Origin: Chryseobacterium geocarposphaerae
GTDB taxonomy: Bacteria > Bacteroidota > Bacteroidia > Flavobacteriales > Weeksellaceae
Assembly (NCBI RefSeq): GCF_002797535.1
Contig: NZ_PGFD01000002.1
Span: 867,232-931,231 of the forward strand
Reading direction: 5' to 3'
DNA length: 64,000 nt
Numbering within the stretch: the stretch's first letter is position 1; each line of letters opens with the position of its first letter. The position numbers and the translations under genes were made by a program. Shown here piece after piece: positions 1 to 64,000 of this stretch. Below the pieces are notes generated by a model. The model was not told where the DNA came from. It searched no databases and saw only the letters and a list, made by a program, of their open reading frames with translations.

Positions 1-73
1 ATGTTATAAAAATAATTCCTGCAACAATAAGAAGCAGGAAAAATTTAAATATTGTTTTAATATTTTTTTTCAT
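1..73 (-). CDS. Partial CDS, N-terminus of a membrane or secreted protein
   Basis: An ATG at 73 on the minus strand opens a frame that stays open to the window edge (24 codons). It reads MKKNIKTIFKF followed by a hydrophobic run (FFLLLIVAGIIFIT), so this is a signal anchor or first membrane segment. It starts 14 bases after the lspA stop codon and is probably the last gene of that operon. The rest lies outside the window and the family cannot be named. Confidence 0.6.
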   Translation of the reverse strand, partial: MKKNIKTIFKFFLLLIVAGIIFIT

Positions 74-87
74 TCAGTGTATTGGGC

Positions 88-726
88 TTAAAATTCTAAA
101 CCATTCGGGAATGCTTTTTTTCTGAAAATTAATAGCAAAATTGCTCCCACTGTAATCGCCGAATCTGCAACATTGAAAATATATTTAAAAAACTCAATAT
201 GTTTTCCTCCAATCAAAGGCCAGCTTTCAGGTACATTCCAGTCCACTAATGGGAAATGCAGCATGTCCACTACACACCCGCGCATAAAAGTTGAATAACC
301 GTGGCCAAAAGACGTTATTTTTGAAATGCCTCCATAACCAATCCATCGGTCTATACTTGGGTCGTATACGGTTCCGCTGTCGAAAATGAGTCCATAAAAC
401 ATTCCATCTATTAAATTTCCGATGGCGCCTGCAAAGATCATGGCCATTGGGATCAGAAGATAATTTGATTCCCCTTTTTGTAGCCATTTCTTAAATAGAT
501 AGATCATTCCACCGATTAAACAAACTCTTACAATCACAAGGAAATATTTACCGATTACTCCACCAAAATGAAGACCATAAGCCATCCCTGGATTTTCAAC
601 AAATGTTAATTTGAATCCCGGAAGAACAGAAACGCTGTCATCCAGATTGAAATGAGTTTTAATATAAATTTTTGAAGCCTGATCAATTAATAAAATAAGA
701 AAGGTTACAAATAATATCTTTTTCAT
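88..726 (-). CDS. lspA: Lipoprotein signal peptidase (signal peptidase II)
   Basis: Inner-membrane aspartyl protease that removes the signal peptide of prolipoproteins after lipidation of the +1 cysteine. The 212-residue protein has the family's membrane segments and both catalytic-Asp regions: GAIGNLIDG followed later by VVDMLHF, and near the C-terminus FNVADSAI. It is longer than the roughly 160-residue enterobacterial enzyme because of an insertion between GNLIDG and VVDMLHF, a form common in Bacteroidota. Its ATG overlaps the stop codon of the upstream small gene (TAATG), so the two are translationally coupled. The cluster downstream encodes several lipoproteins that depend on this enzyme. 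Confidence 0.95.
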   Translation of the reverse strand: MKKILFVTFLILLIDQASKIYIKTHFNLDDSVSVLPGFKLTFVENPGMAYGLHFGGVIGKYFLVIVRVCLIGGMIYLFKKWLQKGESNYLLIPMAMIFAGAIGNLIDGMFYGLIFDSGTVYDPSIDRWIGYGGISKITSFGHGYSTFMRGCVVDMLHFPLVDWNVPESWPLIGGKHIEFFKYIFNVADSAITVGAILLLIFRKKAFPNGLEF

Positions 727-917
727 TACAATCCTTTTGGTTTATAAGGTTTTCCTATTTTTTCGTTTTTCCTATCAACGATATTTTTGATCGTCTTGTT
801 ATTGTGATGGGTGTTTTTGGTATGGAATTTTTCGAATTTTATATTCATTTCTTTTAAGACACTTTTCAGCGCACTCAGTTCCATTGCATTCTTGGTGTGT
901 ACAATAATTGATTCCAC
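726..917 (-). CDS. Small hypothetical protein, DUF2683-like
   Basis: A 63-residue basic protein. The first half (MESIIVHTKN...ALKSVLKEMN) is predicted as a beta strand plus helix. The second half is rich in Lys, His and Asn and looks disordered. It resembles the small DUF2683-type proteins often found in Bacteroidota. Its stop overlaps the lspA start by one base (TAATG), which supports real translation and one operon. The function is unknown; the start of the fold recalls small antitoxin-like proteins, but no toxin partner is next to it. Confidence 0.7.
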   Translation of the reverse strand: MESIIVHTKNAMELSALKSVLKEMNIKFEKFHTKNTHHNNKTIKNIVDRKNEKIGKPYKPKGL

Positions 918-936
918 GTTGTATTAATTTAAAATT

Positions 937-1182
937 TTATTTTTTGGATAATTCATCAAGTCGTTTTCTGTCTTTTTCAGATAAATCGTTGATTCCATTT
1001 TTACCCATTTTACTCAAAAGCCTGTCAATTTCTTTCTCACGATCACGTTTGTCGGAGTTGAATTGATCATCAATCGTATAATTCCGTTTTTCATCAGGAA
1101 AAAATTTGTTTTTAATCCATTCCCTATTGAAAAAGGCAAGAATGGCAATGATAATAATTCCTAAAATTAATAATTGGCTCAT
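937..1182 (-). CDS. Small membrane-anchored protein with DUF6576-like tail
   Basis: An 81-residue protein. It has one N-terminal membrane helix (about residues 4-18, LLILGIIIIAILAFF) followed by a charged cytoplasmic tail. The tail motif (EIDRLLSKMGKNGINDLSEKDRKRLDELSKK, about residues 51-81) matches the short helical DUF6576-type segment often appended to flavobacterial rhomboid proteases. Here it stands alone on an anchor. It is probably first in the lspA operon, with a promoter-like TAAATTTG upstream at 1244-1237. No biochemical role is known to me. Confidence 0.65.
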   Translation of the reverse strand: MSQLLILGIIIIAILAFFNREWIKNKFFPDEKRNYTIDDQFNSDKRDREKEIDRLLSKMGKNGINDLSEKDRKRLDELSKK

Positions 1183-1236
1183 GAGGACATATTAAAAATT
1201 AGGTTTATAAAGTATCCGATGAATACGATATAAACC

Positions 1237-1244
1237 CAAATTTA
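1237..1244 (-). promoter_or_regulatory. Bacteroidota -7 promoter element for the lspA operon
   Basis: The minus strand reads TAAATTTG, matching the TAnnTTTG consensus of the primary sigma factor of Bacteroidota, 55 bases before the ATG at 1182. No convincing -33 TTG was found at the right distance, so the call rests on the -7 element only. Confidence 0.45.
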
Positions 1245-1262
1245 TTTTACAAACCGATATGG

Positions 1263-1643
1263 TTATTTCTGCATATTTTTCGCTTCAATGCTCAAGGTAG
1301 CGTGAGGAACAGCCAAAAGTCTTTCTTTAGGAATTAACTTCCCTGTTACCCTGCAGATACCATACGTCTTATTTTCAATTCTTATTAAAGCATTTTTAAG
1401 ATCACGCACGAATTTTTCCTGTCTTCCTGCTAAAATAGAATTCTGTTCTTTACTCAGTGTTTCAGCTCCTTCTTCAAAGGCTTTGAATGTAGGAGAGGTG
1501 TCATCTGTCCCGTTATTCTGGTCGTTGATGAAACTTTCTCTGATGAGCTTCAAATCGTTTTCTGCTTTTTCTATTTTTTCTTTAATGACCGCTTTAAATT
1601 CTTGTAAATCAGCATCACTGTATCTTACTCTTTCGTCTGACAT
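1263..1643 (-). CDS. TraR/DksA-family regulator lacking the zinc finger
   Basis: DksA/TraR proteins bind the secondary channel of RNA polymerase and modulate promoters together with ppGpp. This 126-residue protein has the long N-terminal coiled coil (about residues 10-90) and the C-terminal segment YGICRVTGKLIPKERLLAVPHAT, which is diagnostic of the family. Normally four cysteines hold zinc here, but only one Cys is left in the whole protein, as in many flavobacterial members. It lies between the lspA operon and ileS on the same strand and has its own short leader. The family call is firm; the regulatory role is inferred. Confidence 0.85.
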   Translation of the reverse strand: MSDERVRYSDADLQEFKAVIKEKIEKAENDLKLIRESFINDQNNGTDDTSPTFKAFEEGAETLSKEQNSILAGRQEKFVRDLKNALIRIENKTYGICRVTGKLIPKERLLAVPHATLSIEAKNMQK

Positions 1644-1702
1644 ATTCGTTTCTCTTTTTTAATAAAATTATGAAATGGAATTTGAAAAACAATAACTATA
1701 TG

Positions 1703-4700
1703 TTAAATTTTTTCAACATTTACTTTAAAATTAACTTCATCTATTTCGATTTCGTTAAAATTTGAAAGTGAAGATACAATTTCTATTTTATTTGACAAGA
1801 CTTCTGCAGAAATATATTCTTCATTTTTCTTAATATCCTCCAGGAATGGTGAATTTTCTTCCAATGAAATATGTATTCTGTCAGTAAGATCAAAGTCTTT
1901 ATCTTTTCTCAAGTTCTGAACCCTGTTAATGAATTCCCTTGCGATACCTTCAGATTTTAACTCGTCTGTTAACGTCAAATCTAATGCCACAGTTGTTTTT
2001 CCATCAGAAGTTACGGTCCATCCCGGGATGTCTTTTGTAGAAATCTCTACATCATCAAGTGTGATTTCGTAACCCTGGATGTCTAATTTCCCTTCTTTTT
2101 CCAATTTTGAGATGTGTTCCGCATCAAGATTTGCAATTTCTCCTCCAACCGTTTTCATGTCTTTTCCTAATTTAGGACCAAGAGCTTTGAAATTTGGTTT
2201 TATCTGTTTTACAATTAAATGTGCTGCTTCTTCAGTATTAATTAATTGAATTTCTTTAACGTTTACTTCCTGTTTGATCAATTCCGAAACCGCAGAAATC
2301 TGCTCTTCCGTTTTTGAGTCTAAAACAGGAATCAATACTTTCTGTAGTGGCTGACGTACTTTTACATTTTCCTTCTTTCTCAAAGAGAAAACCATACTTG
2401 TAATGTTCTGTGCTAAATGCGTTTTTTCAACCAAATCTGCATCGATCAAGCTTTCATCAGGAACAGGGAAATCCGTTAAGTGAATAGATTCCGCAGTTTC
2501 TTTTCCTGTTACCTTATTTAAATCCTGGTATAACTGATCCATAAAGAACGGTGCAATTGGGGCAGATAATTTAGCCACCACTTCAAGACAGGTATATAAA
2601 GTCTGGTAAGCCGAAATCTTATCTTCCGAATAATCTCCTTTCCAGAAACGTCTTCTGCACAATCTTACGTACCAGTTCGATAAATTATCATTCACAAAAG
2701 TGTTGATTGCTCTTGCTACTTTTGTTGGTTCGTAATCTTCGTAGAATGACTTAACTTCTTTGATCAATAAGTTTAATTCAGACAAGATCCATCGGTCGAT
2801 TTCCGGTCTGTTTTGAACTTCTTTTTCAGAATAATTGAAACCGTCAACATTTGCATATAAAGCAAAGAATGAATAGGTATTGTAAAGCGTTCCAAAGAAT
2901 TTTCTTCTTATTTCATCGATTCCTGCAATATCAAATTTCAGGTTTTCCCAAGGATTTGCATTCGAAATCATATACCAACGCGTTGCATCCGGCCCGTAAA
3001 TAGAAAGCGTTTCAAACGGATCAACTGCATTTCCTAAACGTTTTGACATTTTTTGGCCTTCCTTATCCAAAACAAGCCCGTTACTCATTACATTTTTATA
3101 TGCAACGGAGTCAAAAACTGCCGTTCCGATCGCATGAAGAGTGTAGAACCACCCACGGGTCTGGTCAACTCCTTCCGCTATGAAATCTGCAGGAAAAGCT
3201 TTGTTATTGTCAATTAATTCTTTATTCTCGAAAGGATAGTGCAGCTGCGCATAAGGCATTGCACCCGAATCGAACCAAACATCGATCAGGTCGCTTTCAC
3301 GCTTCATGGCTCTTCCTGAATCCGAAACTAAAATTACTTTATCAACTACATTTTTGTGCAGATCAACCAAAGCATAATTCTGTTCAGACATATTTCCGAT
3401 GATAAAACCTTTGAAAGGATTTTCTTTCATAAATCCTGCTGCAATAGATTTTTCAATCTCGTTGTATAATTCTTCAACAGAACCGATAATTTTTTCTTCC
3501 TTCAAATCATCTGTTCTCCAGATTGGCAATGGAATTCCCCAATATCTTGAACGGGAAAGGTTCCAGTCGTTTACGTTTTCAAGCCAGTTCGCGAAACGTC
3601 CTTCTCCGGTTGCTTTTGGCTTCCAGTTGATTTCTTTGTTTAAATTAACCAAACTGTCTTTTACAGCTGTCATTTTCACAAACCAGGAATCCAATGGATA
3701 GTATAATAAAGGCTCATCTGTTCTCCAGCTGTGTGGATAAGAGTGAACGTATTTTTCTACTTTGAAAGCTTTGTTTTCTTTTCTTAATTTTAAGGCAATT
3801 CTTTCGTCTACAGAGAGATAAGCCTTCAAGTCTGAAATAATAGCTTTTAATTTATCCTTCTGAATATTGAATTCTATATTTTTTTCTTCTTCGCTAAGGT
3901 ATTCTCCTTTTACATATTCATTGGCAAAACCATAGATTTCATCGCTTACGACAGATAGAAATCTTCCCTGTAAATCCACTAAAGGCACAGGATTTCCGTT
4001 TTCATCCAAAACAAGCATTGGCGGAACTTCAGGAGTTGCTTCTTTAGCTACTTTCGCATCATCAGCACCGAAAGTCGGAGCCGTGTGAACGATACCTGTT
4101 CCGTCTTCCGTCGTTACGAAGTTTCCTGAAATTACTCTGAATGCATTTTCCGGATTTTGATGAGGTTTAGCGTAATCTAAAAGTTGCTCATATTTAATTC
4201 CAACCAAATCAGCCCCTTTGAATTCTGCCAAAATCTGATAAGGAATTACTTTACTTTCTGAAGTGTAATTGGCAAAGTCTTCTTCTGTACCTTCAGCATA
4301 TTTTTTTGCAAACTGTTTTCCAACCAAAGCTTTAGCCAAAACAACATTAACAGGCTCAAAAGTATATTGATTGAAGGTTTTAATTAAAACATAATCGATT
4401 TTCGGACCTACTGTTAAAGCTGTGTTTGAAGGCAACGTCCAGGGAGTTGTCGTCCAGGCTAAGAAATGTACGTCTCCAAAACCTTGTAAAAATGAAGGTA
4501 ATGTTTCTGGTAATGTCTTGAATTGCGCAACAACTGTTGTGTCAGAAACATCACGGTAAGCCCCCGGCTGGTTTACTTCGTGGGAAGAAAGCCCGGTTCC
4601 TGCTTTCGGAGAATAAGGCTGAATGGTGTATCCTTTGTACAATAATCCTTTATCATACAATTGTTTCAAAAGCCACCAAACCGTCTCCATGTATTTCGAT

Positions 4701-5158
4701 TTATACGTGATGTAAGGATCTTCAAGGTCTACCCAATATCCGATTTTTTCGGTAAGGTTGTTCCAAACATCTGTATAACGCATTACCGCTTCACGACACG
4801 CTTTATTATAATCTTCAATTGAAATTTTTTTGCCAATATCTTCTTTAGTGATTCCTAATTCTTTTTCCACACCAAGCTCTACTGGAAGTCCATGTGTATC
4901 CCAACCCGCTTTACGGAAAACCTGCTTTCCGTTCTGGGTCTGATAACGACAGAAAATATCCTTCAACGCTCTGGCCATTACGTGGTGAATTCCGGGCATA
5001 CCGTTTGCTGAAGGCGGACCTTCATAAAAAACAAACTCAGGCTGCCCCTCACGAATCTCAACACTTTTATTGAAAGTTTTGTTCTGTTTCCAGAATTCCG
5101 CTACATTCTCTGCTACGTCAATAAGGTTGAGGTTTTTGTATTCTTTAAATTGGCTCAT
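1703..5158 (-). CDS. ileS: Isoleucine-tRNA ligase, long type-2 form
   Basis: Class I aminoacyl-tRNA synthetase that charges tRNA-Ile and edits misactivated valine. The protein is 1151 residues long and of the eukaryote-like IleRS2 type. The catalytic core begins with PPSANGMP, and the usual HIGH tetrapeptide is replaced by GIHH (residues 56-59). The KMSKR loop is intact (GQKMSKRLGN). The CP1 editing domain lies between roughly residues 200 and 450 (the WTTTPWTLPSN and GTGIVHTAPTFGADD motifs). The anticodon-binding domain and a long C-terminal extension follow. The start is at MSQFKEYKN, 36 bases downstream of a promoter-like TAAATTTG. The altered HIGH motif is discussed as a finding. Confidence 0.97.
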   Translation of the reverse strand: MSQFKEYKNLNLIDVAENVAEFWKQNKTFNKSVEIREGQPEFVFYEGPPSANGMPGIHHVMARALKDIFCRYQTQNGKQVFRKAGWDTHGLPVELGVEKELGITKEDIGKKISIEDYNKACREAVMRYTDVWNNLTEKIGYWVDLEDPYITYKSKYMETVWWLLKQLYDKGLLYKGYTIQPYSPKAGTGLSSHEVNQPGAYRDVSDTTVVAQFKTLPETLPSFLQGFGDVHFLAWTTTPWTLPSNTALTVGPKIDYVLIKTFNQYTFEPVNVVLAKALVGKQFAKKYAEGTEEDFANYTSESKVIPYQILAEFKGADLVGIKYEQLLDYAKPHQNPENAFRVISGNFVTTEDGTGIVHTAPTFGADDAKVAKEATPEVPPMLVLDENGNPVPLVDLQGRFLSVVSDEIYGFANEYVKGEYLSEEEKNIEFNIQKDKLKAIISDLKAYLSVDERIALKLRKENKAFKVEKYVHSYPHSWRTDEPLLYYPLDSWFVKMTAVKDSLVNLNKEINWKPKATGEGRFANWLENVNDWNLSRSRYWGIPLPIWRTDDLKEEKIIGSVEELYNEIEKSIAAGFMKENPFKGFIIGNMSEQNYALVDLHKNVVDKVILVSDSGRAMKRESDLIDVWFDSGAMPYAQLHYPFENKELIDNNKAFPADFIAEGVDQTRGWFYTLHAIGTAVFDSVAYKNVMSNGLVLDKEGQKMSKRLGNAVDPFETLSIYGPDATRWYMISNANPWENLKFDIAGIDEIRRKFFGTLYNTYSFFALYANVDGFNYSEKEVQNRPEIDRWILSELNLLIKEVKSFYEDYEPTKVARAINTFVNDNLSNWYVRLCRRRFWKGDYSEDKISAYQTLYTCLEVVAKLSAPIAPFFMDQLYQDLNKVTGKETAESIHLTDFPVPDESLIDADLVEKTHLAQNITSMVFSLRKKENVKVRQPLQKVLIPVLDSKTEEQISAVSELIKQEVNVKEIQLINTEEAAHLIVKQIKPNFKALGPKLGKDMKTVGGEIANLDAEHISKLEKEGKLDIQGYEITLDDVEISTKDIPGWTVTSDGKTTVALDLTLTDELKSEGIAREFINRVQNLRKDKDFDLTDRIHISLEENSPFLEDIKKNEEYISAEVLSNKIEIVSSLSNFNEIEIDEVNFKVNVEKI

Positions 5159-5193
5159 TGTAATATCTCAATATCGTTGATTAATTAAGTTGG

Positions 5194-5201
5194 CAAATTT
5201 A
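5194..5201 (-). promoter_or_regulatory. Bacteroidota -7 promoter element for ileS
   Basis: The minus strand reads TAAATTTG 36 bases before the ileS ATG, matching TAnnTTTG. The flanking sequence is AT-rich and no clear -33 element is visible. Confidence 0.45.
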
Positions 5202-5388
5202 CTAAAATTTACCGGTTTATAATATATGTTTCATTTTGATATTTCCTATTAAAAAGTTCTGTTTCAGAAATATAAATGCAAAGATTGTTTTTTAGTGAAT
5301 TGTGAATTTCGAATTGTCTGTTTTTTGAAGCTTTTTACTCGGTTAAAGTTTACATTTTTTAATGCTTTACTCTTTTAATTTAATTAAA

Positions 5389-5396
5389 TACATTTG
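5389..5396 (+). promoter_or_regulatory. -7 promoter element for the AMP-ligase gene
   Basis: TACATTTG matches TAnnTTTG and ends 20 bases before the TTG start of the ligase gene, so the 5' leader would be short. This is the left edge of the pigment cluster. Confidence 0.45.
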
Positions 5397-5416
5397 TTGT
5401 TTAAAAAATAAAACAA

Positions 5417-6709
5417 TTGGAATTCAACCCACCAATCGAAAGATCGACGAGTAAGGAAATTAAAGCGTTTCAGGAGCAAAAACTTCAGGAGCTGTTAAAT
5501 TATCTGGAAACTCATTCTCCTTTTTATCAGAAGCTTTTTAAGGAAAATAATATCAATATTGCTGACATTCAAACCTTAGAAGATCTGCAGAAAATTCCGA
5601 CAACGGTTAAGAATGATATTCAGCAGAATAATGATGATTTTTTCTGTGTTACTCCTGATAAGATTGTTGATTATAGTACAACTTCAGGTACATTAGGTGA
5701 TCCTGTGACTTTCGGTTTGTCGGATAATGATCTTGAAAGACTGGCGTACAATGAAGCTGTTTCTTTTGCCTGTGCTGGTATTCAGAAGGGGGATGTCGTA
5801 CAGATGATTACGACTATCGACAAGAGGTTTATGGCCGGACTTGCTTATTTTCTTGGCTTAAGAAAAATGGGAGCCAGTGTTGTTAGAATGGGACCGGGAA
5901 TTCCTGAACTGCAATGGGATTCTATTTTCAGATATAAACCGAAATATTTAATTACTGTTCCGTCATTTTTGTTAAAAATGATTGATTATGCTGAAAAGCA
6001 TGGGATTGACTATAAAAATTCCAGTGTTTATGGAGCGGTTTGTATTGGAGAAAGTATCAAAAATCAGGATTTTACAGATAATATTCTTTCACAGAAAATT
6101 AAAGAAAAGTGGGATATTAAATTATTTTCAACTTATGCTTCCACGGAAATGAGTACTGCTTTTACAGAATGTGAGTTCCAGAATGGAGGACATCACCATC
6201 CTGAGCTGATTATTACCGAGATTCTTGATGATGAAGGAAAGCCTGTTAAGGAAGGAGAAAGTGGTGAATTGACTATTACAACATTAGGAGTCGAGGCAAT
6301 TCCTTTGTTGAGATTTAAAACAGGGGATATTGTTAAAGCACATTATGAACCTTGTCAGTGCGGAAGAAACACAATGCGTTTAGGACCTGTAATCGGAAGA
6401 AAACAACAGATGATAAAATATAAAGGAACAACTTTATATCCACCTGCAATGAATGATATTTTGAATGATTTTAATGGGATTTCATGTTATCAGATTGTTA
6501 TTCAAACCAATGAAATTGGGCTGGATGAGATCATCATCAGACTGAGTACGGGAAATACCGATGAAAATTTTGTAAATGAAGTGAGGGATCATTTTCGTGC
6601 AAAACTCAGAGTGAGTCCGAAAATTGAAATAATTGACTTTGATATCTTATCTAAAACTGTTTTTCATCCTAACAGTCGTAAGCCGATTACTTTTGTTGAC
6701 TTGAGGTAA
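5417..6709 (+). CDS. AMP-forming acyl/aryl ligase, phenylacetate-CoA ligase family
   Basis: A 430-residue adenylating enzyme of the PaaK branch of the ANL superfamily. Visible motifs are the P-loop-like YSTTSGTLGDPVTFG (about residues 89-103), STYASTEMSTAFTEC (about 238-252), the RFKTGD hinge-side motif and a CQCGR segment (about 313-317) typical of PaaK-like proteins. At the edge of a flexirubin cluster and near a tyrosine ammonia-lyase, it most likely activates 4-coumarate or a related arylcarboxylate for loading onto an acyl carrier protein, in the role of ApeH. Translation appears to begin at a TTG: no ATG lies nearby, and the N-terminal MEFNPPIERSTSKEI fits the family. The substrate is inferred from context. 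Confidence 0.85.
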   Translation: MEFNPPIERSTSKEIKAFQEQKLQELLNYLETHSPFYQKLFKENNINIADIQTLEDLQKIPTTVKNDIQQNNDDFFCVTPDKIVDYSTTSGTLGDPVTFGLSDNDLERLAYNEAVSFACAGIQKGDVVQMITTIDKRFMAGLAYFLGLRKMGASVVRMGPGIPELQWDSIFRYKPKYLITVPSFLLKMIDYAEKHGIDYKNSSVYGAVCIGESIKNQDFTDNILSQKIKEKWDIKLFSTYASTEMSTAFTECEFQNGGHHHPELIITEILDDEGKPVKEGESGELTITTLGVEAIPLLRFKTGDIVKAHYEPCQCGRNTMRLGPVIGRKQQMIKYKGTTLYPPAMNDILNDFNGISCYQIVIQTNEIGLDEIIIRLSTGNTDENFVNEVRDHFRAKLRVSPKIEIIDFDILSKTVFHPNSRKPITFVDLR

Positions 6710-6775
6710 ATTAAAATTATTCAATCAGATAGGAAATATTGTTGTTGAATTAATTCTTTATTGATAAGGGAATAT

Positions 6776-6783
6776 TATATTTG
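6776..6783 (+). promoter_or_regulatory. -7 promoter element for secreted protein gene
   Basis: TATATTTG matches TAnnTTTG and ends 21 bases before the ATG at 6805, giving a short leader. Confidence 0.4.
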
Positions 6784-6804
6784 CGCAAAATTTTAAAATA
6801 AATC

Positions 6805-7410
6805 ATGAAAAAATTATTTGTGTTAATTTTGATGGCGATTACAACAGTAGTTTTTGCCCAAAATGAAATTAATTTGCAGCAAGGGAATTTTGATTTTCTA
6901 AAAGATCAAACAGAAGTAAATGTTCAACTGAAATTTGAAAATGCTGTTTATCAGGAGAAAAATCTTACTGAAGCCCAATATATCGAAAACAGGAAGTTGG
7001 ATATTACCAATAAAAAGAGTGAAGCGGTTTGGAAAAACTGGATATATCAGTGGGATAGATTCAAAGAAACCGAATATTTACAGTACTTTTTTAAGGGCAT
7101 AAACGCAAAGTCAAAAAAAGTAACTTTTAGAAATGATGTTAAAGCAAAATATACTTTAATTATTGATGCTAAATGGATTTACGCAGGATGGTACGGTGGA
7201 ATGATCGGTTCTCAAGAGGGAAAATTAACTGCTGATCTTACATTCGTAGAAACAGATAACCCGTCAAATGTGATAATGAAATTGCACGCAGAAAAAATTC
7301 AAGGCAAACAAATGAATAAGGATTTTAGCTGGGAATACGGTCGAATTGCTGCAACATATGAAGTTTTGGGAAAGAAATTAGGAAAAGAAATCAAAAATAC
7401 TTTGAAATAA
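6805..7410 (+). CDS. Hypothetical secreted protein
   Basis: A 201-residue protein with a clear signal peptide (MKKLFVLILMAITTVVFAQ, cleavage after Ala18). The mature part has alternating strands and an aromatic-rich centre (KNWIYQWDRFKETEYLQYFF). It ends with KKLGKEIKNTLK. I do not recognise a domain. It has its own promoter-like TATATTTG and a perfect palindromic terminator right after the stop codon, so it is a separate transcription unit inside the left part of the pigment cluster. A role in the envelope is likely; a role in pigment production is not shown. Confidence 0.7.
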   Translation: MKKLFVLILMAITTVVFAQNEINLQQGNFDFLKDQTEVNVQLKFENAVYQEKNLTEAQYIENRKLDITNKKSEAVWKNWIYQWDRFKETEYLQYFFKGINAKSKKVTFRNDVKAKYTLIIDAKWIYAGWYGGMIGSQEGKLTADLTFVETDNPSNVIMKLHAEKIQGKQMNKDFSWEYGRIAATYEVLGKKLGKEIKNTLK

Positions 7411-7440
7411 AAAAACGGTCTGAAATTTCAGACCGTTTTT
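7411..7440. terminator. Bidirectional intrinsic terminator
   Basis: A perfect 30-base palindrome (AAAAACGGTCTGAAA and its complement) starts one base after the stop codon at 7410 and ends two bases before the minus-strand stop at 7443. Both strands end in a T run, so it can stop both convergent transcripts. Confidence 0.92.
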
Positions 7441-7442
7441 TA

Positions 7443-8696
7443 TTATTGATTTTGCTGTTCAAGTTTTTCCAGCTTAATAAGATTCGCTAAATTTTTGATA
7501 ACGGTATCGTGTTTTTTCACGAAAGGATTGTCTTTATTCCAGACATATCCCGCTAAAACAGCACATATTTTTTTCTTTACATCCGGATTTTCGGGTTGGT
7601 GGAAGAATAACTCCTGAAGATTTCCGGTGTACCATTCCTTCACATAGGTAGTGAAAACATCTACACCATATAAAATGTAGTCCGTATATTCTTTCTGCCA
7701 GTCGATTTTTTCTCCATTAAGTTGTCTCAAAGCCAGTTTTGCAGCCAGCATTCCCGATTCTGTTGCAAAAGCCATTCCTGAAGAGAAAACAGGATCTAAA
7801 AATTCTGAAGCATTTCCCGTTAAAGCAAATCCTTCTCCGAAAAGGCTTTTTACCGAACATGAATAGTCTTTTAAATGTCTCGGCTCAAAAAGGAAGTCTA
7901 CATTTCCAAAACGCTTTACATAATAATCGGAAAGCGAAATCGCTTTTCTTAGAGCTTCTGTTGTATCTCCGTTTTCAATGAGTTTTTCAATATATTCTGT
8001 AGGTCCTACAATTCCTAAACTGGTATTTCCATTTGAAAAAGGGATAACCCAAAGCCAGACTTCGGTTTCAATAATATCAAAAGAAATCAATGTTCCTTCT
8101 ACCCCATCTTCTCTGTTAATGTCTTCTACATGAGTAAAAATAGCAGAGTGCGGAGATAATTTTGAAGGTTTTTCCAAATCTAACAATCTGGGAAGAACTC
8201 TTCCGTAGCCACTGGAATCAATCACGAATTTTGCATGGATTTCTTTTGTTTCTCCGTCTTTATTTCTCACAGTTGTTACAGAATCTGTTCCGTTAAACTG
8301 GATATCGATTACTTCCGCTTCAAATTCCAGGTCAATTCCTTTATTGATGACTTCTTGAGCTAATGTATTATCAAAATCAGCTCTCGGAACCTGCCAAGTC
8401 CAGTCCCATCCTTCACCGAACTTATCACTAAAATCAAAAATACAGACTTCGTCTCCTCTCAAGAATCTTGCTCCAAGCTTTTTTTCAAAACCCATTTTAT
8501 CTAAAGCGGGGAAAAGCCCGGCTTCATCAAAATGATCCATTACTCTCGGAATTAAACTTTCGCCTACAACCAGTCTTGGAAATTTTGTTTTTTCAACAAC
8601 TTTCACGCTGACATTGTTCTTCTTTAAGTATGAAGAAGATACGCATCCGGAAGGTCCAGCTCCGATTACGAGAACGTCAACAAATTCTTTGTTCAT
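7443..8696 (-). CDS. FAD-dependent oxidoreductase resembling flavin-dependent halogenases
   Basis: A 417-residue flavoprotein of the tryptophan-halogenase/geranylgeranyl-reductase superfamily. The FAD-binding GAGPSG is at residues 12-17 and VVGESLIP follows at 43-50. It also carries features that mark halogenases: WLWVIP (214-219, the WxWxIP signature), FLDPVFSSG (299-307, the FxxPxxSxG motif) and a Lys pair (72-73) where the catalytic Lys is expected. Halogenated flexirubins are known, so ring chlorination is a plausible job; a hydroxylase or reductase role is the alternative. It runs divergent from the ammonia-lyase gene and convergent with the secreted-protein gene. Confidence 0.8.
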   Translation of the reverse strand: MNKEFVDVLVIGAGPSGCVSSSYLKKNNVSVKVVEKTKFPRLVVGESLIPRVMDHFDEAGLFPALDKMGFEKKLGARFLRGDEVCIFDFSDKFGEGWDWTWQVPRADFDNTLAQEVINKGIDLEFEAEVIDIQFNGTDSVTTVRNKDGETKEIHAKFVIDSSGYGRVLPRLLDLEKPSKLSPHSAIFTHVEDINREDGVEGTLISFDIIETEVWLWVIPFSNGNTSLGIVGPTEYIEKLIENGDTTEALRKAISLSDYYVKRFGNVDFLFEPRHLKDYSCSVKSLFGEGFALTGNASEFLDPVFSSGMAFATESGMLAAKLALRQLNGEKIDWQKEYTDYILYGVDVFTTYVKEWYTGNLQELFFHQPENPDVKKKICAVLAGYVWNKDNPFVKKHDTVIKNLANLIKLEKLEQQNQ

Positions 8697-8725
8697 CTTT
8701 GATTTTTTATTTTGATAATTACTTC

Positions 8726-8733
8726 TATCTTTG
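8726..8733 (+). promoter_or_regulatory. -7 promoter element for the ammonia-lyase operon
   Basis: TATCTTTG, an excellent TAnnTTTG match, lies 60 bases before the ATG at 8794 in the divergent gap. It probably drives the plus-strand biosynthetic operon. No well-spaced -33 TTG is present. Confidence 0.55.
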
Positions 8734-8793
8734 CCGCAAAATTAGTGACAATTAATTACATATTACAAAATTATATATTATTACTTTTAATTG

Positions 8794-10314
8794 ATGAAAA
8801 TAAATAACTTTTTAGAACTGAGGGATTTTCAGAAGATTATTATCGAAAGTGAGGCGATAGAGCTAAATGAGACTGTTTTGCAAAGGGTTGAAGCAAGCTT
8901 TCAGTTTCTGAAAGATTTTTCTAAAAATAAAGTAATATATGGTGTGAATACCGGATTCGGGCCGATGGCTCAATTCAAGATTAATGATGATGATACGCAC
9001 CAGTTACAGTATAATTTGATTAGAAGTCACTCTTCAGGAATTGGGAACTCTTTGCCGGAAGATGAGGTGAAAGCTGCCATGTTGGCAAGATTGAACACCT
9101 TATCACTGGGTAATTCAGGAGTGCATGTTTCTGTTGTTAATTTGCTTAAAGAACTTATTAATAGAAATATTACCCCACTTATTTTCGAGCACGGAGGAGT
9201 AGGAGCGAGTGGAGATTTAGTTCAACTAGCTCACTTAGCTTTAGTGCTGATAGGTGAAGGTGAAGTTTTTTATAAAGGAGAAAGAAAATTAACAAAAGAA
9301 GTCTTTGCTGTTGAAGGATTAGAGCCTATTCATGTAGAAATCCGTGAAGGGCTGGCTTTAATGAACGGAACTTCTGTAATGTCCGGGATTGGTGCAGTGA
9401 ATGCTTATAAAGCGAATCAATTGACTGAAATTTCCATTAAACTTTCTTGTGCTATTAATGAAATTGTTCTGGCTTATGATGATCACTTATCAGAAGCGCT
9501 AAACGGAACAAAAAGGCATGCCGGTCAGCAAAAAATTGCTGAGAAAATGAGAAATCATTTGGCAGACAGTAAATTGGTAAGAAAAAGAGAAGAACATCTT
9601 TATACTCACTTTGAAGAGCAGGATAAAGTGTTTAAAGATAAGGTTCAGGAATATTATTCAATCCGATGTGTTCCACAGATCTTAGGACCAGTTTTGGATA
9701 CGCTGGAATTTACGGAGAAAGTTCTTGAAGACGAGATCAATTCAGCCAATGATAATCCGATTATTAATGTTGAAGATCAGCATGTCTATCACGGCGGGAA
9801 TTTCCATGGAGACTATATATCCTTGGAAATGGATAAGCTGAAGATTGTGGTTACGAAGCTGACTATGTTAGCCGAAAGACAGCTTAACTATCTTTTGAAT
9901 GCTAAGATCAATGAAATTTTGCCGCCTTTTGTAAATTTAGGTAAATTAGGTTTTAATTTCGGGATGCAGGGAGTTCAGTTTACGGCAACTTCTACTACGG
10001 CAGAAAGCCAGATGCTGTCAAATTCAATGTATGTGCATAGTATTCCTAATAATAATGACAATCAGGATATTGTGAGTATGGGAACGAATGCGGCGGTAAT
10101 TTGCAGAAAAGTAATTGAAAATGCATTTGAAGTTCTTGCAATTGAAGCCATCACAATTGTTCAGGCAATAGAATATTTGGGATATCAGGATCAGGTTTCT
10201 TCGGCAACGAAAGCGTTGTATGATGATATCAGAAAGATCATTCCTGCTTTTTCAGAAGATATGATCATGTATCCGTATCTTGAAGAAGTAAAAAAATATT
10301 TTAAGAACATGTAA
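8794..10314 (+). CDS. Tyrosine ammonia-lyase (aromatic amino acid lyase, MIO family)
   Basis: Deaminates tyrosine to 4-coumarate, the aryl starter of flexirubins. The 506-residue protein closely resembles the characterised Flavobacterium johnsoniae TAL: KVIYGVNTGFGPMAQ (catalytic Tyr49), LIRSHSSG (74-81), the Ala138-Ser139-Gly140 triad that forms the MIO prosthetic group in GGVGASGDL, and SANDNPI plus HGGNFHGDY downstream. I place the start at the ATG at 8794; a TTG three bases upstream is less likely, and 506 residues equals the F. johnsoniae length as I remember it. Histidine ammonia-lyase is the alternative, but context and similarity favour tyrosine. It is the first gene of the plus-strand operon. 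Confidence 0.92.
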   Translation: MKINNFLELRDFQKIIIESEAIELNETVLQRVEASFQFLKDFSKNKVIYGVNTGFGPMAQFKINDDDTHQLQYNLIRSHSSGIGNSLPEDEVKAAMLARLNTLSLGNSGVHVSVVNLLKELINRNITPLIFEHGGVGASGDLVQLAHLALVLIGEGEVFYKGERKLTKEVFAVEGLEPIHVEIREGLALMNGTSVMSGIGAVNAYKANQLTEISIKLSCAINEIVLAYDDHLSEALNGTKRHAGQQKIAEKMRNHLADSKLVRKREEHLYTHFEEQDKVFKDKVQEYYSIRCVPQILGPVLDTLEFTEKVLEDEINSANDNPIINVEDQHVYHGGNFHGDYISLEMDKLKIVVTKLTMLAERQLNYLLNAKINEILPPFVNLGKLGFNFGMQGVQFTATSTTAESQMLSNSMYVHSIPNNNDNQDIVSMGTNAAVICRKVIENAFEVLAIEAITIVQAIEYLGYQDQVSSATKALYDDIRKIIPAFSEDMIMYPYLEEVKKYFKNM

Positions 10315-10366
10315 TTATTGACGGAGTTTACTTGTCAATACTATAGAAATAAAGAAATAAAACACC

Positions 10367-11098
10367 ATGAAATGTGCTATTGTAACAGGTGGTTCCAGAG
10401 GAATCGGGAGAGCGATCTGTTTGAAACTCGCAGAAGAAAAAAATTATCACATCCTTATCAACTACACTTCCAATGAAGCTGCAGCAAAAGAAACTTTGGC
10501 TGCCATTGAGGGATTGGGAGCTGCCGGAGAAATTCTGAGATTTGATGTCGGAAACGCTGAAGAAACTCAAAAAGTTTTAACAGCATGGCAGGAAAACAAT
10601 CCAAACGCTGTAGTTGAGGTTATTGTAAATAATGCAGGAATCACAAGAGACGGGTTATTTATGTGGATGCCGAGTGAAGACTGGAATTCTGTGATCAATA
10701 CAAGTTTAAATGGGTTTTATAATGTGACCAATTTCTTTATTCAGAAATTGTTGCGTAACAAATATGGCAGAATTATCAATATGGTTTCAGTTTCCGGAGT
10801 GAAAGGAACAGCAGGACAAACCAATTATTCTGCAGCTAAAGGAGCTTTGGTAGGCGCTACAAAAGCGTTGGCCCAGGAAGTGGCAAAGAGAAATATTACG
10901 GTAAATGCAGTGGCACCTGGATTTATCAGAACAGATATGACGCAGGATTTTAATGAAGATGAATTGAAAGCTATGATTCCTGCAAACAGATTTGGGGAAG
11001 CTGAAGAAGTAGCAGATTTAGTAGCATTTCTGGCGTCAAGAAAAGCTTCTTACATTACAGGAGAAGTAATTAATATTAATGGTGGAATTTATTCATAA
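10367..11098 (+). CDS. fabG: 3-oxoacyl-ACP reductase (SDR family, FabG-like)
   Basis: NADPH-dependent short-chain dehydrogenase that reduces the beta-keto group during polyene extension (the role of ApeQ). It has 243 residues: the cofactor loop TGGSRGIGRAI at residues 7-17, NNAG near 91-94, and the catalytic Ser and Tyr-x3-Lys in VSVSGVKGTAGQTNYSAAKG (about 139-158). The C-terminal GEVININGGIYS is typical. It lies 52 bases after the ammonia-lyase stop and 10 bases before the ketosynthase gene. This is a cluster-specific copy, distinct from the housekeeping fabG of fatty acid synthesis. Confidence 0.9.
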   Translation: MKCAIVTGGSRGIGRAICLKLAEEKNYHILINYTSNEAAAKETLAAIEGLGAAGEILRFDVGNAEETQKVLTAWQENNPNAVVEVIVNNAGITRDGLFMWMPSEDWNSVINTSLNGFYNVTNFFIQKLLRNKYGRIINMVSVSGVKGTAGQTNYSAAKGALVGATKALAQEVAKRNITVNAVAPGFIRTDMTQDFNEDELKAMIPANRFGEAEEVADLVAFLASRKASYITGEVININGGIYS

Positions 11099-11108
11099 TC
11101 ATCAGTAA

Positions 11109-12329
11109 ATGGAAAATAGGGTTGTAATTACCGGAATGGGAATTTATTCTTGCATCGGAACCTCTCTGGAAGAAGTAAGAGAATCCCTATATCAAGGTAA
11201 ATCCGGAATTGTTTTAGATGAAGGAAGAAAAGAATTCGGGTTCAGATCAGGGCTTACAGGAGTTGTTCCGAAACCGGATCTGAAAAATCTTTTGAGCCGT
11301 AGACAGCGTGTAAGTATGGGCGAGGAAAGCGAATATGCTTATCTTGCGACCATTGATGCACTTAAACAGGCAAATTTGGATCAGGATTTTCTGGATGCCT
11401 ATGAAGTTGGGATCTTATACGGAAACGACAGTGTTTCTCAGGCTGTTGTAGAATCTATTGACATTGCAAGAGAAAAAAAAGATACAACCTTGATGGGTTC
11501 AGGTGCGATTTTCAAATCGATGAATTCAACAGTAACGATGAATCTTTCCACGATTTTTAAACTAAGAGGAATCAATTTAACCATCAGTGCAGCTTGTGCA
11601 AGCGGTTCCCATTCTTTGGGATTGGCTTATATGATGATCAAAAATGGTTTCCAGGACATGATAGTTTGCGGAGGAGCGCAGGAAACCAATAAATATTCAA
11701 TGGCAAGCTTTGACGGATTGGGTGTTTTTTCTGTAAGAGAAAATGAACCTTCAAAAGCATCAAGGCCTTTTGATAAAGACAGAGACGGCTTAATTCCGAG
11801 TGGTGGAGCGGCTTCTTTAATTGTTGAAAGTTTAGAATTGGCACAGAAAAGAGGTGCCAATATCATCGCTGAAATCGTTGGATACGGTTTTTCTTCAAAC
11901 GGAGGTCATATCTCAACACCAAATGTTGACGGACCGGCTTTAGCAATGAATAGAGCCCTTAAACAATCAGGATTAAACGCAAAAGATATTGATTATATTA
12001 ATGCTCATGCGACTTCTACGCCTATTGGAGACGCTAATGAAGCACGGGCTATTCACGAAATTTTCGGAAATGAAGTTCCTGTGAGTTCTACCAAATCAAT
12101 GACGGGGCATGAATGCTGGATGGCGGGTGCAAGTGAAGTGATTTACTCTATTCTGATGATGCAGAATGATTTCATCGCTCCTAACATCAATCTGGAAACG
12201 CCTGATGAAGACGCTCAAAAGATAAATCTGATCTCCAAAACAAAAAGTCAAAAAATTGATGTATTTTTGTCGAATTCTTTCGGATTTGGGGGAACCAATT
12301 CCGCATTAATAGTTAAAAAATTTGATTAA
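11109..12329 (+). CDS. Beta-ketoacyl-ACP synthase (KAS I/II type)
   Basis: Condensing enzyme for aryl polyene chain extension. The 406-residue thiolase-fold protein has the complete Cys-His-His triad: Cys163 in SAACASGSHSLG, His in NAHATSTPIGD (about residue 299) and His in KSMTGHECWMAGASE (about 333). The C-terminal SNSFGFGGTNSALIV is standard. The ACP gene follows with its start almost touching this gene's stop, so the pair is coupled. It is one of three ketosynthases here with a complete triad, alongside a chain-length-factor-like and a half-size relative. Confidence 0.9.
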   Translation: MENRVVITGMGIYSCIGTSLEEVRESLYQGKSGIVLDEGRKEFGFRSGLTGVVPKPDLKNLLSRRQRVSMGEESEYAYLATIDALKQANLDQDFLDAYEVGILYGNDSVSQAVVESIDIAREKKDTTLMGSGAIFKSMNSTVTMNLSTIFKLRGINLTISAACASGSHSLGLAYMMIKNGFQDMIVCGGAQETNKYSMASFDGLGVFSVRENEPSKASRPFDKDRDGLIPSGGAASLIVESLELAQKRGANIIAEIVGYGFSSNGGHISTPNVDGPALAMNRALKQSGLNAKDIDYINAHATSTPIGDANEARAIHEIFGNEVPVSSTKSMTGHECWMAGASEVIYSILMMQNDFIAPNINLETPDEDAQKINLISKTKSQKIDVFLSNSFGFGGTNSALIVKKFD

Positions 12330-12333
12330 AAAC

Positions 12334-12588
12334 ATGGAAAGAGAAAAAATTATTGCTATAGCAAATGATTTTTTGATTAATGAATTTGAAGTCGACGGAG
12401 ATGAGATCAGCAACGAGGCTAATCTTAAGAAAACTCTTGGTTTAGACAGTTTGGATTATATAGATCTTGTAGTGGTTATAGAATCTAATTTCGGGGTGAA
12501 ATTAGGCGAGGCAGACTTTAAGCAAATGGTAACATTTGATGATTTCTACACAACCATCGAAAATAAAATCGCTGAAAAAAACGCATAA
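12334..12588 (+). CDS. Acyl carrier protein
   Basis: Carrier for pigment intermediates. It has 84 residues with the phosphopantetheine attachment Ser in LGLDSLDYIDLVV (about residue 38). I place the start at the ATG of MEREKIIAIAND, four bases after the ketosynthase stop; a TTG at 12322 would give a longer product overlapping that gene. Acidic helices surround the DSL motif as expected. It is the first of two cluster-specific ACPs. Confidence 0.9.
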   Translation: MEREKIIAIANDFLINEFEVDGDEISNEANLKKTLGLDSLDYIDLVVVIESNFGVKLGEADFKQMVTFDDFYTTIENKIAEKNA

Positions 12589-12608
12589 TTATCGATTAAA
12601 AATCTACA

Positions 12609-12672
12609 CTAACAATGTAACAATATAGCAATCGGACAGTTTTCAATGTTTAAAATATTGTTACATGGTTAG
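12609..12672. repeat. Intergenic hairpin repeat, GTAACAAT family
   Basis: An 18-base inverted repeat (left 12609-12626 ctaacaatgtaacaatat, right 12655-12672, 17/18 matching) sits between the ACP and acyltransferase genes. The same GTAACAAT motif forms the hairpin at 24111-24164. A promoter-like TAAATTTG follows at 12686-12693, only four bases before the next ATG. Confidence 0.75.
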
Positions 12673-12697
12673 ACTGTTATATTGCTAAATTTGAACT

Positions 12698-13582
12698 ATG
12701 AACAAATGGAAAGGTAAATCTAAAGGCACTATTTTAGGATATAAAATATTCGTCTGGTGCATTAGAAATATCGGGATCCGGAATTCATATGTTGTTTTAT
12801 ATTTTGTTGCTGCCTATTATTTTTTATTTCTTAAAAAAAGCAATAGATATATTTCTTACTATTTTCATAAAAGATTACATTATAGTTCTTTAAAAACGAA
12901 ACTGTCTGTTTTCAGGAGTTACTTCACATTCGGTCAGGTTCTGATTGATAAAACGGCAATTTCTGCTGGTCTTAGAGAAAAATATACATACGAATTTGAT
13001 GGCGTTGAAAATCTTAAAAATCTCTTAGCAGAAAAAAAAGGAGGAGTTCTTATCAGTGCTCACATTGGGAATTTTGAAATTGCTGAACATTTTTTTGCAG
13101 ATATTGATTTTGATTGTCAGATCAATTTGGTGACTACAGATCAGGAAGTTACGGTGATCAAAGAATACCTTGAAAGTGTAGCCGTTAATAAAAGTTCCAT
13201 TAAGTTCATTTATGTGAAAGAAGATATGTCTCATATTTTCGATATTAATGAAGCTTTGTCTAAGAATGAACTGATTTGCTTCACCGGGGATCGTTACTTT
13301 GAAGGCTCAAAATATCTGGAGGGAGAGTTGCTTGGTAAAACAGCTAAATTTCCGGCAGGTCCGTTCCTTATTGCTTCCAGACTGGGAGTTCCGGTTGTTT
13401 ATGTCTATGTAATGAAAGAAAAGAATCTTCATTATCATTTATATGCAAGAGTAGCTCAGAATATCAGAAAGCGCGATGCACAGGGACTTTTAAATTCCTA
13501 TACCCAAAATCTTGAATCGATGTTGAAAAAATATCCTTTACAATGGTTCAATTACTTTGATTTTTGGGATGATATTGATTAA
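12698..13582 (+). CDS. LpxL/HtrB-type lysophospholipid acyltransferase
   Basis: Membrane-bound acyltransferase of the lipid A lauroyl-transferase superfamily, 294 residues. An N-terminal hydrophobic segment (about 29-45, SYVVLYFVAAYYFLFL) is followed by the catalytic HX4E motif HIGNFE (His122, Glu127). The FTGDRYFEG segment (about 195) and the FPAGPFLIASRLGVPVVYVYV segment (about 216-236) match the later conserved blocks of this family. Proteins of this kind recur in aryl polyene clusters and are thought to transfer the polyene to a lipid or other acceptor. Here it could join the polyene to the dialkylresorcinol or to a membrane lipid. The acceptor is unproven. Confidence 0.85.
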   Translation: MNKWKGKSKGTILGYKIFVWCIRNIGIRNSYVVLYFVAAYYFLFLKKSNRYISYYFHKRLHYSSLKTKLSVFRSYFTFGQVLIDKTAISAGLREKYTYEFDGVENLKNLLAEKKGGVLISAHIGNFEIAEHFFADIDFDCQINLVTTDQEVTVIKEYLESVAVNKSSIKFIYVKEDMSHIFDINEALSKNELICFTGDRYFEGSKYLEGELLGKTAKFPAGPFLIASRLGVPVVYVYVMKEKNLHYHLYARVAQNIRKRDAQGLLNSYTQNLESMLKKYPLQWFNYFDFWDDID

Positions 13583-13589
13583 TTCCATA

Positions 13590-13790
13590 CTTTTACCGTA
13601 GAAAAAGCTAATATTTAAACTCAAAACATTAAGGTTCTTTTAGGAATTATTCCATTTTTGCTTTGGTTTTCTTAGACTAAGTTTTACTTTGCTGAGTGTT
13701 AACACCTTTGCGTTTTTAAAAACAGTCGGTTGGTAAAAAAACTTTGCAGACTTTGCGTTAAATAGAATTATTTCTAAATTTCTTAACAAT
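13590..13790. repeat. Decayed repeat remnants between genes
   Basis: This 218-base gap carries several scraps of the flavobacterial CTTTGCG/TTAACGCAAAG repeat family: gttaacacctttgcgtt near 13698, and ctttgcagactttgcgttaaat near 13742. No gene or complete hairpin can be made out. The TTG start of the next gene follows directly. Confidence 0.4.
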
Positions 13791-13800
13791 TAATTTTCTC

Positions 13801-15327
13801 TTGAAAAAAGAATTTGACATACTTGTGATCGGAAGCGGATTGGGAGGTCTTGTTTCGGCTCTTATTCTGGCTAAAGAAGGGCAGAAAGTGTGTGTGTTGG
13901 AAAAAAATAATCAGTTTGGAGGAAATTTGCAAACCTTTTCGAGGGACAAACTAATCTTTGATACCGGTGTTCATTATATCGGTGGACTTTCAGAAGGTCA
14001 GAATCTTAACCGCTTTTTCTCGTATCTGGAAATTATGGATGAACTCCAGCTTCATAAAATGAATGAAGATGGATATGATAAAATTACCTTTGGAGAAGAT
14101 GGAACGGAATATCCTCATGCACAGGGCTACGAAAATTTTGTCAACCAATTGGCTCATTTTTTTCCTGAAGAAAGACAGAATTTGGAGACGTATTGTCAGG
14201 AAATCCAGGAAATCTGTAATTATTTTCCAAGATATAATGTCGTAGGAAAAGACAATTACAACGAGGAAATTCTCCACTTAAATACAAGAAGGTTTATAGA
14301 ATCTATAACTTCGAATAAAAAGTTGCAGTCGGTATTCCTCGGATCTAATTTTCTTTATGCCGGAGATTCCGAAAATACTCCTTTTTATGTACATGCATTG
14401 ACGGTGAATTCCTATATCCAAAGCGCTTATAAATGTATTAAAGGAGGCAGCCAGATTTCAAAGCTTTTGGTGAAAAAACTCCGTGAATACGGTGCCGAAA
14501 TTCATCGGCATTCTGAAGTTTCTGAAATGATTTTTAATGAAGGCAATATTTTAACTTCAGTGAAGATAAAATCAGGAAAAGAATATTTTGCTAAAAAATT
14601 TATTTCGAATATTGAAATCCGGTCACTGATTGCATTAATTGGAAAAGAACGGCTGAAAAAATCTTTTTTAAACCGTGTTCTGAGTTGGGAACCGGTTTCT
14701 TCTTGTTTCAGCGTGTATTTGGTACTTAAGCCTAATTCAGTTCCAAACTATGATTATAATATTTACCACTATTCATCAGAAGAACTGGTTTGGAATGCCC
14801 ATCGATATGAGAAAAATTCATGGCCGGAAACCTATATGCTTTCCACAACACCATCTAAACATCATCCTGAATTTGCAGAAAGTTTAACTGCAATTTCCTA
14901 TATGGATTTTGATGAGGTAAAAGATTGGGAAAAAACTTTCAATACAGTTGCGGACGAACATGAAAGAGGACAATTGTATGAACAATTTAAGTTTGAAAAG
15001 GCAGAAAAGATGATTGCAGCTCTCGAAAAAAAGATCCCTGACTTAAAGCAATCCATAAAAAAAGTGTATACTTCTTCTCCTTTATCTTATCGGGATTACA
15101 TCGGAAGTTTTAACGGTAATATGTACGGATATGCAAAGACCTCAGAAAATCCTTTAAAGACAATGGTGTCTCCAAGGACGAAGATCAACAACCTCTTTCT
15201 TACTGGACAATCTGTCAATATGCACGGAATTTTGGGCTGTACAATCGGTGCTTTCAATACCTGCGCTGAGATTTTAGGGAAAGAGGTAGTTGATGAAAGA
15301 TTAACACAAATGACTAATAAAAAGTGA
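13801..15327 (+). CDS. FAD-dependent oxidoreductase, CrtI/phytoene desaturase-like
   Basis: A 508-residue flavoprotein of the phytoene desaturase/carotenoid isomerase/retinol saturase superfamily. The dinucleotide-binding IGSGLGGLVSALILAKEG is at residues 10-27, followed by LEKNNQFGGNLQTF. The C-terminal FAD motif is NNLFLTGQSVNMHGILGCTIGA (about 467-488). It may isomerise or dehydrogenate the polyene. No in-frame ATG precedes the nucleotide fold, so translation must use the TTG at 13801. The stop overlaps the GTG start of the C45 gene (GTGA), so they are coupled. Confidence 0.85.
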   Translation: MKKEFDILVIGSGLGGLVSALILAKEGQKVCVLEKNNQFGGNLQTFSRDKLIFDTGVHYIGGLSEGQNLNRFFSYLEIMDELQLHKMNEDGYDKITFGEDGTEYPHAQGYENFVNQLAHFFPEERQNLETYCQEIQEICNYFPRYNVVGKDNYNEEILHLNTRRFIESITSNKKLQSVFLGSNFLYAGDSENTPFYVHALTVNSYIQSAYKCIKGGSQISKLLVKKLREYGAEIHRHSEVSEMIFNEGNILTSVKIKSGKEYFAKKFISNIEIRSLIALIGKERLKKSFLNRVLSWEPVSSCFSVYLVLKPNSVPNYDYNIYHYSSEELVWNAHRYEKNSWPETYMLSTTPSKHHPEFAESLTAISYMDFDEVKDWEKTFNTVADEHERGQLYEQFKFEKAEKMIAALEKKIPDLKQSIKKVYTSSPLSYRDYIGSFNGNMYGYAKTSENPLKTMVSPRTKINNLFLTGQSVNMHGILGCTIGAFNTCAEILGKEVVDERLTQMTNKK

Positions 15328-17087
15328 AAAAGAAAAATAATATGCAGCCTCCTGTCATTCTGAATGAAGCGAAGCGAAATGAAGAATCTAAAATGTTAAG
15401 ATCAGATTTCCTTCGTCGAAATGACAGAGTTTTGATGTTAATTTTTCTAGCCCTAAACTTTAGCCTTATCCTCACATCTTGTGGAATAAGAAAATCCATC
15501 AAACATGTTCCCGATGTAAAACAATATTCGATTGAAATTCCGAAAGTCAACAGAATCAATGATTCTACTTTTAGTTTTAATCAGAATTATTTAACTAAAA
15601 ATAAACAGCAGCTTTGGGAATTGTATATTAAAGGAAATCCGTTACAACTGGGTTATAATAACGGAGCTTTGACACAGAGTCTGATGCAGAAGCAGGAAGA
15701 AATTTTCTTTTCAAAAGTGGAAGGTTTTGTACCGTCAAAGTTTAAGCAAAATTTATTGCGCGGTTTTCTAAAATGGTATAACCGGAAAATGTATTTGAAT
15801 GTCCGTGAAGATTATCAGGCAGAATTGTACGGTCTATCTCAGTATTCGTCGGATAAATATGATTTTATTGCTCCGAAATTTTTGAGAAGTATGTATTTGC
15901 ACGGAGCTCATGATATTGGTCACGCGATGCAAGATCTGATGGTAGTTGGCTGTACTTCTCTCGCGGTTTGGAATGAAAATACAGAGGATGGAGATCTGCT
16001 GATCGGTAGAAATTTTGACTTTTACGTAGGCGATGATTTTGCTAAAAATAAATTGATTGAATTTGTAGAGCCGGAAGAAGGATTTCCTTTTATGTCCGTA
16101 AGCTGGCCGGGAATGATCGGTGTTGTTTCGGGAATGAATAAGGAAGGAATTACGGTGACGATCAATGCCGGAAAATCTAAAATTCCGTTGACGGCAAAAA
16201 CGCCGATTTCTCTGGTAACAAGAGAGATTTTACAATACGCCAAAAACATTGATGAAGCGATTGCCATTGCCAAAAAGCGGAAAGTTTTCGTTTCAGAATC
16301 GATTTTGGTGGGAAGCGCGAATGATAAGAATGCGGTAATTATTGAAGTCTCTCCGGATAATTTTGGAGTGTACAAAGTGGAAAATACAAGCCGTGTTTTT
16401 TGTACGAATCATTTCCAGTCGGATGCTTACAAAAATGACAAGAGAAATCAGAAGCATATTACAGAAAGCCATTCTAAATATCGTTATGAAAAATTACAGG
16501 AGCTTTTGCAGGAGAATAAACTTAATCCTGAGAAAATGGCTGCGATTTTAAGAAATAAATCAGGCTTGAAAGGAGAAAAGATCGGTTATGGAAACGAAAA
16601 GGCGATCAACCAACTTTTAGCGCATCACGCGGTGATTTTTTCGCCTCAGAAAAAGCTGGTTTGGGTGTCTTCAAATCCGTATCAGTTGGGAGAGTTTGTC
16701 TGTTATGACCTTAATGAGATTTTTTCCGACAAAAGATTGAAGAGCGGAGAGTTTGCAAATTCAAACTTAAACATAGCAAAAGATCCTTTCGTAGATTCTA
16801 AGGAATTTGAAAACTATGAAGAGTATAAATTTGCCAGCTCTGAAGTGAATCATGCAACTGATGATAAAGATGTAATGCTTACGGATGATTTTCTGCCTTA
16901 TTACCAGTCTTTAAATCCTGATTTTTGGCTGGTGTATTATCAATCCGGAAAATATTATTTTAATAAAAAAGAATATTCCAAAGCAAAAACAGAATTTGAA
17001 AAAGCTTTGAATAAAGAGATTACAACCATTCCAGATAAAGAAAATGTGGAAAGATATTTGAAGAAAACGTTAAGGAAATTGAGGTAG
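15324..17087 (+). CDS. C45-family autoproteolytic acyltransferase/hydrolase, lipoprotein
   Basis: An Ntn-type hydrolase related to acyl-CoA:6-aminopenicillanate acyltransferase, about 587 residues from the GTG. The predicted nucleophile is Cys210 in VVGCTSLAVWNENTEDGD, followed by GRNFDF. A lipobox (LILTSC, Cys53) makes it a lipoprotein. The C-terminus (about residues 545-575) looks like a TPR helix pair. The GTG start overlaps the previous stop (GTGA), but the first 37 codons run through a dispersed hairpin repeat, so an internal ATG (codon 24 or 38) may be the working start. It is the last gene of the plus arm. It could cleave or form an acyl bond on the pigment. Confidence 0.8.
   Translation: MKKKNNMQPPVILNEAKRNEESKMLRSDFLRRNDRVLMLIFLALNFSLILTSCGIRKSIKHVPDVKQYSIEIPKVNRINDSTFSFNQNYLTKNKQQLWELYIKGNPLQLGYNNGALTQSLMQKQEEIFFSKVEGFVPSKFKQNLLRGFLKWYNRKMYLNVREDYQAELYGLSQYSSDKYDFIAPKFLRSMYLHGAHDIGHAMQDLMVVGCTSLAVWNENTEDGDLLIGRNFDFYVGDDFAKNKLIEFVEPEEGFPFMSVSWPGMIGVVSGMNKEGITVTINAGKSKIPLTAKTPISLVTREILQYAKNIDEAIAIAKKRKVFVSESILVGSANDKNAVIIEVSPDNFGVYKVENTSRVFCTNHFQSDAYKNDKRNQKHITESHSKYRYEKLQELLQENKLNPEKMAAILRNKSGLKGEKIGYGNEKAINQLLAHHAVIFSPQKKLVWVSSNPYQLGEFVCYDLNEIFSDKRLKSGEFANSNLNIAKDPFVDSKEFENYEEYKFASSEVNHATDDKDVMLTDDFLPYYQSLNPDFWLVYYQSGKYYFNKKEYSKAKTEFEKALNKEITTIPDKENVERYLKKTLRKLR
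15352..15427. repeat. Dispersed hairpin repeat overlapping the C45 gene start
   Basis: The arms CTGTCATT (15352-15359) and AATGACAG (15420-15427) enclose gaatgaagcgaagcgaaatgaagaatct and agatttccttcgtcgaaatga. These are the two halves of the TCATTCTGAA/TCATTTCGACGAAGG repeats common in Flavobacteriia. The element is read in frame as the N-terminal extension (residues 10-35) of the C45 protein. Confidence 0.75.
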
Positions 17088-17094
17088 TTTTTTT

Positions 17095-17125
17095 GTTTCG
17101 GCGGCGGCAAAGCCGCCGCCGAAAC
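17095..17125. repeat. Very GC-rich perfect hairpin between convergent operons
   Basis: A 14-bp perfect stem (gtttcggcggcggc) with a three-base AAA loop lies between the stops of the two converging pigment operons (17087 and 17149). It is the strongest GC island seen in this AT-rich region. A T run precedes it on the plus strand, but no T run follows it on either strand, so it is not a classical intrinsic terminator. Confidence 0.8.
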
Positions 17126-17148
17126 CTTGAATCCAATAACGAGAAAAA

Positions 17149-18321
17149 TCAGCTAATCTCCGGACTTACCCGGTTCAAAAACAAAAACGTTGCAATACCA
17201 GAAATAACCGAAGCTGTACTTGCTAAGATCATACTTCCGATCACATATTGAAGAAGATTGTTTTTCACCAGATCGAAATTCAGTTCCTGACTAAAAATAT
17301 CGCTGTTTCCACTCACAAACGGAGCTCCTAAAAACAATGAAGCCGCAATAATAAAAGGAATAAACGGAGGTAAGCTCACATTGGAAGCCACAAAAGCCAA
17401 TACTTTATTCAGTTTAAAAAGAACGGCTAAAGAAATTACCAGTAAGGTCTGAAATCCCCAGAAAGGAGATAGTCCTATAAAAACACCCAGAGCAATTGAA
17501 AAAGCCTTTGTACGGTTGCTTCCGTCGCTTTCTAAAACATCTTCTTTGATGAATCTTTTAAAGCTTTTTTTTTTGAAATTATTCACGAAATTTCGCGGAA
17601 TAATGTAAAGCAAAGTGATCGTTACCAAGATGGTATTAAGAATGCTGATCCTCGTAAAATCTTTAAAAGGCCTGAAATGAGAAACCCTTTCCGCAGGATC
17701 GTACAGAACTTTTACGGGAACATTTTTCACTTGAACGTGTCGCCACGCTGTCCGTACAATAATTTCAATCTCGAATTCGAATTTCGGGGTAAAATATTTT
17801 TTAGGAATTCTGTGTAAAGGATACAGTCGGTAACCGGATTGCGTATCTTCAAGCTTAATTCCTGTCTCAAACCAGAACCAAAAGTTAGAAAAACGGTTTC
17901 CAAAGTTGCTTTTCTTTGGAATTCCGTCCTGAGACATGTTTCGGTTTCCAATTAATAAAACATCTTCCCTTTCATTATGCAAAGCTTCTACAAAAACAGG
18001 AATATCATCGGGATAATGCTGTCCGTCGGAATCAATCGTTATCGCATAGTTATAACCTGATTTCTTAGCCTTTCTGAAGCCGGTTTTCAAGCCGTTTCCT
18101 TTTCCTCTGTTCTCAGGCAAGTTGATGACGTCAATTTGAGGATATTGGCTTAAAATCTCCTTTGTGGAATCGGTAGAGCCGTCGTTGACAATAATGATAT
18201 TTTCTGTGTATTCTAAAACACCGTCGATCACTCTTTTCAGAGTTTTTTCATTATTGTAAGTAGGAATTAAAACGCAGATCTTTTTTTCAGCGATTGCATT
18301 TTGTACTTCAGGCAGGGTCAT
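17149..18321 (-). CDS. GT2 glycosyltransferase fused to a DUF2062 membrane domain
   Basis: A 390-residue protein in two parts. Residues 12-230 form a GT-A family 2 glycosyltransferase with VLIPTYNNEKTL, VNDGSTDSTKE, the DXD-like TIDSDGQHYPDD and the QSGYRLYP acceptor loop. Residues about 270-385 form a DUF2062 domain with three or four membrane helices (SIALGVFIGLSPFWGFQTL). The same pairing occurs in aryl polyene clusters (ApeJ-like), where it may add a sugar or phosphate-linked group to a lipid anchor. It is the last gene of the minus-strand operon, five bases from its upstream neighbour. Confidence 0.85.
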   Translation of the reverse strand: MTLPEVQNAIAEKKICVLIPTYNNEKTLKRVIDGVLEYTENIIIVNDGSTDSTKEILSQYPQIDVINLPENRGKGNGLKTGFRKAKKSGYNYAITIDSDGQHYPDDIPVFVEALHNEREDVLLIGNRNMSQDGIPKKSNFGNRFSNFWFWFETGIKLEDTQSGYRLYPLHRIPKKYFTPKFEFEIEIIVRTAWRHVQVKNVPVKVLYDPAERVSHFRPFKDFTRISILNTILVTITLLYIIPRNFVNNFKKKSFKRFIKEDVLESDGSNRTKAFSIALGVFIGLSPFWGFQTLLVISLAVLFKLNKVLAFVASNVSLPPFIPFIIAASLFLGAPFVSGNSDIFSQELNFDLVKNNLLQYVIGSMILASTASVISGIATFLFLNRVSPEIS

Positions 18322-18325
18322 TCGA

Positions 18326-18802
18326 TTATTTTAATGAATTTTTTTCTGCTGCGGTCATCGTTTTAGACTGCATAGCAAATTTTCTGATGTATGTTTTCAG
18401 TGCAGAATTTTGCTTTGAATAATTATTTAGAATAAAAGTTTTATCTTCTTTCAGATTTTTATTATATCCTACGATTTTGGGAATATTTTCCTGGACACTC
18501 ATTCGGATCACTCTCAGTTCGGCGTTGTTCGGATTACTTTTAATAATGGCTTCAAGACTTGTTGCTCCGGATTTTACCAAAGCTTTTCTGTTGTTCTTGG
18601 TAATTTTGGCTTCCATAATCTGGGCTGCAGCTTTATAGCCCTGAATTATAACGTCTGATCCGGATGCTTTTTCCGCAATATTGATAAATGCCTCCGTATT
18701 TGCATTGGACGAATTTGCCTTTGCATAGCTTTCTCTCAAAGATTCAAGATCCGATTGGAAAAAAAGAATAAAAGTCGTTAAGAATGAAAAAATTAGCTTC
18801 AT
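18326..18802 (-). CDS. Hypothetical secreted protein of the pigment cluster
   Basis: A 158-residue protein with an N-terminal hydrophobic signal (MKLIFSFLTTFILFFQ). The mature part is helical and Lys/Asn-rich with the sequence NPNNAELRVIRMSVQENIPKIVGYN (about 95-120), reminiscent of TPR-like helical repeats. Its start overlaps the dehydratase stop by four bases (ATGA), so it is co-translated. I do not recognise a family. Its place among the LolA, LolB and barrel genes suggests a periplasmic accessory role in pigment transport. Confidence 0.65.
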   Translation of the reverse strand: MKLIFSFLTTFILFFQSDLESLRESYAKANSSNANTEAFINIAEKASGSDVIIQGYKAAAQIMEAKITKNNRKALVKSGATSLEAIIKSNPNNAELRVIRMSVQENIPKIVGYNKNLKEDKTFILNNYSKQNSALKTYIRKFAMQSKTMTAAEKNSLK

Positions 18803-19179
18803 TTTGCTGTTTTTTGGTAGTTTACTGACATTTTTAATGCAATAGTCTCGCCAAAAGATGTCGTATTTTTCACTTTCACTTCTTCTTCGGTCTGAGTGAT
18901 ATCGAGTTGCAGTTTCAGGTCCGGTGTTTCAAACGGGTTAATGATCGCCATAAATTTCACGTTGGATGCTGTTTTTAAAAATAAAGGCGACCCGGTGAAT
19001 TCTTCAGAAAGTTCTTTTACGATCTGCATCATGCAAACTCCCGGTGTCACAGGATTTCCCGGGAAATGTCCCTTGAAAATATCATGATCTTTATTAAGGG
19101 AAATGTTGGCAATATAACTTCCGTTTTCCGCCTGTTCGTATGATTGTAAAGTATAAAAGTCTGCGAGGATAGTCTGCAT
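18799..19179 (-). CDS. Hotdog-fold 3-hydroxyacyl-ACP dehydratase, ApeI-like
   Basis: A 126-residue single-hotdog protein. The diagnostic GHFPGNPVTPGVCMMQ stretch is at residues 37-52. His38 corresponds to the FabZ catalytic His. The FabZ Glu position, 14 residues on, is Gln52, as I recall for ApeI-like members (PGVxQL). It should dehydrate beta-hydroxyacyl-ACP during polyene formation. It lies three bases downstream of the barrel gene stop and overlaps the next gene by ATGA. Two other hotdog proteins (30867-31310 and 31380-31811) lack this His. Confidence 0.82.
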   Translation of the reverse strand: MQTILADFYTLQSYEQAENGSYIANISLNKDHDIFKGHFPGNPVTPGVCMMQIVKELSEEFTGSPLFLKTASNVKFMAIINPFETPDLKLQLDITQTEEEVKVKNTTSFGETIALKMSVNYQKTAK

Positions 19180-19181
19180 AA

Positions 19182-19790
19182 TTATTTTTTCGTGTTAAAA
19201 GTATAGTAAATTCCTGTCTGGAAAAGTAAATTGGTATGATCTTCACTCGTTGTTTTTATCTGGGAAATCAGTCCTTTTTTAAATCTGGCTTCAATACCAA
19301 AATTTTTGGTAATATCGTATCCCAGACCTACCAGAACTCCAAGATCTGTATTCTTTTTATTGTAAGGATCAAAATTTTTATCACTGATCAAAATATCTAT
19401 ACTGAGACCAGCATGCAAGTTAAAATTATGAAAATAAAATTTGTTAACTGCCTGAAGTGAAAGATAGGAAAGCTCAGACTTCACTTCCTGAGTACTCGTT
19501 TTCATAATGCTTCCTTGTCTGGAGTAATTGATTTCCGGCTGCAAAGCATACAGTTTAGAAATGCGAATGTTGCCGAATACTCCCACATAAAAATCTGCAA
19601 TATAGCTTGTTTTTACTTTTTCTTCATTGGCCCAATACTCATCACTTGCTTCAAACCAGTTGTAAAGTCCACCATCATTTTCTGTAAACTTAGCGAAATT
19701 AGCTCCTCCTCTTATTCCCGGAGTGAAAGTAACCTGCGCAAATGATAAACTTGAAATCAGTATAATGAATAAAAATATTATTTTTTTCAT
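19182..19790 (-). CDS. Outer membrane beta-barrel protein, PorT/OmpW-like
   Basis: A 202-residue protein with a clear signal peptide ending SLSFAQ (about residue 19) and a mature part of alternating strands such as TPGIRGGANFAKF, GVFGNIRISKLYALQPEINYS and the C-terminal LLFQTGIYYTF. This is the outline of the small 8-strand barrels (outer membrane beta-barrel domain, PorT family) of Bacteroidota. It is the only predicted outer membrane barrel in the pigment cluster, so it could be the site where the pigment enters or docks at the outer membrane. Confidence 0.78.
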   Translation of the reverse strand: MKKIIFLFIILISSLSFAQVTFTPGIRGGANFAKFTENDGGLYNWFEASDEYWANEEKVKTSYIADFYVGVFGNIRISKLYALQPEINYSRQGSIMKTSTQEVKSELSYLSLQAVNKFYFHNFNLHAGLSIDILISDKNFDPYNKKNTDLGVLVGLGYDITKNFGIEARFKKGLISQIKTTSEDHTNLLFQTGIYYTFNTKK

Positions 19791-19794
19791 GAAA

Positions 19795-20430
19795 TTATTC
19801 TGTTTCGGTTATTTGGAATAGTTTTATATTGATCTTGAAATCTTTGTGTTGAAGATCGATACTATCCGCGAAGATATGTTTTTTTGCATCAAAAGTAAAG
19901 TCGATTTTTTCCTTATTATTTTTCGTGTAAATGATTTGTTTCAATAAACCATTTTCTTTGTTAAAGAATAAATAATAGATTTTTTTATCAACTTTAGAAA
20001 GATAAATTTTCGAATTCTCATTTTCAAAGCTTTCAGTCACAGGATATTCTTTTTTTAAAAGCTGTTGAAAGTCGTTCTTTAAAAAGTTGATGACGATTTT
20101 TTTGTCTAAATCAGGAAGAACATAATTCAGCTTAAAATCATCATCCGAAATTTCAAAATCGATTAATTTATTTCCGAAATCTGAAGTGAGGACAACACGA
20201 TGCGTCGTTTCGTTAATTTTCTTTAATATTAAAATTCCGCTGACATGATTTTTATAAATATCCATCTGACATTTATAAACATAATCTTCGTTGGAAGAAA
20301 AATATAAATTTTCAACCGTTTTTTCAGAATTGGAAACAGGTTTTACATCCGTTAATTTGTATGTCTTACACGAAACGAACAGTAAGAAAATCAGGCTATA
20401 AACTGAATTCTGAAGCAGCAATCGGCGCAT
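19795..20430 (-). CDS. LolB-like outer membrane lipoprotein
   Basis: A lipoprotein of about 211 residues: MRRLLLQNSVYSLIFLLFVSC has a lipobox ending in Cys (about residue 21 from this start). The mature part shows the LolA/LolB-type half-barrel pattern of strands (for example YVYKCQMDIYKNHVSGILILKK and KIDFTFDAKKHIFADS). The frame is open to 20454, but the ATG at 20430 puts the positive n-region right before the hydrophobic core. The gene overlaps the 3' end of the LolA-like gene by about 35 bases. In aryl polyene clusters a lipoprotein of this kind (ApeN-like) accompanies the LolA homologue. Confidence 0.68.
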   Translation of the reverse strand: MRRLLLQNSVYSLIFLLFVSCKTYKLTDVKPVSNSEKTVENLYFSSNEDYVYKCQMDIYKNHVSGILILKKINETTHRVVLTSDFGNKLIDFEISDDDFKLNYVLPDLDKKIVINFLKNDFQQLLKKEYPVTESFENENSKIYLSKVDKKIYYLFFNKENGLLKQIIYTKNNKEKIDFTFDAKKHIFADSIDLQHKDFKINIKLFQITETE

Positions 20431-21022
20431 TGATCTTGGTGTTTTTGAAAACAATATTCGTTGTATCTCCCGAAGCTTCCGTCATGTTAACCTGCGAAAC
20501 CGTTGATTGTCCTTTCGGAAAACTCAATTCGATCTGCTTAATATATTTCAGCAATTGAGATGATTTCGGAGTAAATTTTGCAATATTAAAATTGGCATTT
20601 TTCAGATACGTTACAGAAAATTCAGGATCATTAAACATTTGTCCGTTTGAACTTCCAACAATCAGTTTATTGATTTTCTCAAATGTTTTACTTTTCGCAT
20701 CAACGGAAGATTTTTTCCCCTGATCATTGATGAAAATTTTATTGTCCTTGAAAACAATGCTATACTGATAAGGCTTTGTATACTTCCAGCTCAATATATT
20801 AGGTGATTTTAAAGACATTTTTCCGTAGGTTACGATGTTTTTATCCAAAAAGTCCATTTTTTTGGTTTGGGTAAAATCGCTTTGTAGTGTTTTGATCTGT
20901 TTGGTTTCCGACGAAATTTTAGTGACAAATGTCTTTGCTTCTGCTCCCGACATTGCTGTATTTTGTGCAAAAAAGAAGCTGGAAACTAATAAATAGGCGA
21001 GGAAAGCAATATTTTTAATCAT
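20396..21022 (-). CDS. LolA-like periplasmic lipid carrier protein
   Basis: A 208-residue protein with a signal peptide (cleavage after FFFAQ, about residue 20). The LolA fold follows, with the typical TLQSDFTQTKKM, the strand-turn-strand YGKMSLKSPNILSWKYTKPYQYSIVFKDNKIFINDQGKK (about 66-104), and a C-terminal FKNTKINAPIAASEFSL. It matches the outer-membrane lipoprotein carrier homologue of aryl polyene clusters (ApeL). It is not the housekeeping LolA, because it is embedded in the operon between deacetylase and LolB-like genes. It probably ferries the hydrophobic pigment across the periplasm. Confidence 0.85.
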   Translation of the reverse strand: MIKNIAFLAYLLVSSFFFAQNTAMSGAEAKTFVTKISSETKQIKTLQSDFTQTKKMDFLDKNIVTYGKMSLKSPNILSWKYTKPYQYSIVFKDNKIFINDQGKKSSVDAKSKTFEKINKLIVGSSNGQMFNDPEFSVTYLKNANFNIAKFTPKSSQLLKYIKQIELSFPKGQSTVSQVNMTEASGDTTNIVFKNTKINAPIAASEFSL

Positions 21023-21770
21023 TTTTTTGATTTTTTATCATTGAATCAACCGTAAAAGTTGAATAATTTTTATCTTTCAAAAATACTAATAAATCCACCA
21101 AAACATTATACGTTTTTTTTGAAGTATCATGAAGAAGAATAATGCTTCCTTTTTTTAACCCCTTAGTAACTTTTCGGTAAATTTTTTTCTCATCTTCTGT
21201 AATTGTGTCTAAGGAACGAACATTCCATCCGATACTTTTTTTGTGAGTTTTTTTGATGGCTTTTGCAATATTCGGATTGGTAACTCCGAAAGGCGGACGA
21301 TATAAACTGGTTTTTAAATTTCCAATTTTCAACATGATGTCATCACATTTTTCAATCTCTTCAACCATTTTTGAAGTCGATAAAAAACCTGTCGCGTTCG
21401 AATGTGAAAAAGTGTGATTTCCGATCGTATGACCTTCTGCAACAATTCTTTGAAAGATTTCCGGATATTTTTCAATCTGTTTTCCGATGCAGAAAAATGT
21501 TGCTTTTACATTATTTTCTTTTAGAATATCCAAAAACTTTGGGGTAAATTCAGTAGGACCATCATCAAAAGTTAATGCTATTTCCTTGATTTTCGTTCTT
21601 TTATGCGTAATGCTGTTGACAAAATATCCTAATTCAATATCAAAAGAACCCCAAACAACAACTGCGGAAAACATCAAAAAACAAAATAAATACACCCAAA
21701 AACCTCCGTGAAACGCATAAATAAAAACGTTGCAGAAAAGATAAAATAGAATAAATGGATAATGTTTCAT
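21015..21770 (-). CDS. Polysaccharide deacetylase (NodB domain), membrane-anchored
   Basis: A 251-residue carbohydrate esterase family 4 protein. Two N-terminal membrane segments (about residues 5-45) precede the NodB domain. The motifs are TFDDGP (Asp-Asp, about 67-72), the metal-binding GNHTFSHS (about 117-124), RPPFG (about 159-163) and the C-terminal ILLHD motif. The catalytic residues are all present. It overlaps the LolA-like gene by eight bases. Its substrate in a pigment cluster is unclear: an N-acetyl sugar added by the GT2 protein, or a different acyl-bond substrate. Confidence 0.85.
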   Translation of the reverse strand: MKHYPFILFYLFCNVFIYAFHGGFWVYLFCFLMFSAVVVWGSFDIELGYFVNSITHKRTKIKEIALTFDDGPTEFTPKFLDILKENNVKATFFCIGKQIEKYPEIFQRIVAEGHTIGNHTFSHSNATGFLSTSKMVEEIEKCDDIMLKIGNLKTSLYRPPFGVTNPNIAKAIKKTHKKSIGWNVRSLDTITEDEKKIYRKVTKGLKKGSIILLHDTSKKTYNVLVDLLVFLKDKNYSTFTVDSMIKNQKND

Positions 21771-21834
21771 CTTTTTATTATTTTGGATTTACGTATTTGC
21801 GTCCAAGCCTGTTAGGTTTTATCTCAGTTCATTA

Positions 21835-22896
21835 TTATACTCTCCCCAACAAAACCAAACTATGATCATTTCCGCCAAGATGATTATAAAGCAAAATATT
21901 TTTCACTTTCTCCTTCTTCACTGAATTAATCATCATCACTTCCGGAATCTCCTGATTTTTCAAAATATGACAAGCCATAAACGTTGAAAAACCACTTGCT
22001 GTATTGAATTCTCCACTCAAATGTTTGTAATACAACAACGCTGAGTTTTCAAATAAATTCATTGATTTTGTATAATAAACATCAGATTTTGCATCTCCGC
22101 TGAAACCTAAAATTACAGCATCAATATCATTTGAAGTTAATCTGTTTTTAACTAAAAAATCTTCAATAAATTGCTGAGTTTCATCTAAATCTAATCTGCT
22201 GCTTATTTGAATATCTTTCAACTGAGCATAAGAACTTTCTGTTTTATCTTTTCCTAAAACAAAAAAACTTGCGCCTTCTCCCCAAATGACACCATCTGTT
22301 GTTGAGTTCAGATAATCAACAGGAAGATTTTCTTCTTTTTTAATGGTTTTGTTTAATTTGTACAATTCCATTGTTCGGTCGGTTTGTTCATCTGTAGAAC
22401 CTGCCAAAATGTTTTCTGCTTCACCGTCATTAATCTGTAATTTTGCATCTAAAAATGAAAATTCAAGTGATGAGGAAGTATTCACATACGTGAAATTATA
22501 CGCATGGCATTGCAAGCCTAAAGCAATTTGCCCCGCAACCGTATTGTGTGTAGATTGAATAAAATAGGTCGGAGTCAGAAACTCTTCATGATTATCAATT
22601 ACATTTTTTAAAAATTTTTCAGAATCCTGAGAACAGCCCATTCCGGTTCCGACGATAATCGCATCGGGATTTTCAATTCCGGCTTCCTTTAAAGCATATT
22701 GTGAAGCTACAGAACTCATTTTTACGGTTTTAGACATTCTTCTGCTTGCTGCAGGCGGAATGAACTCTTTGTAATTAGGTTCAATAGTTTTTAGAACCTG
22801 AGATGAATTTTCAGGCTTAAGATTATGGAAAAAATTTTCATTTAAAGTGTCCTGAACCGAGATGCAGGCTGCACTGTTGATGTAAACTGCACTCAT
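21835..22896 (-). CDS. Ketosynthase-like chain length factor, catalytically degenerate
   Basis: A 353-residue thiolase-fold protein lacking the ketosynthase triad. The active-site Cys is replaced by Ser in VNTSSSLEFSFLDA (about residue 142), the first His motif is AVILGFSGD with no His, and the second reads KHLSGEFNTASGF, with Glu where the His should be. The fold is kept (GTGMGCSQDSE, STHNTVAGQIALGL). This is what a chain length factor (ApeC-like) partner looks like. Its ATG overlaps the stop of the complete ketosynthase upstream (ATGA), so the two are probably a heterodimer. A longer frame starts at 22923, but the ATGA start is preferred. Confidence 0.82.
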   Translation of the reverse strand: MSAVYINSAACISVQDTLNENFFHNLKPENSSQVLKTIEPNYKEFIPPAASRRMSKTVKMSSVASQYALKEAGIENPDAIIVGTGMGCSQDSEKFLKNVIDNHEEFLTPTYFIQSTHNTVAGQIALGLQCHAYNFTYVNTSSSLEFSFLDAKLQINDGEAENILAGSTDEQTDRTMELYKLNKTIKKEENLPVDYLNSTTDGVIWGEGASFFVLGKDKTESSYAQLKDIQISSRLDLDETQQFIEDFLVKNRLTSNDIDAVILGFSGDAKSDVYYTKSMNLFENSALLYYKHLSGEFNTASGFSTFMACHILKNQEIPEVMMINSVKKEKVKNILLYNHLGGNDHSLVLLGRV

Positions 22897-24092
22897 GATT
22901 TTGAGAAAATTAAAGTTGAACAATTTCCTCCAAAACCAAACGAATTGGAAAGAACATGGTTAATATTTTTCTCTTTGAGTTCCGTCACAGGCGTTAAATC
23001 AAATTCTTCCATTTTAGTTTTAAAATTCAGATTTGGAAAAATCAAATTATTTTGAATGGCCAATAAAGAATACACCGCTTCAATCCCCGCCGCTGCGGCC
23101 AAAGTATGGCCTGTAAAAGCTTTCGTAGAACTAAATTCAGGAACATTGTTTTCTCCAAAAATTCTGATCATCGCAATTCCTTCGGACAAATCATTATTCG
23201 GAGTTGCCGTTCCGTGAACATTGATATAATCAATATTTTCTTTATCTAAACCGGAAACTTTCAAGGCTTTTTCCATTGCTAAATAAGCTCCCTGCCCGTT
23301 TTCCGAAGATGCAGTCTGGTGATGTGCATCGTTCGCGTTTCCATATCCGGAAAGATAACCGATGACTTTTTTATTTTCTTTTTTCACGATTTCATCAGAT
23401 TCTAAAACGATGAAAGCGGCAGCTTCACCAAGATTTAGCCCTTTTCTATTGTTGTCGAAAGGGGTATTGTAAGAATCCGTTAAAATCATTAACGTATTAA
23501 AACCATTTAACGTAAATTTTGAAAGGGAATCGGTTCCACCAACAATCACTCGGTCTAAAACACCGTTTTTAATGAGTTTTGCACCCATCATAATGGCATT
23601 GGCTGCAGACGAACAAGCCGTACTGATTGTTGAAACCATGCCTTTTAGGCCTAAATAATCTGCAATCAGTAATGATGAGTTTCCTGCATCGTGAGCATCA
23701 ATATATTTTTGCTTTTCAGGGAAGTCTTCGTAGGTGTAGAAATATTTTTCGGTGATGTCCATTCCGCCAACGCTTGTTGAAGAAATCAGGCCGGTTTTAT
23801 ATTCATTAATGTCGGAAATCCCAGCACTTTCTACGGCTTCTTTTGCGGCAACCATTCCTAATAAAGCAGTTCTTGTAGCGTTATTATCTTCTTTTAGCTG
23901 AAGTTTTTTCACAAGTTCTTCATTAGACAATTTGATTTCGCCCGTTTTAATATTTCCAACATGACGAGTCTCAAACAAGCTAATGTCTGAAATCCCATGT
24001 TTTCCGGATTTTAACGAATTCAAATTTTCCTCCACATTGTTTCCAATAGCGGAAATGATGCCCATTCCTGTTATGGCAATTTTTTGACCCAT
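22893..24092 (-). CDS. Beta-ketoacyl-ACP synthase, complete triad
   Basis: A 399-residue KAS II-type condensing enzyme. It has Cys in STACSSAANAIMMGA (about residue 160), His in NVHGTATPNNDLSE (about 290) and His in SSTKAFTGHTLAAAAGIEA (about 327). The C-terminal LSNSFGFGGNCSTLIF is typical. It is coupled by ATGA to the degenerate partner downstream and follows an ACP gene, with a hairpin repeat between them. Together they should form the polyene-extending ketosynthase/chain-length-factor pair, like ApeO/ApeC. Confidence 0.9.
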   Translation of the reverse strand: MGQKIAITGMGIISAIGNNVEENLNSLKSGKHGISDISLFETRHVGNIKTGEIKLSNEELVKKLQLKEDNNATRTALLGMVAAKEAVESAGISDINEYKTGLISSTSVGGMDITEKYFYTYEDFPEKQKYIDAHDAGNSSLLIADYLGLKGMVSTISTACSSAANAIMMGAKLIKNGVLDRVIVGGTDSLSKFTLNGFNTLMILTDSYNTPFDNNRKGLNLGEAAAFIVLESDEIVKKENKKVIGYLSGYGNANDAHHQTASSENGQGAYLAMEKALKVSGLDKENIDYINVHGTATPNNDLSEGIAMIRIFGENNVPEFSSTKAFTGHTLAAAAGIEAVYSLLAIQNNLIFPNLNFKTKMEEFDLTPVTELKEKNINHVLSNSFGFGGNCSTLIFSKS

Positions 24093-24110
24093 CTTATTTT
24101 ATAATGTAAC

Positions 24111-24164
24111 AATGTAACAATTTACCGATGTACAAATATTGTTACACTGGTAAATTGTTACATT
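24111..24164. repeat. Intergenic hairpin repeat, GTAACAAT family
   Basis: A perfect 16-base inverted repeat (aatgtaacaatttacc at 24111-24126 and its complement at 24149-24164) with a 22-base spacer lies between the ACP and ketosynthase genes. The same GTAACAAT motif occurs at 12609-12672. Confidence 0.85.
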
Positions 24165-24175
24165 GCCAGATTGAA

Positions 24176-24433
24176 TTATTTCGTTCTGTTTTCTTCAATG
24201 AATTTCGCCATGGTGTCGATCGAAGAGAAAATTTCTTTCCCTTTTTTCGGATCGGCTAATTTGATTCCGTATTCTTTATCCAAAAGCACGATCAATTCCA
24301 GCGCATCGATAGAATCCAATCCAAGACCTCCTCCAAATAACGGATCCGTATCTTTGATTTCTTCTACTGCAACGTCTTCTAAATTAAGAACTTCGATGAT
24401 TTTGTGCTTTAATTCTTCTCTTAAGTTTTCCAT
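24176..24433 (-). CDS. Acyl carrier protein (second)
   Basis: An 85-residue carrier with the phosphopantetheine Ser in GGGLGLDSIDALELIVLLDKEYG (about residue 41). Acidic flanks and the helical pattern are normal for the family. It lies between two repeat-filled gaps and is followed by the ketosynthase/chain-length-factor pair, so it is the likely carrier for that pair. The other cluster ACP (12334-12588) sits on the opposite arm. Confidence 0.9.
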   Translation of the reverse strand: MENLREELKHKIIEVLNLEDVAVEEIKDTDPLFGGGLGLDSIDALELIVLLDKEYGIKLADPKKGKEIFSSIDTMAKFIEENRTK

Positions 24434-24436
24434 AAA

Positions 24437-24583
24437 ATTAATTTGAAAATATGTTAATGAGACAATTTGAAAATATATTAATCAGATATTGAATTTAAAC
24501 TAAAAATATTCTGATAAATAATTGTTGTGCTTTATTGACATGATTTTACATTCTCAAATCAGCACATTTTCAAATTCTCAAAT
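24437..24583. repeat. AATTTGAAAAT repeat-filled gap
   Basis: Two direct copies of caatttgaaaatat(g/a)ttaat-type sequence (about 24449-24495) face an inverted copy (atcagcacattttcaaattctcaaattt, about 24557-24584). Together they resemble a degenerate hairpin of another flavobacterial repeat family. No gene is seen here. Confidence 0.5.
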
Positions 24584-25132
24584 TTATAATGTCAGCAAAT
24601 ATACGAAAGCATTATAACTTTCTTGATAGAGTTCTACCCAGCCACACAATACTTTATCAGCCTTGCCTGACTGTAAAATCTGTTCTGAGTAATCGTTTAA
24701 AAATTGTTCATCAAATTCATCCAAAACAAAAAAAGCATTCTCTGTCTGCATTTTATGTTTAATACTGATTTCCCCAACGCAAATATTAGGTAACGTATAC
24801 ACAAAAACGGCAGGGCTCGGGAAATAATTTTCCTGAGAATTGATGCTTTCCTGATATTTAAAATCGGTATCTAAACTTGATGATTTGTTAGCAAAAACCA
24901 AAGCTGTCCTGCTGTGTTCTTCATTTTTTAAAATCATTTCAGAAGCTAAAAAAGCGAGTTTACTCAAATTATCCATTTTATGAAATTTCGGATAATTCAA
25001 TTCTAAACTTTTGTAAGCTTCTTTTACAAAATCTGAAAAATTTTCAGTTTTAGTTTCAAAGATAATTTCGTTGTTGAGAATTATTTTTGAATTTTCTACG
25101 GTGCAGATGTCTGTTTTCTTCATCGTTTCCAT
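24584..25132 (-). CDS. Half-size ketosynthase-like protein
   Basis: A 182-residue protein that looks like the N-terminal half of a thiolase-fold ketosynthase. The [22 protein letters not shown] stretch and the [25 protein letters not shown] stretch (about 110-134) correspond to the region that in full enzymes leads into the active-site Cys. No catalytic Cys motif, His motif or C-terminal half follows. Similar short 3-oxoacyl-ACP-synthase-like proteins occur in flexirubin clusters, so this is unlikely to be a recent truncation. It starts directly after the stop of the complete ketosynthase upstream (translational coupling). It may be a structural partner; the function is unknown. Confidence 0.7.
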
Positions 25133-26302
25133 TTAGCATTTTTCTAAAACAATTGCAGCATTACAACCACCAAAACCTGAGGCCGTTTTCAAAATATATT
25201 TAATTTCCGCAGGTTGGTTTTCTTTAATAATATTCAAAGGTTGGGAAGTCCCCGTTTCTTCGAAATTTTTAGATGGTATTAAAGTATTGTTCAAGGCAGA
25301 TTCCATTGAAATGATGCTTTCCAATAACCCGGAAGCTCCTAAACAGTGTCCGTAATAGCCTTTCATACTATTTAATGGAACATTCTGCAAGTTCATTCTA
25401 TTGAAAGCGATGGCTTCCATTTCGTCGTTATATATTGTTGCTGTTCCGTGTGCAGAAATAAAATCAATTTTTTCTGTCGGGATATTGGCTTCTGTCATTG
25501 CATTTTTAATGCTTGCAAACAATCCTTCACCGGTTCTTGATGGTCCCGAAATATGGTTCGCATCGTTAATTGCTGAATCTCCTAAAACTTTAAAACTAAA
25601 TTTTTCGTTTGAGATTGCTTCGTCACTTCGTTCCTCGCATTGACTAGTAATATAAACCGCTGCAGTTGCTTCACCGATGTTAATTCCGTCACGATTTTTG
25701 TCGTAGGGTTTACAAATTTCTGTTCCGATCGCCTGAAAAGAATTGAAACCAGAAATCACAAATTCCGAAATTTCATCTCCGGCAATGACAAAAGCATCTT
25801 TATATTTTCCTGCCTGGATCATATTTTTCGCAACAGCAATCGCCATAACTCCTGAAACACAGGCATTAGAAACCACAATCGGTTTTGTTTTAAATCCGAA
25901 AAAGTCAGCAATTTTTTGAGCCAAGTTTGAAAGGAAAACGCCTTCCGGTAAAGTTTCCTGATTTTTTAATAAGCTGATATTTCCTTTTGTAGTTGATAAA
26001 ATAAAAACCGTTTCTTCTGAAATCTGATGTTTTTCAACCAAAGGTTTTAAACTTAATAAAAACATTTTTTCAAGTCGTGTGAATTCCAAATTGTCATTTT
26101 GAGCTCTGTCGAAGAATTCATTAAACTCTTCATTCAATTTTTCCGAATCAATCATAGAAGCATAAAAAGGCTCCTGATTTTCTATGATCTTATGTAAAGC
26201 TACTCCAGATTTTCCTTCCAAAAGAGCATTCCAATTTGAAGAAACATCAAAACCTAAAGGCGTGACGCAGTTGTAATCTGTAATGTAAACTTCCTTCTTC
26301 AT
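25133..26302 (-). CDS. Beta-ketoacyl-ACP synthase with repeat-encoded insert
   Basis: A 389-residue condensing enzyme with a complete triad: Cys148 in SNACVSGVMAIAVAKN, His in SAHGTATIYNDEMEA (about residue 283) and His in SMKGYYGHCLGASGLLES (about 322). Residues 221-231 (QCEERSDEAIS) are encoded by a dispersed flavobacterial repeat (25610-25644) that sits in frame between a conserved strand (AAVYITS) and KVLGDSAIND. A second repeat-like stretch encodes FFDRAQNDN (about 63-71). The ATG overlaps the thioesterase stop (ATGA). The enzyme is probably functional because the frame and motifs are intact. Confidence 0.88.
   Translation of the reverse strand: MKKEVYITDYNCVTPLGFDVSSNWNALLEGKSGVALHKIIENQEPFYASMIDSEKLNEEFNEFFDRAQNDNLEFTRLEKMFLLSLKPLVEKHQISEETVFILSTTKGNISLLKNQETLPEGVFLSNLAQKIADFFGFKTKPIVVSNACVSGVMAIAVAKNMIQAGKYKDAFVIAGDEISEFVISGFNSFQAIGTEICKPYDKNRDGINIGEATAAVYITSQCEERSDEAISNEKFSFKVLGDSAINDANHISGPSRTGEGLFASIKNAMTEANIPTEKIDFISAHGTATIYNDEMEAIAFNRMNLQNVPLNSMKGYYGHCLGASGLLESIISMESALNNTLIPSKNFEETGTSQPLNIIKENQPAEIKYILKTASGFGGCNAAIVLEKC
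25610..25644. repeat. Dispersed repeat inside a ketosynthase gene
   Basis: The plus-strand sequence gagattgcttcgtcacttcgttcctcgcattgac matches the well-known GAGATTGCTTCGTC...CCTCGCAATGAC repeat of Bacteroidota, recognised from memory. It keeps the reading frame and adds about 11 residues on a probable surface loop. Confidence 0.8.
26092..26119. repeat. Possible second in-frame repeat in the ketosynthase gene
   Basis: tgtcattttgagctctgtcgaagaattc resembles the dispersed TGTCATTCTGAGCTTGTCGAAGAATC repeat and encodes EFFDRAQND-type residues in frame. The match is shorter and less certain than at 25610-25644. Confidence 0.45.
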
Positions 26303-26724
26303 GATAATCCCATTTTATCTTTCCAGGCCTGAAAAAAATCAGGATTATACAAACATAAATTATTGTCAGAATCTAGGAAAACCTGAATGGTTTCTCCTGA
26401 GCAGACCAATTTATTGTCTTCGTTAAAAAGCTCGTATCTGTAAATCAATTTTGCAGAATTTGAATTAACAAAAGTGGTTACAATTTTAAAGGTTTCCCCG
26501 TATTTTAAAGGAAGAAAATGTTCACAGGTGCTTTTTACGATCGGTGTAACGTAACCTGCTTTCTGAATATCAAGATACGTCAAACCGTGCTGTCTTCCGA
26601 AAGCTTCTCTTCCGTCTTCAAAATACACGATGTAATGTCCATGCCAGACAATTCCCAACGGATCTGTTTCGTTGAATCTTACGCGGACTTCTTCTGTACA
26701 AATTAAATTTTCTTTAGACTGCAT
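26299..26724 (-). CDS. Acyl-CoA/ACP thioesterase, 4HBT hotdog family
   Basis: A 141-residue YbgC-like thioesterase. The catalytic Asp lies in FNETDPLGIVWHGHYIVYFEDGRE (about residues 17-40), the signature of 4-hydroxybenzoyl-CoA-type enzymes. It would release the finished polyene or another acyl product from its carrier (the role of ApeK). It ends with an ATGA overlap with the ketosynthase. Its start sequence (AAAACAAAATGCAGT) recurs at the 3' end of the ABC permease gene as part of the direct repeat that brackets the GxxExxY cassette, so the two genes once overlapped. Confidence 0.87.
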   Translation of the reverse strand: MQSKENLICTEEVRVRFNETDPLGIVWHGHYIVYFEDGREAFGRQHGLTYLDIQKAGYVTPIVKSTCEHFLPLKYGETFKIVTTFVNSNSAKLIYRYELFNEDNKLVCSGETIQVFLDSDNNLCLYNPDFFQAWKDKMGLS

Positions 26725-26736
26725 TTTGTTTTCTTT
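26713..26736. repeat. Direct repeat, left boundary of the GxxExxY cassette
   Basis: A 24-base sequence (tttagactgcattttgttttcttt on plus) covers the thioesterase start codon. It matches 27394-27417 in 23 of 24 positions, with the last 19 identical. It has the form of a target-site duplication around the 657-bp segment 26737-27393. Confidence 0.85.
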
Positions 26737-26741
26737 TTTTT

Positions 26742-26840
26742 ACCACAAAGGGCACAAAGGTTTTCACAAGGTTCACGAAATAAATTTTTACATTTTCTTT
26801 TTGCGCTCTTTGTTTTAAAACCTTTGTGTTCTTTGTGGTT
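26742..26840. repeat. ACCACAAAGG hairpin repeat, copy 1
   Basis: The left arm (accacaaagggcacaaaggtttt, 26742-26764) and right arm (aaaacctttgtgttctttgtggtt, 26817-26840) pair at most positions. It shares its internal order of motifs (CACAAGG, CACGAAATAAAT, GCTCTTTGT) with copy 2 in the same orientation. Confidence 0.85.
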
Positions 26841-26897
26841 AATAAACCCCGAAGTTTACAAAGTTATACACAATGTTCACAATGGTTATTCTAAATT

Positions 26898-27278
26898 TTA
26901 TATCGTTCCGTTGATTAATCTTTTAACACCATTTTTAAATAAAACTGAGTTAAAATTAATCAATAAACCCAACTTGCAATTGCTTAATTTTAAATACGTT
27001 AAAACTTGAGCAATATGAATTTCATTTAATGATTCTACGGATTTTATTTCAACAACAACTTTTCTCTCAACCAATAAATCAATCCTATAGCCAATGTTAA
27101 GTTTTATATCATCATAAATTAATGGCATTGGTTTCTGTTTTTCGATTAGCAATCCGGATTTCTGTAACTCATAGTACAGACATTCTTCGTATGCGCTTTC
27201 TAAAAGTCCAGCTCCAAGTTGGCGATGAACTTTTAATCCGGAATCAAATATAACTTTTGAAATCTCATTTTCATTCAT
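26898..27278 (-). CDS. GxxExxY protein (PD-(D/E)XK-type fold)
   Basis: A 126-residue protein of the GxxExxY family (PF13366), named for the GLLESAY motif seen here at residues 24-30. The region DLLVERKVVVEIKS gives Asp67, Glu77 and Lys79, the catalytic pattern of PD-(D/E)XK nucleases. Function in the family is not established to my knowledge. The gene is alone between two direct hairpin repeats inside an operon of unrelated genes, all within a direct-repeat-bounded segment. It is therefore likely cargo of, or active in, a mobile unit rather than part of pigment synthesis. Confidence 0.88.
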   Translation of the reverse strand: MNENEISKVIFDSGLKVHRQLGAGLLESAYEECLYYELQKSGLLIEKQKPMPLIYDDIKLNIGYRIDLLVERKVVVEIKSVESLNEIHIAQVLTYLKLSNCKLGLLINFNSVLFKNGVKRLINGTI

Positions 27279-27304
27279 CTCATTTTGTGTTTTATAATTA
27301 TTTT

Positions 27305-27391
27305 TACCACAAAGGTCACAATAGGTTCCACAAGGGACACAAAATAAATGCTTGAGCTCTTTGTGAAAAATCTTAGTGACCTTTGTGGTTA
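27305..27391. repeat. ACCACAAAGG hairpin repeat, copy 2
   Basis: The left arm taccacaaaggtca (27305-27318) pairs with tgacctttgtggtta (27377-27391). The internal motifs (CACAAGGGACACAAAATAAAT, GAGCTCTTTGT) follow copy 1 in the same orientation, so the two copies are direct repeats flanking the gene. Confidence 0.85.
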
Positions 27392-27393
27392 AA

Positions 27394-27417
27394 TTTAAAC
27401 TGCATTTTGTTTTCTTT
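27394..27417. repeat. Direct repeat, right boundary of the GxxExxY cassette
   Basis: tttaaactgcattttgttttcttt on plus, 23/24 identical to 26713-26736. It encodes the last residues and stop codon of the ABC permease (RKQNAV-stop) on the minus strand. Confidence 0.85.
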
Positions 27418-28663
27418 CGTAAAATAATGAAATAGCGACCATGGCTACATAAAATAAAAATAAGAAAGTGATTTCTTTAGCAATTCCGCCGATTCCGCTG
27501 TTTCTTAAAATGATATCGTAATACGCATTCAAGCCCCAGTTCATAGGAGAGAATTTGGCGATCGTCTGCATAAATTCAGGCATTAAAAATACCGGAACCC
27601 AAATTCCTCCGACAGCCGCCAAAACGACAACCGAAGTTGCCCCAAAAGGCGCAGACTGTTCCTGTGTATCGGCAACAGTTCCCAATAAAACACCAAAACC
27701 AATGGCTGCCAAACCTGAAAATAAGGTCACAACAATAAGTTGCAACATTTTTCCTGTCACGTCAAACTGTGGTAAATCCATATAAGGAAAAAGGTAAATT
27801 CCTACCGCCACCATCAGTAAAAACTGAATAACACAAATGATAAGATACGTAAACGTTTTTCCTAAAATATGGATAAAGTAAGGAGTCGGACTGATTCTCG
27901 CTCTCACGCTCGTTCCCTGGCTTTTTTCTTTCACTAAATTAATAGACAATGGTACAACAATAAAGAAAATCGCAAACAAAGCCCAAGCCGGGACGTTGTG
28001 CTGAACGGAATTCGGCATGACATCCATGTTGCCTTTTTTCGGGGTGATTTCTTTAAAGCTGATCAAATTTTTATTTTCTTCCAGGTTTTCCGTCGTCCCC
28101 AGCTGATCCTGGAAAGCTTTGTAAATCTTTTTATTTTCGATCTCAAAAACCATTTTGTTTACGGCATTCATGACATTGTTTTTGAAGCCGATATTCGTAG
28201 CCGGATCAAAATACAGATGAATATCTTTCGCTTTTGAAACCGTTTTCTTCACGGCGGAAGAATCCGTTTCCAGACCGAATGAACTCACGATGGTCTGAAC
28301 TTTAGAATCAATATTTGAATTGATATCTTTCGTTAAATTCTTAGGAATAACAATCGCCATTTGATAATCGCCACCAAAAACAGCATTCTGAGCGGATTGT
28401 TCCGTAAAATTGGTTAGTAACTCAAATGTTTTGCTGCTTTCGAGCTCCTGTTTTATATTTTTTGAAACTTCTGACTTGTCATTATCAATAAAAATAATCG
28501 GGATTTTTGAACCTTCCAGATTTTTAAACGTAGAATCCTGAATCAAAGTAATCGTGATAATCAACAGTAAAGGCATGACGAAAATAATGACGATTCCTCC
28601 AATATCTCTTTTCAGCAAAAGGATTTCCTTAACGAAACTTCTCCACAGTTTATACAACAACAT
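27395..28663 (-). CDS. ABC-2 type transporter permease
   Basis: A 422-residue inner-membrane permease of the ABC-2/DrrB-YhfE type. One N-terminal membrane helix (about 22-42, GGIVIIFVMPLLLIITITLI) is followed by a large periplasmic domain (about 45-220). Five further helices come in the C-terminal half (from WALFAIFFIVVPLSINLV onward). It pairs with the ATPase upstream, whose gene it overlaps by 14 bases. Such pairs appear in flexirubin clusters and may export pigment precursors or lipids. Its C-terminal codons form one copy of the direct repeat described at 27394-27417. Confidence 0.88.
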   Translation of the reverse strand: MLLYKLWRSFVKEILLLKRDIGGIVIIFVMPLLLIITITLIQDSTFKNLEGSKIPIIFIDNDKSEVSKNIKQELESSKTFELLTNFTEQSAQNAVFGGDYQMAIVIPKNLTKDINSNIDSKVQTIVSSFGLETDSSAVKKTVSKAKDIHLYFDPATNIGFKNNVMNAVNKMVFEIENKKIYKAFQDQLGTTENLEENKNLISFKEITPKKGNMDVMPNSVQHNVPAWALFAIFFIVVPLSINLVKEKSQGTSVRARISPTPYFIHILGKTFTYLIICVIQFLLMVAVGIYLFPYMDLPQFDVTGKMLQLIVVTLFSGLAAIGFGVLLGTVADTQEQSAPFGATSVVVLAAVGGIWVPVFLMPEFMQTIAKFSPMNWGLNAYYDIILRNSGIGGIAKEITFLFLFYVAMVAISLFYERKQNAV

Positions 28664-29405
28664 CCCTTAATTCTTTTCCGGTTAATGAAATGAAAACATC
28701 TTCTAAGTTTTCGGCATTTGTTACTCTGTTCACCAATTCTTCAGGGGTTCCTACCGCATGAATTTTTCCGTGATCGATGATGGCAATTTTCGTACAGAAT
28801 TCCTCCGCTTCTGAAAGGTGATGCGAGGTATAAATGATACAGGTTCCTTTTTTATTCAGATCCAAAAGGTGGTCGATGATGGCTTTTTTTGACTGAACAT
28901 CAACGCCAACGGTTGGTTCGTCCAGAAAAAGAACCTTCGGATTGTGAAGTGTTCCCGCAATCAGATTGCAGCGACGCTTCATTCCGCCTGAAAACTGTTC
29001 TACTTTTTTATCGTCGAATTTTGACAAACCCATGATTTCCAAAGATTCATCAATAGCATTTCTTAATTTTTTGTGACTTAAGCCATACAGACTTCCAAAA
29101 AACATTAAGTTTTCTTTAGCGGTCAAAGTTGGATACAAAGCATATTCCTGAGGAACGATTCCAATGATCTGTCTTAATTTAAAACCATCTTTTTGAGGAG
29201 TTAATCCATTGATTTTAAAGCTTCCTGATGTTGGTTTTATTAAACCTGAAAGCATGGAAATCAATGTTGTTTTTCCCGCTCCGTTGGGCCCGAGAATTCC
29301 GTAGATTTCGTCTTTATCAATATTCAACGAAATATCATTTACAGAAAACTCTTCTGCATTTTTATATTTTTTATATAAATTTTTAATCTCAATAAAATTC
29401 TCCAT
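28650..29405 (-). CDS. ABC transporter ATP-binding protein
   Basis: A 251-residue ATPase. It has Walker A GPNGAGKTT (residues 39-47), a Q-loop near IVPQEYALYPTL, the signature FSGGMKRRCNL (about 140-150), Walker B VLFLDEPTVGVD (about 159-170) and the switch His in YTSHHLSEAEE. The C-terminal tail is short. It drives the ABC-2 permease encoded next, with which it overlaps by 14 bases. The start directly follows the BtrH-like gene (ATG at 29405, previous stop at 29406). Confidence 0.92.
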   Translation of the reverse strand: MENFIEIKNLYKKYKNAEEFSVNDISLNIDKDEIYGILGPNGAGKTTLISMLSGLIKPTSGSFKINGLTPQKDGFKLRQIIGIVPQEYALYPTLTAKENLMFFGSLYGLSHKKLRNAIDESLEIMGLSKFDDKKVEQFSGGMKRRCNLIAGTLHNPKVLFLDEPTVGVDVQSKKAIIDHLLDLNKKGTCIIYTSHHLSEAEEFCTKIAIIDHGKIHAVGTPEELVNRVTNAENLEDVFISLTGKELRDVVV

Positions 29406-30401
29406 TTAGATCGCTTTTCTCAGTTTTTTATAGAAAGCTTCTTCCAGATCTGCAATATGAAGCATCGTTTTTGATAGCTGGTTGTAAATATCGCTTTTCG
29501 AGTTTCTGTTTTTGTAAACTCGTGCAATATCCACCGCGAAATCTCTCCAAAGATCACCAATTGCTGTAATTTCTTTAGAAAGCTCTCTCAATTTATCATT
29601 TTTAAGGATCACCGCAGCTTCCTGTAAGAAAGCTCCGTAAATAAATCTGAAACCACCTCCTCCGGTTCCGATTTCTTCCTGCATTCTGATCAGTTGTCCC
29701 AAATAATGATTGGTTGTTTTTGTTCCTTTTTTTGCCGCCCATTTCGGGATGCTTTTGGCCACCCATCGCATCGCTTTTACTCCAATGATCGGAACGGGAG
29801 CCAACATATTTTTACAGGTATCTTTAATCCCTTTTTTGATCGCTTCTTCCAGATTTACATTTTCGGGAATGTAAGTAGGGTAGTACATATGACCTTTCGG
29901 CGGAAGAGCGCCTTTTGCATATCTTACTTTCTCCAGTTCGGCTTCGGTAAGCGTAGTGGTGTAATCCATCACAGGATCACTGATCAGGAATTTTCCGTCT
30001 TCTTTTCCGTAAACAACAAGGTTATGGGCATTGAAGTGGAATTTATATTCTTCAGGAAAATAGGTGAGGTTGAAAACGCCAACCTGAAGTCCTGTCGGGA
30101 TATTATTTTCTAAATTTTTTTCCAGCGCTTTTTGGGCTTCTGCCGGATTTGAGAATTTGATTCTTTTAATTTTTATTCCCAGTCTTTTTGCCGCTTTGCT
30201 GAAAATCGCACCTGGCATCGGGCGATAACTGAAACCGGGAGCGAAATTCACTTTTAAAAAAGGAAGATACACAAAGAACAATCCGGAACCGATTCCGAAG
30301 ATCATGGGTTCGCTGAGTTTTAACCCTTTGTTTAATAGTAAATTAGAGGCGACACCGTTTTCGCAATGTGCGGTCTGATGGTGTTCAAAATTAAGTTTCA
30401 T
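29406..30401 (-). CDS. BtrH N-terminal domain/DUF4872 protein, papain-like acyltransferase candidate
   Basis: A 331-residue protein. Residues about 10-140 match the BtrH N-terminal domain (PF14399), a C39-peptidase-like fold. Cys13 in AHCENGVASNLL is the likely nucleophile, His125 in FNAHNLVVYG and Asp138 in ISDPVMDY complete a triad. A DUF4872-like helical domain follows (about 180-325). The namesake BtrH in butirosin biosynthesis transfers an acyl group from a carrier protein to an aminoglycoside. By analogy this protein could move the ACP-bound polyene onto the dialkylresorcinol hydroxyl. This is inference; no flexirubin ester synthase is proven to me. Confidence 0.82.
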   Translation of the reverse strand: MKLNFEHHQTAHCENGVASNLLLNKGLKLSEPMIFGIGSGLFFVYLPFLKVNFAPGFSYRPMPGAIFSKAAKRLGIKIKRIKFSNPAEAQKALEKNLENNIPTGLQVGVFNLTYFPEEYKFHFNAHNLVVYGKEDGKFLISDPVMDYTTTLTEAELEKVRYAKGALPPKGHMYYPTYIPENVNLEEAIKKGIKDTCKNMLAPVPIIGVKAMRWVAKSIPKWAAKKGTKTTNHYLGQLIRMQEEIGTGGGGFRFIYGAFLQEAAVILKNDKLRELSKEITAIGDLWRDFAVDIARVYKNRNSKSDIYNQLSKTMLHIADLEEAFYKKLRKAI

Positions 30402-30457
30402 TTTTTCTTATCTCTTTTTATCGCGGATAACTTTGCTAAACCTATGAGGTTTGTATT

Positions 30458-30862
30458 TTATTTTCCGTCGAAGTTTTTTAGTTCATCTACTGAAATTCCG
30501 AAAGCATCGGCATATTTTTTCAGTACGGATTCACTTAGTGTTTTAAAAATTTTTGGTTTTGCATGTCTTTTTACCCGCCATTGCCACATTCCAACATAGG
30601 CTGCCAAAACCTGTAAATCCATCTTATTCAGCTCCATGAAATAAATAATTGGACTTACTTTATTATTGGCAACGTTTTGTTTTGCTTCTTCAATACGCTC
30701 ATGAATCAGCTCCATCGATTCTTCCAGTGCTGCTTTTTTGGCGTCCCAGCCAATGCTGTTGGCGGTGGTGTAATTGTCATTTTCATCCGTCACATATAAC
30801 ACTTCGGTCATGTTGGCTGACTTCAGATTGCTTTCGTCTTGAGGAAGGTCTTGTTTTTTCAT
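30458..30862 (-). CDS. Hypothetical cytosolic protein of the pigment cluster
   Basis: A 134-residue acidic, helical protein with no signal peptide. The centre (AALEESMELIHERIEEAKQNVANNKVSPIIYFMELNKMDLQVLAAYVGMWQWRVKRH, about 45-101) is well conserved-looking and amphipathic. The C-terminal part (PKIFKTLSESVLKKYADAFGISVDELKN) recalls a short helix-turn-helix-like segment. It lies four bases after the dehydratase stop in a tight operon, which argues for a role in the pathway. I do not recognise the family. Confidence 0.65.
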   Translation of the reverse strand: MKKQDLPQDESNLKSANMTEVLYVTDENDNYTTANSIGWDAKKAALEESMELIHERIEEAKQNVANNKVSPIIYFMELNKMDLQVLAAYVGMWQWRVKRHAKPKIFKTLSESVLKKYADAFGISVDELKNFDGK

Positions 30863-30866
30863 TGGT

Positions 30867-31310
30867 TTAGTGTTTTACTTCTTGAATAAACAAATTAATT
30901 TCAGCCCGTATCAACAATTCATCATTGTTAAATGTCTCACAGAAGATATGGCATATATTTTCAAACTGAGAAATCAAAGAGGCTTTTGAAATGATCTTAT
31001 CACCCACTTTCGGTAAGGCAAAGACTTCAATTTTCTTAATATTGGTAATGAAACCGATTACCTTTGTGTCTGCATCAGGATTTTCGAAGAAGCTTTGTCC
31101 GAGAATGGATGAACAGGTCTGTGCTAGATTTTCGATCAAACCAGCCTCAACGAATTCATTGTTGTGAACAAAAACATTGTCTTCTTTTATTTCAAAGGAA
31201 GTGATCACTTTTTCCTGGGTTAATTCCAAAATATAATCCGCCATTAGCATCGGTTCGCGATGCGGCAAAAAGTTGTGGATATTGATGATATTTTCTTCCT
31301 TGATTTCCAT
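30867..31310 (-). CDS. Hotdog-fold dehydratase, ApeP-like (first)
   Basis: A 147-residue single-hotdog protein. The N-terminal LPHREPMLMADYI (about 14-26) is the FabZ/FabA-type entry motif, and AGLIENLAQTCS (about 56-67) has the Glu of the GxxIExxAQ motif. The GHFPG stretch that carries the FabZ His is absent; the equivalent loop reads NVFVHNNEFVE. It should act in polyene dehydration, perhaps with another hotdog partner. The gene is upstream of the unknown 134-residue protein and downstream of a second dehydratase gene across a 69-base gap. Confidence 0.78.
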   Translation of the reverse strand: MEIKEENIINIHNFLPHREPMLMADYILELTQEKVITSFEIKEDNVFVHNNEFVEAGLIENLAQTCSSILGQSFFENPDADTKVIGFITNIKKIEVFALPKVGDKIISKASLISQFENICHIFCETFNNDELLIRAEINLFIQEVKH

Positions 31311-31379
31311 TCAATTATATATTATTTTGAATTAAATTTTAACGCAAAGTTCGCAAGTTTTTAATTCAAATATTTAATA
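31311..31379. repeat. Fragment of a TTAACGCAAAG repeat
   Basis: The gap between the two hotdog genes contains tttaacgcaaagttcgcaag, a scrap of the same repeat family seen near 13742. No hairpin partner remains. Confidence 0.35.
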
Positions 31380-31811
31380 TTACATTATAACAGTTTTCAT
31401 TTGGGATTTGGCAATTATTTCACCATTAAGTTTTGTAATAATATCTACCAATGTTACGCCCATCATTTCATTAAGAATGGTGACTTCAGATTTCAACTGA
31501 TCACCGATTTTTGGCAATACATCTGTTTCAAAAGATTTGATAGCACCAATATAACCTGTAGGAGCTTCTTTCCCTAACAGATAAAATTTGTAGCCGGTGT
31601 GTAAAGCCACACTCTGCGCCTGATGTTCCACCAAACCCGAAGCCTGAAAAATTCCGTCCTGAACAAAAATATTTCCCTCTTTTATTTCAAATCCTGAAAT
31701 CAGATGATTTTCAGAGTATTCTGTAATGCTGTTTACCATTACAAAAGGAAACCGTTGCGGAATTAAGCTTTCTACAAAGTTTTGGTCAGATGTTGGTAAT
31801 TTGTTTTCCAT
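31380..31811 (-). CDS. Hotdog-fold dehydratase, ApeP-like (second)
   Basis: A 143-residue hotdog protein. It has IPQRFPFVMVNSIT (about 17-30) and SGLVEHQAQSVAL (about 58-70) with the conserved Glu. As in its neighbour, the His-bearing GHFPG loop is missing (IFVQDGIFQA). I place the start at the ATG of MENKLPTSD, which overlaps the darB stop by one base (TAATG); a longer frame to 31835 exists but overlaps darB by 25 bases. Two adjacent diverged paralogues suggest a heterodimer or separate substrates for the polyene and the dialkylresorcinol branch. Confidence 0.8.
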   Translation of the reverse strand: MENKLPTSDQNFVESLIPQRFPFVMVNSITEYSENHLISGFEIKEGNIFVQDGIFQASGLVEHQAQSVALHTGYKFYLLGKEAPTGYIGAIKSFETDVLPKIGDQLKSEVTILNEMMGVTLVDIITKLNGEIIAKSQMKTVIM

Positions 31812-32950
31812 TAGCAAACCGTTAACAAAGCACATGAATATGCGAATCTCCCACTCTCAGGAACACAAAGAAGCACTTTTTCTCCTTTTTTCAGCTTTCC
31901 TGAATTCATTAATTCTTCCACAGCGATGAAGATTGATCCAGCTCCGATATTTCCAACTTCAGAAAGATTGTAGAACCATTTTTCCCAAGGGAAATCTAAA
32001 CCTACATTGGCAAATTCTTCTTTTAGTCCTTCTTTAAAATATCCAGAGGAAATATGCGCCAAAACATGGTCTACAGTTTCAGGATCTAAATTATGCTTAT
32101 CAAAAGATGATCTTAAACTTTCAGCACCTTTTACCAGAATATATTTATCTAAAATTTTTGTGTCCTGCTTTAATGCAAAAATCGACTGCTTCAACCATTC
32201 GTCTGATGGGTAATCTGCCCAGGATTTCAGGCTTCCGTCTTCCTGCTTTTCGCAACCAGCGTACATACAAGCTTCGATCTCGTGAGCGTAAGAATAGAAA
32301 TCGATCCATTCTACTTTTAAATTCGTTGCGTTTTCTCTTGGTTTATTTTCCAGCAAGAAAGCTCCTGCTCCGTCGGAAAGCATCCATCTCAGGAATTCTC
32401 TTTTGAAAGCAATGATGGGTCTTTCTTCCAGTAAGATTAAATTTTCTGCTTCATGGTTGAATTTATCTGCCGTCATCCAGGCCGACATTCTTTCAGAACC
32501 TGCACAAACAGCTTTTTCCTGAACTCCTGCTTTCACGGAAAGGAATCCGTAGTTCAGAGCATTCATCCCAGAGTTGCAAAGTCCTGTTGCGGTATTAATT
32601 TCAATAGATCTTCCGATGTTGAGCTCACCATGAACCATTGAAGCGTGGGAAGGCTGAATCTGATCGGGTGATGTTGTTCCGACAGACAATAATTTCATGT
32701 CTTCCTTTTTGAAATTTTCATCAAAAAGTCCCTCAATCGCTTTTGCTGTGATCTGAGCATTCGTATGAGTAGGGTTTCCTTCTTTGTCTAAAGCATAATA
32801 TCTTGTCGTAATTTTATTATTTCTTAAAATAAGTGCTTTTGCTTTAGATTTTGCGCCATTTATATAACCAAGATACGTTTCCATTTCGTCATTAGAAACC
32901 GGCTCATTGGGTAAGTATTTTGATGCTTTTGTTATAAATACGTCGTACAT
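31811..32950 (-). CDS. darB: Dialkylresorcinol synthesis ketosynthase DarB (KAS III-like)
   Basis: A 379-residue KAS III-type condensing enzyme. Cys125 is in ATGLCNSGMNALNYG, His in LAHISSGYFKEGL (about 290) and Asn in LSEVGNIGAGSIFIA (about 324). It matches DarB, which with DarA condenses two fatty acyl-derived chains to a cyclohexanedione that becomes the dialkylresorcinol half of flexirubin. It is two bases downstream of darA and overlaps the next dehydratase by one base. The order darA-darB fixes the identity of the cluster. Confidence 0.92.
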   Translation of the reverse strand: MYDVFITKASKYLPNEPVSNDEMETYLGYINGAKSKAKALILRNNKITTRYYALDKEGNPTHTNAQITAKAIEGLFDENFKKEDMKLLSVGTTSPDQIQPSHASMVHGELNIGRSIEINTATGLCNSGMNALNYGFLSVKAGVQEKAVCAGSERMSAWMTADKFNHEAENLILLEERPIIAFKREFLRWMLSDGAGAFLLENKPRENATNLKVEWIDFYSYAHEIEACMYAGCEKQEDGSLKSWADYPSDEWLKQSIFALKQDTKILDKYILVKGAESLRSSFDKHNLDPETVDHVLAHISSGYFKEGLKEEFANVGLDFPWEKWFYNLSEVGNIGAGSIFIAVEELMNSGKLKKGEKVLLCVPESGRFAYSCALLTVC

Positions 32951-32951
32951 T

Positions 32952-33866
32952 CTATTTTAAATTAATTCCTTGTAAATATTCTCTTTGTTTTTTTCTTTTC
33001 AACCAAAAAATTGGTGTTGTCAACAGGTGTAAAACCAATACGATAGGTGAAATGATCCATATCGCAGCCATCAAATATACCTTAAAGAATTTGATAAGCA
33101 ATGGTCGTTTTTCTTTTTTCTTGATAATCAGGTTGGACCAGATGGTGAAGATTTTGTTTCCTACTTTTTCCACTCTTACTAAAAATGCACGGATCTCTAT
33201 TGCTCCGTTTTTTACCAAATCGGGCTGTAAACCTTCAAAATCATTATTCTTAAAGTGGGATTCAATAATCTTTCCATATTTCACAGCGCCATTAATCTCT
33301 TCATCCGAAACTCCAGCTGCGGGAAGTAATCCTGATTTTTCTTTTTGTCCGCCAATCATCCAACGAATCACCGTCAGAACACTTGTATAGTTGTCATGTC
33401 TGTCTACTAAAGCAATGTTTCCTATTAGTTTAGCTTGCAGGTCTTTTAAATACACTTTCAGTTTTTCCTGAGAGAGCATCCACATATTTCTTGTTCCGGA
33501 AACGGTAACAACAGGGGTGTCTTTCAGGATTTTTTCTGCATAGCCGCTTTTTAAAAATGAAATAATGGGGATGGAAGGAGTTAAATACCAAACCTGATAT
33601 CCGAAAATAATAAGGTCGTATTTTGTATTCAATACCTCATCAGGTGGAGGAAGGATTTCACTTGGGATCTGTAAATATGACTCAGGAAATGTATTAAAGA
33701 ATATGTCATTCGGCCACGGAAAAGGAAAGTCCTTTTTCATTTTAATATTATAATACGTAACATGATACTCGTCTTTTTTGTCTTCGAAAGGACGGGCTAT
33801 GTTCTTTACAATATCTTCGAGCTGACCTGTCTGAGTATAATATAGTACAAGAATATTCTTCTTCAT
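32952..33866 (-). CDS. darA: Dialkylresorcinol condensing enzyme DarA
   Basis: A 304-residue protein with a flavodoxin-like N-terminus (ILVLYYTQTGQLEDIVK, FMN-phosphate loop at about 10-16; FGYQVWYLTPSIPI near 94). A C-terminal membrane-proximal part (about 255-290) contains a hydrophobic helix (VYLMAAIWIISPIVLVLHLL). This is the typical layout of DarA, which works with DarB on the dialkylresorcinol ring and may supply the oxidation to the aromatic form. It starts the dar segment of the minus-strand operon, 43 bases after the MMPL fusion gene. Confidence 0.92.
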   Translation of the reverse strand: MKKNILVLYYTQTGQLEDIVKNIARPFEDKKDEYHVTYYNIKMKKDFPFPWPNDIFFNTFPESYLQIPSEILPPPDEVLNTKYDLIIFGYQVWYLTPSIPIISFLKSGYAEKILKDTPVVTVSGTRNMWMLSQEKLKVYLKDLQAKLIGNIALVDRHDNYTSVLTVIRWMIGGQKEKSGLLPAAGVSDEEINGAVKYGKIIESHFKNNDFEGLQPDLVKNGAIEIRAFLVRVEKVGNKIFTIWSNLIIKKKEKRPLLIKFFKVYLMAAIWIISPIVLVLHLLTTPIFWLKRKKQREYLQGINLK

Positions 33867-33909
33867 GTGTTTTGTTATTATTTACAAAAATATGTTTTTC
33901 AGTGGTATA

Positions 33910-36900
33910 TTATGTATGTCTATATATTTTTATTGATGCTGAACCGAATTCCAAGGTATAATTTTCATGTTCTAAAGAAAAATTTTCTTCGCAAATAAAT
34001 ATAATTTTCTTAGGAAGTTCTTTTAAATGCCCAAGATCAAAAGAATCAGCAGAGATCAGAACCGTATCAATTTCTTTGTTAATTTCTGAGAAATTGTTGA
34101 TGTACTTGATTTTTCTCTGCTTTACTATATAGCTATGTCTTGCAACTTCGCGTTTTTCCGGATCAACAATAAAACCGAATATCCTTCTGCTTGCCTGTTG
34201 GAGTGTCAGTAAAATATCTTTTTGACCGTAATCATTGGCAATGTGCAGAATATTTCCGTCTTTTGGAAGGTGTTTGTTCAGTTCAAAGTATACCGATTTG
34301 TTTTTATTAAAATCGTCCTTTATTTCTTTTACAACTTCAGTATCCTTATATAAAAAGCTTAGAAATAGTTTCTTTTTAAAATAGTTTTCATCTTCCAGTT
34401 CATTTCTGAGTTTTGAAAACTCCTCTCTGAAATAAGCATTTATCTTTTTTGTCCTTTCCGAATATGTTTTTCCGAAATTAAGGTCATCTTTATGAATTCG
34501 CTCACCGATTTTTACGGTAATAGCTCCGTCGTAGATAATGAAATCTCCTTTTGGTAATACCTCGGAATTTCCATGAATGTAGACAGGAACAACATCTAAC
34601 CCAAATTCTTCTGCAATATAAAATGCTCCTTTATGAAATCTTTTTACATCATTGGTGTAAGAACGCTCTGCTTCCGGGAATACAACTAAAGAATAGCCGT
34701 GTGCTACTTTTTCTTTCAGCTGGTTCATACCGTTTTCGATGCCTTGAGAAACAGGATAGAATCCGAGAGCTCTTACCATCCTTCCAAAAATTGGAGAGTT
34801 ATACACCCAGTCATTGACTAAGTAAATAATTTTATGGTTAGCCATTGCCAAAGCAAGGGTGTCAAGAAAAGAGGTGTGATTGGCTATGATGACGGCGGGT
34901 TTGCTGAAATCTTCATTTGGGTTTCTGATCAGTCTCTTTTTTACAAACGGATTCGTATGTAAAACGGAAACTAAAAATTTAGCCATGATCAATTTGATGA
35001 GCTCTAACGTTTTTCCTTTAGAATTTTTTGCAAAAATGCTTCCGAATGCAGAGAAAATTAGTCCCCCCAATCCGTAATATAAAAAGGAGAGAACAGAATT
35101 GACGAATAATCTGAAAGTAATCGGTGAAAGTCCTTTTTTGGCTCTGTTTGTAATCAATAACCTAAACCAGAACGGATATAATGTTGAGGTAATAATAATT
35201 ACAGAAAACATCCCAATTAATGCTACCAAAGCTAAAGAGTGTAATGCAGGATGTTTGGCAAAAATCAAAGAACCGATAGAAAGTACTGTGGTGAAAACGG
35301 CTAAGATAATAGAAGTTCTGTACGTCGGAAGTTCATTTTTCCCGGTGGTATGCTCTTTCTGCATGGCCTGAGTAAGGAAAATGCTGAAATCATCTCCTAC
35401 TCCGAAAACCAGAGTACAAACAACGGTACTGAAAATATTAAGTTCTAATCCTAAAAAGTAAAGAATTCCTGCGGTGACAACTCCTGTCAAAACAATGGGA
35501 AACATTGTGAGGAGTGTCAATTCAAAATTTCGGAAGAAAACAATGATGGTTAAAATGATGGCTAACAAAGAATAATTGATCAGGGTATTAAAATCTCTTT
35601 TCAATAACCCTAAAAAGTTTTCATTCATCTGTTGGCGGTCGATTGCTAACGCATCATGATTTTTTTCAACATCTTTGATGAAAGCATCTCTTTTTTTATC
35701 ATCTACCTTTACAACATTTGAAACGGTGTAAAAGCCGTTTTCGTTACTTAAAAACTCAGAAATCTGTAGAGCTTTTACTTTTTCGTAGTCTTTTAAGGTT
35801 AGAGGAATATAGTTTTTGTTTAAATTCTCATTGAACTGATCAAATGCCGAACTGTTGAATCCAAATTGATTTCCGTTTTTTATTAATTCGGAAATCGTCT
35901 GGTTTTTCTTTTGAGTATTCCAGAACCTTTTCCACTCCTCAATCTTTCGTTGCTGATCTTTTTCCGATAAAACAACATTTCCCAGTGAATTATAGCTTAA
36001 AATTTTTCCCTCTTTCTTTTCTTTTTCTAAAAATTGACTCAGTTGAGAGTTTCTGGCTAAAGCTTCATTTTCCGAATTTCCGTAAGAAATTGTATAAATG
36101 GATTTTGAAGTAATATCTGAAAGTTTCTGAAGTTTTGCTTCACTTATTTTTAAATCTTTCGGAATATAATTTAAGTCTCCGATATCTTCATTAAAGCCAA
36201 CATGCCTGAAACCGAAAAGACAGATTAAAATAATCGCGGAGCAGCCGATAATCAAAGGTTTGTTTTTTTCATAAGGATAAGAACCTATTTTATCGATGAA
36301 ATTTGAGTTAACCGCTTTTTCTTTTGTCTTCGGCTTGTATAATTGAGGGACAATGATCAGCGCCGTAATGGATGATAAAATAACTGTGATGGCAGCAAAA
36401 AGGCCCAAATCCTTTAAAGCTTCTGAGCGTACAAAAACGAGACACAGAAACGAAACTGCTGTCGTGGCGCTACTTAAAATAATAGGCTGTGTAATTTCTT
36501 TGTATAGCTCTTCAATATTGTTATTGTGCTTATAGTGTGTTAAAATATGAAGTGCATAATCGATGGTGATTCCTATCAATATGGCTCCAACACTTAAAGA
36601 AATAGCTGAGATTTTATCTTTAATAAAGTATAAAATCAGTAATGCGAGTAAAACAGAGAAAACGGTGGGCAGGAAAACAATGATTGGCGTAAATACATTT
36701 CTGAAGTAATAAATCAGCAAAAGTAAAAGTACCGTCATAGAAATAATGACTGTATTCTGAATGTCTTTTTTGATTTGCTGGGCATTGGCAACGGCAATAA
36801 CCGGTGATCCGAAATAACTGATTTCCGTTTTTCCTTTGAATTGTTTGTTGAGGTTATCTTTTATTTCATTCAGTTGATTAATAAACGCTTCATTATTTTT

Positions 36901-37563
36901 GGTGTCATTGCTTTTATTTTTCGGATCGATGAAAAGAAGAAGGTTTTTTCCGTCTTTGGTAATGATGTAATTATCTTCAAGCTTAAAATCTTTACTGATA
37001 TTAAGGGCGTTCAGTTTTTTGATCCCTAAAAAAGTAATCCCTAGCGGATCTTTTTTAATGAAGTCTTTGGTGACAAGGCTTGTTGGGGAAACAAGAGAAA
37101 TATAATTGTTTTCAACCTGTTTTGCTATACTGTCTTTTTGAAGCTTTCTTTCAATTTCTTTATAATCGTTTTCGTTTAAGAATAAGGGAAGGTTCTGATT
37201 CACAAAATCAAAGGTTTCCGAAATCTCATTGTCGTTCACTTTTCCCTGGACCGAACCAATGTATTTTTGCAAAGGCTCAATTTTAGTTAAAAAAGAATCG
37301 GCAGTCTCCGAAAGCTGAAATTGATCTTCTTTGGACTTATTTTCAATAATGACAATGATTTTATCTGAAAAATTAAGTTGTTGAAGAACTTTTGCAGTAA
37401 GATCTGATTTTTCATTTTTAGGAATTATCTGGTTGATATCTTCTTCAAAATTGATTTTTGAAGCGAAAAAAACGCATAAAGCAGCTATTCCTGCTGCAAC
37501 AACTACAGAAAGAATCTTATTTTTTGATATGAGATAATATAAAAATATGAAGAAACGATGCAT
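33910..37563 (-). CDS. Trifunctional MMPL transporter/lysophospholipid acyltransferase/methyltransferase-like protein
   Basis: A 1217-residue fusion. Residues 1-820 form an MMPL/RND-type transporter with two sets of membrane helices and periplasmic loops, including the VGAILIGITIDYALHILTHY and VFGVGDDFSIFLTQAM helix motifs. Residues about 860-1065 form a PlsC-like acyltransferase with NHTSFLD (His-x4-Asp) and FPEAERS. Residues about 1075-1217 form a Rossmann-like methyltransferase domain whose SAM motif (ILHIANDYGQKDILL) is degenerate. Such fusions are known from flexirubin/aryl polyene clusters of Bacteroidota and probably export and acylate the pigment. It is the first gene of the minus-strand operon. 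Confidence 0.9.
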   Translation of the reverse strand: MHRFFIFLYYLISKNKILSVVVAAGIAALCVFFASKINFEEDINQIIPKNEKSDLTAKVLQQLNFSDKIIVIIENKSKEDQFQLSETADSFLTKIEPLQKYIGSVQGKVNDNEISETFDFVNQNLPLFLNENDYKEIERKLQKDSIAKQVENNYISLVSPTSLVTKDFIKKDPLGITFLGIKKLNALNISKDFKLEDNYIITKDGKNLLLFIDPKNKSNDTKNNEAFINQLNEIKDNLNKQFKGKTEISYFGSPVIAVANAQQIKKDIQNTVIISMTVLLLLLIYYFRNVFTPIIVFLPTVFSVLLALLILYFIKDKISAISLSVGAILIGITIDYALHILTHYKHNNNIEELYKEITQPIILSSATTAVSFLCLVFVRSEALKDLGLFAAITVILSSITALIIVPQLYKPKTKEKAVNSNFIDKIGSYPYEKNKPLIIGCSAIILICLFGFRHVGFNEDIGDLNYIPKDLKISEAKLQKLSDITSKSIYTISYGNSENEALARNSQLSQFLEKEKKEGKILSYNSLGNVVLSEKDQQRKIEEWKRFWNTQKKNQTISELIKNGNQFGFNSSAFDQFNENLNKNYIPLTLKDYEKVKALQISEFLSNENGFYTVSNVVKVDDKKRDAFIKDVEKNHDALAIDRQQMNENFLGLLKRDFNTLINYSLLAIILTIIVFFRNFELTLLTMFPIVLTGVVTAGILYFLGLELNIFSTVVCTLVFGVGDDFSIFLTQAMQKEHTTGKNELPTYRTSIILAVFTTVLSIGSLIFAKHPALHSLALVALIGMFSVIIITSTLYPFWFRLLITNRAKKGLSPITFRLFVNSVLSFLYYGLGGLIFSAFGSIFAKNSKGKTLELIKLIMAKFLVSVLHTNPFVKKRLIRNPNEDFSKPAVIIANHTSFLDTLALAMANHKIIYLVNDWVYNSPIFGRMVRALGFYPVSQGIENGMNQLKEKVAHGYSLVVFPEAERSYTNDVKRFHKGAFYIAEEFGLDVVPVYIHGNSEVLPKGDFIIYDGAITVKIGERIHKDDLNFGKTYSERTKKINAYFREEFSKLRNELEDENYFKKKLFLSFLYKDTEVVKEIKDDFNKNKSVYFELNKHLPKDGNILHIANDYGQKDILLTLQQASRRIFGFIVDPEKREVARHSYIVKQRKIKYINNFSEINKEIDTVLISADSFDLGHLKELPKKIIFICEENFSLEHENYTLEFGSASIKIYRHT

Positions 37564-37680
37564 TACATTATAAAATCAAGTTTGCAAATTTAAATTTTTA
37601 AGAGGGAGTTCAAAATTTTTATAAAGAAAGTTTGATTTGAAAATCAATAAAATATTTATAGCCCGAATGAAAAAAACTTA

Positions 37681-37688
37681 TACTTTTG
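37681..37688 (+). promoter_or_regulatory. -7 promoter element for the EpsG-like gene pair
   Basis: TACTTTTG matches TAnnTTTG, 63 bases before the ATG at 37752. The gap is otherwise AT-rich. It marks the switch from the pigment cluster to surface-polysaccharide genes. Confidence 0.5.
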
Positions 37689-37751
37689 CAAATAATGTCT
37701 TTGCAGAGAGACTTTGAAACAAAATCATTCTAATTCGAGGAACTGTTTTGT

Positions 37752-38744
37752 ATGCATAAACTGTTTGATGAAAAAATAAATGACTTTTTATTTGTCATAA
37801 TTTTCCCGTTCCTTCTTTTATTCATGGCATATTATGGCTTTGAATCTTCTTATGTGAATATGAAGATGTGGGAGAAAGCGCCGGATTTTATGTTCTCTTC
37901 AGTGTATGCTTATCGTGTTATCCCTAATTACTTAAGTATTCATGCGTCCGAAATTTTTACTGAATTGGTAAACGGATTTCCGGGGCTGAAATTTTTTCTT
38001 CTCAAACATGGAAGCTTGTTTTATCATAGCGTTTTTGTTGTAAACAGCTTATTTTTTGTTTTGTCCTCTGTGCTTTTATCTTTTATTTTTAAATTTAATC
38101 CTTCTGTTTTTTTTCAGGATATCAGAATAAAAAGGATTGCACATTTGCTGGCTGTTTTTTTTATTGTAATCACGCAGTATGTGCCGACAAATTGTGATAT
38201 CATAGCGATTTTCTTTTATCTTCTCGGAATTTTATTGAGTTTAAAATACTTTAAACACAAAAAGGGCATTGATTTTTTATTACTGCTTGCCTTGATTTTT
38301 GTCTCAACCTTTGTAAGGGAAACGGCTTGTCTGAATATTGCTTTCTTTGCAGCTCTTTTTGTGAATATGAATAAGCTGGATTTTACCTGTCTAAAAGAAA
38401 TTGCTTTTCTTGTTATTGCTTTTTTGCTGCCTTACTTTGGGTTAAAATTTTTTATTTCCCAGCATGTTTCCTTTGCGGAAGGTGTTTATTTGGTTAAAAA
38501 TTTTACAAGTCCTTTTAACTTGGCAGGTTTATGTTTTGGGATTTTGGGTTTGTATTTCGTGCTTCAGCTTTGTACTTTGGACCAACAAATTATATTAAAA
38601 AAATATCTTCTTTTTTCCTCTCCTTATATCGTAATGATTGCTTTTGTAGGGCTTTTCTGGGAAACGAGACTTTTTATACCTTTACTCCTGACCGGCTTTG
38701 TAGTAGCTTCTCATGAGTTGAAAAAATATCCTGCCGCTTCATGA
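37752..38744 (+). CDS. Multi-pass membrane protein of the polysaccharide region
   Basis: A 330-residue polytopic protein with about nine hydrophobic segments (first IIFPFLLLFMAYYGF). A short motif FVRETACLNIAFF (about 187-199) carries an Arg-Glu pair in a predicted loop. I cannot place it in a named family with confidence; its layout recalls glycan polymerase- or GT-C-type membrane proteins. It overlaps the EpsG-like gene downstream by four bases (ATGA), so both are made together. The likely function is in surface glycan assembly. Confidence 0.7.
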   Translation: MHKLFDEKINDFLFVIIFPFLLLFMAYYGFESSYVNMKMWEKAPDFMFSSVYAYRVIPNYLSIHASEIFTELVNGFPGLKFFLLKHGSLFYHSVFVVNSLFFVLSSVLLSFIFKFNPSVFFQDIRIKRIAHLLAVFFIVITQYVPTNCDIIAIFFYLLGILLSLKYFKHKKGIDFLLLLALIFVSTFVRETACLNIAFFAALFVNMNKLDFTCLKEIAFLVIAFLLPYFGLKFFISQHVSFAEGVYLVKNFTSPFNLAGLCFGILGLYFVLQLCTLDQQIILKKYLLFSSPYIVMIAFVGLFWETRLFIPLLLTGFVVASHELKKYPAAS

Positions 38745-39880
38745 GTATCCTGCATCCATATTATCTTATTGCCATTATTTATATGATGATTTTCAGCTTT
38801 CAGGAAGTGTTTTCCAAAAGAGTTGATAAAAAGTGGCTTTGGTTTTTGGGAATATATCTTATGATTATAGCCGGACTTAGGGACCAGGTAGGGCCGGATT
38901 ATGGAAGTTACCGTGGAATTTATATCTATTCGGGCACAAAAGATTATGTAAGCATTTTTATGAAGGCTCTTAATATGGAGGGACCGCAACCTATGGAGCT
39001 GGAATGGCTTTTTGTGTTGATCAATAAGATCATGCTGAATGTTTTCAATGCACCTTTTTACATGCTTACGTTTGTAATAGCTATATTCACAATCATTTTT
39101 AAAATAGACTACATTGAGGATAATACTTTTTATCCGTTTACTTTTATGTTGTTTATGTTTATCCCTGGCTTTTTTATTGGAGAGAGCGGACAGATCAGGC
39201 AGTGTTTGGGGTCTTTCATCGTCTACTTTGCTATCAAGTTTATAAAACAGCGGAAATTATTTTATTACCTTCTGTTTATTTATATAGGAGCCGGAATTCA
39301 CAATGTTTGCTACGTGTTTCTACCAATGTATTGGCTGGTTCGCGTTCCTTTGAATAAGACCTGGATGCTGATTCTTATAGTTACTTCTATAATTCTTTCT
39401 CCTTTTGAGGTCTATCGTGTTTTCGGGGATTTCTTGACGAGTATTGCTTCTCAAAGTGAGCTGGTGGAAGGTTTTAACGGATATATTGATGAAACGGTAC
39501 AACGACTGAACGGAGGATTTGGAATTCCTGAGGTAATGATGGCTATTCTTACCTTTTTCCTTTTCTTTTTCGATACAAAAATGAAAGAGAAGTTTCCTTA
39601 CTATGAATATCACCGTAATTATGCGGTTGTAGGCATCTGTTTTTATTTTATTTTTAGAAATAACCCAATTTTCTCTTCTCGTCTTGCGGGTGCATTTATT
39701 GGCTTTTCTTATATTATTATTCCAAATGCAATGTATGTTGCTTCTGAAAACACCAAAAAAACAATTTATACTTTCATTATAGCTTTGGTGATGTTCAACT
39801 TTATTGTTTTCTCGAGTTTTAAAAATATTGTAAATGGTAGATTTACCATTGAGCAGTATAAAAATCATCTCTTACCATAA
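38741..39880 (+). CDS. EpsG-family membrane protein (O-antigen polymerase-like)
   Basis: A 379-residue polytopic protein of the EpsG type (PF14897). The early block GLRDQVGPDYGSYRGIY (about 45-61), followed by MELEWLFVLINKIM, is diagnostic, and the central GESGQIRQCLGSFIVYF (about 147-163) is the polymerase-like Arg-containing motif. EpsG proteins are thought to polymerise exopolysaccharide repeat units. A terminator hairpin follows 25 bases after the stop. The matching export genes (wza, wzc) lie about 13 kb away on the same strand. Confidence 0.85.
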   Translation: MSILHPYYLIAIIYMMIFSFQEVFSKRVDKKWLWFLGIYLMIIAGLRDQVGPDYGSYRGIYIYSGTKDYVSIFMKALNMEGPQPMELEWLFVLINKIMLNVFNAPFYMLTFVIAIFTIIFKIDYIEDNTFYPFTFMLFMFIPGFFIGESGQIRQCLGSFIVYFAIKFIKQRKLFYYLLFIYIGAGIHNVCYVFLPMYWLVRVPLNKTWMLILIVTSIILSPFEVYRVFGDFLTSIASQSELVEGFNGYIDETVQRLNGGFGIPEVMMAILTFFLFFFDTKMKEKFPYYEYHRNYAVVGICFYFIFRNNPIFSSRLAGAFIGFSYIIIPNAMYVASENTKKTIYTFIIALVMFNFIVFSSFKNIVNGRFTIEQYKNHLLP

Positions 39881-39905
39881 ATTTCCGCTTTTGGCTTTAA
39901 ATAGG

Positions 39906-39931
39906 GCGATACGTAATGTATCGCTTTTTTT
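39906..39931 (+). terminator. Intrinsic terminator after the EpsG-like gene
   Basis: The stem GCGATAC/GTATCGC (39906-39912 and 39918-39924) with loop gtaat is followed by seven T residues. Confidence 0.85.
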
Positions 39932-39968
39932 ATTTTGTTTATTTGGATTAAAATTAATCTTGAATTGC

Positions 39969-39998
39969 TTGTTTCTGTGTAATATTATTATATTTTTG
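39969..39998 (+). promoter_or_regulatory. Complete Bacteroidota promoter for the T9SS-secreted protein gene
   Basis: TTG (39969-39971), 19 bases, then TATTTTTG (39991-39998) matches the TTG-N19-TAnnTTTG consensus. It leaves a leader of about 100 bases before the ATG at 40102. It is one of the two best promoters in the window. Confidence 0.65.
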
Positions 39999-40101
39999 CA
40001 TTCGAACATGGATGGTGAATAATTTATTAGTAAACGTATATTTTTATTTTTTGTTTAAATTAAATATGCTAATTTTTAATTATTAATAATTTTTACCATT
40101 T

Positions 40102-43100
40102 ATGATTTTGAAACTTGTAAAATTCACTTTATTGAGAATAATAAGTTTGGAAAATATAAAGCTTATTCGGCTGATAGCTTTATTTGCAATATTTTTGATT
40201 CCTATTCCGGGGTTTTCCTCTATAAAAAATGACTCTTTAAAATTGATGATTTCAAAAGAGTATGAGCATGGAGCAGGAATTTCAGTAAAACAAAAAAATC
40301 AATATTCTAAGACTTTATTGAAAGATTGGACAAAAGCACCCAATAGTTATGTTTTTGATCCCAATTCTTCCTATGGAGGTATTTATATCCCAGTGAAAAA
40401 GGCGTATGCGATCTGGCAGACGAATTCTTTTTTGGGAACATCCGGAGTACCTTCAGGTAATGTTACGGCAGATGTTTTGTGGGAAGATGTTCACGGTTTG
40501 ATAAAAGCCAATACAAATTATAGTCTGGAAATAATTGGGGCCGGAGAAGATGCGAAGATCAAAATTCCTATTAATAAGTCGAAAGAAGGTAATGCTGTGA
40601 TTGCGTTTAGGGTAAATGGAGTTATTTTCTGGTCTTGGCATGTCTGGGTTACGGAAGATCCTAGTAACGGATCAACCTATAAAAGCTTTCCGGGAGTTAA
40701 AAGAAAAAGAAATGACGGAACTGTGGAGGTAATTCCGGATTCAGAATGGAAGTGGATGGACCGGAATTTAGGAGCTGTCAGCAATTCTATCACGGGAACG
40801 GAATGGAATAGGAATGGAGGATTACTGTATCAGTGGGGAAGAAAAGATCCTATTCCTCCTTTGGTAATGAAAGGCGGGGATTTTTATGAAGTTTCCGGGA
40901 CGATAGGCAGAATTCGTCACAGGGCAGCCAAAAACTTTGATAATGCAACGAATTTCGATAACCTCCGACAATTTGTTCTGCTTTCAAATGCTACCGTAAA
41001 CAATAATATCCAGCTTTCTGTAAAAAATCCGTTAAGCTTAATTTATGTAAACAAGGACGATAATTCGGGACCTGCATATTACAATAATAACACAAACCTG
41101 ATGGTAAACTGGTTTGGGAAATCTTCTACGTTAACTGATAATAAATTGTCTGAACTCAATTTATGGTCAGATAATTCCGAAGGTAAAATCATAACTGATT
41201 ACAATAATCCTGATAATGCAGCGGTATACAAAGACAAGTCATCTTTTGATCCTTGTCCGAATGGATGGAGAATTCCTTCTATGTTAACCGCGAATTTAGG
41301 TTCGGCATCTTATGTAGATGATATTCGTATAGATTTTTCTCCTTTTGGGGTGCAAACCAGTTTAGGAAAAGATGTTTTTGAATCTAACGGATATCATATC
41401 ATCAAGCCAAGCAATACAAATGTTCCTTCGTTTTTGCAAGGTGTAAAAGTATATCCCAATGTAGGTTTTGATTTTTCTAACGTAGGAGGGATGAATATGG
41501 GTGTTTTTCCGGGAACCGGCCAGTTAGCAATAGATTCTCAGGGAGGTCAATATACGGATCAGCATCATATGGGATTGTGGACGGCTACCATGGCGAGACA
41601 TTTTGATGCTACTCCTGCTGTAGGTGCAAGGTCGATGTTTATGATCTCGGACCAGTATCAGGCTGATGTACCGGATCCTTCCAAGCCTAATATTAAAGGA
41701 AGATACTGGTATATGCCCACATCTGCGGTGAAAACATCGGATGCAAATGCTTGCAGATGTATAAAAGATCCATTGTATGTAATCGACGATTATGACTTTC
41801 CAACTGAGTATTTCAATGCAACTGTAGAATATGTAGAGGGTTTAAATAATCCTAATACTTATCAGGTCGTAAAATCTGCTACTATGGCTACCGTTGAAAT
41901 TCCTGTAAGTAAAGCATTTTCTGTACAAAGTCAGTTGTTGGGAAATGAATCAATTTTGAATACAACAAGCTTTAATAATTTAAAAGCCAATGTTCTTTGG
42001 ACAACCAATACATCTTTGATAAATACCGTCACTGTAACAAATCCGTCTCCGGGATCAATTGCGGGATTAAGCAATTCAAAAATTGTTGTCAATATTAATC
42101 CTAACCAGAGCGGTAATGCGGTTGTAACATTACATAACGGAAGTATCACCAATCCGGTGTATTGGTCATGGCATATCTGGGTAACAGATACTGTGCTTAA
42201 TAGCTATGTTTATACTACGGAACTTCCGGATGCTACAGCAACTAATTATGTAAACTATATTCCTAAAGGGGATATTTTGAAAACGGAATTCATGGACAGA
42301 AACCTTGGAGCTACCGATGCTTTTCCTCTGGTTGTTGATCCTTTGACTCCAACAGCAACTGAACTTGCAAAAATTCGGGCATCAACAGGGCTGCAGTATC
42401 AATGGGGAAGAAAAGATCCTATTCCATCATTTCAAAATGCTGATAACAGATCAAGTTATAATGTATTTTTAGGAAGTGTTTCAACCAATGGAACTGTTGC
42501 TTATACTACGCTTACTCCGGCGGTTTATAATGATCTGGCCGGTAATTATATTGTTCCATATAATACCTATTCAAATGCATCAAATGCAAACGTTTTATCT
42601 ACCGACAGGCCTTCGCAAAAAATTGCAAAAGTAATTTCTTATGCTGTAGGACATCCTTTAGTGTATATGATCCCGAGTAGCTTTGCTCCTTATAATTCTT
42701 CTGTTCCAAATTATACCAACGGTACCGACTGGCTTTCAACAGAGCCTAATCTTGCCGCGGACAGATGGGGAAGGGGTGGTGAAAAATCTCCTTTTGACCC
42801 TTGTCCTGCAGGATGGAGAATTCCTGATCTGACAGGGGTTGCCATAGTGAGTAATAAAGATTTTGGGATCTCTCCCTGGTATAAAAAAGATAAGAATGTA
42901 GCAACAAGTTATAGTGTGATTAATGATTATTTGGGAACCAGGGTCCGAAACAGTACTTCTACCACGATAGGCTATATGTATAATAATACCAGTTATCAGG
43001 TTGGGAACTATTCAAACTCGGGATCTAGAGGTTTTAGAAGTGTAACGGCCAATCAGTCTGCTCAGGGAACATTTAATGTAAATAATTTCCAATATCCTGG

Positions 43101-43572
43101 AGTCTGGACAGATGCGCTGAATTCCAATTATATCGGAAGAGCAGTGAATATACTTTTTGATGCTGCATCAACTGCAAACCGGATGATTGCTTTTCATGAT
43201 AATAATGATTCTTATTTTGGAATGAACTGTAGATGTGTGAAAATGAAATTTGATCAGAACGGTGAGGAGTTAGGAGTGATACCTAAAAATCAGGTCTCTG
43301 CAGGATTAGGCAGTTCTCCGGGTTTGGCAACGACTAATGTGGAAAAGAAAGAGGATGAGCTTGTTTTGTATCCCACCCCTGTTCATAATACTTTATTTAT
43401 AAAAGGAGGTACAGACAAACTGTATCAGTTTCAGGTATATAATGCTGCCGGACAGCTTGTTTTGGCGGGGCAGTTTAAAAATAATCAGGCGGATCTGTCA
43501 GGGCTTTCTCTTGGGGTGTATTTGGTGAAAATTAATAATGGGGAAATGATAACAAAGATTATTAAAAGATAG
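40102..43572 (+). CDS. Large T9SS-secreted protein with two FISUMP-like halves
   Basis: A 1156-residue secreted protein. An N-terminal signal peptide (ending about residue 40, IFLIPIPGFSS) is followed by two similar halves. Each half has a WxWHxWVT strand, an FMDRNLG/WMDRNLG motif, YQWGRKDPIP and a FDPCP.GWRIP motif, the hallmark of the Fibrobacter-type major paralogous (FISUMP) domain. The C-terminus (about 1085-1156, YPTPVHNTLFIKGG ... KIIKR) is a type A T9SS sorting domain, so it is exported by the type IX system and attached to the surface. Gene context (EpsG-like membrane proteins on both sides) suggests adhesion or matrix formation. Confidence 0.85.
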   Translation: MILKLVKFTLLRIISLENIKLIRLIALFAIFLIPIPGFSSIKNDSLKLMISKEYEHGAGISVKQKNQYSKTLLKDWTKAPNSYVFDPNSSYGGIYIPVKKAYAIWQTNSFLGTSGVPSGNVTADVLWEDVHGLIKANTNYSLEIIGAGEDAKIKIPINKSKEGNAVIAFRVNGVIFWSWHVWVTEDPSNGSTYKSFPGVKRKRNDGTVEVIPDSEWKWMDRNLGAVSNSITGTEWNRNGGLLYQWGRKDPIPPLVMKGGDFYEVSGTIGRIRHRAAKNFDNATNFDNLRQFVLLSNATVNNNIQLSVKNPLSLIYVNKDDNSGPAYYNNNTNLMVNWFGKSSTLTDNKLSELNLWSDNSEGKIITDYNNPDNAAVYKDKSSFDPCPNGWRIPSMLTANLGSASYVDDIRIDFSPFGVQTSLGKDVFESNGYHIIKPSNTNVPSFLQGVKVYPNVGFDFSNVGGMNMGVFPGTGQLAIDSQGGQYTDQHHMGLWTATMARHFDATPAVGARSMFMISDQYQADVPDPSKPNIKGRYWYMPTSAVKTSDANACRCIKDPLYVIDDYDFPTEYFNATVEYVEGLNNPNTYQVVKSATMATVEIPVSKAFSVQSQLLGNESILNTTSFNNLKANVLWTTNTSLINTVTVTNPSPGSIAGLSNSKIVVNINPNQSGNAVVTLHNGSITNPVYWSWHIWVTDTVLNSYVYTTELPDATATNYVNYIPKGDILKTEFMDRNLGATDAFPLVVDPLTPTATELAKIRASTGLQYQWGRKDPIPSFQNADNRSSYNVFLGSVSTNGTVAYTTLTPAVYNDLAGNYIVPYNTYSNASNANVLSTDRPSQKIAKVISYAVGHPLVYMIPSSFAPYNSSVPNYTNGTDWLSTEPNLAADRWGRGGEKSPFDPCPAGWRIPDLTGVAIVSNKDFGISPWYKKDKNVATSYSVINDYLGTRVRNSTSTTIGYMYNNTSYQVGNYSNSGSRGFRSVTANQSAQGTFNVNNFQYPGVWTDALNSNYIGRAVNILFDAASTANRMIAFHDNNDSYFGMNCRCVKMKFDQNGEELGVIPKNQVSAGLGSSPGLATTNVEKKEDELVLYPTPVHNTLFIKGGTDKLYQFQVYNAAGQLVLAGQFKNNQADLSGLSLGVYLVKINNGEMITKIIKR

Positions 43573-43628
43573 TTTAGCATCTTAATATATTTAGGAGAAA
43601 CATATAGTATAAAATATTTTTAAATTCA

Positions 43629-43636
43629 TACTTTTG
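43629..43636 (+). promoter_or_regulatory. -7 promoter element for the 43707 membrane protein gene
   Basis: TACTTTTG matches TAnnTTTG, 70 bases before the ATG. No -33 TTG was found at the right distance. Confidence 0.4.
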
Positions 43637-43706
43637 ATTGAAAGGAATGTATAATTAAAAATAAAATGCTGTATGTTTCTTTTTTTTTGTGGAAATTTCC
43701 TAAGTA

Positions 43707-44861
43707 ATGACAGTGCTAGAAAAATTGATCTCTCGTTTCAATAGTAAGATTTTTATTTATTTTCTCGTTGCAATAACAGCAATCTATACGCTGGTTTTTA
43801 CTTTTTTGCATAATCTCCGGTCAGATGGCTATATTTTAGGAGACTGGCTGGTAAATTATCAGGACGGAGGTTTTAAAAGAAGAGGACTTTCCGGAAGTTT
43901 CTTTTTCATTTTGCAGGACTTTACAGGAATAAAACTGAATATTTTGGTGTATTGTTTTCAGTTTACGGTTATTTCTCTGTTCTTTTACTATTATTTTAAA
44001 CTTATACAATATAAAGAAGCAACCTTCCTATATCTTTCCCTGCTGCTTTCTTCAATAGGTTTTGTTGGTTTGTTAAATTGTGTCGATTACGTCGGAAAAA
44101 AAGAATTCATTGTCTTCTTTTTATTTGCATTCTTTGTCTATTTAACAGATCATAACAAGCTTACCAGGATCCGGGAATGGGGATTTTCTATTGCTCTTTT
44201 TGTATCCGCCTTACTTCATGAAGTTACCTTGTTTTTTATCCCGTATTTTCTGATAACACTATATCTGAAATCTGGAAAGCTAGAAATTGCAAGATATTTA
44301 AAATATATTCTCGCGGTTTTTATTCCGGCTGTTTTGCTTTTGCTTTTTGGAAAGGAGATTAATGAGGGGCAATCTTTGAATATTTTAAAAGAAAGAGGAG
44401 TCGTATTCACCAGAGGAATATTTTTTTGGGATATAGATGAAAGACAGTATATCTTACATCATTTTAATGAATATAAACTGTATTTTTTAAGTTTAGGAAT
44501 AAGCATTTTTCATATTGCATTTTATTTAAAATATTTAGCGGAACGAAAAATAATATCCATCCTCCTGATAGGAGCTTTTTTATTTTCCCTGCCTCTTTTT
44601 TATCTGGCAATCGATTGGGGAAGATGGATGTATATTCATATGATGTTTATCATCATTCTTTTTGGTCTGTTACTGAAAAAAACGAACTCAGCATATAGTT
44701 CAGAAACAATAATTATTAATAAAAAATTTTATGTAACGCTGCTTATTATAGTTATCTCACTCATTTATCGTGTAGAGATGTCGGGAAGAGGTTTTACATT
44801 CGAAGGGTTGTTCTACAGGATATGTATAGCGCCACTGGATTTATTAAATAAAATGCTCTAA
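43707..44861 (+). CDS. Multi-pass membrane protein, polysaccharide-associated
   Basis: A 384-residue polytopic protein with about ten hydrophobic segments. A first periplasmic loop reads DWLVNYQDGGFKRRGLSGSFF (about 46-66) and a second FVGLLNCVDYVGKKEFIVFF (about 117-136). Pairs of Arg and Asp in these loops recall GT-C-like or EpsG-type enzymes that act on lipid-linked sugars. I do not recognise a precise family. It is monocistronic between the T9SS protein and topA genes. Confidence 0.7.
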   Translation: MTVLEKLISRFNSKIFIYFLVAITAIYTLVFTFLHNLRSDGYILGDWLVNYQDGGFKRRGLSGSFFFILQDFTGIKLNILVYCFQFTVISLFFYYYFKLIQYKEATFLYLSLLLSSIGFVGLLNCVDYVGKKEFIVFFLFAFFVYLTDHNKLTRIREWGFSIALFVSALLHEVTLFFIPYFLITLYLKSGKLEIARYLKYILAVFIPAVLLLLFGKEINEGQSLNILKERGVVFTRGIFFWDIDERQYILHHFNEYKLYFLSLGISIFHIAFYLKYLAERKIISILLIGAFLFSLPLFYLAIDWGRWMYIHMMFIIILFGLLLKKTNSAYSSETIIINKKFYVTLLIIVISLIYRVEMSGRGFTFEGLFYRICIAPLDLLNKML

Positions 44862-44886
44862 GCAGACCTATATAATAAAAAAGCTT

Positions 44887-44894
44887 TACTTTTG
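44887..44894 (+). promoter_or_regulatory. -7 promoter element for topA
   Basis: TACTTTTG matches TAnnTTTG and ends only 15 bases before the ATG at 44910, so the leader is very short. Confidence 0.55.
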
Positions 44895-44909
44895 CAAAAA
44901 ATTTTTAGA

Positions 44910-47486
44910 ATGTCGAAAAATTTAGTAATCGTCGAATCACCGGCAAAAGCAAAAACTATTCAGAAGTATTTAGGTAAGGATTTTGAAGTGAAATCCAGTT
45001 TCGGACATATCCGGGATTTGCCTAAAAAAGGAATGGGGATTGACTTAGCTACCTTCAGTCCCGATTACGAAGTTTCTGCTGACAAGAAAAAATTGGTAAC
45101 AGAATTGAAAGCCGCGGTGAAAAAAGCCGAAATGGTTTGGCTGGCTTCCGATGAAGACCGCGAAGGAGAGGCTATTGCATGGCACTTGGCGGAAGAACTG
45201 AAACTGAAGCCGGAAAACAGGAAAAGAATTGTCTTCCATGAAATTACTAAAAATGCCATTCTAAAATCGATTGAAAATCCGAGAGATATAGACCAGAACC
45301 TGGTAAATGCACAACAAGCGAGAAGGGTTTTGGATAGAATCGTAGGTTTCGAAATGTCTCCGGTGCTTTGGAAAAAAGTAAAACCGGGATTATCTGCAGG
45401 AAGAGTACAATCGGTTGCGGTAAGATTAATTGTTGAAAGAGAAAAAGAAATCCGTGAATTCGTGCCTAAAGCAAGCTTTAAACTGGACGGAATTTTCTTA
45501 AATAAAGCTGCACAGGAAATTTCAGCAAAGCTTAAAAAAGATTTTGATAAAGAAGAAGATGCGGAAAAATTCCTGGAACAAGCGAGAACTACTGAATTTA
45601 AAGTTCTAAACGTTGAAACCAAGCCAGGAACACGTTCTGCTTCTGCGCCATTTACGACTTCTACTTTGCAGCAGGAAGCTTCTTCAAGATTAGGATATAA
45701 TGTGACCAACACCATGCGTCTTGCACAAAGACTGTATGAAGAAGGATATATTACCTATATGAGGACGGACTCGGTAAACCTTTCCCAGGAAGCTATCGAA
45801 GGTGCAAAAAAACAAATCATCTCAGAATACGGAGCAGCATATTCTTCACCAAGAAACTATACCACTAAATCTGCTTCAGCTCAGGAAGCTCACGAAGCGA
45901 TTCGTCCGACAGATTTTGCCGTGACGAGTATCGGAGATGCTCAGTTAAACAGATTATACCAGTTAATTTATAGAAGAACACTGGCTTCTCAAATGGCCAA
46001 TGCTAAAATTGAGAAAACAGTAATTGAAATCGGAAATGCAAAACTTCCCCAGCATTTTGAAGCACAGGGTGAAGTGATCATTTTTGATGGTTTCTTAAAA
46101 GCTTACGGAATTGTAAAAACGGAAGATGATGATGAAGAAAACAACGAAAAATTACTTCCGAAAGTAAGCGTTGGAGAAATTTTAGACTATAAAAAAATTA
46201 CCGCAACAGAAAAATTCACAAGGCCAAGCGCAAGATATACAGAAGCAGGACTGGTAAGAAAATTAGAAGAATTGGGAATCGGCCGTCCGTCTACTTATGC
46301 ACCGACCATTCAGACCATTCAAAACCGTGAATATGTTGATAAAAGAGAAATTGAGCCGCAAACGAGAGAAGTGGTAAAAATTTCTTTGGCAAAAGATAAA
46401 ATTAAAAAAGAAGTCCTTGAAGAGAAATTCGGCGGGGATAAAAATAAGTTCGTTCCAACGGACACCGGAGAAGTGGTAAGTGATTTCTTAACAGATAACT
46501 TTAAAGAAATCTTAGATTACGGATTCACGGCAAGAGTAGAAGAAAGTTTCGATGAAATTGCCAACGGTGATCAGAAATGGAAAGAAATGATGACTGATTT
46601 CTACTCAAAATTCCATCCTAGAATTGAAGATGTAGAAGAACATGCAGAAAGAGCAACTGGAGACCGACTTTTGGGTGTTGATCCTAAAACCGGTAAAAAT
46701 GTTCACGCAAGAATCGGAAGATTCGGGGCGATGATCCAGATCGGAGAAACGGATGATGAAGAAAAACCAATTTTCGCATCATTAATGGCGGGACAGAATA
46801 TTGCAACCATCACTTTTGAAGAAGCTCTGGAACTATTCAAGCTTCCATTCGATTTAAATGAAGTTGACGGACAGCCTGTTTCGGTGGGGGTTGGAAGATT
46901 CGGACCTTATGTGAAGTGGGGTGAAACGTTCATCAGCATTCCAAAAGGAGAAGATCCGCTTTCAGTAGATCAGAAACGTGCGGAAGAGATCATCAATGAA
47001 AAGAAAGTTGCGGATGCTCCAATTGCTACCTACAAAGGGGAGCCTGTAACGAAAGGAACGGGAAGATTCGGACCTTTTATCAAATATCAAAGCATTTTCG
47101 TAAACGTTCCGAAGAGATATGATTTTGAAAATCTTTCTCAAAGTGATATCAATGAATTGATCGATGCTAAATTAGAAAAAGAAGCTAACAGATATATCCA
47201 ACAGTGGGAAAAAGAAAAAATCTCCATTGAAAACGGAAGATGGGGACCTTTCATCAAGTTCGGAAAAGCAATGTTCAAGATTCCGAAAAAAGCAGATGAT
47301 ACCAAATATGAGAGTGAAGAATTGAAAGGCATTTCTCTTGATGAGGTTAAAAAATGGATTACTGATCAGGATCCGAAAGCTTTTGCCGAGAAAAAGAAGC
47401 CTGCTGCGAAGAAAGCTACAACAACTAAGAAAGCTGCGACAACAGCAAAAAAACCTGCGGTTAAGAAACCTGCAGCTAAAAAATAA
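44910..47486 (+). CDS. topA: DNA topoisomerase I (type IA)
   Basis: Relaxes negative supercoils by a transient single-strand break. It has 858 residues from the ATG at 44910 (MSKNLVIVESPAKAK); a TTG at 44892 overlaps the promoter and is rejected. It has a Toprim domain (VIVESPAKAKTIQKYLG and SDEDREGEA) and the active-site Tyr in YITYMRTDSVNLS (about residue 291). Four C-terminal Gly-Arg-Phe/Trp-Gly repeats (GRFGAMIQ, GRFGPYVKW, GRFGPFIKY, GRWGPFIKF) replace the zinc fingers of the E. coli enzyme. The last 25-30 residues are a Lys/Ala-rich histone H1-like tail. A terminator follows. Confidence 0.97.
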   Translation: MSKNLVIVESPAKAKTIQKYLGKDFEVKSSFGHIRDLPKKGMGIDLATFSPDYEVSADKKKLVTELKAAVKKAEMVWLASDEDREGEAIAWHLAEELKLKPENRKRIVFHEITKNAILKSIENPRDIDQNLVNAQQARRVLDRIVGFEMSPVLWKKVKPGLSAGRVQSVAVRLIVEREKEIREFVPKASFKLDGIFLNKAAQEISAKLKKDFDKEEDAEKFLEQARTTEFKVLNVETKPGTRSASAPFTTSTLQQEASSRLGYNVTNTMRLAQRLYEEGYITYMRTDSVNLSQEAIEGAKKQIISEYGAAYSSPRNYTTKSASAQEAHEAIRPTDFAVTSIGDAQLNRLYQLIYRRTLASQMANAKIEKTVIEIGNAKLPQHFEAQGEVIIFDGFLKAYGIVKTEDDDEENNEKLLPKVSVGEILDYKKITATEKFTRPSARYTEAGLVRKLEELGIGRPSTYAPTIQTIQNREYVDKREIEPQTREVVKISLAKDKIKKEVLEEKFGGDKNKFVPTDTGEVVSDFLTDNFKEILDYGFTARVEESFDEIANGDQKWKEMMTDFYSKFHPRIEDVEEHAERATGDRLLGVDPKTGKNVHARIGRFGAMIQIGETDDEEKPIFASLMAGQNIATITFEEALELFKLPFDLNEVDGQPVSVGVGRFGPYVKWGETFISIPKGEDPLSVDQKRAEEIINEKKVADAPIATYKGEPVTKGTGRFGPFIKYQSIFVNVPKRYDFENLSQSDINELIDAKLEKEANRYIQQWEKEKISIENGRWGPFIKFGKAMFKIPKKADDTKYESEELKGISLDEVKKWITDQDPKAFAEKKKPAAKKATTTKKAATTAKKPAVKKPAAKK

Positions 47487-47514
47487 AGAATTTTAGTTTT
47501 AAACTTGAAATATG

Positions 47515-47544
47515 AAAGCACAGATCAAAATCTGTGCTTTTTTA
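47515..47544 (+). terminator. Intrinsic terminator after topA
   Basis: The stem AAAGCACAGAT/ATCTGTGCTTT (47515-47525 and 47530-47540) with loop CAAA is followed by a T run. It runs into the end of the convergent 47542-48009 gene. Confidence 0.9.
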
Positions 47545-48009
47545 TTCATTGTTTTTCTGTTTTCTTGTTTGTGAATAGAAAGAAAAAATTCCAGCTAAAG
47601 AAACAATAAACATAAATATTCTATCAAATAGTTTTTCAGAAGAAAGGTCTTTCAATATAAAGGATTGGGAATTGTTTATCGTAAATATAGAACTATTTGA
47701 ATCTTTATTAATGACAGAATCTACTGTAATTTTTCCTATTTCTTCTTTGTTCTCAATTAAAACAGGATATTGGTTATTATCTTTTAATTTTATCCCTAAA
47801 TATTTACTTAAATAATTTCCTGGCTTATAATGTATCTCATTGATTCCGACTATAATTTGGTTGTTGATTTTTGTAGATTTAAATGCGTCTAATTTCTTTT
47901 CTATCTCCCAGTAAGCATAGATTGGTTCTAATTGACAAATAAGAATTATAATTAGTGATGTAATTATTAAAGTTGTATTTCTTTTTAAATAAAATATAAT
48001 TGATTCCAT
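47542..48009 (-). CDS. Hypothetical membrane protein with two anchors
   Basis: A 155-residue protein. A hydrophobic segment near the N-terminus (about residues 12-27, LIITSLIIILICQL) and one near the C-terminus (about 128-144, MFIVSLAGIFSFYS) flank an extracytoplasmic domain of about 95 residues rich in Lys, Asn and Ile. I do not recognise it. The frame begins with a TTG at 48018, but the ATG at 48009 is preferred. A TATATTTG promoter element ends six bases before that ATG, so the transcript may be leaderless. It converges with topA. Confidence 0.65.
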   Translation of the reverse strand: MESIIFYLKRNTTLIITSLIIILICQLEPIYAYWEIEKKLDAFKSTKINNQIIVGINEIHYKPGNYLSKYLGIKLKDNNQYPVLIENKEEIGKITVDSVINKDSNSSIFTINNSQSFILKDLSSEKLFDRIFMFIVSLAGIFSFYSQTRKQKNNE

Positions 48010-48015
48010 ACTATC

Positions 48016-48023
48016 CAAATATA
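48016..48023 (-). promoter_or_regulatory. -7 promoter element for a near-leaderless gene
   Basis: The minus strand reads TATATTTG, a perfect TAnnTTTG match, ending six bases before the ATG at 48009. The transcription start would fall almost on the start codon. Confidence 0.5.
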
Positions 48024-48123
48024 ATAATTCTGTTTAATAGAATCCAGTTTTAGTTTAACGACCCGCAAACCGCAGGACACTGCTTATATCCGTTTCTTCT
48101 AAATTAGCTTTCAAATAAATGCA

Positions 48124-49212
48124 ATGGAAAAACCTTTCACCCGCAAAGAATTTCTGCAAACTTCAGCTTTAGGAATGGCGGCCGTATTTTTCGGATCATC
48201 ATTTACAGGTTTATTATCCTCAGAAGATAAACCTTATTTCAATTTGAAACCAATCGGGCGTTCATTACAGCTTGAAGGATATTATATCTGGTGCAGTTCT
48301 CCGATTTGGGGTGAAGACGGAAAAGTTCATCTTTTTTATTCCCGATGGAAAAAAGAAAAAGGAATGGGAGGCTGGCTCAACGGTTCTGAAATTTGTCGTG
48401 CAGAAGCCAATTCTCCATTTGATAAATTTGAACATAAACAAGTCATTCTGGCGCCAAGAGGTGAAGGTTTTTGGGATGCAACGACCTGTCATAATCCATT
48501 AATTAAAAAAGTCGGAGATCAGTATTTACTGTTTTTTATGGGGAATTCCAATGGGAAAACGAATACCAAGAGAATTGGATTGGCAACCTCAAAAAGTCTT
48601 GACGGAGACTGGACAAGACCTGATCAACCGTTACTTCTTCCTGGAAAAGAAGGTTCGTGGGACGATCATTGTACGACAAACCCGGCTTTTGTAAAAGGAA
48701 ATGACGGAAAATATTGGCTGTTTTACAAATCCTGGAACACTCATGAATACGAGACGCAGAAAGGCCCAATCCGTGGGAATAGAAAATACGGACTGGCAAA
48801 ATCGGATTCTCCATTGGGGCCTTATAAAAAAGTATCAGAAAACCCTGTGATAGATTTTTCATCATTACCGAATAATGTTCAGCTGGAAGATGCATTTGTC
48901 TGGAAACAGAAAGGGAAATATCACATGGTTGCCCGTGATATGGGATTTTTCAACCATGAGTTTGGGTTGCATTTAACCACAAAAGACGGAATCCACTGGA
49001 CAAAACCTGAAATTGCTTATCTGAATATGAAAAGCTATGTCAACGAACCAACGCCTCCGAAAAATTTAAACCGATTCGGAAGATTAGAACGGCCAATGAT
49101 TTTGCTGGATAAAGATGGAGAAACGCCGAGGTTTTTATTCGGGGCAACGCAAGGTGGCGAATTTGAAACATCTACAACTTTTGTTTTTGAAATAATGAGT
49201 TCTAAAAATTAG
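48124..49212 (+). CDS. Glycoside hydrolase, five-bladed propeller GH43-like
   Basis: A 362-residue secreted enzyme. The N-terminus TRKEFLQTSALGMAAVFFGSSF resembles a twin-arginine signal with Arg-Lys in place of Arg-Arg. The mature part has repeated propeller blades (HNPLIKKVGDQYLLFFMGNSNGKT, HCTTNPAFVKGNDGKYWLFYKSWN, LEDAFVWKQKGKYHMVARDMGF) typical of the GH43/GH32/GH117-type superfamily, with Asp/Glu pairs such as WDDHC and QLEDAF as catalytic candidates. The sugar substrate is unknown; it could trim the exopolysaccharide encoded downstream. It is monocistronic and lies between topA and the arginase-like gene. Confidence 0.75.
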   Translation: MEKPFTRKEFLQTSALGMAAVFFGSSFTGLLSSEDKPYFNLKPIGRSLQLEGYYIWCSSPIWGEDGKVHLFYSRWKKEKGMGGWLNGSEICRAEANSPFDKFEHKQVILAPRGEGFWDATTCHNPLIKKVGDQYLLFFMGNSNGKTNTKRIGLATSKSLDGDWTRPDQPLLLPGKEGSWDDHCTTNPAFVKGNDGKYWLFYKSWNTHEYETQKGPIRGNRKYGLAKSDSPLGPYKKVSENPVIDFSSLPNNVQLEDAFVWKQKGKYHMVARDMGFFNHEFGLHLTTKDGIHWTKPEIAYLNMKSYVNEPTPPKNLNRFGRLERPMILLDKDGETPRFLFGATQGGEFETSTTFVFEIMSSKN

Positions 49213-49296
49213 AATGGATTATACAAATTGCTGAAAATTTGTTGCTGTTTTTTAGAATAAAAATGTGACAGGATTTTAAGTTGATGAGGTTTTTTG

Positions 49297-49304
49297 TAAG
49301 TTTG
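49297..49304 (+). promoter_or_regulatory. -7 promoter element for the arginase-like gene
   Basis: TAAGTTTG matches TAnnTTTG, 21 bases before the ATG at 49326. Confidence 0.4.
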
Positions 49305-49325
49305 TGGAACTAATGCGGATTATAC

Positions 49326-50396
49326 ATGAACTTCGAAGATTTTATCATTTCACCAAGAAATTTCAAAACGGAAAGCTGGCAAATAGGAAATAAGATTACC
49401 AAAGACATCAAGGAAGACAGTATTGTTCTTCTTTTTGTTTCGGATTACAGGGGAGCGAATGGGGATGCCGAAGTGCAGGATTTTACAGGAATCAGAAAAG
49501 AATTTTATAAGCTTTCGCAACTGGATTTTGAAATTCCGGTTGTGGATCTTGGGGATTTGGTTTCGGGAAAATCCGTTCAGGATTCTCATTATATCTTACA
49601 GGAAGTGTTATCGGCTTGTCATTATAAAAGAGCGATTCCCGTAATTGTAGGGGGCTCGAATGATTTTGCATTTTCTCTTTTTTCTGCATTAAACTTTCAT
49701 ACAAAAAATATTAATTATACTCAGATCAGTAATATTATTTCGCTGAAGCAAGGGGAGATGATCAACGAACATACTTTTTTGAGTAAAATTTTCGGTGCCA
49801 AGAATTTTTCCATTAAAAATTATCATCATTTAGGGTATCAAAAACATTTAAATGAGGTAGATTCTGTAAGATTAATTAAAGAAGTGGAGTTTGATATTAT
49901 CCGTCTTGCTGAAATGATGAATTCCACAGAAAAAACAGAACCTTTCTTCAGAAAAGCGGACTTAGTGACGGTGAATTGTGATGCAATAGAAAGTTTCAGT
50001 GAGCCTTTTTCAATGAATCCACAGGTGAATGGCCTGAACAGAAGAGAAATCTGTGCTTATATGAAGGAGATCGGCTTGAGTGAAAACCTGAAATCCGTAG
50101 GAATCTTTAATTACAATATTTATTCTGAAAATCAGCTGAATCACCAGCTTTTGGCACAAATGATCTGGTATCTGATTGAAGGAATTAATATTCAAAAGTC
50201 TCATCCCAAAGAAAGGCATTACGAAGTGTTTTATGTATTGGTGGATGACAGGCAATATGCTTTCAAGCGTGATACTTTCAGTAACCTTTGGTATTTTGGA
50301 GAGGATGAAAATATAGAAAACTGTATTCCTTGTTCAAGAAAAGATTTTGATGAAGCCAAAAGAGGCTGGCTGAATACTCGGCTTACGAAAATTTAA
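49326..50396 (+). CDS. Arginase/formimidoylglutamase-fold protein, metal site degenerate
   Basis: A 356-residue protein with the arginase-superfamily layout: LLFVSDYRGANGD near residue 34, VGGSNDFAFSLFSALN (about 99-114) and VTVNCDAIESFSEPFS (about 216-231). True enzymes have GGGHE, DxHxD and SxDxDxxDP motifs for two manganese ions. Here the first reads GGSND, the second is lost, and the third keeps only one Asp. It is commonly annotated formimidoylglutamase in Flavobacteriia, but catalysis is doubtful. It is four bases from the GT2 gene downstream, which suggests co-transcription. Confidence 0.78.
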   Translation: MNFEDFIISPRNFKTESWQIGNKITKDIKEDSIVLLFVSDYRGANGDAEVQDFTGIRKEFYKLSQLDFEIPVVDLGDLVSGKSVQDSHYILQEVLSACHYKRAIPVIVGGSNDFAFSLFSALNFHTKNINYTQISNIISLKQGEMINEHTFLSKIFGAKNFSIKNYHHLGYQKHLNEVDSVRLIKEVEFDIIRLAEMMNSTEKTEPFFRKADLVTVNCDAIESFSEPFSMNPQVNGLNRREICAYMKEIGLSENLKSVGIFNYNIYSENQLNHQLLAQMIWYLIEGINIQKSHPKERHYEVFYVLVDDRQYAFKRDTFSNLWYFGEDENIENCIPCSRKDFDEAKRGWLNTRLTKI

Positions 50397-50399
50397 TCT

Positions 50400-51401
50400 A
50401 TGAAAAACGTTCCCTCAAAAATTTCCATCATTGTTCCTGTTTATAATGTCGAAAATTATTTGGCAAAATGTCTGGACTCTTTGGTGAATCAAACCTATCA
50501 GAATATTGAGATTTTGGTAGTGAATGATGGAAGTACGGATGATTCAGGGAAAATTATTAACGATTTTTCGGTAAAATTTCCGGAAAAGATTAAATCTTTT
50601 TATAAAAAAAACGGTGGACTAAGTGACGCCCGAAATGTTGGGATTGATAAAGCAACCGGAGACTATATAGGCTTTGTGGATAGTGATGACTATGTTCTGG
50701 AAACCATGTTTGAAGAAATGCTTAGTCTTGCAGAAAAGCATTCCGCTGAAATGGTAATCTGCAATATTCAGAAAGTGGATGAGAGAGGAAATGTTATTCA
50801 AAAGCTGACGCAGATTCCCAATATGCCCGAAAAAATAGATCTTGAAACCCATTTTTCTGTTTTTTCGGATATAAGTTACTTTGCATGCAATAAATTATTT
50901 AAAAAAGAACTTTTCGAAACCAAAAGATTTAAACAAGGAATTTCTTTTGAAGATATTCAGCTGATTCCGCAATTGCTTTTGGAGTGTAAAACGATTGCCC
51001 AAACCCAACATTTTCATTATCAGTACCTGGAGCGACAGAATTCGATCTCAAAAACCCATACTGAAAAAGGACTGGATATTCTTCAGGCTGTTGAGGACGT
51101 AGAAGTTGCTTTTGAAAAATCCATATATTCTCATAAGAGAAAAGAGCTTAAAAACTTTCATATTTTGGAAGGTATTTATACCTTTCTGGCTTACCTGGCT
51201 TTTGTAAAAGATGAGAACTCATTTTATGAAATGAGTGATAAGCTTGATGTTTTCAGGAAAAAAAAGGGAGTTAAAATTAAAGATATATTGAGTTATAGTC
51301 GTTTTGATAGAAATTATATTTTATCTTTGTCTGTAAAGAAGAAAATTTTTTATCTGTTGTTTTTTGCTGGGCAGAAAAAGCTGATAAGGAAATTAGTATA
51401 A
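50400..51401 (+). CDS. Family 2 glycosyltransferase
   Basis: A 333-residue cytoplasmic GT-A enzyme. It has ISIIVPVYNVENYLAKCLDSL (about residues 8-28), VNDGSTDDSG and the DXD-type FVDSDDYV (about 93-100), and no strong membrane helix. It transfers an activated sugar to a lipid-linked or other acceptor. It is four bases from the arginase-like gene upstream and is followed across a 91-base gap by the WecA-type transferase gene, so it belongs to the exopolysaccharide locus. The sugar specificity cannot be told from sequence. Confidence 0.9.
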   Translation: MKNVPSKISIIVPVYNVENYLAKCLDSLVNQTYQNIEILVVNDGSTDDSGKIINDFSVKFPEKIKSFYKKNGGLSDARNVGIDKATGDYIGFVDSDDYVLETMFEEMLSLAEKHSAEMVICNIQKVDERGNVIQKLTQIPNMPEKIDLETHFSVFSDISYFACNKLFKKELFETKRFKQGISFEDIQLIPQLLLECKTIAQTQHFHYQYLERQNSISKTHTEKGLDILQAVEDVEVAFEKSIYSHKRKELKNFHILEGIYTFLAYLAFVKDENSFYEMSDKLDVFRKKKGVKIKDILSYSRFDRNYILSLSVKKKIFYLLFFAGQKKLIRKLV

Positions 51402-51492
51402 ACACAAATGCAGGCGAAGTAATAATTAGATTGCGAATCAAGATTAAATCTTATTTGATTCTTTAACACTGTAAATGCCTGAACAATAAAGA

Positions 51493-52614
51493 ATGCAGAG
51501 TTTTGAGCTGTTCTTAGTGGGAAAAGGAATTTCTATTTTTTACGTAAAAATAGGGTTAGGTTTCTTGTTTTCTTTTTTAATTACTTTTTTTTCCATTCCT
51601 ACCATCATAAAAATTTCCAGAAGAAAAAATTTAATGGACGAACCGGGAATCAGGAGTTCTCACCTGAGAAAGATTCCGAACCTTGGAGGAGCTGCTATAT
51701 TTTATTCTATCGGAGTCTGTGCCTCTATTTTTGCTTATGAGCTTTTCGAGCTTTATAAGTTTTTATTTGCATCACTGGTTATACTGCTTTATGTTGGGAT
51801 TATGGATGATATTGTAGTAATGAGGGCTTATAAGAAACTCATTGCACAAATTGTGGTGTCATCATTGATTGTGATCGGGTCGGATATAAGAATCAGAAGC
51901 CTTTTCGGGATTTGTGGTATTTATGAAATTAACTACTATGTGAGTGTAGTTTTCAGTATACTTACATTTATTGTGCTCATTAATGCATTCAACCTGATTG
52001 ACGGAATTGATGGGCTGGCCGGAGGCTATTCCCTGATATGCAGTGCTCTATTCGGAATCAGTTATTATCGGCTGGGAGAATATAATTATCCTTTGGTTGT
52101 TTTTTCTGCTGTCATTGTGGGGTCAGTTTTGGCATTTTTATATTATAATCTATCCAATTACAGGGCTACCAAGATATTTATGGGAGATACAGGATCTATG
52201 CTGTTAGGATTTCTGCTTGCATTTACCAGTATTTGCTTTATAGATATTTTTATTGATAAGACAGATCCTGCTGTACCTCGTTATCATCTGCCTGCAGCTC
52301 CTGCTGTGGCTGTTGCAATTCTTATTTTACCCATTGTAGATACTCTAAACGTTATGATTGTAAGGCTGATTAATGGGAAATCTCTGTTTAAGGCTGATAA
52401 AAACCATATCCACCATAAGCTTTTAAGACTTGGTCTTACCCACAGAAGATCTACTTTTTATATTATTTCTTACTATCTTTTCATAATAATTATTGCAAAT
52501 TACCTAAGACATATCAATGTAGGCCTGTTGTTGATTATTGTTTTGTGTTTAGGGTTTATTGGTGCATATTTACCAAATTTTGTATACTATTTAAGAAATA
52601 ATGTAAAGAAATAG
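51493..52614 (+). CDS. WecA/MraY-type undecaprenyl-phosphate sugar-1-phosphate transferase
   Basis: A 373-residue polytopic membrane enzyme that starts lipid-linked glycan assembly. Its motifs are MDEPGIRSSHLRKIPNLGG (about 43-61), NAFNLIDGIDGLAGG (about 163-177), IFMGDTGSMLLGF (about 230-242) and the HIHHKLLRLGLTHR motif (about 307-320), as in WecA and TagO. About eleven membrane helices are present. It probably primes the exopolysaccharide whose export genes follow. Peptidoglycan-type MraY is excluded by the HIHH motif and context. Confidence 0.88.
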   Translation: MQSFELFLVGKGISIFYVKIGLGFLFSFLITFFSIPTIIKISRRKNLMDEPGIRSSHLRKIPNLGGAAIFYSIGVCASIFAYELFELYKFLFASLVILLYVGIMDDIVVMRAYKKLIAQIVVSSLIVIGSDIRIRSLFGICGIYEINYYVSVVFSILTFIVLINAFNLIDGIDGLAGGYSLICSALFGISYYRLGEYNYPLVVFSAVIVGSVLAFLYYNLSNYRATKIFMGDTGSMLLGFLLAFTSICFIDIFIDKTDPAVPRYHLPAAPAVAVAILILPIVDTLNVMIVRLINGKSLFKADKNHIHHKLLRLGLTHRRSTFYIISYYLFIIIIANYLRHINVGLLLIIVLCLGFIGAYLPNFVYYLRNNVKK

Positions 52615-52624
52615 TTTTAATTTT

Positions 52625-52632
52625 TATTTTTG
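52625..52632 (+). promoter_or_regulatory. -7 promoter element for the wza-like gene
   Basis: TATTTTTG matches TAnnTTTG, 17 bases before the ATG at 52650; short leader. Confidence 0.45.
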
Positions 52633-52649
52633 CAAACAACTTAAATCTG

Positions 52650-53510
52650 ATGAAGAATTATAAAAATTTATTCCTTTTGTTACTGGCTTTTGTTATGACA
52701 TCTTGTATCACTACAAAAGAAGTACGATATATGCAGCCCAATGAAAGTTTGGTTATTAATGAAGAAGGGCTTGTTCCATACAATATACCGGTATATCGAA
52801 TTACCAAAAACGATATCCTTAATTTGAACATTATTACAACTCCCAAAGGAGATGCTGCTCAGTTTTACTCAACGTATAATACATCGGGAGGAGTGAATTC
52901 CGGGCAGGTTGCAAATAATGCAATGACAAGCATCAATAACACTAATGGAAGAAATGGAGGTAACCTGAATTTCTATTTTAATGGTCTTAAAGTAGATTCA
53001 AAGGGCGACATCAATGTGTTTGGAATAGGTTATATTAAAGCTGAAGGAAGAACTATTGAAGAAGTAACTCAGGAAATCCAGCTGAAGGTAAATGAAAACT
53101 TCCAGGATGGAAAATCTGAAGTGCGTTTAAATACGGACGGTATTACCTATTATATTCTTGGAGATGTAGAAACTACAGGAATTACAGGAGAAAAAGTGGC
53201 CCATAAAAATACACTTACCATTACAGAAGCTCTGGCGATGAATGGTGGTCTTAACAGAACGGTTGACAGAAAAACTATTGTGATTCATAGAAAACTTCCG
53301 GAGGGAATCAAGATTGCTAAAATAGATCTTACCCGTGAAGATGTCATGAATTCACCTTATTATTACGTTCAGAATGGTGATGAAATTTATCTGAATACAA
53401 GAGCGAAAAGCCTGAATGGTTTTGGAAAAGACCCTATACAGACTATAACAACAGGGGTTTCTCTTCTTACGACAGCTTTGTCTATCTACTTACTTATAAA
53501 AACACTGTAA
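52650..53510 (+). CDS. Polysaccharide export lipoprotein (Wza-like)
   Basis: A 286-residue outer-membrane lipoprotein. The signal peptide ends with the lipobox MTSC (Cys19). Then come the SLBB/poly-export domain (PVYRITKNDILNLNIIT, about 50-66; IKAEGRTIEEVTQEIQLKV, about 129-147) and an SLBB-like part (YILGDVETTGITGE, about 169-182). A C-terminal hydrophobic helix (about 268-284, GVSLLTTALSIYLLIKT) may form the transmembrane segment. It pairs with the Wzc-type kinase gene two bases downstream, which is the standard export pair for Wzy-dependent exopolysaccharide. Confidence 0.9.
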   Translation: MKNYKNLFLLLLAFVMTSCITTKEVRYMQPNESLVINEEGLVPYNIPVYRITKNDILNLNIITTPKGDAAQFYSTYNTSGGVNSGQVANNAMTSINNTNGRNGGNLNFYFNGLKVDSKGDINVFGIGYIKAEGRTIEEVTQEIQLKVNENFQDGKSEVRLNTDGITYYILGDVETTGITGEKVAHKNTLTITEALAMNGGLNRTVDRKTIVIHRKLPEGIKIAKIDLTREDVMNSPYYYVQNGDEIYLNTRAKSLNGFGKDPIQTITTGVSLLTTALSIYLLIKTL

Positions 53511-53512
53511 TC

Positions 53513-56008
53513 ATGATTCCTGAAAAATATGTGAGTCTTGCGAAAAATGATTCCTCAAAAGATAGAAGTGGAGCTTTTTCCTTATTTGATATAGAAAATT
53601 TCATAAGAAGAATCATAAAAAACTGGTATTGGTTTGTACTGATGTTTTTTCTTGGATACAGCCTTTCCTGGGTGTATAGTAAATATTATGCACAAAATAT
53701 TTATGCTTCCAATCTGTCCTTAAGTGTTTCCAACAATACGGCAAGTTATTTTACGCCTAATCAGTCTATTAACTTTATCTGGGGACAAGGAGGTAATCAG
53801 GACGGGATTTATCTTAAAAAAATGCTTTTATCCAGGTCTCATAATGAATTTCTGGTAAAAGAATTAGGCCTTTTTGTGAACTTTTCTACAAAAGGGACCT
53901 TAAAATCTACTTATTTAGATAAAAATGATTCTCCGGTCTTTTTAGAGATTGATAGAAAACATTTACAGCAGGTGAATTATCCTATTACCTTATTACCAAA
54001 GGGAAATAATTCTTATGAAGTAGTATTGCCGGAAGAAGGTCATTCAGGGAATTTATACAATTATGAGATAGAAGGCTTTCAAAATATTGCCGAATTCCCA
54101 AAACCGGCCAATAAAACAATAAAATTAAATGAATGGTATACTTCTCCTAATTTAAGATTTAAATTAGTGCCCAATCCTGTTACACCAAGCATAAAGCTGG
54201 ATAATATTATTGTGAATTTAGAAACAGTAAACCAGACGGTAAACGGTATTGTTTCAACCATTAATGTTGATTTTGACAAAGAAATCAATACCATTATGAT
54301 TATTACAAAAACAGGATTTAATCTGAATGGAACGGTTAACTTCCTGAACAAATCTGTGGCTGAACTTCAGAAGAAAAGACTGGCGGATAAGAATATCATT
54401 AATAAAAATACAGATGTCTATTTACAGAACAGCTTGAACGAAATCAGAAAGAAACTGGATTCGAGCGCTTCGGTACTGAACTATCTGAAGACTTCTGAAA
54501 AGCTATATGACATTAAAGACAGAGATGAAAAGTCTTTGAACAAAATAAAAGACCTGGAAGCTAAGAAAGCAGACCTTCTGAGTAAAGTAAACTCATTGAA
54601 TTCTATCAGAACAACGATCGATAATCAGAACTTTGACAGAATGATCAGTACGGGAGCAGCAGGATTTGAAGACGGCTTCTTTAGTGCATCTGTATCTGAG
54701 CTTAAAGCACTCTATCTTAAAAGAAGAGAAATGGCTTCCATCTATAAGCCCAATTCTGAACCTATGATTGAAATCAACAGGCTGATTAATGAAGCTAAAG
54801 CCGGTTCGGCAAATTCTTTAAGAAGCTACTATACCCGTTATTATGATGAAATTAATAAAATTGACAGGGAAGTAGCAGAGGCAAATTCTGATCTTGTCGC
54901 TTATCCTGAAAAAGAAAGAAAATATCTTGATGCAGAAAGAGGGTATAACATGATTGAAGCTACGTATAACAGCTTGTTGGGAAGACAAAATGAAGCGCAA
55001 ATGAAGGTAGCTACCAATCAATCGGATATAACGGTGATTGACCCGGCTAAAAATTTGGGACAGTTGCCTGTAGGACCCAATAAAAAAGGAACCGAGCTGG
55101 GAATTATAGGAGGTTTTTTATTTTTACCACTACTATTTATTTTTGTTGGAGAAGTTCTGGATAATAAAGTCAGAAATATTAAAGAGCTTTTAGGTGTTAC
55201 CAAAATACCGTTGCTGGGAGTTATCGGAAATAATAATAACGAAAATATGCTTACTGTTCTTCAGTCTCCGAAATCTTCCGTTTCAGAAGCATTTAGAGGA
55301 ATAAGAGCGAATATCAGATTTTTATTAAACGAAAACCAAAAAAGCAAGGTGATTCTGATTACTTCTTCTATTGGAGGAGAAGGAAAAACATATGTTTCGA
55401 TTAATTTGGCCTCTGTATTGGGGTTAAGTGATAAGAAAACCATTTTACTTGGAATGGACTTGAGAAAACCTAAGATTTTTGGAGACTTTAATATTGATAA
55501 CAAATACGGAATTTCTAATTACCTTACTGGTGAAGTGTCTATAGGCCAGATTATTAATAACACAAAGATTCCTAATTTAGATGTGGCTACTTCAGGGCCT
55601 ATTCCTCCTAATCCTTCAGAACTTTTGATGAGCGTAAGAAATATTGAGTTTATTGAAAAGCTTAAGGAAATGTATGATTTTATCATTATAGATTCTCCGC
55701 CGGTGGGATTAGTAGCAGATTCCTATGAATTAATGAAATACTCTGATGCTAATATTTACGTAGTTCGTCATGAATATACCGAAAAATACATGCTTAAAAT
55801 GATTACTGAGAAATACCATAATCAGGAAGTAGGAAATTTAGGACTTGTTTATAACGATTATAATACGAAGCAAGGTTATGGCTATGGTTACGGCTACGGC
55901 TATGGTTACGGCTATGGTTATGGCTATTTTGATGAAGATAAAAATTACAAAGAACCACTATTAATCAGATTAAGAAATAAAATACAGCAAATATTGGGAA
56001 AGAAGTAA
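53513..56008 (+). CDS. Wzc-like chain length determinant and tyrosine autokinase
   Basis: An 831-residue inner-membrane protein. There is a first membrane helix (about 37-55), a large periplasmic coiled-coil Wzz domain, a second helix (about 525-545, GIIGGFLFLPLLFIFVG) and a BY-kinase domain with Walker A SSIGGEGKT (about 620-628), Walker A' GMDLRKP and Walker B FIIIDSPP. The C-terminus has nine GY dipeptides in a row, from a 54-base hexanucleotide repeat, in place of the usual Tyr cluster. It controls polymer length and export by cyclic Tyr phosphorylation. It follows the wza-like gene by two bases. Confidence 0.93.
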   Translation: MIPEKYVSLAKNDSSKDRSGAFSLFDIENFIRRIIKNWYWFVLMFFLGYSLSWVYSKYYAQNIYASNLSLSVSNNTASYFTPNQSINFIWGQGGNQDGIYLKKMLLSRSHNEFLVKELGLFVNFSTKGTLKSTYLDKNDSPVFLEIDRKHLQQVNYPITLLPKGNNSYEVVLPEEGHSGNLYNYEIEGFQNIAEFPKPANKTIKLNEWYTSPNLRFKLVPNPVTPSIKLDNIIVNLETVNQTVNGIVSTINVDFDKEINTIMIITKTGFNLNGTVNFLNKSVAELQKKRLADKNIINKNTDVYLQNSLNEIRKKLDSSASVLNYLKTSEKLYDIKDRDEKSLNKIKDLEAKKADLLSKVNSLNSIRTTIDNQNFDRMISTGAAGFEDGFFSASVSELKALYLKRREMASIYKPNSEPMIEINRLINEAKAGSANSLRSYYTRYYDEINKIDREVAEANSDLVAYPEKERKYLDAERGYNMIEATYNSLLGRQNEAQMKVATNQSDITVIDPAKNLGQLPVGPNKKGTELGIIGGFLFLPLLFIFVGEVLDNKVRNIKELLGVTKIPLLGVIGNNNNENMLTVLQSPKSSVSEAFRGIRANIRFLLNENQKSKVILITSSIGGEGKTYVSINLASVLGLSDKKTILLGMDLRKPKIFGDFNIDNKYGISNYLTGEVSIGQIINNTKIPNLDVATSGPIPPNPSELLMSVRNIEFIEKLKEMYDFIIIDSPPVGLVADSYELMKYSDANIYVVRHEYTEKYMLKMITEKYHNQEVGNLGLVYNDYNTKQGYGYGYGYGYGYGYGYGYFDEDKNYKEPLLIRLRNKIQQILGKK
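55874..55927 (+). repeat. Hexanucleotide repeat encoding nine Gly-Tyr pairs
   Basis: Nine consecutive units GG(T/C)TA(T/C) lie at the 3' end of the Wzc-like gene. Slippage by one unit would stay in frame and add or remove one phosphorylatable Tyr. Confidence 0.95.
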
Positions 56009-56167
56009 TATTTTAGCATGCTGTAATAAGTGAATTTTTGAAATGAATTTCTTCTTTATGCAGAAAAAGAAATATTTTGAGGACTTTGCCGTTTACTTTA
56101 TAACAAATTATGTTTTTTTGTTTATTTTTAACTAAACATTAAGAATATCATTAATATAAAAATGTTT

Positions 56168-56175
56168 TATATTTG
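56168..56175 (+). promoter_or_regulatory. -7 promoter element for the porG-bamA operon
   Basis: TATATTTG matches TAnnTTTG, 42 bases before the ATG at 56218. It likely drives porG, uppS, bamA and the first skp gene. Confidence 0.5.
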
Positions 56176-56217
56176 CAAAAATTAATTTTTAAAATAACCA
56201 TAAATCCATATTCTTTT

Positions 56218-57108
56218 ATGAATAAAAAATTATTGTTTAGCTTTCTTACCGTTATGGGAACAATGGTAAGCATGAAGGCACAAAGAAATGAATTGGGAAT
56301 CCGACTGGGGATGAGTAACCTGGTAGGCGATGTAGGAAATACCAATTATATTTTACAAAAACCGTTGAGTATGGATAGGGTTTCTGATTGGGGAGTTCCG
56401 TTTTATGGTGGTTTATTATATAGATTTAATTTTAACCCTTATCAAACGGTAAGACTAGATTTGGGGTACAATCAAATTCAGTTTAGCGATAAAGCTGCTA
56501 AAGAACAATATAGAAGAAACAGAAATGCTTTTGGTAAAAATAATGTTTATGAAGCAAGCTTGAGCTTTGAATATAATTTTTTACCTGTGAATAATGAGCA
56601 GATGGGGATGCTAAGCCCTTATATTTTTGCGGGGGTAGGAGCGATAATGTATGATGCTCCGAAAACTACTCTAGTACACGATTTTAAAAGAGATGCAGAC
56701 GGAGTAGCACAAGCACCGATTAATGAAGAAGACTTTACAACCACTGCAGTATATTCTACAGGAAAGAAAATAGCAATGCATGTGCCTTTTGGAGTTGGTT
56801 TGAAGTATAAATTCAACCATAACTGGGCTGTTTTTGCAGAAGCAACATTCAGATTGACACTGACAGACCAATTGGATTATAGTAAGGTTTTGCCAAAAGA
56901 TGTGAAATCAACATATAATTCCGATATTTTATCTCCGGGAGGAGGTTCACTGTTAGGAACAGGAAATTATTACATTGTTTCTCAGGAAAGAGAGGCTGCT
57001 TACAAAGGAACTAGAACTATAGGAGACGGAGAATCCAGAGATTGGTTGAATACTTTTAGTTTGGGACTAACCTATTCTTTTGGAAGACCTCCGTGTTATT
57101 GTGATTAA
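56218..57108 (+). CDS. porG: PorG-like outer membrane barrel of the type IX secretion system (DUF6089)
   Basis: A 296-residue outer membrane protein. The signal peptide ends SMKAQ (about residue 21) and the mature chain begins with strands NELGIRLGMSNLVGDVGN. Aromatic-ended beta strands continue to the C-terminal FSLGLTYSFGRPPCYCD. Family DUF6089 and the gene order porG-uppS-bamA-skp-skp match the Porphyromonas gingivalis PorG locus (PG0189-PG0193), a T9SS component. The frame opens at 56173, but the ATG at 56218 follows a promoter at 56168 and is the sensible start. The 3' end is seven bases before uppS. Confidence 0.72.
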   Translation: MNKKLLFSFLTVMGTMVSMKAQRNELGIRLGMSNLVGDVGNTNYILQKPLSMDRVSDWGVPFYGGLLYRFNFNPYQTVRLDLGYNQIQFSDKAAKEQYRRNRNAFGKNNVYEASLSFEYNFLPVNNEQMGMLSPYIFAGVGAIMYDAPKTTLVHDFKRDADGVAQAPINEEDFTTTAVYSTGKKIAMHVPFGVGLKYKFNHNWAVFAEATFRLTLTDQLDYSKVLPKDVKSTYNSDILSPGGGSLLGTGNYYIVSQEREAAYKGTRTIGDGESRDWLNTFSLGLTYSFGRPPCYCD

Positions 57109-57115
57109 TTAAAAT

Positions 57116-57865
57116 ATGTCGTTGTTAAAAGATAAAATAGATCCCGAAAACCTCCCGCAACATGTTGCCATCATTATGGATGGAAATGGAAGATGGGCCC
57201 AGTCTCGGGGGGAAGAAAGAACATTTGGTCACAAGAATGCCATTGATGCGGTAAGAAATGCTATTAATGCTTGTAACGAAATTAATATCCCTTATTTAAC
57301 CCTCTATACTTTTTCCTCGGAAAACTGGAACAGACCAGATGACGAAGTAGATACATTAATGAATTTACTTATGGAAACTTTATTGCTTGAAGCCGATGAG
57401 ATTTTTAGCAAGGGGTTAAGAATGCATGTGATTGGGAATTTGGAAAAATTACCGCCACTTGTAAAAGATCAACTGTTAAGAGTTATAGAACTCACCAAAA
57501 ATAATTCAAAAGGGAATCTGATTCTCGCTATTAGTTATGGTTCTCAAAATGAAATTTTGAATGCTGTAAAGGAAATCAGTACGGATGTGAAAGAGGGAAG
57601 GCTTGATGTAAATAAAATAGATGAAAAAACATTTGAGAGCTATTTATATACAAAAGATTTTCCACCGGTTGATTTAATGATTAGGACGAGTGGAGAAGTA
57701 AGAATTAGTAATTTTCTACTTTGGCAGATTGCCTATGCTGAATTACAGTTTTTAGATATACTTTGGCCAGACTTTACAAAAGAGATTTTCTTCCAGTGTA
57801 TCTTAAACTATCAAAATAAGGAAAGAAGATACGGGAAAACCGGAGAACAAATAAAAGTTCAGTAA
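57116..57865 (+). CDS. uppS: Isoprenyl transferase (undecaprenyl diphosphate synthase)
   Basis: A 249-residue cis-prenyltransferase that makes the C55 lipid carrier for peptidoglycan and polysaccharide. It carries the signature IIMDGNGRWAQSRG (about 19-32, catalytic Asp22), FGHKNAIDAVR, the LTLYTFSSENWNRP block (about 61-74) and DLMIRTSGEVRISNFLLWQ (about 189-207). It is seven bases after porG and 30 bases before bamA. It also supplies the carrier for the exopolysaccharide locus just upstream. Confidence 0.95.
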   Translation: MSLLKDKIDPENLPQHVAIIMDGNGRWAQSRGEERTFGHKNAIDAVRNAINACNEINIPYLTLYTFSSENWNRPDDEVDTLMNLLMETLLLEADEIFSKGLRMHVIGNLEKLPPLVKDQLLRVIELTKNNSKGNLILAISYGSQNEILNAVKEISTDVKEGRLDVNKIDEKTFESYLYTKDFPPVDLMIRTSGEVRISNFLLWQIAYAELQFLDILWPDFTKEIFFQCILNYQNKERRYGKTGEQIKVQ

Positions 57866-57895
57866 AAGAATTAAGAAAAGAAAGACTACGATAAA

Positions 57896-60433
57896 ATGAA
57901 GTTTAGATTATTACCCATCATAATGTTTGCTGCTTCTGCACATTTTTATGGACAAGTAACACCGCAGGATAGTACAAGAGTAAACTCTTCTGTACATGCA
58001 GAAAATCAAGCAGGGACATATACATTAAAGGATATCGTCGTTGATGGGGTTAAAAAATATACACCCGCTCAAATTCTAAGATTTACAGGATTAACGAAAG
58101 GAGAGTCTGTAGATATTCCGGGGCAGAAAATCAGTTCTGCAGTAAAGAAGCTTTGGGATACCCAATCATTTTCTGAAGTGGAAGTATATGTTGAAAGTAT
58201 TGAAGGAGAAACAATTGTTTTAAAATTCTATCTGCAGGATTTAAAAGAGCTTGGTGAAGTAAAATTTACGGGAAGAGGAATTGGTAAGTCTAAAAATGAG
58301 AAACTTGCTAAAGATAATAATCTGAAGCCTGGAACTAAAATTACGCAGAATTTGGTTTCAAGTTTAAAAACAAATATTCCGAAAGATTACGTTAAAAAAG
58401 GATTTGCAGATGCTAAAATTACCATTAAGGATAAAGTAAATGCAAGTGATCCTGCTTTAATAGACTGGACGATTGAAGTTGATAAAGGAAAAAGAGTCAA
58501 AATCGATCATATTGAATTTGAAGGAAACAAAAATGTTACCGATTCTAAGCTAAGGAAAAAAGCTTTCAAAGAAACGAAACAGAAAAGATTCGGGATTGGT
58601 GGGATTTTAAAATCTTCAAAATTTGTTGAGGAGAAGTATCAGGAAGATAAACAAAATCTTATCAGTTATTATAACTCTTTAGGATATAGAGATGCGGCAA
58701 TTGTTTCAGACTCTGTATGGAGAAACAAAAGAAACAATTACGAGATCAATGTAAAATTGAGTGAAGGTAAACAATACTACATCGGAGATATTACTTTTAC
58801 AGGGAATACGGTATTTGCAACTGAATATTTACAAAGAGTTCTAGGGTACAAGAAAGGAGATATTTACGATGCAGTAGGATTTAACAAAAAAGTAGGAGAA
58901 GACGGAGGTAAAGAAGATGATTCTGATATCAAGTCTATTTATATGAATAACGGATACTTATTCTCTAATGTAACTCCTGTTGAAAAATCGGTGGATGGAG
59001 ATAAAATTAATCTTGAAATCCGTATCAACGAAGGTGAAAAAGCTACGTGGAATAAAGTAACTTGGAGTGGAAACGTAACGACTCATGACCACGTTATTCT
59101 TAGAGCTTTAGGAACGAAACCCGGAGAACTGTTCAGAAAATCTGATATCAAGAGAACCTATTTTGATCTTGCCGGGATGTCATTCTTTGACCCTCAGCAA
59201 GTAGGTCAGGATATTCAGCCAAATCCACAGGATAATACTGTTGATATCGGTTGGAAATTGGTTGAAAAAGGATCTTCACAGGTTCAGTTACAGGCTGGAT
59301 ACGGAGGAAATAGTTTCATTGGAACATTAGGATTAACGTTCAATAATTTCTCATTAAGGAACTTCCTTAAATTCAAGGACTTTAGACCTGTTCCTCAAGG
59401 AGACGGACAAACATTGTCTATCCAGGCACAGGCGGGACAGTATTTCCAGAACTATGGTATTTCATTTACGGAGCCATGGTTATTCGGAACAAAACCGACT
59501 GCACTTTCTGTAAGCTTGAATACCTCTAGAGTAAACTATAGTGATATGTATGGCAACTCTCAGAAATTAAATATTTTCTCCGCCTCAGTAGGACTTAACA
59601 GACGATTGAACTGGCCGGATGATTATTTCTCGTTGTATACAGGTTTACAATATCAGAAATATAAGTTTAGCAATTATCCATTTGAATTTGGTAACACTAC
59701 CGAATACTATGGAAATGCAAATAACTTCAGTATAAATTTAGGATTAAGCAGAAACTCTGCAGGGATTGATCCTATTTTCCCAACAGTAGGTTCAAATGTA
59801 GAACTTACAGCTAAGTTTACACCACCATATTCATTGTTTAGTAACAAAGACTATTCAACAATGAGTCCTGTAGACAAGTATAAATGGATGGAATTTTATA
59901 AAGTAAAATTCAAAGCGGATATTTATAATGAAATTGCAGGGAAACTTGTGTTAAGATCTTCTGCCGAGATGGGATTCATGGATGGTTATAACAAAGAACT
60001 TGGTGCACCGCCTTTCGAAAGATATTATGTAGGAGGAACAGGTCTGTTCGGAGGTAGATATGATGGTAGAGAGCTTATCCCATTAAGAGGATATGAAAAT
60101 GCATCTACCTACGGAGGAACAACCGAAGATATTACTCAACGAGGAGGTGGAACTATCTATAACAGATTTACTTTAGAATTGAGATATCCGATTTCAATGA
60201 GCCAGACAGCCAAAATTTATGCACTTACTTTTGCTGAAGGAGGAAATGTATGGAACTCTTGGAGTAAGTATAATCCGTTCCAGTTAAAAAGATCTGTCGG
60301 AGTTGGGGTAAGAGTATATATGGGAGCATTCGGGCTTATCGGATTTGACTTTGCTTATGGATTTGATAAAACAATCAATTCTACAGATCCTTCCGGATGG
60401 AAGACCCATTTCTTGATGAACCAATCTTTATAA
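57896..60433 (+). CDS. bamA: Outer membrane protein assembly factor BamA
   Basis: An 845-residue Omp85-family protein that inserts barrel proteins into the outer membrane. The signal peptide ends near residue 20 (AHFYGQ). Five POTRA domains fill about residues 40-430 (for example YTLKDIVVDGVKKYTPAQILRFTG and KIDHIEFEGNKNVTDSKLRKKAF). The barrel (about 440-845) includes QLQAGYGGNSFIGTLGLTFNNFS and LIPLRGYENAS, where RGY is the conserved loop-6 motif (VRGF/Y type). It is followed four bases later by an OmpH/Skp gene, the usual chaperone neighbour. Confidence 0.95.
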   Translation: MKFRLLPIIMFAASAHFYGQVTPQDSTRVNSSVHAENQAGTYTLKDIVVDGVKKYTPAQILRFTGLTKGESVDIPGQKISSAVKKLWDTQSFSEVEVYVESIEGETIVLKFYLQDLKELGEVKFTGRGIGKSKNEKLAKDNNLKPGTKITQNLVSSLKTNIPKDYVKKGFADAKITIKDKVNASDPALIDWTIEVDKGKRVKIDHIEFEGNKNVTDSKLRKKAFKETKQKRFGIGGILKSSKFVEEKYQEDKQNLISYYNSLGYRDAAIVSDSVWRNKRNNYEINVKLSEGKQYYIGDITFTGNTVFATEYLQRVLGYKKGDIYDAVGFNKKVGEDGGKEDDSDIKSIYMNNGYLFSNVTPVEKSVDGDKINLEIRINEGEKATWNKVTWSGNVTTHDHVILRALGTKPGELFRKSDIKRTYFDLAGMSFFDPQQVGQDIQPNPQDNTVDIGWKLVEKGSSQVQLQAGYGGNSFIGTLGLTFNNFSLRNFLKFKDFRPVPQGDGQTLSIQAQAGQYFQNYGISFTEPWLFGTKPTALSVSLNTSRVNYSDMYGNSQKLNIFSASVGLNRRLNWPDDYFSLYTGLQYQKYKFSNYPFEFGNTTEYYGNANNFSINLGLSRNSAGIDPIFPTVGSNVELTAKFTPPYSLFSNKDYSTMSPVDKYKWMEFYKVKFKADIYNEIAGKLVLRSSAEMGFMDGYNKELGAPPFERYYVGGTGLFGGRYDGRELIPLRGYENASTYGGTTEDITQRGGGTIYNRFTLELRYPISMSQTAKIYALTFAEGGNVWNSWSKYNPFQLKRSVGVGVRVYMGAFGLIGFDFAYGFDKTINSTDPSGWKTHFLMNQSL

Positions 60434-60437
60434 TAAT

Positions 60438-60977
60438 ATGAAGAACTTTAAAACCATTTTAACCGTTTTTCTTCTAATATGTTTTGGTATTTCCAATGCC
60501 CAAAAGGTAGGTGTTGTTGACACGCAGGCCATATTAGATAAGCTTCCGCAGTATAAAGAAGCAGAAGCAAGATTAAACTCACAGATTGATACTTGGCAGA
60601 CTGATCTTCAAAATCTGCAGGCAGAATATGAGAAAAAAAGATCCGCTTTTGAAAACGAAAAGGTTTTATTGATAGGAGATCAGTTGAAACTTAGAGAAAA
60701 AGAAGTGATGGACTTGGATAAAAATATCAAAACAACGACTAGCTTACGTTTTGGTACCAATGGAGAAATTAGTAAACTGAGAGCCAATCTTGTCCAGCCT
60801 TTTCAGGATCAGATCTGGAATGCAATTAAGACGATGTCTGAAAAAAATGGATTGGGCATAGTTTTTGATAAAAGTAATGACGTTAATGTTATTTTCCTTC
60901 AGAAAAGGTTTGATTATACAGATAAAGTCTTGGATATTTTACTAAAAGGAACAACAGCAAAAGATAAAAAGAATTAG
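60438..60977 (+). CDS. OmpH/Skp-family periplasmic chaperone (first)
   Basis: A 179-residue protein with a signal peptide (ending ISNAQ, about residue 21), the conserved KVGVVDTQAILDKLPQYKEAE (about 22-43) and a long central coiled coil (about 43-110). The C-terminal strands are NVIFLQKRFDYTDKVL. It is the bamA-linked Skp homologue that holds unfolded barrel proteins. The start is four bases after bamA's stop, so they are translationally coupled. Confidence 0.9.
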   Translation: MKNFKTILTVFLLICFGISNAQKVGVVDTQAILDKLPQYKEAEARLNSQIDTWQTDLQNLQAEYEKKRSAFENEKVLLIGDQLKLREKEVMDLDKNIKTTTSLRFGTNGEISKLRANLVQPFQDQIWNAIKTMSEKNGLGIVFDKSNDVNVIFLQKRFDYTDKVLDILLKGTTAKDKKN

Positions 60978-61068
60978 AATTTCCTTAAAAAGTATAATTA
61001 AATTTGTTTTGAAATTAACTTTTATTGAAATTTGCAATCTTAAAAATTAAATTATTTATTTACCAATT

Positions 61069-61572
61069 ATGAAAAAATTAAGTGTATTATTTGCAGCAAT
61101 AATGATGATTGTGTCTGTAGGTATGGCAAAAGCTCAAAAATCGGCTACTTTAAACGTTGCGGCTGTTCTTAATGCGATGCCTGAAAAAACTAAAGCAGAT
61201 GCTGATCTGAAAGCATTCATCGATAGCAAGCAAGCTGAGATTAAAAAGAAAGGAGATGCTGGTCAATTAAAAGTAAAGCAATATACTGAAGAAGCTCCTA
61301 AGAAAACTGCTGAAGAAAATAAAGCAAGAGAGGCAGAATTACAAAAACTTCAGGAAGAAATTGCTCAGATGCAGGATAAAGCAATGAAAGATAGCCAGGC
61401 TAAACAAGATGCTTTATATGCTCCTATTGAAACAAAACTAAATGCTGCCATTGAAAAAGTAGCAAAAGCAAACACAATTGACTTTGTATTAGATGCTAAT
61501 TCATCTGCTCTTATTTACAAAAACGGACCAGACATCACTGCAGATGTGAAAAAAGAATTAGGTCTTAAATAA
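61069..61572 (+). CDS. OmpH/Skp-family periplasmic chaperone (second)
   Basis: A 167-residue paralogue. The signal peptide (ending about residue 22, GMAKAQ) is followed by KSATLNVAAVLNAMPEKTKADADLKAF, a highly charged coiled coil (about 50-120) and a C-terminal TIDFVLDANSSALIYKNGPDIT strand pair. Tandem Skp genes behind bamA are typical of Bacteroidota. It lies 91 bases after the first copy in an AT-rich gap that may hold a weak promoter. A terminator follows the stop codon. Confidence 0.9.
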   Translation: MKKLSVLFAAIMMIVSVGMAKAQKSATLNVAAVLNAMPEKTKADADLKAFIDSKQAEIKKKGDAGQLKVKQYTEEAPKKTAEENKAREAELQKLQEEIAQMQDKAMKDSQAKQDALYAPIETKLNAAIEKVAKANTIDFVLDANSSALIYKNGPDITADVKKELGLK

Positions 61573-61600
61573 TTGTAGAAATTAACAAAGATTTATAAAA

Positions 61601-61630
61601 TCAGCCACCTCTAATCGGGGTGGTTTTTTT
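61601..61630 (+). terminator. Intrinsic terminator overlapping the next promoter
   Basis: AGCCACCTC, loop TAATC, GGGGTGG (one G-U wobble) followed by a run of T. The T run (ending at 61630) merges with the TATTTTTG promoter at 61630-61637. Confidence 0.8.
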
Positions 61631-61637
61631 ATTTTTG
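61630..61637 (+). promoter_or_regulatory. -7 promoter element for the thioesterase gene
   Basis: TATTTTTG matches TAnnTTTG and ends four bases before the ATG at 61642, which suggests a leaderless transcript. It shares its first base with the terminator T run. Confidence 0.5.
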
Positions 61638-61641
61638 CACA

Positions 61642-62127
61642 ATGGGAAAAGAAGTATCAAAAACGGTTAAAATCCGTTTTATAGATTGTGATCCGCTTGG
61701 TCATCTTAATAATGTAAGATACTTAGATTATATGCTGAATGCAAGGGAAGATCATGTTGAGGAGTTTTATGGTTTTACTTACGAAGAATATACAAAGAAA
61801 ACGGGGTGTACCTGGGTAACGATTCAGAACGAAATTGCCTATTTGAAAGAAGTAAAGTATAATACAGTTGTAGTAATCACAAGCAAAACCATAGAAATTC
61901 AAGATAGAACTTCGAAAGTTGAACTGTTGATGAAAAGTGAGGACGGAAAAACAATCTATGCTGTTTTCTGGCTTTCTGTAATTTATTTTAATGTGAAAAC
62001 GAGACGTTCAGAAGTTCAACCTAAGGAACTGGTAGATATGTTTAGCAAGTATCATGTAGATCTGGAACAAAAAGATTTTCAATCCAGAGTTAAATTTTTA
62101 AGATCTCAAAACGCGAAAAACTCATAA
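61642..62127 (+). CDS. Acyl-CoA thioesterase, 4HBT hotdog family
   Basis: A 161-residue hotdog protein with FIDCDPLGHLNNVRYLDYMLNARE (about 12-35). The catalytic Asp and the HLNN motif are diagnostic of 4-hydroxybenzoyl-CoA-type thioesterases. It is a housekeeping-like enzyme distinct from the pigment-cluster thioesterase at 26299-26724. The ATG is directly after a promoter element, so it may be read from a leaderless mRNA. It is followed by rfbD after five bases. Confidence 0.85.
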   Translation: MGKEVSKTVKIRFIDCDPLGHLNNVRYLDYMLNAREDHVEEFYGFTYEEYTKKTGCTWVTIQNEIAYLKEVKYNTVVVITSKTIEIQDRTSKVELLMKSEDGKTIYAVFWLSVIYFNVKTRRSEVQPKELVDMFSKYHVDLEQKDFQSRVKFLRSQNAKNS

Positions 62128-62132
62128 TTAAA

Positions 62133-62993
62133 ATGAAAAAAATATTGGTTACGGGAAGTAACGGTCAACTGGGAAACTGTATAAAGCATATTGCTGAGAA
62201 TTTTGAAAATAAATACGAGTTTATCTTTACAGATTCGCAAACCCTTGATGTGACAAATTCAGAACAGGTACAAAGCCTTTTTTACGATAACAAACCTGAC
62301 TTTTGTATTAATGCTTCTGCGTATACTGCAGTAGATCTTGCTGAAAAAGAGCCTGAAAAAGCTTTTGCTGTAAATGCGGAAGGTGTTGCTAATATTGCAG
62401 AAGCCTGTGCCGAATTTAAAACCATTCTTATCCATGTTTCCACAGATTATGTTTTTGATGGAGAAACAAACCTGGATTATGCCGAAGATGATTTTACAAA
62501 TCCAATCGGGGTTTATGGACAGTCGAAACTGAAGGGGGAAGAATTAGCTTTAGATATTAATCCCAAAACAATCATTTTAAGAACGTCTTGGTTGTATTCA
62601 GAGTTTAATAAAAACTTTGTGAAAACAATGCTGAATTTATTTTCTCAAAAAGAAGAGCTGGGAATTGTTGCAGACCAGTTTGGTCAGCCAACCAATGCTA
62701 ATGATTTGGCAGAAGCAATAATGGCAATTATTGAAGCTAAAAATAAAACATTTGGTGTTTTCCACTTCTCAAATTACCCTGAAACCACTTGGTTTGAATT
62801 TGCTCAAAAAATTGCGGAATTTTCCAAATCAAATATTAAACTGAATCCACTTACAACAGAACAGTATCCAACTCCGGCAAAAAGACCGAAGAGAAGTACA
62901 ATGTGTTTGGATAAAATAGAAAAAACCTATAAAATAGAACCTAAACATTGGGAAAACAGCTTGGAAGATTGTATCGGTGTTCTTTCAAAATAA
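62133..62993 (+). CDS. rfbD: dTDP-4-dehydrorhamnose reductase
   Basis: A 286-residue SDR enzyme, the last step of dTDP-L-rhamnose synthesis. It has VTGSNGQLGNCI (about 5-16), NASAYTAVDLAEKEPEKAF (about 61-79), STDYVFDGETN (about 105-115) and the catalytic YGQSKLKGE (about 129-137). The C-terminal RPKRSTMCLDK is the family's substrate loop. It is coupled to the thioesterase gene five bases upstream. It would feed rhamnose to surface glycans such as the exopolysaccharide of the 50-56 kb region. The rfbA, rfbB and rfbC genes are not in this window. Confidence 0.92.
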   Translation: MKKILVTGSNGQLGNCIKHIAENFENKYEFIFTDSQTLDVTNSEQVQSLFYDNKPDFCINASAYTAVDLAEKEPEKAFAVNAEGVANIAEACAEFKTILIHVSTDYVFDGETNLDYAEDDFTNPIGVYGQSKLKGEELALDINPKTIILRTSWLYSEFNKNFVKTMLNLFSQKEELGIVADQFGQPTNANDLAEAIMAIIEAKNKTFGVFHFSNYPETTWFEFAQKIAEFSKSNIKLNPLTTEQYPTPAKRPKRSTMCLDKIEKTYKIEPKHWENSLEDCIGVLSK

Positions 62994-63003
62994 TAGATAT
63001 TAC

Positions 63004-63690
63004 ATGAAAAATCTGTTTATAATCAGTTTCATTGCCCTTATTCAAATGGTCAGTGCTCAAAATGTTTTTCTTACTAAAGTAGAAAAGACACATCACAATA
63101 CAGATCGAACTTTATTTAAAATAAATGATGAGATAAAAGAAGCGACATATCTGGGAGAAATAGAGGTACAGGGGTTTTCAAAAGACGATGCGGCTGTATT
63201 TTCATTAATATATAAAAAAGCAAAAGAAATTGGAGCCAACGCTTTTTCATTAAAGCCTTTTGAGAATATTGATGGCTCTACTCAGCCATTCAACCCTTCT
63301 AATTATAGACTTAACTTATATTTTATCTCAAGAGATAAGCTTTTAAACCAGACAGGGAATATTTATTTGTTTGCCTCTTCAGATAAAGAGCAGAAAATAA
63401 GTATTAATAAAAAAGATCTTATTCTGTCACCCAGAAGTTTTTTTGTTTTAAAACCAAAAGAGGGTGAGGTGTATGTGATTTCTACCAAAAAGCTTTTAGG
63501 TTCTACTATAAAATTAAAGCCTGCGCTTAATGATGGCAATCAATATTTTCAGATGTCTTCCACAAAAATAAAATCAGATGATTCAGGGAGAGGAGGCTTA
63601 AATCTGAAAAGCGGAGATATTGTAGGGTTAGAAAAATCCTACGCAGAATTTTTGAGTATGATATATGATGAATACAAGCAAAGTAATTAA
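63004..63690 (+). CDS. Hypothetical secreted protein
   Basis: A 228-residue protein. The signal peptide MKNLFIISFIALIQMVSAQ (about residues 1-19) begins at an ATG ten bases after the rfbD stop; an earlier in-frame start at 62977 would overlap rfbD and spoil the signal. The mature part has a conserved-looking DRTLFKINDEIKEATYLGEIEVQGFSKDD region and GANAFSLKPFE (about 79-89). The C-terminal half is beta-rich. I do not recognise the family. Its stop codon lies in the loop of a terminator hairpin. Confidence 0.7.
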   Translation: MKNLFIISFIALIQMVSAQNVFLTKVEKTHHNTDRTLFKINDEIKEATYLGEIEVQGFSKDDAAVFSLIYKKAKEIGANAFSLKPFENIDGSTQPFNPSNYRLNLYFISRDKLLNQTGNIYLFASSDKEQKISINKKDLILSPRSFFVLKPKEGEVYVISTKKLLGSTIKLKPALNDGNQYFQMSSTKIKSDDSGRGGLNLKSGDIVGLEKSYAEFLSMIYDEYKQSN

Positions 63691-63702
63691 ACTTTGCTTT
63701 TT
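63676..63702 (+). terminator. Intrinsic terminator spanning the stop codon
   Basis: The 9-bp stem aagcaaagt/actttgctt (63676-63684 and 63691-63699) with loop AATTAA contains the TAA stop at 63688-63690 and is followed by T residues. Confidence 0.8.
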
Positions 63703-63828
63703 ATTCTTGTTTGAGTATAATTTTCTTTCTTTTCTTTGCGTTTAATAATATTTAAAAATTCTTCTCATAGCTAATCAGTGAGTTAAGATAAAATATTACG
63801 GGAATATGAAATTTAAGTTAAATAAACT

Positions 63829-63859
63829 TGTTTAGTATGCATAAGAATTTCTATCTTTG
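63829..63859 (+). promoter_or_regulatory. Complete Bacteroidota promoter at the window end
   Basis: TTG (63829-63831), 20 bases, then TATCTTTG (63852-63859), an excellent match to TTG-N19/20-TAnnTTTG. The transcript starts near 63864 and runs off the window. Confidence 0.65.
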
Positions 63860-64000
63860 CCCCACTGAAAACGAGAGGTGAGTAGGTAACGCAGAAGGGC
63901 TTTTAGATAAGCATAAAGATTAATAAAATCACTTTAGGAGATACGGGAAAAACAATCAGAAACTTTTAGAAATAAAAGTTGTGGGAGTTAAAAAATTTTG
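63860..64000 (+). other. Untranslated leader of a transcript leaving the window
   Basis: From the stop at 63690 to the window end (310 bases) there is a terminator, a promoter and then about 140 bases with no convincing reading frame. The leader contains short G-rich blocks (gagaggtgagtaggtaac, aggagatacggg, gttgtgggag). It could be a structured RNA leader, for instance of an rRNA operon or a ribosomal/regulated gene. The sequence present does not let me decide. Confidence 0.35.

Follow-up and report, generated by a model that had tools for sequence, protein, structure and literature searches.

A GxxExxY gene between inverted arms in Chryseobacterium geocarposphaerae: a candidate family of small mobile elements without a transposase

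Between an ABC-2 type transporter permease gene and a thioesterase gene of Chryseobacterium geocarposphaerae lies a short segment that holds a GxxExxY gene with a hairpin on either side, which raises the question of what kind of unit this is and how it came to sit there. We analysed the locus in its window, a stretch of 64,000 nucleotides from contig NZ_PGFD01000002.1 (Table 1), and compared it with other genomes of the genus and with public records. As the initial annotation had proposed, a direct repeat of 24 nt (23 identical, the last 19 consecutive and perfect) encloses a spacer of 657 bp. The repeat duplicates the end of the permease frame together with the start of the thioesterase frame, and both frames are therefore intact, as the open reading frames confirmed. 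The repeat search also recovered the two hairpins that had been described on either side of the gene. The arms of the 3' hairpin match over 30 nt at 87% and those of the 5' hairpin over 18 nt at 94%, and the outer arms of the whole segment can in addition pair across the gene (27 nt, 85%, 602 nt apart). Such a gene-in-loop layout is also found at the two other GxxExxY loci of this genome (G000), and in the orthologues L041 and L047 we saw by eye a single arm 3' of the gene that matches the arm 5' of it.

Table 1. Features of the permease/thioesterase junction, in positions of the window
Feature	Position	Strand	Basis and remarks
Thioesterase-superfamily gene (4HBT family, PF13279), downstream of the insertion	26299..26724	-	ORF, profile search; match in 148/148 congeneric genomes
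24-bp duplication copy, thioesterase side	26713..26736	.	spans the thioesterase start codon
Hairpin 3' of the GxxExxY gene	26735..26846	.	arms 26735-26764 and 26817-26846, CACAAAG-type units; inverted-repeat search, fold
Whole palindrome-bounded cassette	26738..27393	.	outer arms 26738-26764 and 27367-27393 can pair, gene in loop
Extra arm-like stretch, CACAAAG-type units, between 3' hairpin and gene	26838..26889	.	third direct-repeat copy, 62%; cf. L066 and L079
GxxExxY gene, 126 aa, PD-(D/E)XK nuclease-like	26898..27278	-	ORF, profile matches, alignments
Hairpin 5' of the GxxExxY gene	27302..27393	.	arms 27302-27319 and 27376-27393; fold
24-bp duplication copy, permease side	27394..27417	.	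spans the permease stop codon
ABC-2 type transporter permease gene (PF12698), upstream of the insertion	27395..28663	-	ORF, profile search

Neither a transposase nor a recombinase was found in 26713-27417, where the sole open reading frame of at least 80 aa is the GxxExxY gene, in agreement with the initial annotation. By eye, no CRISPR or recombination gene was recognised among the open reading frames of 22000-32000, where the profile search covered the two neighbours. The arm unit ACCACAAAGG, with at most one mismatch, occurs 7 times in the 64-kb window against 2.9 expected (3 of 100 shuffles held as many), and 5 of the 7 lie inside the cassette. Neither of the other two is followed by a second unit. 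Solo copies of the hairpin had been thought to be scattered through the gene cluster; this did not hold in the window, and gene-less hairpins exist elsewhere in the genome. A different hairpin type, palindromes with the repeat AATGTAACA, occurs in the same cluster at 24103-24172 and 12609-12672. The fold predicted for the window segment is two separate hairpins (z -3.8, 20 shuffles), and that for locus L002 is a single 40-pair stem enclosing the gene (z -6.7). A known structured RNA was discarded as an explanation, the four Rfam matches all being miRNA families far below their gathering scores.

The protein of 126 aa carries the GLLESAY motif and matches both the GxxExxY family (TIGR04256, 143.9 bits against a cut-off of 35) and PDDEXK_3 (PF13366, 139.6 against 22). 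The residues named in the initial annotation, Asp67, Glu77 and Lys79, showed no variation among 16 aligned proteins of the genus or in a second alignment of 40, mostly from other genera; the invariant positions are E27, D67, E77-x-K79, Q91 and Y95. The protein thus has both the fold and the D...(D/E)xK catalytic residues that define the PD-(D/E)XK nuclease superfamily, and from its sequence it is a predicted nuclease with an intact, Cas4-like active site. Matches to Cas4 profiles themselves were weak. GxxExxY genes are present in 140 of 148 genomes of the genus and in records from several phyla, and the open-licence PMC papers that we searched give no function for their products. Decayed copies exist: L021 is one, and the copies in G135 and G033 contain stop codons. 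In G135 the locus L027 also shows tandem partial duplications of the permease end, the first hairpin and the start of the GxxExxY gene, next to the GxxExxY copy with a stop codon.

The initial annotation had called for a search for empty sites in relatives. The junction could be read in 90 of 148 congeneric genomes (30 loci and 60 regions): 48 junctions were empty, 11 held a GxxExxY gene and 31 held other inserts, such as short hairpins and gene-less ATTAAG-type palindromes. In the empty junctions the permease stop overlaps the thioesterase start as ATGCAGTCTAA or a close variant, and the junction of G028, the nearest genome by its thioesterase gene, is among them. Two other sites also have an empty form, the L082 site in G110 and the L002 site in G079. 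At the L082 site a GxxExxY cassette is present in G028, its counterpart in G000 (L288) is a different stretch of 253 bp with inverted arms of another kind, and in G110 there are only 9 bp. The other inserts at the window junction vary. Those of L333, L336, L352, L355, L365 and L369 open with AGCCGGGAACCTGCTGTCCACTAT-like sequence close to the end of the permease gene, and in L336, L355, L365 and L369 the insert ends in a CACAAAGG-type arm, a picture of nested or replaced repeats. Those of L023, L030, L035, L331, L358 and others measure about 50-85 bp and come with an altered permease C-terminus (KLHSV- or KLHNV-like in place of KQNAV).

The 24-bp duplication turned out to be a local feature. 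We scored direct repeats between the end of the permease gene and the beginning of the thioesterase gene: 8 of the 11 junctions with a GxxExxY gene reached 10 or more, against 0 of the 31 with other inserts, and the duplication therefore belongs to the cassette at the window junction; at a score of at least 8 the counts were 9 of 11 and 11 of 31. Its presence in L196, an orthologue of the window site, agrees with this. When 44 armed loci were searched for an abutting direct repeat, 3 passed the 95th percentile, of which two are the window site itself (L001 and its orthologue L196) and the third is arm sequence. None of 19 palindromes lacking a full gene passed (one of the 19 belongs to the L027 cassette), and comparison of the L082 site with its empty form in G110 revealed no duplication. 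We therefore rejected a target-site duplication as a trait of the family or a general signature of transposition. The simplest account is probably a single founding event in which duplication of the overlap let both genes survive, the 24 bp being no fixed target-site duplication and having probably travelled with the cassette since then.

How the cassette spread among the genomes at this junction was traced on a tree of its flanks (483 columns, 90 rows). The GxxExxY state required 10 changes for its 11 rows, much as with shuffled labels (10.6), and at least 4 were forced by well-supported branches. Among the 10 full-length inserts, the decayed L021 being dropped, the third-position difference was smaller in the insert than in the adjacent permease in 45 of 45 pairs, and the cassette has therefore passed between species into the same site. 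The ratios ranged from about 0.1 to 0.8, where vertical descent with losses should give steadier values, which again argues that the cassette passed between species and left the permease sequence behind. We found no co-conversion tract: the 60 bp of permease beside the insert showed no greater similarity in filled pairs than in the empty ones examined, and this sign of homing was set aside. On the thioesterase side the sequences were compared ungapped, so that junctions with indels around the gene start give no usable value. The exchange at one and the same site may be driven by ordinary homologous recombination of the host or by the cassette's own nuclease. At the L002 and L003 sites the orthologous proteins are 67-89% identical, as in old inherited copies.

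Arms recur around GxxExxY genes elsewhere. The window genome has two more such genes, within inverted arms of other sequence (CCCACAGATTTCRCAAAT-like and ACCATTAAGGCATTAAG-like). Of 26 GxxExxY genes from 8 genomes, a sample made of the matches of whole genomes and not ranked by score, 19 had left and right flanks whose mutual match exceeded that of 95% of cross-locus pairs. In a score-ranked congeneric sample 6 of 33 loci passed the same percentile, three being the G000 loci and two the window site in other genomes; since this high-scoring set is mostly without arms, arms are common and not universal. A scan of public genomes gave at least 80 GxxExxY loci, which are not a random sample because the peptide patterns favour window-like proteins and only the matches listed were taken. 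Among those listed, CRCARAG units crowd the gene in 57 of the 78 loci tested, against 0 of 62 control stretches, so that the expectation of similar repeats around GxxExxY genes elsewhere was upheld. In these 78 loci, mostly of Bacteroidota, the units are inverted at the gene ends, and farther out than about 300 bp they are hardly denser than background. Just 24 of the 78 listed loci passed the 95th percentile of cross-locus pairs in the arm-match test, because arms of different loci resemble each other. Some metagenome-assembled records titled Bifidobacterium or Rhizobium are probably mis-binned contigs; they were kept as loci and excluded as evidence of host range. Across 50,697 phage records no GxxExxY gene was found. 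Among 72,556 plasmid records 8 carry one, all typed non-mobilizable, and 4 of the 8 were inspected: within 250 bp upstream and downstream there are 3 and 3 CRCARAG units in Gemmatirosa, 2 and 3 in Bacteroides, 2 and 2 in Bernardetia, and none on either side in Sphingomonas, which has only CGCGAAG-like units, upstream. The Sphingomonas gene (NZ_CP155749.1, L393) lies between fabD and fabG.

Arms also occur by themselves. In G000 ten further places carry a related arm, mostly as visible gene-less hairpins, and our script found both ends at six of them. Palindromes with ACCACAAAAG ends mostly measure 145-174 bp from end to end and are intergenic: of 18 copies of this type none lies inside an open reading frame, and 14 of the 17 with two neighbours sit between co-directional genes. 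Just two of the ten G000 places share the pattern at the same site in a sister genome, a count in which an altered copy would be missed. One G000 palindrome used as a query gave 60 matches in G115, 45 in G092, 31 in G055 and 3 in G080, counts to which some copies contribute both arms and in which matches to flanking genes are included. In G131 these arms surround the GxxExxY gene L084, and this cassette is the apparent parent of the gene-less palindromes.

The arms are related to the protein that they enclose. Across 51 armed loci of 104 searched (arm score of at least 33, open frame required, 75 flank-sharing pairs removed), arm similarity rose with protein identity (Spearman 0.50, reached in 0 of 2000 permutations; within the genus only, 0.28, in 4 of 2000). 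At two orthologous sites, read in 6 and 7 genomes, agreement is about 0.90 between the left and right arms within a genome and 0.65 for the same arm between genomes, with arms trimmed by their own match, which favours this result, and with L136 omitted as the script found no arm match there. This suggests that arm pairing is maintained, whether selection acts on a stem or one arm is copied onto the other. The arm units of GxxExxY loci follow a rhythm of 9 nt (p 6e-4 and 6e-5; at 7 nt, p 0.21 and 0.03), whereas those around genes for a four-helix bundle (TIGR02436, which we take to be the S23p family) follow one of 7 nt (p 3e-16; at 9 nt, p 0.98). A rhythm specific to each family is what would be expected if the protein reads its own arms, a hint and not proof. 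A period of 21 nt was considered and dropped as weak (p 0.02 in one set and 0.78 in the other).

By sequence comparison, then, unrelated sites share the combination of gene and arms, the two arms at a locus match and vary from one orthologue to the next, and sites are empty in some relatives and filled in others. Both hallmarks of a mobile element, filled and empty forms of one site and the same unit at unrelated sites, were found. These observations suggest a small, transposase-free mobile element that has previously been overlooked. The initial proposal of a mobile hairpin-GxxExxY-hairpin cassette stands as to the empty sites, the joint occurrence of arms and gene and the intact predicted active site; its flanking direct repeat holds at the window junction and fails as a general mark of transposition. 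How the cassette moves, and what its protein does to the arms, we infer as follows. Each cassette would comprise two inverted arms of short repeated units (CRCAAAG-like in this case, with a spacing of about 9 bp) able to form one long stem with the GxxExxY gene in the loop. The protein, a putative single-domain nuclease of the Cas4/lambda-exonuclease kind, would recognise the arm units in a folded or branched state of the DNA, where it would cut or resect; repair would then copy the cassette into a matching place, as in homing, or move palindromes elsewhere. Gene-less palindromes with the same arms would be non-autonomous members. The cassette would behave like a selfish intervening sequence of 23S rRNA lodged in operon junctions, and it may be tolerated either through the folding of its transcript into a stem, which RNase III might cut, or just on account of its intergenic position. 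That these cassettes are a family of selfish, intervening-sequence-like mobile elements whose nuclease acts on the arms seems to us about evenly balanced between right and wrong.

Part of the evidence could be read in another way, with the palindromes as ordinary REP- or MITE-like repeats moved by some other enzyme, the GxxExxY gene as a passenger, or a gene of the host, that came to be enclosed by two of them, and same-site transfer as host homologous recombination. The two complete hairpins around the gene in the window do look composite, in G115, G092 and G055 there are more copies without the gene than with it, and the same junction holds other inserts in 31 of 90 genomes. A passenger, however, would not be expected to have arms whose sequence tracks its protein at unrelated sites, nor would the 7-nt arms of the four-helix-bundle genes be expected beside the 9-nt arms of GxxExxY genes; units are, moreover, present at both gene ends in loci of several phyla. 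We consider this account doubtful, if worth keeping in mind. The strong predicted stem of L002 and the weak Cas4 profile matches are also consistent with a stable operon module in which the stem is an RNA control element (for processing, termination or stability) of a GxxExxY gene that serves the host, for example in defence or repair, gains and losses being ordinary gene turnover. At the window site the gene seems to be under purifying selection (amino acids differ by 0.076 on average, third positions by 0.24), and the gene is codirectional with both neighbours in 56 of 70 loci. Ordinary genes are biased alike, however (135 sense to 13 antisense between co-directional neighbours, against 56 to 3 for GxxExxY genes), and direction was therefore not used as evidence of a function at the RNA level. 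The decayed copies, the dispersal of gene-less ones and the exchange of the insert without the permease also count against a host-serving module, which we regard as unlikely.

A transposon-like cassette that makes long target-site duplications of about 24 bp would account for the clean duplication relative to the empty site at the window junction and for its restriction to GxxExxY inserts there at the higher score. The other armed loci, the L082 site and the gene-less palindromes lack one, though, and all GxxExxY inserts at the junction may trace to one event; we think this explanation very improbable. The passenger and operon-module accounts each explain part of the data, and neither explains the tracking of protein by arms jointly with the transfer between species.

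Among known systems, the closest layout is a 428-nt intervening sequence in 23S rRNA, which its description calls a selfish element, with an S23p ORF in a long stem of terminal inverted repeats and demonstrated cutting by RNase III (PMC4990558). The cassettes share the terminal-inverted-repeat stem with a small ORF in its loop, the window segment itself being predicted as two separate hairpins. They differ in lying at an operon junction, here between permease and thioesterase, and not in 23S rRNA, in encoding a PD-(D/E)XK nuclease, in having dispersed gene-less copies and in an arm rhythm of 9 instead of 7 nt. REPtrons and TIRtrons consist of a RAYT or TIRYT transposase gene flanked by REP or inverted repeats, and gene-less repeats are dispersed as well (PMC3733652); they resemble our cassettes in the single gene between palindromic repeats and the many gene-less copies, but the cassettes have no HUH/Y1 transposase (RAYT), their gene being a PDDEXK_3, Cas4-like nuclease. 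The short dispersed gene-less palindromes recall MITEs (PMC10969869), yet show no abutting duplication, and no parent transposase was seen for them. Nucleases of the Cas4, lambda-exonuclease and AddB type share the fold and motif set with the GxxExxY protein, which differs in being a single domain of 126 aa. Homing endonuclease elements are similar in exchange pattern only, in that an insert is common to one site between species and the adjacent permease is not; the cassettes have no intron or intein, many insertion sites and no detected co-conversion tract. The architecture thus resembles rRNA intervening sequences and REPtrons but lacks one defining feature of each, the site and the transposase, respectively. 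The open-licence PMC papers searched contained no description of such cassettes, and there is a real chance that they form a class of their own.

More tentatively, the arms may be a binding array for the loop-encoded protein, and the cassettes a class of mobile element, as yet undescribed, that occurs across several phyla in at least two versions (9-nt arms with a GxxExxY nuclease and 7-nt arms with an S23p/four-helix bundle) and whose protein mobilises its own cassette and gene-less palindromes without a transposase, homing into operon junctions, and of which rRNA intervening sequences would be a special case; we see this wider scheme as possible without expecting it. The tie between GxxExxY genes and a defined DNA architecture provides a concrete substrate to test. 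It would also account for a common kind of dispersed repeat and link a nuclease family to rRNA intervening sequences and REP-like palindromes.

Flanks also match each other around the four-helix-bundle genes of the genus, where 21 of 30 loci, fetched from the matches in the genus, lie above the 95th percentile. G000 has 11 matches to TIGR02436, and many of these genes stand between inverted arms with the 7-nt rhythm. In the 30 loci (L105-L134), 27 of the genes are codirectional with both neighbours.
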